From contig NZ_ADGX01000076.1 of NCBI RefSeq assembly GCF_000177675.1, forward strand, positions 1 through 42,065: a DNA stretch of 42,065 bases, read 5' to 3'. The stretch's first letter is position 1, and the number at the start of each line of letters is the position of its first letter. The DNA is from Parafrankia sp. EUN1f. GTDB taxonomy: Bacteria > Actinomycetota > Actinomycetes > Frankiales > Frankiaceae. A program made the position numbers and the translations under genes. Below, piece by piece: positions 1 to 42,065 of this stretch. The notes under the pieces were generated by a model. That model saw only the letters and a list, made by a program, of their open reading frames with translations, was not told the DNA's origin and searched no databases.

Positions 1-263
1 GAGGGTGATCCGGTAGCTGGCGACCGGCTCCGGCAGGTCCTCCCAGGCGTGTACGAGGTCGGCGTCGGCGGGAGCAGGTCGAGGACGGCCGTGGTGCGGC
101 GGACGGTCAGCTCCATGTCGGCCTCGTACTCCAGCCGAATCCCGCCTGCGTACACGATGGTGACCGTCTGGGCGCTGCGCACTGGGCGCCAGTCGCCGGC
201 GTAGTTGATGCGGTCGCCGGGGCGGATCTGGTCCGCGCGGACGGGGATCTCGCGCTCAGCCAC
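1..263 (-). CDS. Small protein of unknown function, 3' end cut by window edge
   Basis: A minus-strand frame opens with GTG at 263 and runs off the left edge. It begins VAEREIPVRADQIRPGD and continues with alternating short hydrophobic and charged segments that suggest a small beta-rich protein. Codon third positions are G/C-rich as expected. I do not recognise the family; small proteins of this style are common in actinobacterial integrated elements and prophages. It lies just left of a truncated tRNA-Ser gene, so it is probably cargo of the element whose end is at 433-490. No good Shine-Dalgarno sequence is visible, so the start is uncertain and the frame could shift further left. Confidence 0.5.
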   Translation of the reverse strand, partial: MAEREIPVRADQIRPGDRINYAGDWRPVRSAQTVTIVYAGGIRLEYEADMELTVRRTTAVLDLLPPTPTSYTPGRTCRSRSPATGSP

Positions 264-432
264 GGCCGGTCTTTTCGCTGGCGGCCGGCGGAGATGGATA
301 GCACGCGGATTGCACAAAGGGCGCCAGCCATGACCAAACGACACCTGTCGGGACCGGACAAGAGTTGAGCGAAACCCCAGGTAGGCAAACTGTGGCCGTC
401 TGGGCCAGGCTGGACCTTACGAACCCAATCGA

Positions 433-490
433 ACTGCTAATGCGGTTTGGGTCTACAGCCCATCCGGGGTTCAAATCCCCGAGCCTCCGC
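433..490 (+). mobile_element. 3' remnant of tRNA-Ser(GCU): probable attachment site of an integrated element
   Basis: The 3' half of a class II tRNA is intact. It has the anticodon loop CTGCTAA (434-440, anticodon GCT), the 3' anticodon strand TGCGG (441-445), a variable arm with TGGG/CCCA, a T arm with 5-bp stem and TTCAAAT loop (465-481), the acceptor strand AGCCTCC (482-488) and discriminator G489, as expected for tRNA-Ser. The 5' half is missing: the bases before the loop cannot pair with TGCGG, and no GGAGGCT acceptor strand lies upstream. A 3'-only copy is what site-specific integration into a tRNA gene leaves at the far end of the element. The element should therefore extend left and the ordinary chromosome right. 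Confidence 0.82.
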
Positions 491-503
491 TCTCGCGGGT
501 CGG

Positions 504-528
504 GCCCGTCCGTTGCGGACGGGCTTCT
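504..528 (+). terminator. Hairpin terminator after the tRNA-Ser remnant
   Basis: A perfect 9-bp stem, GCCCGTCCG and CGGACGGGC, closes a TTG loop and is followed by TTCT. It sits 14 bases after the tRNA 3' end and is probably the native terminator of the original tRNA-Ser gene, retained on the chromosomal side of the scar. Confidence 0.7.
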
Positions 529-663
529 GACCAGGTACTACTCCTTCACCCTCTGACATCGCACTGTGTGGTGTGGTGTGCTTCCGCGGGCGCAGTTCGG
601 GTAGAACGTGCATGCCGCGCAGGGCGCGGGGGCCTGGTGCCGAGCGGATGACCAGGAGGCGGC

Positions 664-1017
664 ATGGCCAGTACACCCACGAGCACTGTGCCGGCGCGGG
701 TCCGGCTCTCCCGCGCACCGGGATGGCGCATGCCCGACAACGCGGTGAAGGTTGACCGGACCACCCGGTGGGGCAATCCGTTCGATCATCGTCTGCGCGG
801 CAGGGCAGATGCCATCCGCCGGTACACCGCGTGGATCGGCGGAGAAGGGCCGGACGAAATGCCCGCCGGAAAGCGGGTCGGGATGGTCTCTCGGACGTGG
901 GTGCTGGAGCACCTCCCGGCACTCGCCGGCCACCCGCTGGCCTGCTGGTGCCCGCTGGACGAACCGTGCCACGCCGATGTGCTTGCCCGCCTCGCCGCCG
1001 AGCGTGAGCGGCCGTAA
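664..1017 (+). CDS. DUF4326 domain protein
   Basis: A 117-residue protein with the two hallmarks of DUF4326: a TRWGNPF segment (WGNPF at residues 36-40) and a C-terminal CWC...CH cluster (C94, C96, C102, H103), which suggests a small metal-binding or catalytic site. The biochemical role of the family is not established; members are frequent in phages and mobile regions. The ATG is preceded at good spacing by AGGAGG (about 655-660). The gene stands alone, right of the tRNA scar, and is followed by an 8-bp tandem repeat. It could be cargo of an older insertion at the same tRNA locus. Family assignment is fairly secure; function is unknown. Confidence 0.82.
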   Translation: MASTPTSTVPARVRLSRAPGWRMPDNAVKVDRTTRWGNPFDHRLRGRADAIRRYTAWIGGEGPDEMPAGKRVGMVSRTWVLEHLPALAGHPLACWCPLDEPCHADVLARLAAERERP

Positions 1018-1020
1018 CAA

Positions 1021-1070
1021 CGCCTGCCAGCCTGCCAGCCTGCCAGCCTGCCAGCCTGCCAGCCTGGCAG
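1021..1070. repeat. 8-bp tandem repeat (GCCTGCCA)n with terminal hairpin
   Basis: About six head-to-tail copies of GCCTGCCA fill the gap between the DUF4326 gene and the convergent MobA-like gene. The last copy can fold with the next bases as CTGCCA-GCC-TGGCAG (1056-1070), a 6-bp stem that could serve as a bidirectional terminator. Confidence 0.85.
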
Positions 1071-1081
1071 ACGGGCCGGGT

Positions 1082-1690
1082 TCAGGATGACGTCCAGCGT
1101 CGTAGGTCGTCGGGGGTGTCGAGGTCGGCTGGATCGCCGGGGGCCGGCACCTCGTCCAGGAGTTCGGGGTGGGCCGCGAGGAATCGGCGGGCGCCCTCGT
1201 CCGGGCCGGCGAGGGCGATGGCGGCGCGCCACAGGTCGGGTGCCATGACGATCGGGTGGCCGCGGCGCTGCCCGTACCTGGCGATGGTGACCCGCCCGGG
1301 TTTCCAGGCGGCGAGGGCCGCGCGGACTGCGCGACCACCGATGCCCGGGGTGTCGACGAGGAGCACGGCGACCGCGTCCGCGGGAGGGTGGCCGGGGGCG
1401 TCCGCCTGCTCCAGCGCTAACGCGAGTGAGCTGCGAAGACCCTGCTCGGGGGCCGGATTCACGACCAGTTCGGCGTTCGGTGCGGTGGTTCCGGAGCGGA
1501 CCACCGCGATGATTCGGTCGCACCCCGCCTCGCCTGCGGCGTTGATCGCCCGGTCCAGGAGGCGAACGCCGCCGACTGTGATTGTGGCCTTCGGCGTGCC
1601 CATCCGACTGCCGCTACCCGCCGCGAGCACGGCCGCGACCAGATGGGTGGTTCTCGGCTGAGCCGGGAGGGCGGCATCATGATCAGCCAT
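1082..1690 (-). CDS. MobA-like NTP transferase (molybdenum cofactor cytidylyl/guanylyltransferase family)
   Basis: A 202-residue nucleotidyltransferase. The N-terminal nucleotide-binding signature LAAGSGSRMGTPK is at residues 22-34, and the metal-binding region LLVDTPG lies mid-protein. The family (MobA/MocA-like) attaches CMP or GMP to molybdopterin; MocA-type members serve molybdenum hydroxylases of the xanthine/CO dehydrogenase family. Divergent transcription from an XdhC gene supports that role. The ATG at 1690 has no Shine-Dalgarno but lies 6 bases after a -10 hexamer TAGTCT, so the mRNA is probably leaderless. The hydroxylase itself is not in the window. Generic NTP transferase remains the fallback call. 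Confidence 0.85.
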   Translation of the reverse strand: MADHDAALPAQPRTTHLVAAVLAAGSGSRMGTPKATITVGGVRLLDRAINAAGEAGCDRIIAVVRSGTTAPNAELVVNPAPEQGLRSSLALALEQADAPGHPPADAVAVLLVDTPGIGGRAVRAALAAWKPGRVTIARYGQRRGHPIVMAPDLWRAAIALAGPDEGARRFLAAHPELLDEVPAPGDPADLDTPDDLRRWTSS

Positions 1691-1696
1691 ATCGGC

Positions 1697-1702
1697 AGAC
1701 TA
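1697..1702 (-). promoter_or_regulatory. -10 element of a probable leaderless promoter (MobA-like gene)
   Basis: On the minus strand TAGTCT is followed by six bases and then the ATG at 1690. This geometry places the transcription start at or next to the start codon. The same hexamer and spacing occur before the gene starting at 3141. Confidence 0.5.
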
Positions 1703-1915
1703 GTGTGCCCTGGCCGGCCACGCTCGCCGCATCCTCCGGCGCCTGCCTGGGCCCGCACCTGGGCTCGGACCGTCACGTTGCGTGATTGCCGCGGGATGTC
1801 TCGCGCGAATTCGGGCATCTTGTCGCGGTGCGGCATACGGTCGATGAGCCGGGCACACCTATGGGTGGCGGGTCTGGTCCCTGGGACTCCACGACGACGA
1901 GCTGAGGCGATCTCG

Positions 1916-3040
1916 ATGCGCGACGTGCTCACTGACCTCCGGACCTGGTGGGAGGCGGGGGAGACGTCCGGGCTCGCGACCGTTGTCGGCACCTGGCGGT
2001 CCGCGCCTCGCCAGCCGGGCGCGACGATGGCGGTGGGCCCGGACGGTGCCGCGGTCGGCAGCGTGTCCGGTGGATGTGTCGAAGGCGCCGTGTACGAGCT
2101 TGCCGAGCAGTGTCGTGCGACGTCCGTGCCCGTTCTGCAGCGCTACGGGGTCAGTGACGACGATGCCTTCTCGGTCGGCCTCACCTGCGGTGGGATCATC
2201 GACGTCTTCGTGGAGCCGGTGAACCGGCGATCGTTTCCCGAGCTGGGTGATGTGCTCGCCGACGTGCGGGCGGGTCGTCCGGTGGCGGTCGCGACGCTGG
2301 TGAGCGGGCCGCCTGGTGCTCCGGTCGGCGCGCATCTGATCGTGCGGCCGGAATCGGTCGAGGGCACGCTCGGTGGCGAGCGGTTCGACGAGGCGGTGCG
2401 GGACGACGCCCGGGGCCTGTTGGATCAGGGTGGTACGGGCGTCCTGCGGTACGGACCGCACGGGGAGCGGCGCGGCGATGACGCCGCCGTGTTCGTGTCG
2501 TCGTTCGCGCCGAAACCGCGAATGATCGTGTTCGGTGCGATCGATTTCGCCGCGGCGCTGACCCGGATCGGGGCCTTCCTCGGTTTCCGGGTGACCGTCT
2601 GTGATGCGCGCGCGACCTTCGCGACGAACAAGCGTTTTCCCGACGCCGACGAGGTGGTCGTCGACTGGCCGCACCGGTATCTCGCGGCGACCCCGGCGGA
2701 CGCGCGCACGGTGGTGTGCGTTCTCACGCATGATCCGAAGTTCGACGTACCGCTGCTGGAGGTGGCGCTCAACAAGCCGCTCGCCTACCTCGGGGTGATG
2801 GGATCCCGGCGGACCCACGAGGACCGGGTTCGACGACTGCGGGAGATCGGTTTCTCCGACGCGGATCTCCGCCGGCTGCACGCGCCGATCGGCCTCGATA
2901 TCGGTGGCCGTACTCCGGAGGAGACCGCGATCTCCATAGCCGCGGAGATCATCGCCACCCGCCAGGGCGGAACGGGAGGCCAGCTGCGTGCGTTGAGCGG
3001 GCCGATCCACCACGAGCAGCACATTCGGGTGGCTCGCTGA
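1916..3040 (+). CDS. XdhC/CoxI family molybdenum-hydroxylase maturation protein
   Basis: A 374-residue protein of the XdhC family. It has an N-terminal XdhC/CoxI domain with the SGGCVEGAVYE and LTCGGIIDVFVEP blocks, then a C-terminal Rossmann-like domain with FGAIDFA, the DPKFD region and LGVMGSRRT. Known family members bind the molybdenum cofactor, help its sulfuration and insert it into xanthine-dehydrogenase-type enzymes. The ATG at 1916 follows GAGGCGA; the open frame upstream is not coding-like. It is divergent from the MobA-like gene, a standard pairing. No structural hydroxylase genes lie nearby, so the pair must serve an enzyme encoded elsewhere. Confidence 0.9.
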   Translation: MRDVLTDLRTWWEAGETSGLATVVGTWRSAPRQPGATMAVGPDGAAVGSVSGGCVEGAVYELAEQCRATSVPVLQRYGVSDDDAFSVGLTCGGIIDVFVEPVNRRSFPELGDVLADVRAGRPVAVATLVSGPPGAPVGAHLIVRPESVEGTLGGERFDEAVRDDARGLLDQGGTGVLRYGPHGERRGDDAAVFVSSFAPKPRMIVFGAIDFAAALTRIGAFLGFRVTVCDARATFATNKRFPDADEVVVDWPHRYLAATPADARTVVCVLTHDPKFDVPLLEVALNKPLAYLGVMGSRRTHEDRVRRLREIGFSDADLRRLHAPIGLDIGGRTPEETAISIAAEIIATRQGGTGGQLRALSGPIHHEQHIRVAR

Positions 3041-3128
3041 GGCGCGTGCGGTGCCGCTGAGCAGGGCAGATCGGGTTGGTCGAGAGCAGGCGTCGCGATT
3101 TCTCCTGATTCGGTCACCTGATTCCTGC

Positions 3129-3134
3129 TAGTCT
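3129..3134 (+). promoter_or_regulatory. -10 element of a probable leaderless promoter (LLM oxidoreductase)
   Basis: TAGTCT is followed by exactly six bases and the GTG at 3141; no ribosome-binding site is present. The arrangement is identical to that before the MobA-like gene. Confidence 0.5.
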
Positions 3135-3140
3135 CCGGCC

Positions 3141-4112
3141 GTGCTGTTCGCCTTACGATTCGACTTCCGTAATCCGGAGCTAGCCGGGACATCCATGGCC
3201 GACCGCTACGCGGCGGCCCTCGACATGGCCGAGTGGGCTGATCAGCTCGGTTGCGTGACGATCGCGGTCTCGGAACACCACGGCTCGTCCGATGGCTATC
3301 TGCCCAGCCCGATCCCGATGCTGGCGGCGATGGCGGCCCGGACGAAGAATGTTCGCTTCATGATCGCGGCCCTGGTGGCCCCGTTCTATGACCCACTGCG
3401 GCTGGCTGAGGACATGATTGTTCTCGACAACATCAGCAGAGGTCGCGTGGACCTGGTGGTCGGGGCCGGGTACGTCCGCGAGGAATTCGAGATGTACGAC
3501 GTCCCGATGAACGAGCGCGGAAAGCGTGTGACCGAGACGGTGCGGACGTTGAAGGCGGCTTTCAGCGGAGAGCCCTTCGAATACCGTGGCCGCACCGTTC
3601 ATATCACTCCCGCGCCGCATCGGCCGGGTGGCCCGGGGCTGATACTCGGTGGGAACAGCGAGGCGGCGGCGCGGCGGGCGGCGCGCATTGCCGACGGATT
3701 CATTCCGGCGGTTCCGGAGGTCTGGGAGTTCTACCGCGACGAGGTGCAGAAGCTCGGGCGGCCGGATCCAGGACCGTGCCCGATCAGCGCGAACAAGGTG
3801 GTGGCGCTCGCAGCGGACGCCGAGGACGGCTGGCGGCGGATGGCGCCGTTCTTCCTGCACGAGACGAACTCCTACGGTGCCTGGCAGGCGCAGCAGGGCA
3901 TCGCGTCGCCCTTTCACACGAAATCGGGCGTGGAGCAGCTGCGGGTTGAGGGGCAGTACCGGGTGCTGACCCCGGATCAACTTGTCGCCGAGCAGAAAGA
4001 TGCGCCGTTTCCGTTTGTTCAGTTCCACCCGATGTGCGGTGGGATGCCGCCGGAGGTCGCCTGGTCGAGCCTGCGGCTCTTCGAGCACGAGGTTCTACCT
4101 AGGTTCGCCTGA
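3141..4112 (+). CDS. LLM-class (luciferase-like) flavin/F420-dependent oxidoreductase
   Basis: A 323-residue TIM-barrel protein of the bacterial luciferase-like family. Typical blocks are VSEHHGSSDGYLPSP (around residues 52-66), the AEDMIVLDNISRGR stretch followed by VVGAGY, and a central GGNSEAAARRAARIADGF. Members use FMN or F420 to oxidise varied substrates, and the substrate cannot be read from sequence. The GTG start is chosen because the protein begins with the usual first beta-strand (LFALRFDFRNP) and because a -10 hexamer sits six bases upstream. It follows xdhC by 100 bp on the same strand but appears to have its own promoter. Confidence 0.87.
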   Translation: MLFALRFDFRNPELAGTSMADRYAAALDMAEWADQLGCVTIAVSEHHGSSDGYLPSPIPMLAAMAARTKNVRFMIAALVAPFYDPLRLAEDMIVLDNISRGRVDLVVGAGYVREEFEMYDVPMNERGKRVTETVRTLKAAFSGEPFEYRGRTVHITPAPHRPGGPGLILGGNSEAAARRAARIADGFIPAVPEVWEFYRDEVQKLGRPDPGPCPISANKVVALAADAEDGWRRMAPFFLHETNSYGAWQAQQGIASPFHTKSGVEQLRVEGQYRVLTPDQLVAEQKDAPFPFVQFHPMCGGMPPEVAWSSLRLFEHEVLPRFA

Positions 4113-4313
4113 CGTTTCCGCTACCCGGCCGGTACCCCTGAGGCTGGGTCCCGGGCCCGCCTTCGGTCGTGGGCTCGGCTTCGCCCCCCGGGCTCGGCGG
4201 GGTGGCCCCGGATTCGGCGGGGTGCCCCGGACCCGGCTGGCGCCGATGGTTCGGCACCGGCCGGGTGCCACCCGGGCTCCCTGCGCCGCGGCTGCGCCGC
4301 ATGCCCCGCAGGC

Positions 4314-4553
4314 TCACGGGGACGGGCTTGAGGGATGCACCCGGACGACCCGGAAGTCGACTCCCACGATTCGCCCGTACATCTCCGCCGACATCGGCCC
4401 GGGAAAGGTGCCCACGACCGACGTCGGAGAGCCTGAGGTGTCCATGAACACGACGGCGTAGGCGGTCGGCGCCAACCACTTCCTTCCCATAACCGCCTGG
4501 GCGTGCCGCCAGCTTTCCTCCGACGGTGGGTGAAGTGGGCTCGGCGTGGTCAT
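4314..4553 (-). CDS. Small conserved-looking protein of unknown function
   Basis: A 79-residue protein with strongly G/C-biased third codon positions and a plausible globular core (SWRHAQAVMGRKW, TAYAVVFM, VGVDFRVVRVHP). I do not recognise a domain. Its ATG overlaps the stop of the upstream small frame at 4550 by four bases (ATGA), suggesting translational coupling. It is transcribed away from the XRE-type regulator gene at 4895. Whether it is a target or partner of that regulator is inference from position only. Confidence 0.6.
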   Translation of the reverse strand: MTTPSPLHPPSEESWRHAQAVMGRKWLAPTAYAVVFMDTSGSPTSVVGTFPGPMSAEMYGRIVGVDFRVVRVHPSSPSP

Positions 4554-4648
4554 GTTCGCCTCGCCACGCCAGGGAAAGATCTAATTTCGCTAGAGGAATA
4601 TGGGAGGTTTCCGGTGATGTCGTCGGCGTGCCGGTTGCTCTTCGCCAT
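4550..4648 (-). CDS. Possible 32-residue peptide coupled to the gene at 4314
   Basis: A short frame starts MAKSNRHADDITG and ends at a TGA that overlaps the start of the 79-residue gene (ATGA). GGAG lies upstream at usable spacing. The frame is open further upstream (to about 4732), so a longer product is possible. The composition is polar and less GC-biased than its neighbours. The evidence is the ATGA overlap and the divergent regulator; no family is recognised. Confidence 0.33.
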   Translation of the reverse strand: MAKSNRHADDITGNLPYSSSEIRSFPGVARRT

Positions 4649-4894
4649 GTCGATGCTCCGGTCAAGGTGCGGTGACTGCTGGATCGCATCCTCCTTCCGC
4701 TTGCAGTGACGGTCCCCGAAGACGGACCACAAGGGGAGGGTGTGAGAGTCGTCATACTGCAGTCATGAGGATGAAGCTACACAGAGCCACCGGCACGCCG
4801 AATAAGGGTCATCGGGCAGAACCGGGTCGCATGGCACGATCAGAATGGGAGATCAGCGCACGAACGTCCGTGGACCGGGGGAGTGGTGTTTCGA

Positions 4895-5842
4895 ATGCAG
4901 GGGTGTGAAAACAGTCAGACCGGTTGGACACGGCCGACCACGGGCCAGAACCGGGGGCCCCGGGTGGACGATGTGCGGGACATGCAACCCTGTCTCGCCA
5001 GTCTGCTGGGCGCCATCGTCCAGTACAGGAAGGCCGCCGGGCTCAGCCAGGCCCAGCTCGCCAACCGGGTGCGGTACCAACCGAGCTATCTCTCGAAGGC
5101 CGAACGTGGCCTGTTGGGTGTTCCGTCACAGTCGCTCATCACCGCTATCGACGCGGAGCTGAAGGCCGGCGGCACGCTCGTCGAGCTACGGCGCCACGCG
5201 TGGCTCGAAGACAAGGGAGGCCAGGCTGGCGTCACATGGAGGGAGGTTCCGCAGGAGGTGGACATCACGAATCGTCGACAGCTCATCGTCGGAGGCGGCG
5301 CGGCGGCGGTCGCGCCCACGATGGTCGCGCCCGTAACCGTCGGGTCGGCGGCCGTCGCGTCGACGACGATGGAGAACGCGCCGGTGCCCGCCGCGTCGCG
5401 GGCCGCGCTGGCCGGCATACCGGGCCAGGTCCGCAACGACCTCGCCGGCCGTTGGTGGACGTCCTGGCAGACCTTCCGGGACGGTGAGGAGATCCACTCC
5501 TCGCAGGAGGTCAACGTCGACCAGGCCGGGGACCACCTCACCATCGCGGCGATCTCGCGCGGCCTGGCGCTGGAGGAGGGCGGCTACCTGTGGTCGGGGG
5601 AGCTCCGCGTCTTCGACAACGAGATCGTCATGGGCTGGTACATGGCGATGGACGGTCCGGTGCGGTCGAAGGGGACGCTGTTCATGTCGCTGCATCCGCA
5701 CGGAGACCGACTGACCGGCCGCTGGGTGGGGCTCAGCTACGACGGCCTCTTCATCGAGGGCTGGGGAGCGATGGCGCGGTCAGAGCAGGTCACGATCGCG
5801 CTGATCGAGCGGCTGAAGAAGCAGCACCCGCGCGGGGTGTGA
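4895..5842 (+). CDS. XRE-family regulator with C-terminal beta-rich sensor-like domain
   Basis: A protein of about 315 residues. Residues roughly 30-90 form an XRE helix-turn-helix (ASLLGAIVQYRKAAGLSQ, then NRVRYQPSYLSKAERG). A central linker contains NRRQLIVGGGAAAVAP, resembling the twin-arginine-like or hydrophobic stretch seen in many streptomycete XRE regulators. The last 115 residues are rich in Trp/Tyr and Gly (LAGRWWTSWQTF, GRWVGLSYDGLF) and look like a beta-barrel or lipocalin-like ligand domain. ATG 4895 follows GGGGGAG; GTG 4883 and ATG 4982 are alternatives. It is divergent from two tiny genes it may control. DNA binding is secure; the ligand domain is inference. Confidence 0.8.
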   Translation: MQGCENSQTGWTRPTTGQNRGPRVDDVRDMQPCLASLLGAIVQYRKAAGLSQAQLANRVRYQPSYLSKAERGLLGVPSQSLITAIDAELKAGGTLVELRRHAWLEDKGGQAGVTWREVPQEVDITNRRQLIVGGGAAAVAPTMVAPVTVGSAAVASTTMENAPVPAASRAALAGIPGQVRNDLAGRWWTSWQTFRDGEEIHSSQEVNVDQAGDHLTIAAISRGLALEEGGYLWSGELRVFDNEIVMGWYMAMDGPVRSKGTLFMSLHPHGDRLTGRWVGLSYDGLFIEGWGAMARSEQVTIALIERLKKQHPRGV

Positions 5843-5954
5843 GACGCCGTGGCAGCCCGGCAGGCGGGACCACGGTGAGGCGGTCGTCGGCCACTGAGCA
5901 GGGAGCCGGGCCGCCGTCACCGAGGTCGACCGCCACCCCTGCCGGGCGGGTGGC

Positions 5955-6953
5955 TCAGCGGGTCGCGCGAATCGACTCCCGCAACGAGCTCAGCGTCGCC
6001 GCGATCGCCGTCGGCTCGTAACCGCAGTGCGCCATGCAGTTCGCGCAACGCGGGTCGCGGCCGCGGCCATACGACTCCCAGTCGGTGGTGTCCAGCAGCT
6101 CCTGGTAGGTCTTGGCGTAGCCGTCGCCCATCAGATAGCAGGGCTTCTGCCAGCCATACAGCGAGTAGGACGGAATTCCCCAGGCGGTGCAGGGGAAGTC
6201 CACCTTGCCTTCGAGGAAGTCCAGGAACATCGGCGAGTGGTTGATCCGCCAGCGGTTGCGCCGGCCCTCGGCGAAGGCCTTGCGGAAGAGCTCCTGGGTC
6301 TCCTTGATTCCGAGGAACTTGTCCTGCTCGGGGGCCTTCTCGTACGCGTACGCGGGCGAGAGCATCATCCCGTCGACATTGAGGTCGTTGTTCAGGAAGT
6401 CCAGGACCTCGATAACGGTCTGCGGGGTGTCCGTGTTGAAGAACGTCGTGTTGGTCGTCACCCGGAAGCCGCGGCGCTGCGCCTCCTTGATGGCGTCCAC
6501 GGCCTGTGCGAACACGCCCTGCTTCGCGACAGACTCGTCGTGGCGCTCCTCAAGCCCGTCGATGTGCACCGCAAGAGACAGGTACGGCGACGGCTTCAGC
6601 TTGTCGATCTTGCGGGGTAGCAGCAGCGCATTCGTGCAGAGGTAGATGAACTTCTTGCGCTTGACCAGGCCTTCCACGATCTGCTCGATCTGTGGGTGCA
6701 TGAGTGGCTCACCGCCCGCCAGGCAGACGACGGGCGCGCCGCACTCGTCGGCGGCGGCCAGCGCCTGGTCCACCGGCATCCGCTGCCGGAGGACGTCCGC
6801 CGGGTGCTGGATCTTTCCGCAGCCCTCGCAGGAGAGGTTGCACGCGAAAAGCGGCTCCAGCTCCAAAGTGATCGGGAACTTGTCCCGACGTGCGATCTTC
6901 TGCTTCAGCAGATAGGCACCGATCTTGATCGCCTGACGCCGCGGAATGCTCAT
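5955..6953 (-). CDS. hpnH: HpnH, adenosyl-hopene transferase (radical SAM)
   Basis: A 332-residue radical-SAM enzyme. The 4Fe-4S cysteines are in CNLSCEGC (C38, C42, C45), followed by the GGEP-type motif in CLAGGEPLMH. The C-terminus has further cysteines in CANCMAHCGYEPTA. HpnH is known to join hopene (diploptene) to the 5'-deoxyadenosyl group of SAM, making adenosylhopane, the first step of C35 hopanoid side-chain synthesis. The start at 6953 is chosen because GGAAGGG lies 6 bases upstream; a GTG at 6959 is in frame. The substrate-making enzyme, squalene-hopene cyclase, is encoded at 37218 in this window, but no other hpn gene is adjacent. Confidence 0.93.
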   Translation of the reverse strand: MSIPRRQAIKIGAYLLKQKIARRDKFPITLELEPLFACNLSCEGCGKIQHPADVLRQRMPVDQALAAADECGAPVVCLAGGEPLMHPQIEQIVEGLVKRKKFIYLCTNALLLPRKIDKLKPSPYLSLAVHIDGLEERHDESVAKQGVFAQAVDAIKEAQRRGFRVTTNTTFFNTDTPQTVIEVLDFLNNDLNVDGMMLSPAYAYEKAPEQDKFLGIKETQELFRKAFAEGRRNRWRINHSPMFLDFLEGKVDFPCTAWGIPSYSLYGWQKPCYLMGDGYAKTYQELLDTTDWESYGRGRDPRCANCMAHCGYEPTAIAATLSSLRESIRATR

Positions 6954-7895
6954 TTTCACCCTTCCGGTGGTGATCTATGTTCGCCTGGTGGGTGGAGTGA
7001 GCCTTTTCCATAGTCGACACACACCTGCCGCGACAGCGCCCGACAGATGCGAGATGGAAGAGGCTCGGTGGCGATGCCCTACCGCTCCTGTCAGTCTAGG
7101 TAGGCACCTAATCTGTTCCCAGGAAAATTCTTCATTGAGATCTACTTAACCGGCTGGTGCGAGATCGTCTTTCGTCGGTTCTGTTGTCCAGCAACTGCCG
7201 CCTGCCGGGGTGAGACGTGACATCCGGCCACCGGAGCAGGTGTCACGTTCGTATTCCAGCCAGGGCCCTGGGCCCATCGGGCTGCGGCCAGGGCCGTCGT
7301 GCGGCCGGTCGTGATACCTGGACTTCGACCTGCCTGCGCGTGGACCGGTGGAAAGCGGCGGTCCGTCCGGTCGGTATGGGGTCCCCGCGAGGCACGTCGA
7401 CTGGAACGACCGTAACAAGATCGACGGAATCTCGTCGCGCCCAATGGTGCCGGGCCATCGGGTGGTGGGGCCACCGTGCCATCCGGTAACGAGCGCCGGG
7501 CGTGCCGGCAGTCGGCACCACCGGTCTGAAGTGCCCGGTCAGGAGGGGCGTGGGTCGGACGTGCCGCGGTCATGCTCGACGGCGGAGCCCCGTTGTCCAG
7601 CTAGCCAGGCGCTTCGGCGCCGATGACCGGACGGGGGTGCCCGTCGGGGCCGGTCCGGCGGGCGGCAGCTGGCCGCCGGCGTGTATGCAGCCGGCAAGGG
7701 CGGTGCCGTGGGGCTGTGGTGCCGTTGTGGCCCCCGCCCGGCCCCGGCCCCTGTCCGGCCCCGGCCCCTGTCCCGGCTCTGGGTCCGTGCCTCCCCGGCC
7801 CCGGCTGTGGCCGGGCCACGGTAGGCCGACCGTGACGGACTACGGGAGTGGTCTCGCGCGTGGTCCGAGAAGGTGGTCGCGTTGTGCGGCCCCCG
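6954..7895. other. Intergenic region of about 0.9 kb without a supported gene
   Basis: Neither strand has a frame with a credible start, coding-like composition and recognisable protein sequence. A less GC-rich patch at about 7080-7150 probably contains the promoter for hpnH on the minus strand. Positions 7726-7800 are a low-complexity run of CCCCGGCCCCTGTCCGG-like units. Confidence 0.6.
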
Positions 7896-7952
7896 AAAAG
7901 CCGGCTGCCGCCGAGGCCATGCCCTCGGTGGGGTGGCCTCGGCGGCAGCCGG
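7896..7952 (-). terminator. Strong intrinsic terminator of the roadblock gene
   Basis: A perfect 19-bp inverted repeat (7901-7919 with 7934-7952, 14-base loop) lies 18 bases beyond the stop of the roadblock gene and is followed on the minus strand by CTTTTC (T run at 7899-7896). Confidence 0.88.
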
Positions 7953-7970
7953 TCGTCGAGTGGGACGACG

Positions 7971-8342
7971 TCACATGTCGAGACGCGACTCGATGGAGCG
8001 TAGGCGGTGGCGAGCCATCGCAAGGTTGGCCCGGCTCTTGTCGAGCACCAGATAGATGAACAGCCCACGCCCGGTGTGGCTGCTGAGCAGCCTGATCAGG
8101 TGGTACTGCCTGCCGAGGGTGATGAGGATGTCCTCAATGGTGTCCTGCAGGCCGAGATTCTCCATCGTGCGGATCTTCGAGCGGATGACCTCGGTGTTGC
8201 CCGCGGCCGCAATCTCCAGGTCGAAGTTGTGGATGTTGCTGAGCTTGCCGAGGGTCATTCCGCTGGTGAAGTCGACGAGCGCGACTCCGGTAGCACCCTC
8301 GATCTCCAGGCATTCCTTCAGCGCGATGTCCACGCTGTTCAT
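7971..8342 (-). CDS. Roadblock/LC7 domain protein
   Basis: A 123-residue single-domain protein: NSVDIALKECLEIEGATGVALVDFTSGM, then FDLEIAAAGNTEVIRSK and DTIEDILITLGRQYHLIRLL, the usual roadblock fold pattern. In bacteria such proteins are MglB-like regulators of small GTPases or partners of multi-protein switches in actinobacterial conservon operons. No GTPase or sensor kinase is adjacent, so it is an orphan copy. The start is set by GGGAGG five bases before ATG 8342. The frame stays open to another ATG at 8519 and would add 59 acidic, Pro/Asp/Glu-rich residues, so an extended form is possible. Confidence 0.85.
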   Translation of the reverse strand: MNSVDIALKECLEIEGATGVALVDFTSGMTLGKLSNIHNFDLEIAAAGNTEVIRSKIRTMENLGLQDTIEDILITLGRQYHLIRLLSSHTGRGLFIYLVLDKSRANLAMARHRLRSIESRLDM

Positions 8343-8916
8343 GTCGCCTCCCACTTGATCTTCTGTCTCGTCCTCGGCAGGTTCGTCACTGCCTCCGTCG
8401 TCTCCGGGATGGTCGTCTTCGGCGAGCCGGTCCTCTCGTGCGAACCACCAGGTCCCGAGCCTTCTTCGCATTTCGCCCCACTTGAAAATGGGAGCACTCT
8501 CCGGGTCTTCGAGCGCCATGCCGTAGACGCCCTCTCTCCCGGCAATGTCAACTCGCAGGTACCTGCCGACACCATTCCACCAGAATTCAGGTGCATCCGG
8601 CCCGTGCAGTTATGGCGTGCATTGCACACTGGTTGGTCGACCAGGTAGGTGAGTATCACGAGCCTTCAAATTGAGAGCGCTGTAGGTTTGCTGCCTTCAA
8701 TTCCATAACCGCAGGTCAGGGGTGGTGCTGGGTGGTTGAAGTGGTGCCGGCCGTCCGGAGCCGAGCCTGTCGCGGTGACAGGCCCGGAGGCCGACCAGAG
8801 CCGGACGGAGATGACATCGAGACACCGGACCGCCGGCACCAGAACTGCCAGACATCACAGCCGCCCGGTCAGATGGTGGCTGTCCGCGGGAACATCGGGC
8901 GTGCAGTCCGGGCTGG
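8343..8916. other. Intergenic region between peroxiredoxin and roadblock genes
   Basis: Apart from the possible N-terminal extension of the roadblock protein (8343-8519, minus strand), no gene is supported. A relatively AT-rich stretch at about 8640-8710 is a likely promoter area for the roadblock gene. Confidence 0.5.
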
Positions 8917-9390
8917 TCAGAGCTTGGCGAGCGCGGCAGCGATCGTGTCGACGTTTGAATAGGTTATGCCGATCAATCCGACCTCTTTCCAACGCAGCAC
9001 GCCGTCCCCGTCGACAACGAACACCGAACGCCGCAGGCCCAGCCCGGGCAGGGCGATGCCGTACTGTTTGACGACCGTGCGCTCGGTGTCGGCCAGGAGC
9101 GGGAACCCCAGCGAGTGCGACCGGGCGAACTCCTCGTGGCTGTCGAGCCCCTGCGGGCTGATTCCCCAGACCGGGGCCCCGAGACCGCGGAACACCTCGA
9201 TGCCCGCAGTATAGGAGCACAGCTGCTTCGTGCAGACCGGGGTGTTGTCGCCGGGGTAGAACGCGAGGACGACCGGATGGCCCTTCTCCTGGGAGAGGGT
9301 GAAGTCCGACCGGAGCGCCTCTCCGTCGTTGAGCGTCAGGCCGGGGAGAGTGAAGTCGGGAACCGGTTGGCCGACCGCGGGAGTTGCCAT
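8917..9390 (-). CDS. Peroxiredoxin, PrxQ/BCP type
   Basis: A 157-residue thioredoxin-fold peroxidase. The catalytic loop YPGDNTPVCTKQLC gives peroxidatic Cys53 and a resolving Cys58 five residues later, the PrxQ/BCP layout. The remainder follows the AhpC/TSA pattern (VWGISPQGLDSHEEFARSHSLGFPLLAD, RSVFVVDGDG). It reduces hydrogen and organic peroxides using thioredoxin- or mycothiol-linked reductants. The ATG at 9390 is preceded by AAGGAAAGGG at longer than ideal spacing. The frame continues upstream through a tandem repeat with no coding character, so the longer form is rejected. The gene stands alone. Confidence 0.9.
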   Translation of the reverse strand: MATPAVGQPVPDFTLPGLTLNDGEALRSDFTLSQEKGHPVVLAFYPGDNTPVCTKQLCSYTAGIEVFRGLGAPVWGISPQGLDSHEEFARSHSLGFPLLADTERTVVKQYGIALPGLGLRRSVFVVDGDGVLRWKEVGLIGITYSNVDTIAAALAKL

Positions 9391-9544
9391 CGGGAGATCA
9401 CCCTTTCCTTGTGGCCGAGTCTGCTCGTGCCATCGTCGGACCCGCCTGGGGGACCGCCGGCGGGCCGGCGGGTGGCGGGGGCCCGATGGGTGAGGCGACA
9501 ACGCTTCGGCCGCCCGGAGCCCGGGCATGGTGGACGTACGGGGA

Positions 9545-9609
9545 GTGTGGGACCTGCAGGGGGTGTGGGACCTGCAGGGGGTGTGGGACCTGCAGGGGGT
9601 GTGGGAGCC
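9545..9609. repeat. 18-bp minisatellite, 3.6 copies
   Basis: Three perfect tandem copies of an 18-bp unit, GTGTGGGACCTGCAGGGG, plus a partial fourth, lie 150 bp upstream of the peroxiredoxin start. It is one of several unrelated 18-bp repeats in this window. Confidence 0.93.
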
Positions 9610-10310
9610 GCGCAACGTTCGGGCCCGCGCCCTGGGCGGGCCGCAGGGGAGCCGCGGGATCCACCCGCAAGCTCGACCATCTGGCTCCTTCGGTTGCGTT
9701 CGGACGTGGTAGCCGTGACGAGGCGGCCCGAGCGCCGGTGCCCGTCGTAGGTGACCGTCGAATTATGCCACCACGCTGGTGACGTAAAGCTGATGTCGTC
9801 GGCGCCCCTTGATCCCGCACTCCTGGTGGTGGCGGGAAGCTGTGCCGCTGGCATTCTCCCGGTGTGTCGGGCCGCGATGCCCGCCAGGGTCTGCCATTGT
9901 GCTCATGTTGTGGGACCAAAGGCCCGGTCGGCGCGGCAATAGCCCCGAACCAATCCGGCCCGGCCCGTGCGGTGCGGTGCGCCTGGGATAATTCAGAGCG
10001 GAACTCCCAGCGGCCTGGAATAGATCTCGGAGCCGATCTACCGGATTCAGCGGAGCTGTGTCAGATCTTCCGAGTGCTGTGGGTGGATTCATGGGTGCCG
10101 CGCCCGCCTGTTTCCCGGGATCGGAGTCACCGGTGCGGGCGGGAAACGCCGGCGGCCCGCGCTTCGAATCGTGTGCTCTGGCACAGAAAAGGTGTCGATC
10201 CGACGCTCCTGTCGGAGCGCGGCGGCACGGAATGGTGCGGAATGCGCCCACTGTTCACGCTGGCGCAGTCGGCCCGGTGCGGCAGCGGGGGACTGGTTCC
10301 CGGCCAACAG
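9610..10310. other. Noncoding stretch upstream of the peroxiredoxin gene
   Basis: No frame here has a recognisable product. The only structure of note is a pair of mutually exclusive inverted repeats at 10101-10147 (CGCCCGC with GCGGGCG, or GTTTCCCG with CGGGAAAC). Confidence 0.5.
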
Positions 10311-10312
10311 AG

Positions 10313-10343
10313 AAAAGCTCCTGCCCAAGCGGTGGGCAGGAGC
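10313..10343 (-). terminator. Intrinsic terminator of the halogenase-like gene
   Basis: An 11-bp perfect stem, GCTCCTGCCCA (10317-10327) with TGGGCAGGAGC (10333-10343), is followed on the minus strand by TTTTCT. It lies about 100 bases past the stop at 10448. Confidence 0.85.
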
Positions 10344-10447
10344 GGCGAAGGGCGCTGTCCGGCAGCGTGCCGGACGGGCCCAGGGCGGGAGCGGCGCTTG
10401 GCGCCGGCCGCACCTGGGCCAGATCTGGTCGCCGTCAGTAGCAGTCC

Positions 10448-12097
10448 TCAGAGCGCCGCCGGCGCCGGAGCACCACCGCTGCGGGCCAGCAACGCCTCGA
10501 GGTCGTAGCCGTACCACCGGCGCATCGGCTCCGGTGAGGTCGTCCGGCCCCACTCGTACATCCGGCGCTGTGCTTCGAACGAGCCGTCATGCCACCGGCG
10601 CAGGACGTCCCCGAGCCGCAGCGGACTAGGCAGGAAGTCCGCGGAGCCGAGCAGCGTGGCGAGCTGCTCCACCGCCGCTCCCGGTGTCGCCCGGTTCTGC
10701 TCGACGTCCTCCATGACCAGGCCGAGCCGGCGGAACAGGTCCTGGAACTCCGGCAGATCGGGGCAGAAGGTGCCGGGGAAGGGTGCGTCGAACAGCCGGT
10801 CGAACAGCGCCGGGTCGCCGCTCTCCTCGTAGGCGAAGTAGGTGCCGACGATGCGGGCGATCCCGAGGTTCCAGCCCATGAACCAGACCTTCGACCAGGC
10901 CCGCCACAGATCGAAGTCGCGGAAGGAGGTGTAGGAGCCGGCTACCAGCTGGTCGTTCACGTCGAGGATGGTCTGGTTGAGCTGGTCGACGGAGGCGAAG
11001 CGCTCGGCCGAGAGGTCGTCGTCGGCGAGGGCCTCCATGAGCAGCGGCGCGAACGAGTAGATCACCTGCATCGTGTTCGCCATACCGCGGGAGAACAGGG
11101 CGTCGATGGCACCGGCGGCGTGGCTCATCATGGCCCAGCGATCGCCGACGGTGCGGGTGCTGGAGTACTGGGTGCGCCCGGTGGAGACCCACTCCCAGGT
11201 CGGCCGCGCGTGCTCGAACTGGCGGGCGACGCTGGGGAAGCGGTCGAGGAAGGCCTGCCACTCCTCGGTCGCGCCGACTCCGGGCTGCTTCGGGAACCGG
11301 CGTGTGTCGAGGTTGAGCCCGACGCTGCACAACGGGTTGGTGGCGCCTTCGTGGTTGTCGAACGGGATCACCCACAGCCAGCCACCGTCGAACAGGTGGT
11401 GCAGCGTGCCCTGATACCAGGGCGTCGGCTGACCGCTCGGCCGGGTGACGTGATCGAACGGGGTGACGCCGACCATGTGGGTGAACAGCGTCCGTGAGTG
11501 GCTCCGGAAGCGGCAGGGATCCTCGCGCAGGCCGTACTGGTTCGCGAGCACGGAGTTGCGCCCGGACGCGTCGACGACGTAGCGGACCCGCAGCTGTTCC
11601 CCGGCCCTGGTGTGCAGGGTCGCCGCGCTGTCGGTGATCTCCACGCGGTCGACGAAGGTCCGCTGCCGAGGATGCGCACCATGCCGCACCGCGGAGTAGA
11701 AGAGGTAGGAGTCGATGTCCTGGCGGTGCATGTGCATCTCGGGGCCGTTCGGGAACTCCGAAACGCTACACTGCGTCACCTCCTCCGGGTTCTGGATCTC
11801 CCCCTCCCGGTGGTAGACGAAGCCGAAGTTTCGTTTCACTCCGCAGGCGGAGGAGACATGCCGACGGACTCCCTCGAAGCTGCTGACGTGGCCGAGTTCC
11901 GGGACGTCGAACCGTTTGGCCAGGAGTTTCAGCAGATAGGTCGTCTCTCCGATCGTCGATTCCCCCAGCGCGAATCTCGGGTGGGTGCCGCTGTCGATGA
12001 GTACCACGCTGTGACCATGGCGGGCGAGGATGTTGGCCAGTGTTGAGCCGGCGATGCCGCTGCCGAGAATGGCGACCGAATAGTCGTACTCACTCAT
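10448..12097 (-). CDS. FAD-dependent oxidoreductase, flavin-dependent halogenase-like
   Basis: A 549-residue flavoprotein. The N-terminal Rossmann motif GSGIAG is at 12-17. GESTIG at 45-50 resembles the GEST(I/L)P block of halogenases. W240-L-W-V-I-P245 matches the WxWxIP motif that flavin-dependent halogenases use to suppress monooxygenase activity. The later FxxPxxSxG block is degenerate here (DALFSRGM, Pro replaced). It may halogenate an unknown substrate or be a related oxidase or hydroxylase; sequence alone cannot decide. GGGAG precedes the ATG. It has its own terminator and no biosynthetic neighbours, so it is a single-gene unit, divergent from hyuB. Confidence 0.8.
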   Translation of the reverse strand: MSEYDYSVAILGSGIAGSTLANILARHGHSVVLIDSGTHPRFALGESTIGETTYLLKLLAKRFDVPELGHVSSFEGVRRHVSSACGVKRNFGFVYHREGEIQNPEEVTQCSVSEFPNGPEMHMHRQDIDSYLFYSAVRHGAHPRQRTFVDRVEITDSAATLHTRAGEQLRVRYVVDASGRNSVLANQYGLREDPCRFRSHSRTLFTHMVGVTPFDHVTRPSGQPTPWYQGTLHHLFDGGWLWVIPFDNHEGATNPLCSVGLNLDTRRFPKQPGVGATEEWQAFLDRFPSVARQFEHARPTWEWVSTGRTQYSSTRTVGDRWAMMSHAAGAIDALFSRGMANTMQVIYSFAPLLMEALADDDLSAERFASVDQLNQTILDVNDQLVAGSYTSFRDFDLWRAWSKVWFMGWNLGIARIVGTYFAYEESGDPALFDRLFDAPFPGTFCPDLPEFQDLFRRLGLVMEDVEQNRATPGAAVEQLATLLGSADFLPSPLRLGDVLRRWHDGSFEAQRRMYEWGRTTSPEPMRRWYGYDLEALLARSGGAPAPAAL

Positions 12098-12256
12098 TGC
12101 GTTGCTCCCTGGACGCAGCTATCCGGAGACGATTTACGGATCTTGTCGCGCCCGTGGGCGCCCGAGACCCTCAGGCCTCGTCCTAATCGCGTACTGAACC
12201 ACTTATCCGTCCGTTGGTCTAGATAAATGAGAAATCAATACGAAGTGGACAGTGCA

Positions 12257-12285
12257 TTGTGGTGTTTGGCAGGGATTGATATAAC
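12257..12285 (+). promoter_or_regulatory. Candidate promoter upstream of hyuB
   Basis: TTGTGG (12257-12262) and TATAAC (12280-12285) are separated by 17 bases in an unusually AT-rich stretch. A direct repeat GGTGTTTGGC (12261-12270 and 12289-12298) overlaps the promoter and could be an operator. The 331-bp gap between the divergent genes at 12097 and 12429 holds no other feature I can support. Confidence 0.45.
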
Positions 12286-12428
12286 TTAGGTGTTTGGCCG
12301 GATCTGTCCGTATGGTCTTATTGGGGTGCTTTGTTGGTCTGGATCCTGTCACCTGGTCTTGTGTCACGGATGTTGACTTCCTCGGTGGGCTCGGCTCAGC
12401 CGCGGTGCGGGGTGGGAAGCTGGGGGGC

Positions 12429-14198
12429 ATGGATCCGGTGACCCTGGCGGTGTTGTCGAGTGCGGTGGGCGGCATCGCGCAGGAGATGGGGACGCTGCTG
12501 GTCCGCAGTGCCTACTCGTCCAACATCAAGGAGCGGCGGGACTGCTCGGCGGCGCTCTTCGACGCCCGCGGGCGGATGATCGCGCAGGCCGCTCACGTGC
12601 CCGTCCATCTCGGCGCGATGTACGAGTCCGTGCGGGTGGTCACCGAGCGTGGGCCGGAGCCCGGTGATGTGTGGGTGCTCAACGACCCGTTCTCCGGCGG
12701 CAACCATCTGCCGGATGTGACTCTGGTGGCCCCGTTGTTGCTCGGTGACGAGGTCGTCGGCTACGCCGCCACCCGCGCCCACCACTCGGACATGGGCGGG
12801 ATGCGCCCGGGCTCCATGCCTGCCGACTCGACCGAGATCTTCGCGGAAGGCCTGATCATCCCGCCGATCCGTCTCGTCCGAGCCGGTCAGTGGCAGGCGG
12901 ACGTGCTCGATCTCATCTGCGCCAACTCACGGACGCCCGATCTGCGGCGCGGTGACCTGCGCGCGCAGGCGGCGGCGGCCGGCCTGGCGCAGACCCGGCT
13001 CACCGAGCTCGCTCACCGGCACGGCGGGTCGGTGGTGCTGGAGTCGTTCGCCGAGGTGCTCCGCTACGGCGAGCGGCGCAGCCGGGCGGTGATCGCGAGT
13101 CTGCCCGACGGCGTGTACCGGGTGGAGAGCGAGCTGGAGGGCGACGGAGTCGACGACCGGGACATCGCGCTGCGGGTCGCGGTCGTCATCGCGGGCGACA
13201 GCATGACGGTGGACTTCGGCGGGACCTCCCCGGCGGTTCGCGGCAACGTCAACTGCCCGCGTGCCGTCACCCGCTCGGCCTGCTGCTTCGCGCTGCGCGT
13301 GCTGCTGCCCGAGGACGTCCCGACCGGCGACGGCACCTACGCCCCGCTGACCGTGGTGACCGAGCCCGGCTCGCTGGTGGACGCGCGGCGGCCGTCCGCC
13401 GTCGTCGCCGGCAACGTCGAGACGTCGCAGCGCATTGCCGACACCGTACTCGCGGCCCTGCGACTGGCGACAGGCGCGGACGCAGGTTCGGCCGGGGCGT
13501 CGGAGGCGGCCGGGGTGTCGGAGGCACTGCCCGCCGAGACCGTCGAGATCTCCAAGGCCGCCGTGCTGCCGGCCCCCGGGCAGGGGACGATGAACAACCT
13601 GGTGATCGGCGGAGCCACCTGGACCTACTACGAGACCCTGGGTGGCGGCCAGGGTGCGTCCGCCCGGGGGCCGGGGCCGTCCGGAGTGCACGTGGGGATG
13701 ACGAACACCCTTAACACTCCGATCGAGGCGCTCGAACTGGAGTACCCGCTACGGGTGGAGCGTTACGAGCTGGCCGACGGAACCGGTGGGCGTGGCAGGC
13801 ACGCCGGGGGTGCGGGGCTCGTGCGCTCGGTGCGGGTCCTGGAGCCGGCGACGCTGTCGGTGCTGAGTGATCGACGGCGGCATGCGCCGGGTGGGATCGC
13901 CGGCGGGGAACCGGGCGCGGTCGGCCACAACGACGTCGACGGGGTTTCGCTCCCGCCCAAGGCGAGCCGGCAGCTTCCAGCTGGCGCGGTGGTCACTCTC
14001 CGTACTCCTGGTGGCGGTGGATGGGGCCCGCCGTCGTCAGGTGACGGTGCTGCCGGTGGTGTCGCTGGTGATACCGACGACGGCGGCGGTGCCTGTGGCG
14101 GTGGCGGCCATGTCGTCACCGGAAGTGACGACACTGACCTGGACGAAGCGGACGGAGCGCCAGTTGACGAGCACCCGCTGCCCGCCGACGAGGTGTAG
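12429..14198 (+). CDS. Hydantoinase B / 5-oxoprolinase beta-type subunit (HyuB family)
   Basis: A 589-residue HyuB-family protein. The N-terminus (DPVTLAVLSSAVGGIAQEMG, SSNIKERRDCSAALFD) and the NDPFSGGNHLPDVTL and HHSDMGG blocks are diagnostic. Family members act with HyuA as ATP-dependent hydantoinases, 5-oxoprolinases or acetone carboxylase-like subunits. No hyuA is adjacent, which is unusual. ATG 12429 follows GGGGGG; the open frame upstream to 12294 is rejected as non-homologous. The usual C-terminal GGGGWGPP is reached at about 14033, but the frame continues for 54 low-complexity Gly/Asp-rich residues. These overlap the opposite-strand gene at 14037 and suggest loss of the original stop. 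Confidence 0.88.
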   Translation: MDPVTLAVLSSAVGGIAQEMGTLLVRSAYSSNIKERRDCSAALFDARGRMIAQAAHVPVHLGAMYESVRVVTERGPEPGDVWVLNDPFSGGNHLPDVTLVAPLLLGDEVVGYAATRAHHSDMGGMRPGSMPADSTEIFAEGLIIPPIRLVRAGQWQADVLDLICANSRTPDLRRGDLRAQAAAAGLAQTRLTELAHRHGGSVVLESFAEVLRYGERRSRAVIASLPDGVYRVESELEGDGVDDRDIALRVAVVIAGDSMTVDFGGTSPAVRGNVNCPRAVTRSACCFALRVLLPEDVPTGDGTYAPLTVVTEPGSLVDARRPSAVVAGNVETSQRIADTVLAALRLATGADAGSAGASEAAGVSEALPAETVEISKAAVLPAPGQGTMNNLVIGGATWTYYETLGGGQGASARGPGPSGVHVGMTNTLNTPIEALELEYPLRVERYELADGTGGRGRHAGGAGLVRSVRVLEPATLSVLSDRRRHAPGGIAGGEPGAVGHNDVDGVSLPPKASRQLPAGAVVTLRTPGGGGWGPPSSGDGAAGGVAGDTDDGGGACGGGGHVVTGSDDTDLDEADGAPVDEHPLPADEV

Positions 14199-14312
14199 CT
14201 GCTCGACTTCGCAGCGGAACACGGCCTGCGCGACGCGCCGCCGGAGTTCCTCGGGGTCGACCTCGTCACGCAGAGTGTAGGTCTGGTCGTCAATCGTTAT
14301 CTGAACTGCCAC
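14037..14312 (-). CDS. Small protein of unknown function overlapping the hyuB 3' end
   Basis: A 91-residue protein that starts VAVQITIDDQTYTLRDEVDPEEL and contains FRCEVEQLHLVGG and LVNWRSVRFVQVS, a credible alpha/beta core. The C-terminal 20 residues are Thr/Ala/Gly-rich. GTG 14312 is preceded by a weak GGTGGG. The last 162 bases are antisense to the 54-residue tail of hyuB, so one of the two tails is probably not conserved. No family is recognised. Confidence 0.6.
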   Translation of the reverse strand: MAVQITIDDQTYTLRDEVDPEELRRRVAQAVFRCEVEQLHLVGGQRVLVNWRSVRFVQVSVVTSGDDMAATATGTAAVVGITSDTTGSTVT

Positions 14313-14485
14313 GCGCCCACCTTCGCACACGCGTTCGACTACGGCAACGTGTCATGAAGCAAACGATGAGCCAAAGGTGTGATCGGCGGATCCACGCAAT
14401 CGGCTGCGAAATCGGCACTCGGCGTTCACGATCGAGATGGGAAAGGCAGTGGCCCGACCGGGACACCAGGCACCGGGAGGCACGG

Positions 14486-15205
14486 ATGGAAGCCGAGTTC
14501 GGTGTCGGCACGGCGATGGCCGGGTGGGCTGATCCGGGCGAACCAGGCCGCGCTCCGCGCTCGCCCCTGGCGAGAGCCTTCGACGGAGCGTTACTGACCG
14601 TCGGGGCCAGTGCCGAGGCGGGAGAGCGGGTGGCGGCCTTCGTCGATCTCGTCCGGCGCTACCGGGAACCCGGCCGCCACTACCACACGCTGCGTCACGT
14701 GGCGGAGACCACCGCGGCCTTCCACCTGCTGATCGCCGCCGATCGCGCGGAGGCCACCGGGGTCGATCCGGCGGTCTGCCTGCTCGCGGTGCACTTCCAC
14801 GATGCCGTGTACGACTCGCGCGCCCGGGACAACGAGCGGCTGTCAGCCGATCTGGCCGCTGAGGTCCTCGGTGACCTCGGCTGCCCGGCCGGGGTGATCG
14901 CCGACGTGCGACGGCTGGTGGAGGCCACTGCGGGCCACGGTTCGCGTTCGGTCGACGAGGCGTTCGTGAACGACGCCGACCTGCGGGTGCTGGCCCGCCC
15001 CGCGCAGTCCTACGACCACTATGTCCGCCGGGTGCGGCTGGAGTACTCCTGGGCCGGCGGCGACGCCTGGTCCGCCGGCCGTGGCGCCGTGCTGCGGCAC
15101 CTGCTGGACGGGCCGATCTACGCGACGGCCTGGGCCCGCCGGCACTGGGAACCGGCCGCCCGGGCCAATCTCAACCGTGAGCTTTCGGCGCTGTCCCTTA
15201 CCTGA
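14486..15205 (+). CDS. HD-domain metal-dependent phosphohydrolase
   Basis: A 239-residue predicted phosphohydrolase of the HD superfamily. The first metal-binding block is YHTLRHV, the HD pair is in AVHFHDAVYD, and a later NDADLRVL gives a further acidic ligand. The architecture matches a small cytosolic family of predicted HD hydrolases whose substrate is unknown. The start is clear: GGGAGG five bases before ATG 14486. The reading frame extends upstream to 14354 without coding character. It is monocistronic on the plus strand, and downstream lies a decayed region. Confidence 0.85.
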   Translation: MEAEFGVGTAMAGWADPGEPGRAPRSPLARAFDGALLTVGASAEAGERVAAFVDLVRRYREPGRHYHTLRHVAETTAAFHLLIAADRAEATGVDPAVCLLAVHFHDAVYDSRARDNERLSADLAAEVLGDLGCPAGVIADVRRLVEATAGHGSRSVDEAFVNDADLRVLARPAQSYDHYVRRVRLEYSWAGGDAWSAGRGAVLRHLLDGPIYATAWARRHWEPAARANLNRELSALSLT

Positions 15206-15275
15206 GGCGCCGGGCATTGGGCGCTGGGCGCCGGTGGGCGTGATCGCCGGGTGACCGCGAGCGGTGGTGGTTGCG

Positions 15276-15695
15276 GCTACGAGCGCACAGTGTCGCGCAG
15301 GCTTGCCAGCGGCGCGGCGGTGTGACGGCGCACGATCGCCGCGGCCGCGGCCGCAGCCGCGGTCGGCGTCCCGCGCCCGGCAGGCCGCGAGCAGTTCCGC
15401 GTGCTCGTCGAGGGCCTCCTGCCGACGTCCCGCCATGTGCTCGATCTCGCCCCGGATGCGCAGCGCGGAGAGGTTGAGCAGGCTGTGCGGCATCGTCAGC
15501 GCGCGCGGACGCCGCGACGGGGCCCCAGCACCAGGTGGAAGTCCCGGTTGAGCAGGATCCGCCCGCTCCGGGCGGGCGCGGCGCATCCGGCTCTGGATGG
15601 CCTCCGCCTCGGCCAGGACGTCCGTGGTCATGAGCGGGATGGCGTGGCGGAGGTTGTCGGCCTCGATGACGTCGAGCGGCGAGATCCCGGTCGAC
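15276..15695 (-). pseudogene. GntR/FCD-family regulator, C-terminal remnant with frameshifts
   Basis: The minus strand carries successive pieces of an FCD ligand-binding domain in different frames: SPLDVIEADNLRHAIPLM, then LLNRDFHLVLG in a second frame, then LLNLSALRIRGEIEHMAG and EALDEHAELLAACRARDAD. The end, IVRRHTAAPLASLRDTVRS followed by TAG at 15276, is in yet another frame. The N-terminal winged-helix domain is absent. At least three frameshifts plus truncation make it non-functional. It presumably regulated catabolic genes here before decay; the intact IclR gene next door may now have that role. Confidence 0.8.
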
Positions 15696-15880
15696 TGGGT
15701 GGGCGACTACCTCAGTCCGGTGCACCTGGGCGAGCCGAGCGGGCTCGCGCAGGCCGACCGGGTCAACCCGTACTACTGGTACGGATCCCCGATCGAGACC
15801 CAGACGGACTACGTCCTGCAGAAGCCGTGGCGGTGCCGGGCTTCGCGCGTGCCGTGGTCGCGGGAAGAGACAATTGCCCT
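15695..15880 (+). pseudogene. Unidentified gene fragment
   Basis: A plus-strand stretch encodes a protein-like sequence, including DWVGDYLSPVHLGEPSG and NPYYWYGSPIETQTDYV, that begins without a start codon exactly where the GntR remnant ends and degrades into non-coding sequence. The abrupt join to an oppositely oriented fragment marks a deletion or rearrangement point. I cannot name the family. Confidence 0.4.
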
Positions 15881-15967
15881 GACGTGGGACATGCCGGTGC
15901 CCGGCCACGGGGCCACGGGGCCACCGACATCGCAGCGCGCGGATATGCGGATATGAGGAGTACACAG

Positions 15968-16843
15968 ATGGCTGTCCGGAACGGGCTTGGGTCCGTCGAG
16001 CCGGTCGCGCCCGACGAGCTGTCCGTCCCGTCCGACCGGGCGTCCGACGGGATCTCCGACGGCGTGCCCGAGGCGAAGGGCAGCCAGACCGTGGCGGCGG
16101 TCGAGCGGGCCGCCGACATCCTGCTGCACTTCACCAGGGCCCGGTCCGCGAGCCTGGGCATCACCGACATCGCCTCCGAGATGGGGCTGTCCAAGGCGGC
16201 GGTGCACCGGGTGCTCGCGTCGCTGCGCTCCCGGGATCTCATCGCGTTCGACGAGAAGGCCCGCCGCTACTCGCTCGGGCCGATGGCCCTGGTACTCGGT
16301 CTGACCTGCCTGGGCCGGCTGGACGTCCGCGAGATCGCGAGCGCGGAGCTCGCGCAGCTGTCCGAGGAGACCGGGGAGACCGCGACGCTGTCCGTCCTCG
16401 CCGGTGACCAGCGCGTCTACATCGACCAGGTGACGCCACCGCGCGAGGTCATCATGTCGGTGGCCGTCGGCGTGCCCTGCCCGCTGCACGCCGGAAGCTC
16501 GTCGAAGGTCTTCCTCGCCTTCGCCGGCGAGGCCGCCATCGAGCGCTATCTGGCCCGGTCGCTGCCGGCTCTGACCAGCGTGACCGTCACCGACACCGAT
16601 CGCCTTCGCCGTGAGCTGCACGCGATCCGCGAGCAGGGCTGGGCACAGTCCGCCGGGGAGCGCCAGTCGGGTGCGGCGTCGGTGGCGGCGCCGGTGTTCA
16701 ACCATCTGGGGCAGGCGGTGGCGGTGGTGAGCGTCTGCGGCCCGGCGGACCGGTTCGAGGCGGAGGCCGACCGGTGCCGGGCGGCCCTGCTCGCCGCGAC
16801 GGGCCGCATGTCCTACCGGATGGGGTATCTCCCCGGGCACTGA
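15968..16843 (+). CDS. IclR-family transcriptional regulator
   Basis: A 291-residue regulator. After about 38 residues of variable N-terminus comes the winged HTH (QTVAAVERAADILLHF, LGITDIASEMGLSKAAVHRVLASL). The IclR effector domain then runs to the C-terminus (YIDQVTPPREVIMSV, CPLHAGSSSKVFLAF, GAASVAAPVFN). Members usually sense a small carboxylate and bind short palindromes. ATG 15968 is preceded by GAGGAG at good spacing. It lies 232 bp upstream of a CoA-transferase/cyclase operon, its most likely target. Palindromes of IclR type occur at 20762-20774 and 20915-20931. Confidence 0.9.
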   Translation: MAVRNGLGSVEPVAPDELSVPSDRASDGISDGVPEAKGSQTVAAVERAADILLHFTRARSASLGITDIASEMGLSKAAVHRVLASLRSRDLIAFDEKARRYSLGPMALVLGLTCLGRLDVREIASAELAQLSEETGETATLSVLAGDQRVYIDQVTPPREVIMSVAVGVPCPLHAGSSSKVFLAFAGEAAIERYLARSLPALTSVTVTDTDRLRRELHAIREQGWAQSAGERQSGAASVAAPVFNHLGQAVAVVSVCGPADRFEAEADRCRAALLAATGRMSYRMGYLPGH

Positions 16844-17075
16844 TCTGACCGGAGCTCGATCCGGTTCGGGGTGGCCCGAACCGGGATTTCCGCCTGCCCG
16901 TGGTCGTGCCGCGGCGGTGTCGCCGCAGGAGTCGCTGCTGTTGCCGCGGGGGTGTTGTCGCGCGCTTCGGGCGTGGGCACTGACACATCGGGTGCTGCTG
17001 TCCGGCGCCTTTCCGGCGACGAATCCGGCTGTTACATGTTTGGAACGCAATTTCGACTGATGGAACGGAGTCGCA

Positions 17076-18263
17076 ATGGGGCCGCTCTCGGACCTGACCG
17101 TTCTGGACTGCTCGACACTGTTCGCCGGTCCGCTCGCGGCGACGGTGCTTGGCGACTTCGGCGCCGAGGTCATCAAGATCGAGCATCCCGAGAAGGGTGA
17201 CCCGAGCCGTACCCACGGGCACTCGAAGAACGGTGTGGGCCTGTGGTGGAAGATGCTCGGGCGCAACAAGCGCGCGGTCACGCTGAACCTGGGCCGCCCT
17301 GAAGGCGCGGAGATCCTCCGCGGCCTGGTGGCCACCGCCGACGTGCTGATCGAGAACTTCCGTCCCGGCACCCTGGAACGCTGGGGGCTGGGGCCGGACG
17401 TTCTGCACGAGATCAACCCGCGGCTCGTGATCGCCCGGGTCACCGGCTTCGGCCAGTTCGGCCCGTACTCCCGCCGGCCCGGCTTCGGCACGCTCGCCGA
17501 GTCGATGAGCGGCTTCGCCGCGATGACAGGTGAGCCGGACGGGCCGCCCACCCTGCCCCCCTTCGGCCTCGCCGACGGGATCGCCGCCCTGACCTGCTAC
17601 GGCGCGATCCTCACCGCGTTGCACAGCCGGGCGGCCACCGGCGTCGGCCAGGTCATCGACCTCGCGATCATCGAGCCGCTGGTCACCCTGCTCGGCCCGC
17701 AGCCGACCGTCTACGACCAGCTTGGCCTGATCCACGAGCGGACCGGCAACCGGTCCGTCAACAACGCGCCGCGCAACACCTACCGCACCGCCGACGGCCG
17801 CTGGGTGGCCGTGTCGACCTCGGCGCAGACCATCGCCGAGCGGGTGATGCGGCTGGTCGGGTGCCCCGAGGTGATCGACGAGCCCTGGTTCGCGACCGGG
17901 GCGGGGCGGGCGCAGCACGCCGAGGAGCTCGACGCGGCCGTCGGCGGCTGGATCGCCCAGCGCAGCCTCGACGAGGTGAGCGCTGCCTTCGCCGAGGCGC
18001 AGGCAGCCGTCGCCCCGATCTACGACGTCACCGACGTGCTCGCGGACCCGCAGTACCAGGCACTCGACACCATCACGACGGTCGACGACCCGGATCTCGG
18101 TCCGCTGAAGATGCAGAACCTGTTGTTCCGGCTCTCCAGCACCCCCGGCGAGATCCGCTGGACCGGCCGGGCGGTCGGAGCCGACACCGCGGACGTGCTG
18201 GCCGAACGGCTGGGCATGTCCGCCGACGAGATCGCCAAACTGCGGGAAGAGGGTGTTCTGTGA
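17076..18263 (+). CDS. CaiB/BaiF family (class III) CoA-transferase
   Basis: A 395-residue class III CoA-transferase. Diagnostic blocks are LDCSTLFAGPLAATVLGDFGAEVIKIEHP, NKRAVTLNLGRPEG, and DVLIENFRPGTLERWGLG, which carries the Asp/Glu region near the catalytic aspartate. Such enzymes move CoA between carboxylates (oxalate/formate, carnitine, succinate/itaconate-like acids) through an aspartyl-CoA anhydride. ATG 17076 follows GGAG. Its stop overlaps the next start (GTGA), so it is translationally coupled to the cyclase gene. Two TGGAAC half-sites at 17041-17070, just before the start, could bind the IclR regulator. The substrate is unknown. Confidence 0.9.
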   Translation: MGPLSDLTVLDCSTLFAGPLAATVLGDFGAEVIKIEHPEKGDPSRTHGHSKNGVGLWWKMLGRNKRAVTLNLGRPEGAEILRGLVATADVLIENFRPGTLERWGLGPDVLHEINPRLVIARVTGFGQFGPYSRRPGFGTLAESMSGFAAMTGEPDGPPTLPPFGLADGIAALTCYGAILTALHSRAATGVGQVIDLAIIEPLVTLLGPQPTVYDQLGLIHERTGNRSVNNAPRNTYRTADGRWVAVSTSAQTIAERVMRLVGCPEVIDEPWFATGAGRAQHAEELDAAVGGWIAQRSLDEVSAAFAEAQAAVAPIYDVTDVLADPQYQALDTITTVDDPDLGPLKMQNLLFRLSSTPGEIRWTGRAVGADTADVLAERLGMSADEIAKLREEGVL

Positions 18264-19057
18264 GCGTGGTCGATCTCGCCTCGGCGACGGTCATCGACCT
18301 GGCCCAGCCGATGCGGACGGGGATGCCGCAGTCGCCGAACCATCCGCCGTTCCGGATGAACCTGGAGCGCCGCCACGGCGACCGGATCCGCGCCGACGGC
18401 GGGTCCGCCGCCAACGAGATCATCGTCACCGGCGGCCATGTCGGCACCCATGTCGACGCGCTCGCCCACGTCTCCCAGGACGGGCAGGTGTACGGCGGCC
18501 TCGAGGCGGCCTCCCTGCAGTCCGACCAGGGCTTCTCGACGCTGGGTATCGACACGTTCGAGCCCTTCGTCGGCCGGGGCCTGCTGCTGGACGTCACCCG
18601 CGTGCACGGCGTGGACGTGCTTCCCGCCGGCTACGAGATCACCGTCGAGGACCTGGAGAGCGCCCTGGCCGCAGGCGGTGCGACACCGCGGCCTGGCGAC
18701 GTCCTGCTGGTCGGGACCGGCTGGTCGCGGCGGTGGTCCGAACGCGAGGAGTTCATCGGGCTGCGCGACGGTGTGCCCGGGCCCGGGCGGGTGGCCGGGG
18801 AGTGGCTGGCGGCGTTGCGGCCGCGCGCCGTCGGCGCCGAGACGATCGCCTTCGAGTACATTCCCGCAGGCAAGGGGCACGCCACCCTGCCGGTCCACCG
18901 CACCATGCTGGTCGACAACGGCATCAACATCATCGAGACGATGCGGCTGGTCGAACTGCTCGACCGCGGCATCACCGAGTTCGGGCTGATCCTCAACCCG
19001 CTGCCGATCATGGGCGCCACCGGCTCCCCGGTCCGTCCGCTGGCGCTGCTGCCGTGA
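18260..19057 (+). CDS. Cyclase-family (kynurenine formamidase-like) metal hydrolase
   Basis: A 265-residue member of the cyclase/KynB superfamily. The metal-binding motif HxGTHxD is present (H60-V-G-T-H64-V-D66, with H70 following), and the C-terminal FEYIPAGKGHATLPVH contributes the second His. Such enzymes hydrolyse amides, lactones or cyclic acyl compounds with Zn or Mn. The GTG start overlaps the stop of the CoA-transferase gene by four bases, and its own stop overlaps the following start in the same way, so three genes form a tightly coupled operon. The precise substrate is not inferable. Confidence 0.88.
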   Translation: MSVVDLASATVIDLAQPMRTGMPQSPNHPPFRMNLERRHGDRIRADGGSAANEIIVTGGHVGTHVDALAHVSQDGQVYGGLEAASLQSDQGFSTLGIDTFEPFVGRGLLLDVTRVHGVDVLPAGYEITVEDLESALAAGGATPRPGDVLLVGTGWSRRWSEREEFIGLRDGVPGPGRVAGEWLAALRPRAVGAETIAFEYIPAGKGHATLPVHRTMLVDNGINIIETMRLVELLDRGITEFGLILNPLPIMGATGSPVRPLALLP

Positions 19058-19647
19058 CAACCCTGATGACCTCGACGACCCACGCGTACCAGCTCGCCGA
19101 GTTCGTCGCCGGCATGCGCGGCGGCCAGCAGGCGACTGGCCAGCCGGCGGCGGGTGCGCTGCCCGCGGAGGTCGAGCGGGACGCGGTCGGCCGCATCCTC
19201 GACGTCGTCGGCAACGCGCTCGCCGCGCAGGAGAACACCGGCCCGGGCGAGCCGTACGCGGCGGTCGCCCGGCTCGCCGCCCGCTGGGGCGGGCACGGCG
19301 AGGCGAGCGTGCTGACCGGGGACGCCCCGCTCCCGGCGCCCTCTGCCGCTCCGTCCAACCATTTCACCCACCCGGGCATCGACTGCGCGCTGGCGTTGCG
19401 CCAGCAGGGACTGCGTGCCGAGGACGTCGAATCCGCCGAGCTCGGGGTGGCCGCGGCGCCGCTGCGCACCATCGGCGAGCCCCGCGAGGAGAAGGCGCGC
19501 CCCGCTCCGCCCACCACGCGAAGTTCTCCGGCCCTACACCGTCGCCGCGGCGCTGGTCGGCGGCGGCGGGCGCTCGCGGTGACCGCGGCGGTGCGTGCCC
19601 TGCCGGCGACCCCGAAGGTCGGCCGGCTGCTGCCGGGCAAGATCTGA
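19054..19647 (+). pseudogene. MmgE/PrpD family protein, internally deleted and frameshifted
   Basis: The frame opens with GTG overlapping the cyclase stop. The first 90 residues resemble the MmgE/PrpD N-terminus (AVGRILDVVGNALAAQ, AARWGGHGEASVLTGD). The next segment (HPGIDCALALRQQGL, SAELGVAAAPLRTIGEP) belongs far downstream in that family, so some 150-200 residues are missing. The expected continuation HHAKFSG/PYTVAAALVGGG is split between frames around 19520-19535. The total is 197 residues against about 450 for the family. MmgE/PrpD enzymes are dehydratases or decarboxylases such as methylcitrate dehydratase. The decay implies the operon no longer runs its full pathway. Confidence 0.82.
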
Positions 19648-19689
19648 AGCTCCGGCTCCGGCTTGCCGCTGCTGCCGGGCAAGATCTGA
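19626..19689. repeat. 22-bp direct duplication at the prpD pseudogene end
   Basis: A 22-bp sequence beginning GCTGCTGCCGGGCAAG occurs at 19626-19647 and again at 19668-19689, 42 bp apart. It includes the stop codon and appears to be a short local duplication. Confidence 0.85.
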
Positions 19690-19809
19690 GGATCGTGGTT
19701 GTTGGAACGACCAGAATCCTCAGATCTTCGCGCCCGTGGGAGGCTTTCGCGCCTGTCGGGGGGCCGGCTCTTTCGGCGGGAACAATTCGCCCGAACGGCG
19801 TCGCGTCGG

Positions 19810-20760
19810 TCAGGACTGTTCCATGCCGGGGCGGCTGCCGGGGTCGGTCAGGGCGAGGTGGGTGGCGAGGACGCGGCGCGCGCCGCGGATGACCGCCTCG
19901 TCGACCATGCTGCCGTCGCCGGCCGCCGCCGCACCGCCGGCCGCCTCGAACCGTTCGATGAGCACACGCGCGCGCCGCACCTGCTCGGCGCCCGGCGTGA
20001 AGACCTCGTTCACGACCGGGATCTGGGCCGGATGAATGCAGGCCCGCCCCAGGAATCCGAGCCGGCGCAGCCGGTCGGTGGACGTCCGCAGGCCGTCGGG
20101 GTCGTTGTAGACGACCGAGACCGGCGCGACGGGCGGCATGATTCCCGCCACGGCGCTCGCGAGGACGATCTGACTGCGCACCCCGAGCAGCTCCGACTCG
20201 TCCGGGCCGAGCTCGACGCCGAGGCAGGCGCGCAGGTCGGCCTCGCCGATCTGCAGGTGGCGCACCCGGGGCGCCGCCGCGATCTGCGCCGCGCGGGTGA
20301 TCGCGGCCGGTGTCTCCAGCAGCGGCGCGACCGCCGCCGTGGAACCGGCCCGGGTGAGCTCGGCATCGACGGCCGCGACCTCTTCGGCGTGGTCGGTCTT
20401 GGCGAGGCAGAGCCCGTCGAGGTTCGGGGCGTCGGCGAGCGCGGCGACATCGCGGGCGCGCAGGCTGCCGGGGTTCACCCGCACCCAGATCCGCGGGCGG
20501 TCGGGCCGCCGGGCTGCTGCCGCCGCCGTGCCGCCGGGAGCTGTGGTGCCGGCTGCTGTGGTGCCGGCTGCCGTGGCGCCGGCGGGCGGGTCCGGCAGGG
20601 TATGCAGCCAGTCGCGGACGAGCGTGCGGGCGGCGTCCTTGCCACTGGGCGGGACGGCGTCCTCAAGATCGACGATGAGCGCGTCGGCGCCGCGGTCGAG
20701 CGCCTTCGCCAGCTTCGTCGCATCGCTGCCCGGTACGTACAGCCAGCTTCTGATCGACAT
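19810..20760 (-). CDS. HpcH/HpaI aldolase / CitE-like CoA-ester lyase
   Basis: A 316-residue CitE-like TIM barrel: SWLYVPGSDATKLAKAL, DALIVDLEDAVPPSGKDAAR, RIWVRVNPG, and the C-terminal FLGRACIHPAQIPVVNEVF. Relatives cleave citryl-, malyl- or citramalyl-CoA to acetyl-CoA or pyruvate plus an acyl partner. A 25-residue Ala/Gly/Thr insert (about residues 57-85), encoded by a 15-bp repeat, interrupts the usual spacing before the RVNPG strand. It is likely a surface loop. The gene is convergent with the coupled operon at 17076-19647 and probably belongs to the same CoA-thioester pathway. An IclR-type palindrome sits directly before its start. Confidence 0.88.
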   Translation of the reverse strand: MSIRSWLYVPGSDATKLAKALDRGADALIVDLEDAVPPSGKDAARTLVRDWLHTLPDPPAGATAAGTTAAGTTAPGGTAAAAARRPDRPRIWVRVNPGSLRARDVAALADAPNLDGLCLAKTDHAEEVAAVDAELTRAGSTAAVAPLLETPAAITRAAQIAAAPRVRHLQIGEADLRACLGVELGPDESELLGVRSQIVLASAVAGIMPPVAPVSVVYNDPDGLRTSTDRLRRLGFLGRACIHPAQIPVVNEVFTPGAEQVRRARVLIERFEAAGGAAAAGDGSMVDEAVIRGARRVLATHLALTDPGSRPGMEQS

Positions 20761-20761
20761 A

Positions 20762-20774
20762 CGGAAATGTTCCG
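20762..20774. promoter_or_regulatory. IclR-type palindrome upstream of the CitE-like gene
   Basis: CGGAA-ATG-TTCCG, a 5-3-5 inverted repeat, lies directly before the ATG at 20760. It resembles the GGAA/TTCC core of IclR operators. Confidence 0.45.
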
Positions 20775-20914
20775 CTCTGTGTGACGCTGTTCCGAAGTCA
20801 TGCTCTCACGGGAGGTGGGGCCTGGCCGGGGTAGCGACAGTCACGCGGACCGGGGCTGGCCTGGCGGTGCGGGAGGGGGAAGGATCCACCCCTAGATGGA
20901 AAGCGTGAAACATC

Positions 20915-20931
20915 GTTCCATCTATAGGAAC
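20915..20931. promoter_or_regulatory. IclR-type operator upstream of the amidohydrolase remnant
   Basis: GTTCC-N7-GGAAC is a 17-bp inverted repeat in an AT-rich pocket (20900-20940). The arms and spacing agree with operators of IclR-family regulators, and the intact IclR gene at 15968 is the obvious candidate. Confidence 0.5.
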
Positions 20932-20996
20932 ATTTAAGAGCTTTCCCTCGTAACGCGGGCCCGGCGGGCCCCACCCAGACACGTGGAGGAGCCAGC

Positions 20997-21134
20997 GTCG
21001 CCGACTACGACCTTCTTGTCCGAGGCGCGGCGGTGGTCCACCCCGACGCCCTGTCCGCTGCCGACGGCGGTGCGCCTGCCGGCGGGGAGCCGCCAGTCGG
21101 CGAGCCGACCGGCGAGTACGTGGCCCGCGGCTGA
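20997..21134 (+). pseudogene. N-terminal fragment of an amidohydrolase (dihydropyrimidinase/allantoinase type)
   Basis: After GGAGGAG at proper spacing, the frame reads VADYDLLVRGAAVVHPDA, the classic first strands of hydantoinase/dihydropyrimidinase-type amidohydrolases. It then turns into Ala/Gly/Pro/Glu-rich sequence and stops after 45 residues. The first codon is GTC where GTG would be expected. The remaining 400 or so residues are gone. It is a 5' relic next to an operator, part of the decayed catabolic region. Confidence 0.62.
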
Positions 21135-21179
21135 GCCGCGCGCACCCGACGGCTGTCTCGGCGGGCGGAGCGGTTGTCC

Positions 21180-21347
21180 GTCAGGCGGTGTGGTTGCGCT
21201 GTCAGGCGGTGCGGCCGGCCTGTCAGGCGGTGTGGTTGCGCTGTCAGGCGGTGCGGCCGGCCTGTCAGGCGGTGTGGTTGCGCTGTCAGGCGGTGCGGCC
21301 GGCCTGTCAGGCGGTGTGGTTGCGCTGTCAGGCGGTGCGGTTGGTCG
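21180..21347. repeat. 42-bp minisatellite made of alternating 21-bp units
   Basis: Eight 21-bp units each begin GTCAGGCGGTG and alternate between a TGGTTGCGCT and a CGGCCGGCCT ending, giving four 42-bp repeats. Its right end enters the C-terminal codons of the membrane protein gene at 21328. Confidence 0.93.
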
Positions 21348-21846
21348 GTGGCGGGGCGCCGGGAAGGTTCCCCGCCGCCGGCCGGCGGGGCCAGCCGCGC
21401 AGCGGGCCTGGCCAAAGGCCTGGCCATTTCCTGAGCAGGAGGGCGAGGCCGACGCCGCCCAGTGCCGCCGTGCTCAGGCACGGTCCGATGGTGAACTCGG
21501 ACGGGTCCGGTTCGAGGCCCGGCCAGCTCAGCCCGAACATCAGCAGGGAACAGACCGCGCCGGTCCCGCTGGTCAGCAGCGGGAACCGGCGTGCCCCGGG
21601 CAGACCGAGCAGAGCCAGCCCGGCAGTCAGGAAGCCGAGGACCGCTGCCGCGAGCAGCACCCCACCGACGGTCGCGATCGCCACGGGAGGAAGCCAGCTC
21701 GGCTCCCAGGACCACGATGTGCCGTTCCAGCGAAGCCGGGCGTCGCTGCCGGGTGCCCCGAGCGGGGCGCCCGGCCAGACCAGCAGATGCACCAGACCGT
21801 GCGTCATGAGGACGAACCCGGCCGCCCAACGCAGCCCCCGGCTCAC
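21328..21846 (-). CDS. Integral membrane protein of unknown function
   Basis: A 172-residue protein with about four predicted membrane segments: WAAGFVLMTHGLVHLLVW near the N-terminus, PPVAIATVGGVLLAAAVLGFL, the TSGTGAVCSLLMFG region and TAALGGVGLALLL. The C-terminal 30 residues are Pro/Arg-rich and run into the adjoining minisatellite. The GTG start at 21846 has no strong ribosome-binding site. It resembles small actinobacterial membrane proteins without assigned function. It is flanked by repeats and a transposon relic. Confidence 0.65.
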   Translation of the reverse strand: MSRGLRWAAGFVLMTHGLVHLLVWPGAPLGAPGSDARLRWNGTSWSWEPSWLPPVAIATVGGVLLAAAVLGFLTAGLALLGLPGARRFPLLTSGTGAVCSLLMFGLSWPGLEPDPSEFTIGPCLSTAALGGVGLALLLRKWPGLWPGPLRGWPRRPAAGNLPGAPPPTNRTA

Positions 21847-21860
21847 CGAAGTCCCCGGAG

Positions 21861-21890
21861 GATGCCTCGGCCTTCAGGCCCGGGAGGAAT
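21861..21890 (+). repeat. Solitary TTCA-loop hairpin resembling a TnpB-element right end
   Basis: The stem CCTCGGCC/GGCCCGGG (one mismatch) closes a TTCA loop (21865-21884) and is followed by AGGAATCC. It has the same loop and orientation as the perfect hairpin after the tnpB relic at 22314, so it may be the end of a second, lost copy. Confidence 0.45.
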
Positions 21891-22034
21891 CCGGTTTCCC
21901 GCCCAGCGGGGCGGGGACCGCCGATTCGGCGGGATCGGCGTTGCGGACGGCGTACCCGGTGGCGGAACTGTCTGGACACGGGAAGACACCGGTTTCCTGG
22001 CAGCCATGTGGACATCCCTTCGTAGGGTTTGTGT

Positions 22035-22306
22035 GTGTCCCGTTTCCGGCTTTATCCGGCTGCCGAGCAGGCGGTCGCGCTGGACGAGCACTGCGGGTAT
22101 GCCCGTTTTGTGTGGAACAGGTGGCGTCGGGGTCGCGTGAGAGCCAAGCGCGGTTCCGGTGTGTGGCCTGCGGGCATCGGGGCAACGCGGACGTGAACGC
22201 TGCTGTGAACATCGCCGCGGGGCGCGCGGTGACTGCGCGGGGAGGGGTCGGGTTGCCGGTGCCGGTGAACCGCGAACCTCAACAACGCGAAGCAGTTTTC
22301 GTGTAG
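22035..22306 (+). pseudogene. tnpB (IS200/IS605-IS607 type) reduced to its two ends
   Basis: GTG 22035 opens a typical TnpB N-terminus (SRFRLYPAAEQAVALDEH, then CGYARFVWN). Within 30 residues this is fused out of frame to the TnpB C-terminus: SRESQARFRCVACGH followed by ADVNAAVNIAAGRAV, i.e. half of the zinc ribbon and the DVNAA(x)NIA block with the last RuvC residue. Some 300 central residues, including most of the RuvC-like nuclease, are deleted. TnpB is an RNA-guided nuclease of IS200/IS605-like transposons; this copy cannot work. The end hairpin downstream is intact. Confidence 0.85.
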
Positions 22307-22310
22307 TTGG

Positions 22311-22338
22311 AATCCTCCGCGTTCACGCGGAGGAGGAC
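22311..22338 (+). mobile_element. Right-end hairpin / probable omega-RNA 3' end of the tnpB element
   Basis: A perfect 8-bp stem CCTCCGCG-TTCA-CGCGGAGG (22314-22333), preceded by TTGGAAT and followed by AGGACGTCAA, lies directly after the tnpB stop. This arrangement is typical for the right end of IS605-like elements, where the reRNA/omega-RNA scaffold ends. The guide would be read from the bases to its right, which here are the 3' end of selA. Confidence 0.6.
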
Positions 22339-22339
22339 G

Positions 22340-24184
22340 TCAATGGAGGGTCACCTCGTCGTCGGTGTCCGGTCCGGCGTCCACCAGGGGTAGCCAGCTC
22401 GCACCGGGCGAACGTTCTGTGCGTCGCGCCCAGTCCGGCACCCGTGCCCATCCGCCGGTGTCGATGCCGGCGCCGGCGCCGGCACGAATCCGGGCGTGCG
22501 GGGCCGTCACCACGGAGCCGGAGCGGCCCGGCGGCGAGGTCGGGGCCTCGTTGATCCCCGCTCCCGGCCCGGATCCGGTGGCCGCGGCGAGGACCGTCGC
22601 GGCCAGGACCGGATCCAGATCCGCCGGCACCGACCGTAGATCGAGCAGGCAGCAGCCCTGCTCCACCCGCCCGAGGACGGCCGGCCGACCCTGGCGCAGC
22701 AGCGCGGCGAGGCTCGCGTCGAGGGCGACGGCGGCGCTCGGCAACCCGTCCTTCCACCCGTCCGCCCCGTATTCCGGCGAACCGCCGTGGCCGCCCTGCG
22801 TGTCGTGGCCGTTGTGCGTGTCGTGGCTGCCGTGCCCAAGATGCCCGCTGTGGCCGCTGTGGCCGCTGTGGCCGCCGCCGTGGCCATGGTGGCCGCCGGA
22901 GCCGCCTGGCGTGCCGGTGCCGATCGGTGCTGGTCCACCGGGATCCACGTCCGTATCCCGGATGTCCTTCGTGCCGGCCCCGCCCCGCCGCGGTGACGGG
23001 CCAGGTCCGCCTGTCTCGTCGATTCCATCCGAGCTGACCACCGCCCGGCTGCTCACCGCGGACGCCGGGACGCCGGACCTGCGCAGCCACGCGGCCAGGC
23101 GCTCGGCGCGGGTCCGGAGCTCGGCTGGATCCGCGCGCAGCGAGCGGCGGACGGGGTTGTCCTCGCCCCGCAGGGTGGCTTCGAGTGCGGCCAGCGTCAG
23201 TTTGCCGACCCGCAGCGCGCGGGCGAGCGGATGCCGGCGCATCCGGTCGACCAGATCGCCGCGGCCGAGAACGAGGCCGCACTGTGGACCACCGAGGAGC
23301 TTGTCGCCGCAGGTGATGACCAGACTGGCGCCGCAGCGTAGCCAGGTGGATGCGTCGGGTTCGTCGGGCAGCATCTCGTCGGGTGTCAACAGACCGGATC
23401 CGGGATCGCCGACCAGCGGGACTCCGCGTCGGGCGCACAGCTCCGCGAGATCACCAAGCGCCGGTCTCGCCGTCAGCCCGACCACGCGGAAGCTGGGCGG
23501 GTGCATCCGGAGCACGAAGCCGGTTCGCGGGCCGATGGCGTCGGCATAGTCACCCAGGGTGGTTCGGTTCGTCGTGCCCACTTCCCGTAGCCGGGCACCG
23601 GTCGCGGCCAGCAGTTCCGGTAGCCGGAAACCGTCCGCGGTCTCGACCAGCTCGCCGCGGCTGATGACGATCTCCCGGTCCGGCGCCAACGCCATGGCGG
23701 CGAGCATGACGGCGCCGGCGTTGTTGTTGACCACATGCACGGCGCGGGCCGCCGGGACGGCGGCCGCCAGGGCGGTCAGCGCGGCGTTGCCGCGCCGGCC
23801 ACGCCGCCCGGACGCGAGATCGAGCTCGACGTCGCAGGTCGCGGCGGCGGCGTCGATCGCGGTGCGGGCCTCGGGGGAGAGTGGCGCCCGGCCGAGTCCG
23901 TCGTGCAGCAGGATGCCGGTGGCGTTGATCACCGGGCGGAGGTGCCCGGGCAGCCGGGCTGGGGCCACCACCGCCGGTCTCGGCTCGGCGTCGTCCAGAT
24001 AGCCGATCGGCTGGCTGGACGTGTGGCCGGCTGGCTGCCCGGGGGAGTGGCCTGTCGGCTGGCTGGCTGCGTGGCCGGCACCCTGGCTCGCGCCGATCGG
24101 GTGACCGTCGCTGGCACCCGGCCTGGTGGGCATGGTGAGGAAGCGTGTCGGCTCGACGGACGGTCGACCAGATTCGACGATCAC
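22340..24184 (-). CDS. selA: SelA-like L-seryl-tRNA(Sec) selenium transferase with His/Gly-rich insertion
   Basis: About 614 residues against the usual 430-470. The PLP-enzyme core is well kept: RPVINATGILLHDGLGRAPLS, NNNAGAVMLAAMAL, RGELVETADGFRLPELL, EVGTTNRTTLGDYADAI, and the PLP-lysine block GDKLLGGPQCG. SelA converts Ser-tRNA(Sec) to Sec-tRNA(Sec) with selenophosphate. Extra length comes from a low-complexity N-terminus (Gly/Gln/Pro/His) and a His/Gly-rich insert encoded at about 22775-22920. No selB, selD or selC is visible nearby. GTG 24184 follows a TAGCAT hexamer (leaderless); ATG 24133 and GTG 24229 are alternatives. Confidence 0.82.
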   Translation of the reverse strand: MIVESGRPSVEPTRFLTMPTRPGASDGHPIGASQGAGHAASQPTGHSPGQPAGHTSSQPIGYLDDAEPRPAVVAPARLPGHLRPVINATGILLHDGLGRAPLSPEARTAIDAAAATCDVELDLASGRRGRRGNAALTALAAAVPAARAVHVVNNNAGAVMLAAMALAPDREIVISRGELVETADGFRLPELLAATGARLREVGTTNRTTLGDYADAIGPRTGFVLRMHPPSFRVVGLTARPALGDLAELCARRGVPLVGDPGSGLLTPDEMLPDEPDASTWLRCGASLVITCGDKLLGGPQCGLVLGRGDLVDRMRRHPLARALRVGKLTLAALEATLRGEDNPVRRSLRADPAELRTRAERLAAWLRRSGVPASAVSSRAVVSSDGIDETGGPGPSPRRGGAGTKDIRDTDVDPGGPAPIGTGTPGGSGGHHGHGGGHSGHSGHSGHLGHGSHDTHNGHDTQGGHGGSPEYGADGWKDGLPSAAVALDASLAALLRQGRPAVLGRVEQGCCLLDLRSVPADLDPVLAATVLAAATGSGPGAGINEAPTSPPGRSGSVVTAPHARIRAGAGAGIDTGGWARVPDWARRTERSPGASWLPLVDAGPDTDDEVTLH

Positions 24185-24317
24185 CTTGAGTGATGCTAAG
24201 GGGGCGGATCTGTGAAGAATGGGCGGCACTCCGCAGAGGACCGCCTACGTGTGGCCTTGCTGTCGTCTCGTCTGACCTGGTTCAAACCTTCACCACGGCT
24301 CATCAGGCGGTAATGTC

Positions 24318-24372
24318 TCCTCCCGAAGGGGAGTAGCCCCGCCGTGGTGACCTGGTAGCCCGACTTCCAGCC
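24318..24372 (+). ncRNA. Probable yybP-ykoY manganese riboswitch
   Basis: The segment has the two conserved internal loops of this class. The first is GAAG-GGGAGTAGC (24325-24337). The second is TAGCCCGA-CTTC (24356-24367), whose CTTC can pair with the GAAG to close the two-loop core. The hallmark GGGGAGUAGC and GCCxGA sequences match recalled consensus. It lies about 230 bases upstream of a UPF0016/GDT1-type transporter gene, one of the gene families this Mn(II) sensor regulates. A covariance-model search has not been run. Confidence 0.75.
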
Positions 24373-24595
24373 CCGGTCCGGCCCGCGCCGCCGTCTGGCG
24401 GCTGGTCGCCGGCCGTGCTGACGTCGGCGCCCTGGGTTGAGCACGGTCCGGCGTGTCGACATACTGGCTCGGTTTCCGAGCCCGGCCGCCGGGCCTGATC
24501 TTCGTCAGGTGGGCGAGACCTTCGATCTGGCTGTCATGCCGGGTCGAAGGCGGCTCCCGTCCCGGCCCGGCCTCGAGGAGAGGACCACCGGGCCC

Positions 24596-25228
24596 GTGAA
24601 TCTCACCGCCGCGTTCGTGACCTTCGGCGTGATCTTTCTGGCCGAACTTCCGGACAAGACGATGGTGGCGAGCCTCGTCCTGGGGAGCCGCTTCCGTCCC
24701 CTGTACGTCTGGGTCGGAGTCGCCGCGGCCTTCGTCGTGCAGGTCACGCTGGCCGTCGCCGCCGGCAGCGCGATCTCGTTGCTGCCAGGCCGCGCGGTCG
24801 ACATCGTGGCGGCGCTGCTGTTCGCCCTGGGCGCGGTGCTCGTCCTCAGGGAGGGGCGGGAGGGCCCCGACGACGAGGCCGAAGGCGGACCGGCCGGTGA
24901 CGTCGCCGCCGCCGAAGCCGTCGCCGAAGCCGACACCGCCGGCAAGTCCGGTTTCCTGCGGGTCGCGGCGACGTCCTTTGTGGTCGTGTTCGTCGCGGAG
25001 CTCGGCGATCTCACCCAGTTCTCGACCGCGAACCTCGCCGCCCGCTACTCCGCGCCGGTGGCCGTGTGGATCGGCGCGGTCCTCGCGTTGTGGACGGTGG
25101 CAGCCCTGGCCATCGCGGGCGGCCGTAGCCTTCTCCGTGTCCTGTCGGTGCGTCTGATCACCCGGGTGGCTGCCACCGCCTTCGCCGTGCTGGCGGTGAT
25201 CTCGCTGATCGACGCGATCCGAGGCTGA
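24596..25228 (+). CDS. UPF0016/GDT1 (TMEM165-like) cation transporter, probable Mn exporter
   Basis: A 210-residue membrane protein with two homologous halves. Each starts with the family motif ExGD(K/R)T: AELPDKT (E17, D20) and AELGDLTQ in the second half. About six hydrophobic segments are separated by an acidic central loop (GREGPDDEAEGG). Family members export Mn2+ or move Ca2+/H+. A candidate Mn riboswitch in the leader argues for Mn. GTG 24596 is chosen because the N-terminal helix starts there and GAGGAGAGG lies upstream; the frame is open back to 24437. Confidence 0.85.
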   Translation: MNLTAAFVTFGVIFLAELPDKTMVASLVLGSRFRPLYVWVGVAAAFVVQVTLAVAAGSAISLLPGRAVDIVAALLFALGAVLVLREGREGPDDEAEGGPAGDVAAAEAVAEADTAGKSGFLRVAATSFVVVFVAELGDLTQFSTANLAARYSAPVAVWIGAVLALWTVAALAIAGGRSLLRVLSVRLITRVAATAFAVLAVISLIDAIRG

Positions 25229-25327
25229 CGACGTGATCCAAGGCCGGCAGAGCCGGCCGGCGCCCAACATCCGCGCCGGCTTCACACCCTGCGGAGCCGG
25301 CATCGGGGCCACCATCAGAATCGGGCC

Positions 25328-26026
25328 ATGACTCAGCGAACCCGGGCGGGACGAGGCAGGTCCGATCCCTGGCAACCCGTGCGGCCATCCGTGGCCGGAG
25401 TGCCCCTGCCGGCCGCCGGGTCGACCCGCGGCCCGGGGCAGCCGCGGGTAATCCGTGGAACCATCGAGAACCTGGGGGCGGCGGTCGCCGACGACCCGGA
25501 GGCCGACGTTCTGGGCGGCGTCCGGATCGAGTCCGCGGTGCTGGCGTCCACCCGTGTTCTCGGGGGCGAGCTGGCTGGCCTGCACCTGCGCGACATCCTG
25601 GTCGACCAGGCGGTTCTCGCCGGTATCGTGATCGACGGGGGCGGCGGCACGAGGGTCGAGATCACCGGCGGCAGGATCTCCGGGGCGGTGTGGATCCGCG
25701 GCGAGTTCCACGACGTCGTCCTGGACGGTGTGCGGGCGGACGACGTCACGCTCCGGTCGTGCACCCTGGGCCGGGCCCGCTTCAGCCGGTGCGACCTGTC
25801 GCGTCTGGATCTGACCGGATCCCGGCTTGATCATGTGCGGTTCGAGGAGTGCGACCTCACGGAGGCCGTCTTCACCGATGTCACGATCAGGGCGGCGTCC
25901 TTCCGCGGCTGTCGCTTCGACGGTGCCGCAGGCGTGGCCGGCCTCACCAACGCGGAGGTGGACGCCGACAGCCTGCTGACCCTTACCGGGCCGATGGCTG
26001 CTGCACTCGGAATATCCGTGGTCTGA
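25328..26026 (+). CDS. Pentapeptide-repeat protein
   Basis: A 232-residue protein whose second half is a run of A(D/N)LxX-like five-residue repeats: VLDGVRADDVTLRSCTLGRARF, then CDLSRLDLTGSRL and FEECDLTEAVFTDV. These form a right-handed quadrilateral beta-helix. Some members mimic DNA and protect gyrase (Qnr/MfpA), but most have no known role and nothing here points to a specific target. The first 40 residues are Arg/Pro/Gly-rich. The gene stands alone after the transporter. Confidence 0.85.
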   Translation: MTQRTRAGRGRSDPWQPVRPSVAGVPLPAAGSTRGPGQPRVIRGTIENLGAAVADDPEADVLGGVRIESAVLASTRVLGGELAGLHLRDILVDQAVLAGIVIDGGGGTRVEITGGRISGAVWIRGEFHDVVLDGVRADDVTLRSCTLGRARFSRCDLSRLDLTGSRLDHVRFEECDLTEAVFTDVTIRAASFRGCRFDGAAGVAGLTNAEVDADSLLTLTGPMAAALGISVV

Positions 26027-26312
26027 ACGTTTCCTGGTGATCCTTAAGGCCCGAAAAGTTGGTGGGGCTCGCGAGCACTGGTGTCGGTGGGTTGGCGTTG
26101 GGTGGCGGGGGGCAGAATTTGGAGCGGCTCAATGGCGCGACAGTACAGAAAAAGGGCGAATTAGCCCTGCTGGGAGGCCTCCCGACGGTGCGTGCTTATA
26201 TCGGTGCGTCGAGCGCGCTTGTGGCTATGTGGACACGAAGTGTGTCTTAGGTGTCTGATTTAGCGTGTGGCGCCGGGTATTGCCGATGGAGAGCGGAGGG
26301 GACGACGAGGAA

Positions 26313-26687
26313 ATGATCACAGAGGAGGGTGGCTGCGGAGCCTGGCAGCGTGTGCCCGAGGACATAGTCGTACGGCTTGATGATGTGCCGGGAGCGGCCT
26401 ACGAGGTGCCCAGTGAGGTGACCTGCGCGCTGCAGGAGGGCCACCCTGACAACCACATGGCCGTTTTGCAGGGGTGGGGAAGTGAGGAGGTCTGGCTGTC
26501 CTGGTCCGCCCCCAGAACGATCACCGCCCCCGGTTGCCGAGTCGACGGGATGACCTGTCTGCTGCCCTCCGGTCATCAAGGCCACCATCATGTGATCATG
26601 GCGGACATGGTGGAGGACGAGGGCCCATACTGGGTCGCCGACCGCGCCGAGCTGGAGGCGCGGCGCGCCAGCGTTGCCAGAGGCTGA
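26313..26687 (+). CDS. Small protein with duplicated C-x4-GH-x3-H motif
   Basis: A protein of about 124 residues containing two copies of one pattern: TCALQEGHPDNH and, about 47 residues later, TCLLPSGHQGHH. Each is followed by an aromatic segment (EEVWLSW, GPYWVAD). Cys-x4-Gly-His-x3-His twice suggests two equivalent metal-binding sites or an internal duplication. GGAGGGG and GAGGA precede ATG 26313; ATG 26286 and GTG 26265 are in-frame alternatives. I do not recognise a named family. Codon bias is normal for the genome, and the gene is monocistronic. Confidence 0.62.
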   Translation: MITEEGGCGAWQRVPEDIVVRLDDVPGAAYEVPSEVTCALQEGHPDNHMAVLQGWGSEEVWLSWSAPRTITAPGCRVDGMTCLLPSGHQGHHHVIMADMVEDEGPYWVADRAELEARRASVARG

Positions 26688-26691
26688 TCCG

Positions 26692-26750
26692 CACCGGCAC
26701 CGGCACCGGCACCGATACTTGCGCGGCCGGCCGGCCGGCCGGCCAGCCAG
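26692..26750. repeat. Simple repeats (GGCACC)n and (CCGG)n
   Basis: About four GGCACC copies are followed by five CCGG copies between two convergent genes. No gene is supported in 26688-26856. Confidence 0.8.
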
Positions 26751-26856
26751 CCTGCCTCGCCGCCGCCCGGCAGCCGGGGCGGGGCGGGCTGGGTGGCAGG
26801 ACCACGGCCAGGGTGGCCGGACCAGTCGCCGTGCCAGGCCTGCCGTGCGGGCTTGC

Positions 26857-27495
26857 CTAGGCCGGGCCGGTGATGGCCGGTGTCGCTGCGGGGTCGACGC
26901 CTTGACGGGGGGCGTCGTCGAAGACGAGAACGACTTCGGCGTCGGTGCTGAAGTCCCGCAGCCGCGCGCTGGCAGGCACGCTGGCCAGCGCATGGCGCAG
27001 ACCACCTGCCGTCGTGCCCTCGGCGGCCACGATGGTGATCCGTGTGCCGCCTTCGAAGCCCTCGGCGCTCCCGCTGACAGGCAGAGGCGAACGCGCCGGC
27101 TCGGCGGGTCCGGTTGTGTTGCTCTCACCGGCCATCGGTTTCCATGCGGAGTCGAGCGCCAGCAGATGGTCGACGATGCGGCGGACCTCGTCCGACTCGA
27201 GATCGGCGGACGTCGTGGGGCCGGGGTCGGCCGCGGCGATGCGGAGCCGGACCAGCAGCTGGTTCTCCTCCTCGGCCGGTCGCGCCCCATGCTCCTCTGC
27301 GGCCTGGACCTGGGCCGGGTCCTGATCGGGCGAGCGGGCCGTCGCGGCCACGGTGATCGCGGCACCGTCCACGCGGCCGACGAAGACCGTGATCTCGCGC
27401 GGTTCGGTCGTCAGATCTCGCCCGCCGAGATCGCTGCCGACATCCCGTGACGTACCGGGTGAGCCTGGTTGTGCTGGTGTCCCTGGTCGTGACAT
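26857..27495 (-). CDS. Protein of unknown function, lineage-specific
   Basis: A 212-residue protein with strong G/C third-position bias and a clear start: GAGGAGAAGG six bases before ATG 27495. Blocks such as EITVFVGRVDGAAITVAA, DEVRRIVDHLLALDSAWKP and TRITIVAAEGTTAGGLRHAL alternate strands and helices, and the termini are low-complexity. No catalytic motif or membrane segment is apparent and I recognise no family. It is probably a real cytosolic protein restricted to this lineage. Confidence 0.65.
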   Translation of the reverse strand: MSRPGTPAQPGSPGTSRDVGSDLGGRDLTTEPREITVFVGRVDGAAITVAATARSPDQDPAQVQAAEEHGARPAEEENQLLVRLRIAAADPGPTTSADLESDEVRRIVDHLLALDSAWKPMAGESNTTGPAEPARSPLPVSGSAEGFEGGTRITIVAAEGTTAGGLRHALASVPASARLRDFSTDAEVVLVFDDAPRQGVDPAATPAITGPA

Positions 27496-28169
27496 CGCGC
27501 CTTCTCCTCGCGTCGCAGGAATTCGCGGAATAGCCGTTCACCGAGGACGCTCTCACGGTGTTTCTGGTCATAACACCCCGCGAGACGGGGAGTTTCTGGC
27601 CAGCCTGATGGTGCCAATGTGTCGATGAGGTAGATATCGCAGGTTTCGGGTCCGGGGCTCGTCGGGCGACCTGTGGGTAGGGCGAGCGGACAGGGTGAAA
27701 GCACGCGGTGAAGGCGCGTCGGTGCGGTGGGCTTCGCTGTTCGTCCGCGTCGGACGAGCGGGTCGGGTAAGCCGGACCGCGTCAGGTGAAGCAACGGTGC
27801 CATTGCGCCGCGACCAGCTGGAACGGTTACCTTCCGCATCAGGTGTCCACCGCGCCGGCCGGCGAACACGAAGGGCCACCGGTCGTTGAACGGCGAACAG
27901 TAGGCGAACGGCGAACAGCAGGCGAACAGGGAACAGCAGGCGAACAGGGAACGGCCGGCGGCGCGAACGGGCGGCGAACAGAGCTGGTGAACCCGGGTCG
28001 GTGATACGTAAAGAGCAGATGCCGGGAAAACCCACCCCTGAACCTGGTGTGAGGCCGATACCCCCGGGGTAGGTGCTGGGCGATCGCGCTTGTCCGGAGC
28101 GCGTCGCGCCGCGGGAGGCCAGCTCGGCCGGGCTTCCCGCCTCGCACCATCGTCCGGCCGACCGGAGCC
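27496..28169. other. Intergenic region with a minisatellite, no supported gene
   Basis: Open frames on both strands derive from a repeat and biased composition and show no protein signature. The promoter of the STAS gene probably lies at its right end. Confidence 0.55.
27886..27957. repeat. 18-bp minisatellite, about 4 degenerate copies
   Basis: Units of the form GGCGAACAGGGAACAGCA repeat with 1-3 differences between neighbours. Confidence 0.85.
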
Positions 28170-28601
28170 ATGGTCCCCAGCGTGCGTGTGGAAGTGACCG
28201 GCCGAGATGCCGTCGTGGTGCACCCGGAAGGCGAGATCGACTACTCGTCGCTGGAACCGCTACGGCAGGCACTGCTAGACGCGCGGATCGCCGGTGTCCG
28301 CGAGATTGTCGTCGATCTTCGTGAGGTCACGTTCCTGGACTCGCAGGGGCTGGCCGTGATCCTTTACGCCCACCAGCGGCAGAGGTCGGCCGGTGGGCGC
28401 CTGATTCTGCGCAATCTCAACGAGAACGCCTACCGGCTGCTCTCCGTGACGAATCTGACCACCGTGATCGATGTAGACCACGGCTCGCAGGTGGCGTCGG
28501 CCCACTCGCCGGTGGCGCCGGCCCAGGGTCAGCCGGCTCGCACCGGGCAGCCGACTCTCGCCGGTCAGCCTCGATCACGCCCCGGGGCGACCCGCTGGTA
28601 G
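28170..28601 (+). CDS. STAS-domain anti-sigma factor antagonist
   Basis: A 143-residue protein whose first 110 residues form a STAS domain: VEVTGRDAVVVHPEGEIDYSS, then EIVVDLREVTFLDSQGLAVI with the regulatory Ser58 in DSQGL. This serine is the phosphorylation site in SpoIIAA/RsbV-type proteins, where the unphosphorylated form sequesters an anti-sigma kinase. The last 30 residues are Gln/Pro/Arg-rich and overlap the 3' end of mshD by 37 bases. No kinase or sigma factor gene is adjacent. ATG 28170 is weakly supported; GTG 28182 is possible. Confidence 0.87.
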   Translation: MVPSVRVEVTGRDAVVVHPEGEIDYSSLEPLRQALLDARIAGVREIVVDLREVTFLDSQGLAVILYAHQRQRSAGGRLILRNLNENAYRLLSVTNLTTVIDVDHGSQVASAHSPVAPAQGQPARTGQPTLAGQPRSRPGATRW

Positions 28602-29557
28602 GAGACGTCGGCGGTATGGCGATGGAAACCGAGGCGGGTGTAGAGCCGGACAGCGCGATCGTTGTCCTCGTCCACATAGAGCATCACCGTGGCGAGGCCG
28701 AGATCCCGCAGATGTCGCAGGCCGGCGATGGTGAGAATCCGGCCTAGGCCCGCGCCGCCCGCCTCGGGCGCGACGCCCACCACGTAGACCTCACCGATCG
28801 GTCCGGGCGCCGCCTGCGGGTCACCGGCGGGCATCGGGTCGATGGGGTGAACCTTCGTCCAGTGGAAGCCCACCAGCTGTCCGTTCCGTTCGACGAGGAA
28901 GAAGCCGGCCGGGTCGAACCATGGTTCCGCCTCGCGGGCGCGCAGGTCGTCCATCGTCCAGCGGCCCTGCTCGGGGTGCGTGGCGAACGCCGCCGCGTTG
29001 ATCGCGAGCCAGGCCTCCTCGTCCCTGCCCACCTCGAAGGTCCGGAGGGTGAAACCCGGGGGGACGGTCGGGCTCGGCAGGTCGTCGTCCGCCGCGGCCG
29101 CTGCGCTGCCGGTCGTCGCGCTGTCGGCCGCGATCAGGGGCCGGCGCAGTTGGAGAAGTACCCGCGCCCGTTCGAAGCCGGCACTGCCTGCCAGCGCCGC
29201 GGCTGCCGGTGCGTCGCCGTGGGCCCAGATGTTGAGCTGCGACGACCCGGCTACCGCCGCGGACAGTTCCCGCACCAGCGCGCTGCCGACGCCGGCGCGG
29301 CGATGATCGGGGTGGACGACCAGCTCGGCCTGCCGCTCCGCGGGGTCCCCGCCCATCGCGGCGAAGCCCACGAGCGTCGATCCGTCCCGCGCGACCAGGT
29401 GGGCCACACCACCGGGGCTCCCGCCCGGCCGCAGCGTGAGGCGCACATCTTCGGAGATCCCGCCGTTGCCGTCGACCTGCTCCGCGCTCGTCAGCAGTTC
29501 GGTGATGGCCGCCACGTCAGTCGCGTCGAGGGGGTCGAGCCAGCTCAGCGAGGTCAT
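28565..29557 (-). CDS. mshD: Mycothiol synthase MshD
   Basis: A 330-residue protein with two tandem GNAT domains. The N-terminal half carries ELVVHPDHRRAGVGSALVREL; the C-terminal half carries EVYVVGVAPEAGGAGLGRILT and MLYVDEDNDRAVRLYTRLGF. MshD acetylates Cys-GlcN-Ins with acetyl-CoA in the last step of mycothiol synthesis, the main actinobacterial thiol buffer. Proximity to glnR matches recalled order in Streptomyces and Mycobacterium. The ATG has no Shine-Dalgarno but TAGCGT lies six bases upstream, so the mRNA may be leaderless. A 28-bp direct repeat lies just upstream. Confidence 0.92.
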   Translation of the reverse strand: MTSLSWLDPLDATDVAAITELLTSAEQVDGNGGISEDVRLTLRPGGSPGGVAHLVARDGSTLVGFAAMGGDPAERQAELVVHPDHRRAGVGSALVRELSAAVAGSSQLNIWAHGDAPAAAALAGSAGFERARVLLQLRRPLIAADSATTGSAAAAADDDLPSPTVPPGFTLRTFEVGRDEEAWLAINAAAFATHPEQGRWTMDDLRAREAEPWFDPAGFFLVERNGQLVGFHWTKVHPIDPMPAGDPQAAPGPIGEVYVVGVAPEAGGAGLGRILTIAGLRHLRDLGLATVMLYVDEDNDRAVRLYTRLGFHRHTADVSYQRVAPGRDRG

Positions 29558-29578
29558 GTTTCAACGCTAGCCAGTGCG

Positions 29579-29634
29579 CTGTCGAAACATGCACTGTCAA
29601 AGTGAGCTGTCGAAATATGCACTGTCAAAGTGAG
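29579..29634. repeat. 28-bp direct repeat in the mshD promoter region
   Basis: Two adjacent 28-bp copies (29579-29606, 29607-29634) differ at one base. On the minus strand each contains TTGACA, a perfect -35-like hexamer. They could be duplicated promoter or operator modules for mshD. Confidence 0.88.
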
Positions 29635-29887
29635 CAGTGTCGGTGGGGGCCGGCTGGGGCGCGCGAGCGGAGCCGCCGGGGCGCGAAGGCGTCGATGTCA
29701 TCAGGTAACCGGCAGGTTACCTGGGTCGTCCTGATGCATGTCGCCAGCGCGGCGGGTGGGGCCCGCCGATCAGCCGGCGCGTGCACAGCCGGAGCGCGTG
29801 TACGGCCGGAGCAGGAGGTCGGGCGCCGGGGAGCGTCGTGGCCGGGCGAAGGGCTGCCGGGTAAAGGCCTCGGACCCCGAACACGCC

Positions 29888-29932
29888 GGAAGGGCCCGGT
29901 AGCCGTTCTCTGGACGGCCACCGGGCCCTTCC
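29888..29932 (-). terminator. Long hairpin, probable terminator of glnR
   Basis: A 13-bp perfect outer stem (29888-29900 with 29920-29932) encloses an inner GCCGT/ACGGC stem. It lies 130 bases beyond the glnR stop; there is no U-tract. The rest of 29635-30060 shows no gene. Confidence 0.6.
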
Positions 29933-30060
29933 CGGTGCGCGCGGTTCTCAGCGCGGTTCGCTGCCTGTGCGGTGGAGCTGGTGATGCTGCGCCGGCACCG
30001 GTGGTTGAGCGGGCGCCAGCGGTGCGGTGGTACTGGTGGTGCGTCGAGGTGGCGGAGCGG

Positions 30061-30801
30061 TCAGACGCGCTCGGGAGTGCGGATGTCGTCCCGATCCAGG
30101 CGGTTGGCGGTGTCGGGCAGCGGCGAGATCGGCGGGGCGACGAACTTGTACCCGACGTGACGCACGGTGCCGATCATCGCCTCGTGCTCGGGGCCGAGCT
30201 TCGCGCGCAGCCGGCGGACGTGCACGTCCACCGTCCGGGTGCCGCCGTAGTAGTCGTAGCCCCAGACCTCCTGCAGGAGCTGTGCGCGGGTGAAGACCCG
30301 CCCCGGGTGCTGCGCGAGGTACTTCAGCAGCTCGAACTCCTTGAACGTGAGCTCGAGCGGACGGCCCCGCAGCTTGGCGGAGTAGGTGGTCTCGTCGACG
30401 GAGAGGTCACCGGACCGGATCACTCCGGCCTCTGCCGTGCCGCCCGCGGCCGCGACCCGCCCGATGGCAAGCCGCAGACGAGCCTCCACCTCGGCCGGCC
30501 CGGCCGTGTCGAGCACCACATCGTCGACGCCCCAGTCCGCCGAGACCGCAGCGAGGCCACCCTCGGTGACCAGCGCCAGCAGCGGAGTGGTGAGCCCGGT
30601 CGTGCGCAGCAGCCGGCACAGGCCCCGCGCGATGACGAGCTCGCGGCGGCCGTCAACGACGATCACATCGACTGGAGGTGCGTCGAGCAGTGCGCTTGCC
30701 TCCAACGGCGCCACACGGACGGTGTGGGTGAGGAGGCCAAGGGACGGGAAGGACTCGGCCGACGGACCGGGGGCGTTGGTGAGCAACAGGACGACGCTCA
30801 A
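30061..30801 (-). CDS. glnR: GlnR, OmpR-type orphan response regulator of nitrogen metabolism
   Basis: A 246-residue regulator with a receiver-like domain and a C-terminal winged helix ([49 protein letters not shown]). [15 protein letters not shown] and [16 protein letters not shown] match my recollection of Streptomyces GlnR closely. GlnR controls glutamine synthetase, ammonium and nitrate genes. The start is TTG 30801: GGAGGAG lies five bases upstream, and this numbering puts the conserved receiver aspartate at D50, as in characterised GlnR proteins, where it is reported not to be phosphorylated. It is divergent from an alpha/beta-hydrolase gene. Confidence 0.9.
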
Positions 30802-30929
30802 GACGGCTCCTCCAGGTGCGATGTGTGTTGGGGCAGCGTCGACCCAGGCGATCCTTGTCTCCGGTGTCCTACGTTCCACGACCGTCATGGGCATGAAACG
30901 AGTACCGGTCTGCAGGGGAGGATAGCGGA

Positions 30930-31802
30930 GTGCCCTACTCCGCTCCTACGGTCTATCGACTTCTTCCCACCGCAGACGCTGAGATCCTGGCCACGGAGCT
31001 GCTTCATCGTGACCCTGCGGTGACAGGGCATGACGCCGTCTGCGTGGTCGTCGCCCATGGCTTCTCCGGATCGATCGGGCGGCCCGCGCTGCGTGCTGTA
31101 ACAGAGGAACTGCGCCGGCACGTGAGTGTGCTGTCCATGGACCTTCGAGGTCACGGCAGGTCGACGGGCACCTGCACCTTCGGGGACCGCGAGGTCCTGG
31201 ATGTCGACGCGGCCGTGGGTGAGGCACGTCGCATGGGCTACCAGAAGGTGGTCACGATGGGGTGGTCCATGGGTGGCGCCGCCGTTCTGCGGCACGCCGG
31301 CCTCGCGATCTCCGGGGAGGTCACACACGGGCACCGGCTTCGGCACCGGCCTGATGCAGTCGTCTCGGTCAGTGCGGCGAGCCGGTGGTTCGTCCGCGAC
31401 ACGGCGCCCATGAGGCGCGTCCACTGGTTCGCCGAGACGGTGCCCGGGCGGATCGCCGCCCGGGTCGGGCTCGGAGTGCGGATCGCGACGGACCCCTGGC
31501 CGGCCGTGCCCGCCTCGCCCGTCGAGGTGATCGGGCGGATCGCGCCAACCCCTGTCCTCATCGTGCACGGTGACCGCGATGCGTACTTCACTGTGGAACA
31601 TCCACGTGCGCTCGCGGCCGCCGCCGGTGACACCGGGCAGCTGTGGCTCGTGCCCGGTTTCGGTCACGCCGAGGCCGGCGTCGTCCCGGGGCTGGTCGAT
31701 CGGATCGGGGCACACCTGCCCGATCTGCTCGCAGGTCGCCCGGAGTGGGCGCAGTGCGCGCGACGGATGGCGCGGGAGACCGGTCCCGCGCCGACCCGGT
31801 GA
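30930..31802 (+). CDS. Alpha/beta hydrolase
   Basis: A 290-residue hydrolase. The oxyanion segment is [10 protein letters not shown], the nucleophile elbow GWSMGG puts the catalytic serine at residue 113, the acid is likely in VHGDRDAYF, and the histidine in VPGFGHAEA. The natural substrate is unknown. GTG 30930 follows GGGGAGG at good spacing. It is divergent from glnR, a neighbourhood recalled from Streptomyces, and leads a run of same-strand genes that ends at DUF1416. Confidence 0.88.
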
Positions 31803-31914
31803 CCGCCGGCCAGGTGTGAGCACCCAGGCGGCTACCCGGGCGACCAGCCAGTCGGCCAGCCGGGCGACTACGGCGACGACACGGCGACGATTACGGCGAA
31901 GCGAGGGATGCGCA

Positions 31915-32169
31915 GTGGCACGCATCGTGGTCAGGTACTGGGCGGCGGCCCGGGAGGCGGCCGGTGTCGAGCAGGACGAGGTGGACGCGCCGACGCTCGC
32001 CGTGGCGCTGGATGACGTCGCGCGCCTCCGCGGTACGGCCCTCGCCACGGTGTTGGCCCGCTGTGCCTTCCTGCTCGACGAGGTGCCGGTCGGTCGACGC
32101 GACCCGCAGGAGGTCGACCTGCGAGAAGGGTCGGTGGTGGAGGTGCTGCCCCCGTTCGCCGGGGGGTGA
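31915..32169 (+). CDS. MoaD/ThiS-family sulfur carrier protein
   Basis: An 84-residue ubiquitin-like protein (ARIVVRYWAAAREAAGV at the start, EGSVVEVLPPFAGG at the end). The C-terminal Gly-Gly is the tail that is adenylated and thiocarboxylated. MoaD donates sulfur to molybdopterin; relatives feed other sulfur pathways. GTG 31915 follows GAGGGA. Its place before thioredoxin and thiosulfate sulfurtransferase genes fits a sulfur-transfer role. It could also serve the Mo-enzyme pair at 1082-3040, though they are 29 kb apart. Confidence 0.87.
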   Translation: MARIVVRYWAAAREAAGVEQDEVDAPTLAVALDDVARLRGTALATVLARCAFLLDEVPVGRRDPQEVDLREGSVVEVLPPFAGG

Positions 32170-32242
32170 ACACGACGGAAGGACACGTACGTCCACCCAG
32201 GGCAGTGGATTCCGGTTCGCTCGCCCGTGGCAGCATGGTGCG

Positions 32243-33382
32243 GTGCCTGTTCCCGAGCCTGGCTCGTCCGGACTGTCCGGATCTTCGGACGTGGTCCGGC
32301 CAGCCGGCGTGGCCGCGTTGCCGGGTGAGGCCGGGCTCGCCGCCGCTCTCGCGGGTGCGGGCGCGGTCGGCGCGGGCATCGCGGTGCTGGTCACCGGCGC
32401 CGCGTTCGCGGCGATCGCCGGCCCATGGGCGCTCGCGGGTGTGCTCCTCGTGGCACAGATAGCGCTGGCCTGGGCCTGGACAGGGGCCCTGCGCGCCTCC
32501 GCGGGAACGATGGTGCTGGTGGCGGGCAGCGCGCTCGCCTGCGATCTCGCTGTGCTCTGGCCGCTCGGTGGAGACAATGCGCACGGCTACGACGACAACG
32601 GCATCGGAACGGTCGCGGGCGTCGTGGGCGTGTCCCTCGGTGTCACGGTTCTCTACCAGCTGGCCCGCCGCCTGCGCGGCGGCGCTACGCCGGCGGCGGG
32701 TGTGTCGGCGGCGGGTGTGTCGGCGGCCGGGACAACCGGTGCGGCAGCGGCCGGCGCCGTCGCGGCTGATCGTGCCCAGCGGGCTGCCGACAGGGTGAGC
32801 GGCGACATGACCGCCGCGCTCGGCGGGGTCGGCATCGCCGCCTTCCTCACAGGGTTCCTGGTGTTGCGCGCCGAGGCGGGTGCCGAGCACCCCGCCGACG
32901 AGATGGTCATCGCGGGCCTGCTCGGTGCCGGTGCCGCGGTGCTCGTCGGCCGGCTGGTGACGGCACTGCTCGCAGCCACCTTCGCGCGCGGCGCGGGCGC
33001 CGTCCTGGGCACCGCCGCGGATCCGGATGCCGTACCGCCGCCGGATGCCGTACCGCCGCCGGATGCCGTACCGGATTCGGATGCCGTTCCGGGCCTCGGT
33101 CGGGCGCGGGTGTCCGCGGTCGTCGGGGCGGTGTCCGCGGCCGCCGCGGGCACCGTGGCGGGGGTGATCTTCGGCGAGTTCACGGGCCTCGGCATCGCCA
33201 CCGCCACCGTCCTCGCCGCGGCCGGCGGTGTGGCCGCCGCCTGTGTCGCGTCGGCCGGATTCGGCGGGGCGCTCTCCGCACCCCGCCTCGGCCCCGCGGC
33301 CGGGATGCTGCTCGACGTGGTGCTCCCGCTGGCGTTGGCAGCACCCGTCGTGTACCTCCTCGGTCGTCAGCTTCCCGGATGA
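32243..33382 (+). CDS. Multi-pass membrane protein of unknown function
   Basis: A 379-residue protein with many Ala/Val/Gly-rich hydrophobic segments, probably eight to ten membrane spans (e.g. GAGIAVLVTGAAFAAIAG, GVVGVSLGVTVLYQLA, LDVVLPLALAAPVVYLLG). A cytosolic or periplasmic loop contains PDAVPP repeats encoded by an 18-bp repeat. The stop overlaps the next start as ATGA, so it is coupled to the DUF2993 gene. GTG 32243 is chosen for frame and N-terminus but has a weak ribosome-binding site. The same position in related actinobacteria also holds a membrane protein (recall). Confidence 0.75.
   Translation: MPVPEPGSSGLSGSSDVVRPAGVAALPGEAGLAAALAGAGAVGAGIAVLVTGAAFAAIAGPWALAGVLLVAQIALAWAWTGALRASAGTMVLVAGSALACDLAVLWPLGGDNAHGYDDNGIGTVAGVVGVSLGVTVLYQLARRLRGGATPAAGVSAAGVSAAGTTGAAAAGAVAADRAQRAADRVSGDMTAALGGVGIAAFLTGFLVLRAEAGAEHPADEMVIAGLLGAGAAVLVGRLVTALLAATFARGAGAVLGTAADPDAVPPPDAVPPPDAVPDSDAVPGLGRARVSAVVGAVSAAAAGTVAGVIFGEFTGLGIATATVLAAAGGVAAACVASAGFGGALSAPRLGPAAGMLLDVVLPLALAAPVVYLLGRQLPG
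33023..33094. repeat. 18-bp repeat within the membrane protein gene
   Basis: Four units of CCGGATGCCGTACCGCCG, the last two diverged, encode PDAVPP repeats in a loop of the protein. Confidence 0.92.
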
Positions 33383-34146
33383 GCCGCACCGCGCGGCGAG
33401 GCCTGATCGCCTTCAGCGTCACGATCATCGTGGCGCTGGTCATTCTCGGCGTGCTCGACCGGGTCGCGGCCCGGGTCGTCGCGGATCAGATCGCCACCAG
33501 GGCGCAGACCTCGCAGAACCTCGCCGAGCGGCCGACGGTGTCGCTCGGCGGCTTTCCGTTCCTCACCCAGGTCACCGCGGGCAAGTACCGTCACGTGAAC
33601 ATCGAGATCCGCGGTTATGAGCGGGACGGCGTCCGGGTCGACCGGCTCCGCGCGGAACTGGCCGGCGTCCACCTGCCGCTCTCGGACGTCCTGAACAAGG
33701 ATGTCCAGCGGGTACCGGTCGACCAGGTGAAGGCACAGGTCGACCTCACCTTCGACGACCTGAACGCCTACCTCGCGACGCAGGACCCGCCCGCCAGAGT
33801 CGCCCCGGCCGGGCAGGGCCTCGAGATCAGCGGGACGGTCGAGGTGCTGGGCTCGCAGTACCCGGTCTCGGGCGTCGCCGACATCGGCGTCGCTGCGGAC
33901 TCGGTCACCTTCACTCCCCGTGACCTCACGGCAGGTCTCGGTGCGGTGATCCCGACCCAGCTGCTGGAACCGCTGCGGGAACTACTCACCGTTCAGGTGC
34001 CGGTCACCGGGCTGCCCTTCAACATGGGGCTGCGGTCCGTGGTGGTGGGTGCCGATCGGCTCACGTTCACAGCGGGCGGCGAGAACGTGCTGCTCGATGC
34101 CGACCTGGCGCAGACCGGGGTGCCGGCCGGCTCCTCGGGTCTCTGA
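33379..34146 (+). CDS. DUF2993 (LmeA-like) secreted or membrane-anchored protein
   Basis: A 255-residue protein with one N-terminal membrane anchor (LIAFSVTIIVALVILGVL, residues 9-26) and a beta-rich extracytoplasmic DUF2993 domain (VSLGGFPFLTQVTAGKYRHVNI, SDVLNKDVQRVPVDQVKAQV, GLPFNMGLRSVVVG). LmeA of mycobacteria binds phospholipid and affects lipomannan elongation, but the role in other actinobacteria is not known. It is coupled to the upstream membrane-protein gene by an ATGA overlap. Its place between glnR and the thioredoxin/cysA genes matches the recalled mycobacterial order. Confidence 0.87.
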   Translation: MSRTARRGLIAFSVTIIVALVILGVLDRVAARVVADQIATRAQTSQNLAERPTVSLGGFPFLTQVTAGKYRHVNIEIRGYERDGVRVDRLRAELAGVHLPLSDVLNKDVQRVPVDQVKAQVDLTFDDLNAYLATQDPPARVAPAGQGLEISGTVEVLGSQYPVSGVADIGVAADSVTFTPRDLTAGLGAVIPTQLLEPLRELLTVQVPVTGLPFNMGLRSVVVGADRLTFTAGGENVLLDADLAQTGVPAGSSGL

Positions 34147-34163
34147 GGCGGAGGGCCCGCGCC

Positions 34164-34568
34164 ATGGACCCCGACCCGGACCCCGCCGTGGATCTGGTCG
34201 CGGAGCTCGGCGCGCTCGGCCAGGTGCCCGGTGAGGTCGCGACGCTGCTGCAGTTCTCGACGGCCTTCTGCGCGCCCTGCCGGGCCGCTCGGCGCCAGCT
34301 GGCGGACGTCGCGGCGCTCGTGCCCGGCGTGCGGCATGTGGAGATCGACGCGGAGTCCCACCTGGAGCTGGTGCGGCGTCTGGGCGTGCGCAGCACCCCG
34401 ACGGTGGTGATCCTCGACGGATCGGGCACCGAGGTGCGTCGGGTGACCGGTGCCCCGCCGACGAAGGCGGCGGTGATCGCGACCCTGGCGTCGTTGGTCG
34501 AGGTCGCACCCGGAGATCGGGAGCCGGGCTCAGATGGTGCCCCGGTAGATCTTTGGGGTAAGGGTTAA
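34164..34568 (+). CDS. Thioredoxin-family protein
   Basis: A 134-residue thioredoxin fold with active site C36-A-P-C39 (FSTAFCAPCRAARR) and the cis-proline block RSTPTVVILDG. The CAPC pair differs from the CGPC of standard thioredoxins and suggests a dedicated partner. It lies directly upstream of the sulfurtransferase leader and 17 bases after the DUF2993 gene, with GGAGGG before its ATG. It probably reduces the sulfurtransferase or its products. ThiX-like proteins occupy this position in mycobacteria (recall). Confidence 0.87.
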   Translation: MDPDPDPAVDLVAELGALGQVPGEVATLLQFSTAFCAPCRAARRQLADVAALVPGVRHVEIDAESHLELVRRLGVRSTPTVVILDGSGTEVRRVTGAPPTKAAVIATLASLVEVAPGDREPGSDGAPVDLWGKG

Positions 34569-34595
34569 CACAGAAGTGACATTCGCTGCTACCGT
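34565..34595 (+). promoter_or_regulatory. Promoter of the cysteine leader / sulfurtransferase operon
   Basis: TTAACA (34565-34570) and TACCGT (34590-34595), 19 bases apart, precede the leader-peptide ATG by 10 bases. Transcription should begin within a few bases of that ATG, giving a leaderless or nearly leaderless upstream reading frame. Confidence 0.5.
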
Positions 34596-34605
34596 GACAC
34601 GAACC

Positions 34606-34683
34606 ATGTGCAGCGTCCTGCTTGTGAAGCGCCGCGCGGTCGACCTGTGCCGCGTGGGCAGCTGCTTGTGTTGCGGTTCCTGA
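34606..34683 (+). CDS. Cysteine-rich leader peptide upstream of the thiosulfate sulfurtransferase gene
   Basis: A 25-residue frame ends RRAVDLCRVGSCLCCGS. It has five cysteines (positions 2, 15, 20, 22 and 23), three of them within four codons near the stop. It belongs to the actinobacterial RR-VDL-R-x-S leader-peptide type found before sulfur genes. In mycobacteria a polycysteine upstream frame is reported to attenuate the homologous sulfurtransferase/DUF1416 operon: when Cys-tRNA is scarce the ribosome stalls and the downstream genes open. There is no Shine-Dalgarno, and a promoter places the ATG near the transcript start. About 200 bases follow before the sulfurtransferase ATG, room for a regulatory fold. 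Confidence 0.82.
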   Translation: MCSVLLVKRRAVDLCRVGSCLCCGS

Positions 34684-34880
34684 CAGCGCGTTGACCTAGT
34701 CCGCGCCCGGGTTCCTTGGGGATACCGAGCGAGCCTCGACCTCGTACCTCCGCCTGCTCCGCTCCGTCTCCGTCCCCTGCTTCGCCTCGGGCGCGGCATG
34801 CCGCAACGCCACCTCCGGGCACCGTCCCGGATGCATACCTGTCTCGTCCCCTGTTCCGCAACCGCGAAAGGAACGCGCGC

Positions 34881-35714
34881 ATGAGCCGCGAGAACGCGCT
34901 GGTCAACGCGACCTGGGCAGAAGAGCACGCCAGCGACCCCAAGGTCGTGCTCGTGGAGGTCGACGAGGACGTCTCGGCCTACGACAAGGGGCACATTCGC
35001 GGCGCCGTCCGGCTCGACTGGAAGTCCGAGCTGCAGGACCCGATCATCCGTGACTTCGTGAACAAGGAGCAGTTCGAGAAGCTCCTGTCCGAGAAGGGCA
35101 TCGCGAACGACGACACCGTGGTGCTGTACGGCGGCAACAACAACTGGTTCGCCGCCTACGCCTACTGGTACTTCGTCCTGTACGGCCACGCTGACGTGCG
35201 TCTGCTCGACGGTGGCCGCAAGAAGTGGGAGCTCGACGGCCGCGAGTTGACCGCCGAGGTCACGCCGCGTCCGGCCACCAGCTACACCGCCTCCGAGGCG
35301 CGCACCGACATCCGGGCCTTCCGCGACGAGGTCATCTCCGCGATCGGCTCGAAGAACCTGGTGGACGTCCGCTCGCCCGACGAGTTCTCCGGCCGCCTGC
35401 TCGCTCCGGCGCACCTGCCGCAGGAGCAGTCGCAGCGGGCTGGGCACGTGCCGACGGCCAAGAACGTCCCGTGGGCGAGGACCGCGAACGAGGACGGCAC
35501 CTTCCGGTCGAACGACGAGCTGACGGCGCTCTACGCCGAGGCCGGTGTCGACCTGACCAACGACACCATCGCCTACTGCCGGATCGGTGAGCGTTCCGCG
35601 CACACCTGGTTCGCCCTGCACGAGCTGCTGGGTCTCGCGAACGTGAAGAACTACGACGGCTCGTGGACCGAGTACGGCTCGCTCGTGGGCGTGCCGATCG
35701 AGAAGGGCGCCTGA
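34881..35714 (+). CDS. cysA: Thiosulfate sulfurtransferase (rhodanese, CysA/SseA type)
   Basis: A 277-residue protein with two rhodanese domains. The catalytic loop CRIGERSAHTW has the active cysteine at residue 233; the N-terminal domain lacks it, as usual. Fully typical blocks are YDKGHIRGAVRLDWKSELQ, LYGGNNNWFAAYAYW and LVDVRSPDEFSG. It transfers sulfane sulfur from thiosulfate to thiols or cyanide. ATG 34881 follows GAAAGGAA; the open frame upstream to 34716 has no homology. It is regulated by the cysteine leader and forms an operon with DUF1416 two bases after its stop. The name follows mycobacterial usage and is not the sulfate ABC transporter gene. Confidence 0.93.
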   Translation: MSRENALVNATWAEEHASDPKVVLVEVDEDVSAYDKGHIRGAVRLDWKSELQDPIIRDFVNKEQFEKLLSEKGIANDDTVVLYGGNNNWFAAYAYWYFVLYGHADVRLLDGGRKKWELDGRELTAEVTPRPATSYTASEARTDIRAFRDEVISAIGSKNLVDVRSPDEFSGRLLAPAHLPQEQSQRAGHVPTAKNVPWARTANEDGTFRSNDELTALYAEAGVDLTNDTIAYCRIGERSAHTWFALHELLGLANVKNYDGSWTEYGSLVGVPIEKGA

Positions 35715-35716
35715 TC

Positions 35717-36016
35717 ATGTGCGGTGCGACCAGTGGTGGACCATCGGTGGAAGGAATTGACGTGGCCAAGGAAACCGTGATCCAGGGAGTCGTGGTCTCC
35801 GGCGGTGAGCCGGTTTCGACTGGTTACGCCCGCCTGCTCGACTCCGGTGGCGACTTCACCGCCGAGGTGCCACTTTCGGCGACCGGCCAGTTTCGCTTCT
35901 TCGCGCGTCCCGGCGAGTGGACGGTCCGCGCCCTGGTTCCGGGCGCGACCGGCGAGCGCAAGGTCGTCGCCCGCCAGGGTGAGCCGGTCGACACCCAGGT
36001 TGACGTCACGGTCTGA
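35717..36016 (+). CDS. DUF1416 (SseC-like) protein
   Basis: A 99-residue protein (MCGATSGGPSVEGID, VIQGVVVSGGEPVSTGYARL, FARPGEWTVRALVPG), a small beta-sandwich of the DUF1416 family. It always accompanies the rhodanese gene in actinobacteria and is named sseC in mycobacteria. Its exact activity is unknown. An N-terminal MCG motif puts a cysteine at position 2. It begins two bases after the sulfurtransferase stop and ends before a strong terminator. Confidence 0.9.
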   Translation: MCGATSGGPSVEGIDVAKETVIQGVVVSGGEPVSTGYARLLDSGGDFTAEVPLSATGQFRFFARPGEWTVRALVPGATGERKVVARQGEPVDTQVDVTV

Positions 36017-36089
36017 GGCTGGTCGTGGTCTGAGGCCGGTCGTGGCTTGGTGCCACGGCCCGCGCGGCCGGTAGATCGCAGATTCGGCA

Positions 36090-36136
36090 GCGGCCGGGTT
36101 CCGGGAGCACGCTCCCCGGAAGCCCGGCCGCTTTTT
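36090..36136 (+). terminator. Intrinsic terminator of the sulfurtransferase operon
   Basis: A long GC stem (arms starting GCGGCCGGG and ending CCCGGCCGC, one bulge) with a two-base loop at ACG/C is followed directly by TTTTT. It is followed by a (CGTG)n simple repeat to about 36190. Confidence 0.92.
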
Positions 36137-36249
36137 CGTGCGTGCGTGCGTGGGTGCGTGGGTGTGTGCGTGTGGGCGTGGGTGCCTGAGTGGGCGATCG
36201 CGGGCCGGGTCGACTTGCCGTGGTCCCGTCGCCAGGGGTAAAAATATAA

Positions 36250-36300
36250 GTGTCATGAGCTGACAGTTGTCCGATAGTGGCGTATGTTCGTCCATGACAC
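36250..36300. promoter_or_regulatory. Inverted repeat GTGTCATG...CATGACAC upstream of the TetR gene
   Basis: Perfect 8-bp arms at 36250-36257 and 36293-36300 flank the only AT-rich pocket (AAAAATATAAG). They are 76 bases before the regulator start and are a candidate operator for autoregulation. Confidence 0.42.
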
Positions 36301-36375
36301 CACGATCCGGGGGGGATCGAGGTTGTCGCGGATGGGGCGTGCGGCATCGGGCGGCGGTAGCAAGGGGGGTGGGCG

Positions 36376-37059
36376 GTGGCTGAGGCGGAGGGCCTGCGCG
36401 AACGGAAGAAGCGGCGCACCCGTCAGACGATCATCGAGGTCGCGCACGAGCTGTTTCAGGAGAAGGGCTTCGACAGCGCGACACTCGAGGAGATCGCCGC
36501 GGGCGCGGACGTGTCGGTGCGCACCTTGTTCCGGTACTTCACCGGCAAAGAGGCGATCGCGCTCGCACCGTTGGACGAGATGGGCGATCTGACTGTTGCG
36601 GCACTGCGCCGCCGGCCCGCCGACGAGCCGCCGCTGACTGCCCTGCGATGCGCGGCCCTCAGTGCCTGGGCGCTGATGTCGCCGGACGGAGGCTCGTTGC
36701 GGCGTTACGCTGATCAGCTGCTGCCCAGTGACGAGACCACCCCACTGGCCGGCGCGGTGCTGAGCCGGCTGATCGTCATCGGTGACCGTCTCGCCATGGA
36801 ACTTGTCGACAACGAGGTGCTCCTGATCGAGGGTGGAACCGGGGGCGGCGCCGGCCTCGACGGGTCGGTTGCCGGCACGGTGCCAACCCAGGCGAGCCTT
36901 TCGACGGTCACCGAACTGGACGCCCAGATGATTGTCGTCAGCTTTCTCGGTGCCATTCAGGTGGCAATCCGCGCCTGGTGCCGATCGGGCAGTACTGACC
37001 TGGTGGAGCTTCTCGCCGTGGTGGAGAAGTGTCTCGATCGGATCTGCCTCAGAACCTGA
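36376..37059 (+). CDS. TetR-family transcriptional regulator
   Basis: A 227-residue regulator. The HTH is in residues 10-60 (RTRQTIIEVAHELFQEKGFDSATLEEIA, GADVSVRTLFRYFTGKE). The ligand-binding domain is less typical and has a Gly-rich loop (GGTGGGAGLDGSV). GTG 36376 follows AAGGGGGG. The squalene-hopene cyclase gene begins 158 bp downstream on the same strand, so it may regulate hopanoid synthesis. This is positional inference, and the ligand is unknown. Confidence 0.9.
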   Translation: MAEAEGLRERKKRRTRQTIIEVAHELFQEKGFDSATLEEIAAGADVSVRTLFRYFTGKEAIALAPLDEMGDLTVAALRRRPADEPPLTALRCAALSAWALMSPDGGSLRRYADQLLPSDETTPLAGAVLSRLIVIGDRLAMELVDNEVLLIEGGTGGGAGLDGSVAGTVPTQASLSTVTELDAQMIVVSFLGAIQVAIRAWCRSGSTDLVELLAVVEKCLDRICLRT

Positions 37060-37217
37060 ACCGCCCGTGCTGGCCGCGACCGGCCAGCACCAGAAAACCA
37101 TCCGCCGGCCCGGCAGGCCGGTGGAAGCACGAAATTCAGGCACGCCAGCGAGTACTTCAAGGTCGGACCAGTGCTGGCGACGCGGTTGCGTTCATCCAGA
37201 AGACGCAAGGATCAATC

Positions 37218-39299
37218 ATGTCTGTCTCCCGGGTTTCCGAGGCCATCGGGCACCATATTCCCGAGCAGGTTGTCGATGCTTCCGCCGCGGTGCGTGACCA
37301 GGCCGAACGCGATGTTCGCGATGTTCGCGGCGGCGCGGACCGGCTGGCCGGCACGCTGCGCCGGGCCACCCGGCACCTGCTGTCCCTGCAGGACAGCACC
37401 GGTTGGTGGAAGTTCGACCTGGAAAGCAACACCACCATGGATGCCGAGGACCTGCTGCTGCGCGATTTCCTCGGAATTCGTACCGAATCCGTCACCGCGG
37501 CCTCCGCCAAGTTCATTCGTTCCCGTCAGCTGGCGGACGGCTCCTGGCCGCAGTACTTCGGTGGGCCTGGTGAACTGTCCATCACAGTCGAGTCCTACAT
37601 AGCGCTTCGGCTGGCCGGTGACGAACTGTCGGCCCCACATATGGAACGTGCTGCGGCCTGGATCCGGCGGAACGGCGGAGTTCCCGCCACCCGGGTGTTC
37701 ACCAGAATCTGGATGGCTCTTTTCGGCTGGTGGCGCTGGGAGGATCTGCCCGTTCTGCCACCCGAGATCATGCTGCTGCCTGATCAGGCCCCGCTGAGCA
37801 TCTACTCGTTCGGATCCTGGGCTCGGCAGACCATTGTTCCCCTCACCATCGTCTTCGCGCTCCGTCCGGTCCGTCCGGCACCTTTCGGCCTGGACGAGCT
37901 GTCGGTCGACGATCCGGATGACGCCGGTTCCACGACGTCCGGGGGCATCGCTCGGCTGCGCGGCCGGGTGCCGCTCGGGTGGAAGCAGTTCTTCCGATGG
38001 GTCGATGCCGGGCTGCACCGCTATCACCATCACCCGATCGGACCGCTGCGGCGGCATGCGATGCGTACGGCGGAACGCTGGATCATCGCGCGGCAGGAGG
38101 CCGACGGCTGCTTCGGCGGGATCCAGCCGCCGGCCGTGTACTCGATCATCGCGCTGCGGCTGCTCGGCTACGACCTTGCGCATCCGGTGCTGAAGGCGGC
38201 GCTGGAAGCTCTCGACGACTACTCGGTGACCCTCCCCGACGGGGCGCGGATGATCGAGGCCTCGCAGTCACCCGTCTGGGACACGGCGCTCGCGGTGAAC
38301 GCGATCGTCGAGGCGGGCGACGTCATCGGCATCGAGCCGGACGACCCGGCGCTGCTGCGGGCTGCCGACTGGCTGCTCGGCCAGGAGATCCGTGATCGCA
38401 GCGGCGACTGGCAGGTGAACCACCCGGGCCTGCCCGGCGGCGGCTGGGCGTTCGAGTTCGAGAACGACACCTATCCCGACACCGACGACACCGCCGAGGT
38501 GCTCCTCGCTCTGCGGCACGTCCGTCATCCCGCGCCGGAGAAGATCGAATCCGCGACCGATCGGACCGTGACCTGGCTGCTCGGCCTGCAGTCCAGGGAC
38601 GGTGGATGGGGCGCCTACGATTCGGACAACACCAGCACGCTTGTCTACAAGATTCCGTTCGGTGACTTCGGCGCCCTCACCGATCCGCCGTCTGCGGACG
38701 TCACCGCCCACGTTGTCGAGGCTCTCGTCGACGCCGGGCTGACCGAGGATCCCCGGACGCAGCGCGGGGTGTCCTGGCTGCTGGACCATCAGGAGTCGGA
38801 CGGTTCGTGGTTCGGCCGATGGGGCGTCAACCATGTCTACGGCACCGGATCCGTCCTGCCTGCGCTGGCCGCCGCAGGGCTGGCGCCGAGCCACCCGGCC
38901 ATCGGCGGTGGCGTCGCCTGGCTGCTGTCCCGCCAGAACTCCGACGGTGGGTGGGGTGAGGACCTGCGTTCCTACAGCGATCCGCGGTGGATCGGCCGGG
39001 GCGTGTCCACAGCGTCGCAGACGGCCTGGGGGATGCTCGGGCTGCTGGCGGGAGAGCAAGGGCCCGACGTGGCGGTGGCGCTCGCACGGGCCGCGGACTG
39101 GCTTGCCGACCAGCAGCGTCCGGACGGGAACTGGGATGAGGACCAGTTCACAGGAACCGGCTTTCCGGGGGACTTCTACCTCAACTACAACGGGTATCGC
39201 CTGATCTGGCCGGTTCTGGCCCTCGGCCGTTACGGCCACTCCCTGCGGACGTCGCCCCCGCCGACAGCCGCGGACCCGAAGCCCCGGCCCGGCCACTAG
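37218..39299 (+). CDS. shc: Squalene-hopene cyclase
   Basis: A 693-residue class II triterpene cyclase. The catalytic DxDDTA motif is D421-T-D-D-T-A, and at least six QW repeats are visible (QDSTGWW, QEADGCFGG, QSRDGGWGAYD, QESDGSWFGRWG, QNSDGGWGED, QRPDGNWDED). It cyclises squalene to hopene and diplopterol at the inner membrane face. In Frankia, hopanoids are abundant in vesicle envelopes (established knowledge). ATG 37218 follows AAGGA. HpnH (5955), which uses the hopene product, is 30 kb away. No squalene synthesis genes are in the window. Confidence 0.95.
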   Translation: MSVSRVSEAIGHHIPEQVVDASAAVRDQAERDVRDVRGGADRLAGTLRRATRHLLSLQDSTGWWKFDLESNTTMDAEDLLLRDFLGIRTESVTAASAKFIRSRQLADGSWPQYFGGPGELSITVESYIALRLAGDELSAPHMERAAAWIRRNGGVPATRVFTRIWMALFGWWRWEDLPVLPPEIMLLPDQAPLSIYSFGSWARQTIVPLTIVFALRPVRPAPFGLDELSVDDPDDAGSTTSGGIARLRGRVPLGWKQFFRWVDAGLHRYHHHPIGPLRRHAMRTAERWIIARQEADGCFGGIQPPAVYSIIALRLLGYDLAHPVLKAALEALDDYSVTLPDGARMIEASQSPVWDTALAVNAIVEAGDVIGIEPDDPALLRAADWLLGQEIRDRSGDWQVNHPGLPGGGWAFEFENDTYPDTDDTAEVLLALRHVRHPAPEKIESATDRTVTWLLGLQSRDGGWGAYDSDNTSTLVYKIPFGDFGALTDPPSADVTAHVVEALVDAGLTEDPRTQRGVSWLLDHQESDGSWFGRWGVNHVYGTGSVLPALAAAGLAPSHPAIGGGVAWLLSRQNSDGGWGEDLRSYSDPRWIGRGVSTASQTAWGMLGLLAGEQGPDVAVALARAADWLADQQRPDGNWDEDQFTGTGFPGDFYLNYNGYRLIWPVLALGRYGHSLRTSPPPTAADPKPRPGH

Positions 39300-39324
39300 C
39301 CCGAGCCTGGCGCGTCGATCGACT

Positions 39325-39428
39325 AGCTCGGCATGTCCGGTCAGCTCGGCATGTCCGGTCAGCTCGGCATGTCCGGTCAGCTCGGCATGTCCGGTCAGCT
39401 CGGCATATCCGGTCAGCTCGGCATGTCA
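39325..39428. repeat. 18-bp minisatellite after squalene-hopene cyclase
   Basis: Five copies of AGCTCGGCATGTCCGGTC (one with a single change) and a partial sixth are followed by degenerate GGCTCGGCGTTGTCGG units to about 39510. Confidence 0.93.
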
Positions 39429-39502
39429 GTCGGCTCGGCGTTGTCGGGGGCTGGCTCGGCGTTGTCGGCCGGCTCGGCGTGTCAGCTAGGTCGGCGCGTC
39501 GG

Positions 39503-39754
39503 CTAGGTCGGCGCGTCCCGAGGGGCGGGCAGGTCGCGAGGGTGCGCGGTAGTCCGCGGCGGACCATCGAACGGGATGCTGGTGGGGACCGCGAAGGCCA
39601 TCGGGCCCACGGTGAAGTGGCGCAGGTCGTTATCGGTGGCGAAGGTCGCCGCGGCGCTGCGATCCGGGAACGGTGCGACCACCCGACGGACCGTATGTCG
39701 GCTCGCCTCCTCGAACTGCACCACGGCGAAGAGCATCTCGGACTCCGGCATCAT
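39503..39754 (-). CDS. Small protein of unknown function
   Basis: About 83 residues (MMPESEMLFAVVQFEEASR, then ATFATDNDLRHFTVGPMAFAVP). The central part is credible as a small alpha/beta protein; the C-terminus is Pro/Arg-rich and runs toward the minisatellite. The start is uncertain (ATG 39772, 39754, 39751 or 39736) and no ribosome-binding site stands out. No family is recognised. Confidence 0.5.
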   Translation of the reverse strand: MMPESEMLFAVVQFEEASRHTVRRVVAPFPDRSAAATFATDNDLRHFTVGPMAFAVPTSIPFDGPPRTTAHPRDLPAPRDAPT

Positions 39755-39844
39755 GCGATCATGAAAGCGCATTGCAATCGCGCGGTGAACGTGACGTGTC
39801 GTGTGCCATCAGTGGTCTGCGCTGCGCGTGCAGAAGGACGTCGC

Positions 39845-39883
39845 CCGCCTCCCGCACGTGCGACGAGCACATGCGGGAGGCGG
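39845..39883 (-). terminator. Hairpin after the DsrE-family gene
   Basis: A 12-bp perfect stem, CCGCCTCCCGCA with TGCGGGAGGCGG, plus an inner GTG/CAC pair lies 38 bases past the DsrE stop. No U-tract is present. Confidence 0.6.
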
Positions 39884-39920
39884 TGTGCGCCTCTCAGCAG
39901 GCATCTGGCCCAGCACACGG

Positions 39921-40283
39921 CTAGTACACAAGGGCCTGGACGTCTTCGGCGAGGGCCTCGCTGAGGAACACCGCGGCGCCGGCGATGCGGATCCCTGGAA
40001 TCACGTCCTCGGGCCCGAAGGAACGCCGTGCCGCACACTGGGTACAGACGGTGACCCGGCCGCCGGTCAGAACCGCGTCCATCAGGTCGGTGAGCGGTGC
40101 AGACTCCGGCAGGCTGAACTCCGCGGCACGCCCGGGAAGAGCGAACCAGGCTGATTCGCCCGTCAGCCACAGCGAGACATCCACACCGGAGGCCACGGCC
40201 ACCGAGGCCACGGTGAAGGCCTGAGAACAGCGTTCCGGGGCGTCGGCACCGGCGGTCACCTTGATGACAAGCGAGCGGGTCAC
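39921..40283 (-). CDS. DsrE-family protein
   Basis: A 120-residue DsrE/DsrF-like protein: SLVIKVTAGADAPERCSQAF, VASGVDVSLWLTGESAW, a Cys pair in VTVCTQCAARRSF (C80, C83), and GAAVFLSEALAEDVQALVY at the end. DsrE-like proteins bind or relay persulfide sulfur in several pathways. Here the neighbourhood, after the sulfurtransferase operon, supports a sulfur link. GTG 40283 is chosen from the family N-terminus; no strong ribosome-binding site is seen. Confidence 0.82.
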   Translation of the reverse strand: MTRSLVIKVTAGADAPERCSQAFTVASVAVASGVDVSLWLTGESAWFALPGRAAEFSLPESAPLTDLMDAVLTGGRVTVCTQCAARRSFGPEDVIPGIRIAGAAVFLSEALAEDVQALVY

Positions 40284-40350
40284 CTGCCCAGTGTGCCCTG
40301 CCTGGCACACGGCTGCGGAGCGTGCAGGAGGGAAGCCTAGGCTGTGCTCC

Positions 40351-40452
40351 GTGCTGCACTACTTCGCGAGCGGTCTGCTGGTGGCCATGGCGATGCTCAT
40401 CGCCTGGTTCTCCGGGTACGCCGTCTACAAGCTGTACGGGGGCCGGCGCTGA
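40351..40452 (+). CDS. 33-residue single-span membrane microprotein
   Basis: GTG 40351 opens a short frame, LHYFASGLLVAMAMLIAW then FSGYAVYKLYGGRR, with one membrane helix of about 20 residues and a basic Arg-Arg tail (N-out or N-in cannot be fixed). GGAGGG lies 20 bases upstream, farther than ideal. It sits between the divergent DsrE gene and nitrobindin and probably shares a transcript with nitrobindin. Function is unknown. Confidence 0.6.
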   Translation: MLHYFASGLLVAMAMLIAWFSGYAVYKLYGGRR

Positions 40453-40487
40453 GCGGGCCGGCGCGCAGGCAGGGCAGGAACGCGCAG

Positions 40488-41123
40488 GTGAGCGCGCCGA
40501 TGGCAGAAGGGCATGGGGGGAGCGGGAAGCCGATGGGTACCGACACGACCGGCGACGTGCGGACGGGCAAGGGGGCGTCCTCGCCCTCGCCAGAACTTCA
40601 TCCGAGTCTGCTGCCGTTGGCGTTCCTCGTCGGCACCTGGCGCGGCGAGGGCGTCGGGGGCTATGAGGGCATGGAGTCCTTCCACTACGGCCAGGAGATC
40701 ACCTTCGCCGCCGACGGGCGCCCCGCGCTCGGCTATGTGTCGCACACCTGGTGGGCCGACGAGCCTCGGGACGGCCGGGAGCCGGGCAGCCCCCTGGCCA
40801 CCGAGACGGGATTCTGGCGGGTGCAGCCACCCGCCACCGAGCCCGGCCCCGACGGCAAGGTGAACCGCAACCCGGTCGTCGAGGTGATGCTGGCCCATCC
40901 GTTCGGCATCGCCGAGATCTACGTCGGGACCATCGCCGGAACCAGGGTGGACCTCGACTCGAACGTTCTGATCAGAACCACCACCGCCCGTGAGGTCACC
41001 CGCTCGGTGCGGCTGTACGGCCTCGTCGAGGGTGGCGATCTGGCGTACGCGATCGACATGGAGGCCAGCGGCAAGCCGCTCCAGTCCCATCTCTCGGCTC
41101 GTCTTCACCGGGTAAAGGAATAG
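40488..41123 (+). CDS. Nitrobindin-family heme-binding protein (FABP-like, THAP4-type)
   Basis: A 211-residue beta-barrel protein. The family signature GTWRGEGVGGY (in LVGTWRGEGVGGYEGMES) and FHYGQEITF mark nitrobindin, and a C-terminal His in QSHLSARLHRVKE matches the region of the proximal heme ligand. Nitrobindins bind ferric heme, scavenge or isomerise peroxynitrite, and bind NO. GTG 40488 follows AGGAA at seven bases; ATG 40533 is the alternative. A terminator follows at 41144. Confidence 0.88.
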   Translation: MSAPMAEGHGGSGKPMGTDTTGDVRTGKGASSPSPELHPSLLPLAFLVGTWRGEGVGGYEGMESFHYGQEITFAADGRPALGYVSHTWWADEPRDGREPGSPLATETGFWRVQPPATEPGPDGKVNRNPVVEVMLAHPFGIAEIYVGTIAGTRVDLDSNVLIRTTTAREVTRSVRLYGLVEGGDLAYAIDMEASGKPLQSHLSARLHRVKE

Positions 41124-41143
41124 TCGACCGGTGGTGGAGTAGC

Positions 41144-41178
41144 CACCCGGTGGAGGCGTGGGCCTCCTCTGGGTGTTT
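41144..41178 (+). terminator. Terminator of the nitrobindin gene
   Basis: Nested stems CACCC/GGGTG and GGAGG/CCTCC are followed by TTT. Between here and 41660 I see no gene; the sequence is moderately AT-richer than average. Confidence 0.6.
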
Positions 41179-41671
41179 CGATTCCGCGCGGCCATGGCTC
41201 CTGCCTGCTGATCGGGTGAATGATCTGACTCGACCTGGGTTTTCGGCACCCGACCTGTCGCGTCAGATTTCGGTGCGGGCCTCTATGGACATCGCCCGCC
41301 TTTCGCTTTGCTACTAATCGCAGCCCTCTCCGGCTGTCGGGCTCGCCTCTGATGGCCGGGTTCGACATTGTCGCTACGGTGAGGTGCGGCGGTTTTGCGA
41401 CCTTTTATGCTGACTAAATCGACCTGGTCGATAGTTCGTGCCCTGTGCGCGGCAGGGAGATTGCGATGTGGTTATGGCGACCACAAGGGCACGCAGTATG
41501 GGCCGTGTGGGGGTGAGGGTCGCTCTTCTGGCTGCTCTCTCTGAGAATTCGAGGTTGCCTGCCTGGGTGGCAGGTTGTCAAGGCGGTCTGGGTGGTGGGT
41601 GAACTCGTTGTGTCCTCCGTTCTCCGGCCCGGTCTTGCCGGTCGTTTTTCGGTTTAGCATCGCCCTTGCGA

Positions 41672-41687
41672 TCGAACGCCCGTTCGA
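41672..41687. promoter_or_regulatory. LexA operator (actinobacterial SOS box)
   Basis: TCGAAC-GCCC-GTTCGA is an exact match to the mycobacterial/actinobacterial LexA consensus TCGAAC-N4-GTTCGA. It sits in a perfect 24-bp palindrome (41668-41691), directly after a TAGCAT -10-like hexamer and 38 bases before the DUF222 gene. Confidence 0.85.
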
Positions 41688-41725
41688 TCGCGTGGTGTGT
41701 GCTTCCAGTCCGGAGGTGAAGTGCC

Positions 41726-42065
41726 ATGACTCCCAGCACCGTCACCAGCCCGACCAACCCGACCAATCTGTCCTGCGTGCCCGCTCTGGACGGCGGGCAG
41801 GAGGGGGTTCCGGTCGAGCATCGGGTGTTCGAGGGGTGGTTGAGCGATCGGTTGGATCGGTTGGGGGTGGCGGTGGCGGGGGTCGCTGCGGCGCAGGCGG
41901 CGGTGATCCGGGTTCAGGCGGAGCTTGCCGCTGCCCGGCCGCCGGAGGGGTATGACGAGCTGGATCTGTTCGATTCGGTGGTTGCGGGTGAGGTGGCGGG
42001 GGTGATGCGGATCTCGACCGGGTCCGCGGAGTGGCATCTGCATTTCGCCGACCAGGTGGTCCGCC
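41726..42065 (+). CDS. DUF222 / HNH endonuclease (13E12-repeat family), 5' part
   Basis: The first 113 residues are present and the frame runs off the window. The frame EGWLSDRLDRLGVAVAGVAAAQA, then YDELDLFDSVVAGEVAGVMRIS, is the DUF222 N-terminus; the HNH nuclease domain would follow. GGAGGTGA gives a strong start at ATG 41726. Codons end in G more than in neighbouring genes (GGG, GTG, GCG), a sign of the multi-copy 13E12-like family and possible transfer. In mycobacteria such genes belong to the LexA regulon, and a matching SOS box lies upstream. Confidence 0.85.
   Translation, partial: MTPSTVTSPTNPTNLSCVPALDGGQEGVPVEHRVFEGWLSDRLDRLGVAVAGVAAAQAAVIRVQAELAAARPPEGYDELDLFDSVVAGEVAGVMRISTGSAEWHLHFADQVVR

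Follow-up and report, generated by a model that had tools for sequence, protein, structure and literature searches.

The leader upstream of cysA in Parafrankia sp. EUN1f

Parafrankia sp. EUN1f carries a short frame rich in Cys codons upstream of the sulfurtransferase gene cysA, which raises the question of whether this frame acts as a cysteine-sensing leader and, if so, which of its features would do the sensing. We examined the locus in a stretch of 42,065 nucleotides (the window), one of the 396 contigs (number 321) that make up a genome of 9,352,740 bases.

Read directly from the window sequence, the leader ORF (34606..34683, + strand) encodes the 25-residue peptide MCSVLLVKRRAVDLCRVGSCLCCGS followed by TGA; the ORF list places it inside a longer frame opened by GTG. 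Its Cys residues occupy codons 2, 15, 20, 22 and 23, three of them (20, 22 and 23) within the last six codons, as an earlier note on this DNA had described. Codons 9-16 (34630..34653, + strand) spell the core RRAVDLCR, the sole match in this genome to a degenerate pattern of the core. The hexamer TACCGT (34590..34595, + strand) resembles a -10 element and ends 10 nt 5' of the leader ATG, a near-leaderless arrangement. Further upstream, the promoter element GTTAAC (34564..34569, + strand) may represent the -35 region, and TTAACAC or GTAACAC is found here in most of the Frankiaceae loci displayed. The promoter that the earlier note had placed next to the frame finds a counterpart in the TACCGT hexamer, but a generic sigma-70 scan of 34300-35000 reported none.

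The leader stop codon is separated by 197 nt from the start of cysA (34881..35714, + strand), close to the 200 bases given before. A family search assigned cysA to the rhodanese-family sulfurtransferases (277 residues, PF00581) and the following gene (35717..36016, + strand) to the DUF1416 proteins (PF07210), which bears out the gene content of the proposed sulfurtransferase-DUF1416 operon; we take the DUF1416 protein to be SseC-like. The Shine-Dalgarno (SD) sequence of cysA, GAAAGGAA, lies at 34866..34873 (+ strand). On its 5' side, the leader is neighbored by LmeA-like and thioredoxin-like genes. By eye, we also noted a small Gly-Gly-ended frame resembling a MoaD/ThiS-type sulfur carrier upstream of LmeA (31891-32169), a hairpin-like sequence with a T-run and a subsequent GT-rich low-complexity stretch after the DUF1416 gene (36100-36190), and a frame on the minus strand that encodes a CRADRT peptide repeat (39181-39567), just downstream of a large ORF resembling squalene-hopene cyclase.

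All six genomes of the genus that were searched contain cysA at 91-100% identity, and the leader precedes it in 6/6 of them (5/6 in a stricter search). The Cys codons, whose loss from related strains would have spoken against the earlier proposal, are conserved within the genus. The closest named cysA loci among the matches listed belong to Frankia (86-88% identity).

The spacer between leader and cysA

In three of the loci closely compared (L005, L006 and L007), an intact DUF4395 gene lies between the leader and cysA, the L006 copy matching PF14340 at 2.1e-45. An intact copy is absent from the window (L001), L003 and L004, the last of which retains a DUF4395-type SD with a 91-codon frame behind it. 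Local alignment of the window spacer to L006 identified positions 34782..34878 (+ strand) as the remnant of a lost DUF4395 gene, corresponding to its 3' end (score 49, against a maximum of 33 in 200 shuffles). This match takes up the 3' half of the spacer, which is therefore in part a relic and not a purpose-built RNA. The alignment indicates that the window lineage has lost DUF4395, and the putative attenuator now faces cysA.

The RNA fold that the earlier note had considered for 34684-34880 fared accordingly: besides the relic in its 3' half, the region holds neither an intrinsic terminator nor an Rfam match. No hairpin followed by a U-run was found in 34300-35000, which speaks against an intrinsic-terminator attenuator of the trp type; such attenuators share with this locus a leader peptide containing codons of the relevant amino acid but differ in that terminator. 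Nor is there support for a known Rfam riboswitch or leader RNA, as no covariance model came near any gathering score in 34400-35000.

Conservation of the leader across the class

We assembled 186 actinomycete cysA loci, 80 from named organisms and 106 others, of which 176 have distinct upstream sequences. They were chosen among the better cysA matches (at most 30 loci per search, the best 80 of 493 confirmed, and 60 stretches picked mainly for genus spread), so distant cysA genes are under-sampled; 28/197 class genomes gave no cysA match at E 1e-60. A leader was defined as a short ORF that contains R-[RLM]-x-[VI]-[DG] and, about nine codons past the D/G, a Cys. By this definition, a leader precedes cysA in 184/186 loci (79/80 from named organisms, 105/106 others), while the same scan returned 0/186 on the reverse strands and 0/558 in mononucleotide shuffles. 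This confirmed that the leader ORF is real and that comparable leaders occur more often than by chance. Of the two exceptions, L105 has no leader, and the frame of L179, matched by our first regular expression, exceeds the length limit. That expression had matched 155/186 loci, and 30 of its 31 misses proved to be variants (D-H-C, D-N-C, D-F-G, D-L-L and others). Named carriers include Frankia, an Acidothermus MAG, Streptomyces, Geodermatophilus, Actinomadura, Nonomuraea, Nocardiopsis, Mycolicibacterium, Amycolatopsis, Saccharopolyspora, Lentzea, Williamsia, Kribbella and Mumia. Among 15 further loci, in part AT-rich or with a distant cysA, 10 have a leader, including a looser variant in L233; none was found in L230, L231, L232, L234 and L237, the last with only 362 nt upstream.

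As a guard against circularity, we also searched without the motif, for ORFs of 15-40 codons that start 6-7 nt after TANNNT and have a Cys among their final eight codons. This gave 145 candidates in 145/186 loci, every one of them (145/145) carrying the motif, and no candidates on the reverse strands of the 186 loci. An initial requirement of three clustered Cys had been too strict, yielding a candidate in only 29/186 loci.

The promoter position is conserved as well. TANNNT lies 5-10 nt 5' of an in-frame ATG or GTG in 182/184 leaders. For quantitative comparisons, we deduplicated the set: 144/186 loci passed motif and gene assignment; 136 of these were retained, and discarding similar loci left 103, the second gene being assigned as DUF4395 by ORF length except in L006. 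In these, TANNNT precedes an in-frame ATG/GTG by 5-10 nt in 101/103, compared with 1/103 in a control displaced by 60 nt. The distance from hexamer to start is 6-7 nt in 76/103 loci and 10 nt in the window.

Conserved peptide core and a single UGU codon

Some positions were preset by the searches: V, D/G, L/F and the first Cys of the motif (Cys0) in the 103-locus set, in which the two Arg places were also restricted, and, for the 184 loci, R, V/I, D/G and a Cys close to +7. The UGU codon, L-9, A-4, R+1 and the result of the motif-free search were not preset. P values are optimistic, given that the loci share ancestry.

Over pairs of related loci in the deduplicated set, the fraction of codon differences that are synonymous reaches 1.0 each at R-6 and R-5 and 0.98 at L-9, and lies at 0.82-0.88 at A-4, R+1, V+2 and L+6, as against 0.12-0.29 for codons -14 to -10. 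The mostly synonymous differences in the core indicate that the peptide is under selection, and conservation of the core at the RNA level was ruled out by the synonymous variation.

The second element is a Cys codon at position +7, nine codons past the Asp, which in the window is codon 22 (TGT, 34669..34671, + strand), the proposed sensing codon. A Cys is found here in 103/103 loci, encoded by TGT in 101/103; a second deduplication gave TGT in 137/140. Among the 184 leaders, the codon is TGT in 180, TGC in 2 (L080, L104) and non-Cys in 2 (L017, L114). Cys0 is encoded by TGC in 97/103 loci and is not universal, being Cys in 160/184. The Cys codons of cysA itself are TGC in 103/103, and those of DUF4395 are TGT in 25/117. 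In the candidate arrest peptide, residues conserved with synonymous change lie at a fixed distance from the candidate stall codon. In L017 and L114 (Frankia sp. R82), a short insertion separates VVDL from CRVHSCLCC, which makes them a natural test of spacing.

Counted from the motif onward, leaders differ in their number of Cys codons: one in 13 leaders, two in 77, three in 61 and four or more in 30, with three leaders uncounted. With one to four or more Cys among 184 leaders, the poly-Cys leader is one form among many. These comparisons indicate that the Cys run is lineage-specific and that the conserved core is RRAVD (with minor variants R-R-x-V/I-D) together with one UGU.

Proposed mechanism and alternatives

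Since the motif and one Cys codon are kept before nearly every cysA examined, the leader probably works as a ribosome-stalling cysteine sensor. We consider it likely that it is a cis-acting leader-peptide attenuator, in which RRAVD and UGU would bring about stalling and the output would be given by SD sequestration or Rho. Transcription would begin a few bases from the leader ATG, and ribosomes would load at the 5' end. With plentiful Cys-tRNA, they would translate past the UGU at codon 22 and dissociate at the stop codon. Pairing of the vacated leader tail with the SD that follows it (that of DUF4395 in many relatives, that of cysA in the window), action of Rho on the C-rich spacer left untranslated, or both, would then hold expression of the sulfurtransferase operon low. 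When Cys-tRNA is short, the ribosome would wait at the UGU with KRRAVDLCRV in the exit tunnel, covering the tail and keeping it off the SD (or keeping Rho off the RNA), and the operon would be switched on. The conserved peptide probably strengthens the pause so that a single Cys codon suffices.

For the output step, duplex energies singled out the leader tail (34661..34681, + strand), which is complementary to the SD and start codon of cysA, as a putative anti-SD. The 24-mer 34664-34687 pairs with this SD and start codon at -25.3 kcal/mol, and 9/1042 control 24-mers are at least as stable; with the SD alone, the tail reaches -13.8, as do 22/1042 controls. The minimum-energy fold computed from the leader's last 24 nt onward includes the tail-SD helix. 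When the whole leader is folded, two segments compete for the cysA SD, the tail with a pairing probability of about 0.4 and a part of the leader further upstream with about 0.55; masking the tail leaves the SD partly paired in a predicted local hairpin.

In the 56 deduplicated loci where DUF4395 comes next, the SD of this gene finds its strongest pairing in the 16-nt segment at the leader stop (mean -12.3 kcal/mol, compared with -7.8 for shuffled tails and -7.4 kcal/mol for the SD of cysA as control); swapping partners between DUF4395 loci still gives -10.8, so this complementarity is largely that of a generic anti-SD. Masking the tail raises the predicted accessibility of the DUF4395 SD from 0.208 to 0.358 in these 56 loci. 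A scan with the extended duplex of SD plus start codon is less sharp than the SD-only scan, with a peak of -16.3 at the stop versus -15.6 to -15.8 elsewhere in the leader. In the 47 loci of the window type, where cysA comes next, tail-SD pairing is weak on average and masking has no significant effect (0.266 to 0.281).

The window organism may instead dispense with SD sequestration, leader translation exposing or hiding a C-rich spacer under the control of Rho only, a reading that is possible if somewhat improbable. The excess of C over G in the spacers is 0.186 in cysA-next loci and 0.112 in DUF4395-next loci, above the upstream controls (0.017 and -0.009), which are largely coding, and a high C content of 5' UTRs may have other causes. 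In the window, a C-rich, G-poor stretch of 60 nt (34730..34789, + strand), a possible Rho loading site, is near the extreme, its C-G excess being reached by a fraction of 0.0002 of the + strand 60-mers sampled every 5 nt. Such C-rich spacers would suit Rho, which has been proposed for cys leaders as a weak prediction (Seliverstov 2005, PMC1262725).

A plain codon-supply attenuator, which would depend on the Cys codons alone, the peptide being conserved incidentally or for the sake of RNA structure, seems unlikely to us. Two Mycolicibacterium leaders have eight Cys codons from the motif on, and UGU is the slower, wobble-read Cys codon, which would fit. However, the core is kept although some leaders have a single Cys between motif and stop, and it differs between loci mostly by synonymous changes, so neither the RNA sequence nor the Cys codons explain it.

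By analogy with TnaC, the nascent RRAVD could instead arrest the ribosome by sensing free cysteine or another sulfur metabolite, independently of tRNA charging. The geometry from motif to stop is fixed, the stop following Cys0 after 10 intervening codons in 70/103 loci, and with the UGU in the A site the Asp would lie 8 residues from the P-site residue, the same spacing as D16-P24 of TnaC (PMC10941005), though one such agreement could arise by chance. The ligand model would also imply induction by excess cysteine, opposite in sign to the starvation-type attenuator described for mycobacteria, and we regard such ligand sensing as improbable. A trans-acting microprotein, for example a CysA partner, would accord with the conservation at the peptide level and the constant linkage to cysA, but it is very unlikely, as the distance from core to stop is kept in leaders that range between 22 and 36 residues in length, and at +7 the codon and not only the residue is conserved.

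Relation to known leader peptides

The stalling attenuator that we favor has its closest known counterpart in mycobacteria, where a short ORF with a Cys cluster precedes cysA2, is conserved within the group and shows ribosome occupancy in M. smegmatis (Shell 2015, PMC4633059). Papers citing Canestrari 2020 (doi 10.1111/mmi.14498) describe cysteine-dependent attenuation in M. smegmatis, crediting regulation of the downstream genes to contiguous Cys codons, and one of them calls it 'translation attenuation'. The ORF before cysA2 shares with the window leader its place upstream of a cysA2-type operon, a start that in the window may be leaderless, and Cys codons near the stop, and the Mycolicibacterium leaders L158, L167 and L172 carry LTKRRAVDLCRVAG with a poly-Cys tail, KRRAVDLCRV being common to them and the window leader. 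The window has only CLCC and no DUF4395. Whereas the mycobacterial ORF is marked by poly-Cys, the feature conserved class-wide is the RRAVD core with one UGU. Judged by these alignments, the window ORF is homologous to the Cys-rich leaderless ORF before mycobacterial cysA2 and a relative of that leader, whose poly-Cys form appears as a special case. The match to the mycobacterial system that the earlier note had drawn thus holds for the leader peptide and the genes it precedes, but not for the Cys run as the conserved element.

A broader proposal, which we make tentatively and with somewhat less than even confidence, is that RRAVDxxR...LC(UGU) is a class-wide actinomycete cysteine-dependent arrest peptide, in which the nascent chain itself would stall the ribosome at a single Cys codon decoded by wobble, and from which the mycobacterial poly-Cys ORF would be derived.

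Leaders with Cys runs were predicted for cys operons of Mycobacterium and P. acnes and for cbs of B. longum (Seliverstov 2005, PMC1262725). Like the present leader, they have Cys codons near the stop and no terminator hairpin, and Rho was suggested; they differ in being defined by Cys runs, and the words 'sulfurtransferase', 'cysA' and 'rhodanese' do not occur in the main text of that study. TnaC of E. coli (PMC10941005) is also a short leader with conserved residues at a fixed distance from the stall site, and its output is Rho-coupled, as may be the case here. It arrests on excess Trp, however, and shows no visible sequence relation to the present leader, for which arrest is a proposal. A reannotation of S. 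lividans gives eight leader peptides, and none of those compared has an RRAVD-type sequence. A literature search for the motif strings, which covered Canestrari 2020 through citing papers, gave no match, and one combining the topic with Frankia, judged by its listing, returned nothing on cysteine leader peptides in Frankia.

If the conserved unit is indeed the nascent peptide with one UGU, the cys leaders lacking a terminator, a gap since Seliverstov 2005, would become testable, and the alternatives of codon supply, nascent chain or both, and of an anti-SD at the stop codon or Rho, would now be separable. The window lineage would then offer a natural experiment, in which the first regulated gene, DUF4395, has apparently been lost and the attenuator faces cysA.

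Genome-wide linkage of the core

We scanned 197 class genomes with a degenerate DNA pattern of RR[AVTI][VIM]D[LF]CR. It occurs once per genome in 95/197 of them (3/197 when read backwards), and 90/95 matches lie 102-776 nt upstream of cysA on the cysA strand. Outside the class, the pattern was found in 1/181 genomes, within a long frame.

Among the remaining five matches, one is followed by DUF4395 and a cysA-like frame, and another falls inside a long frame by chance. The other three form one family, with MFTKRRVIDFCRVNTSAC before a frame that, by eye, is rhodanese-like with a hydrophobic N-terminus. The family is AT-rich in appearance, four sister loci having a GC content of 0.44-0.49, and the +7 codon in these genomes is TGC, unlike in the other genomes. 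In L226, L227 and L228, the MFTKRRVIDFCRVNTSAC leader lies at about 1071-1354 on the reverse strand; by eye, the N-terminus of the rhodanese-like frame is signal-like, and a membrane protein resembling a YeeE-type sulfur transporter is encoded alongside.
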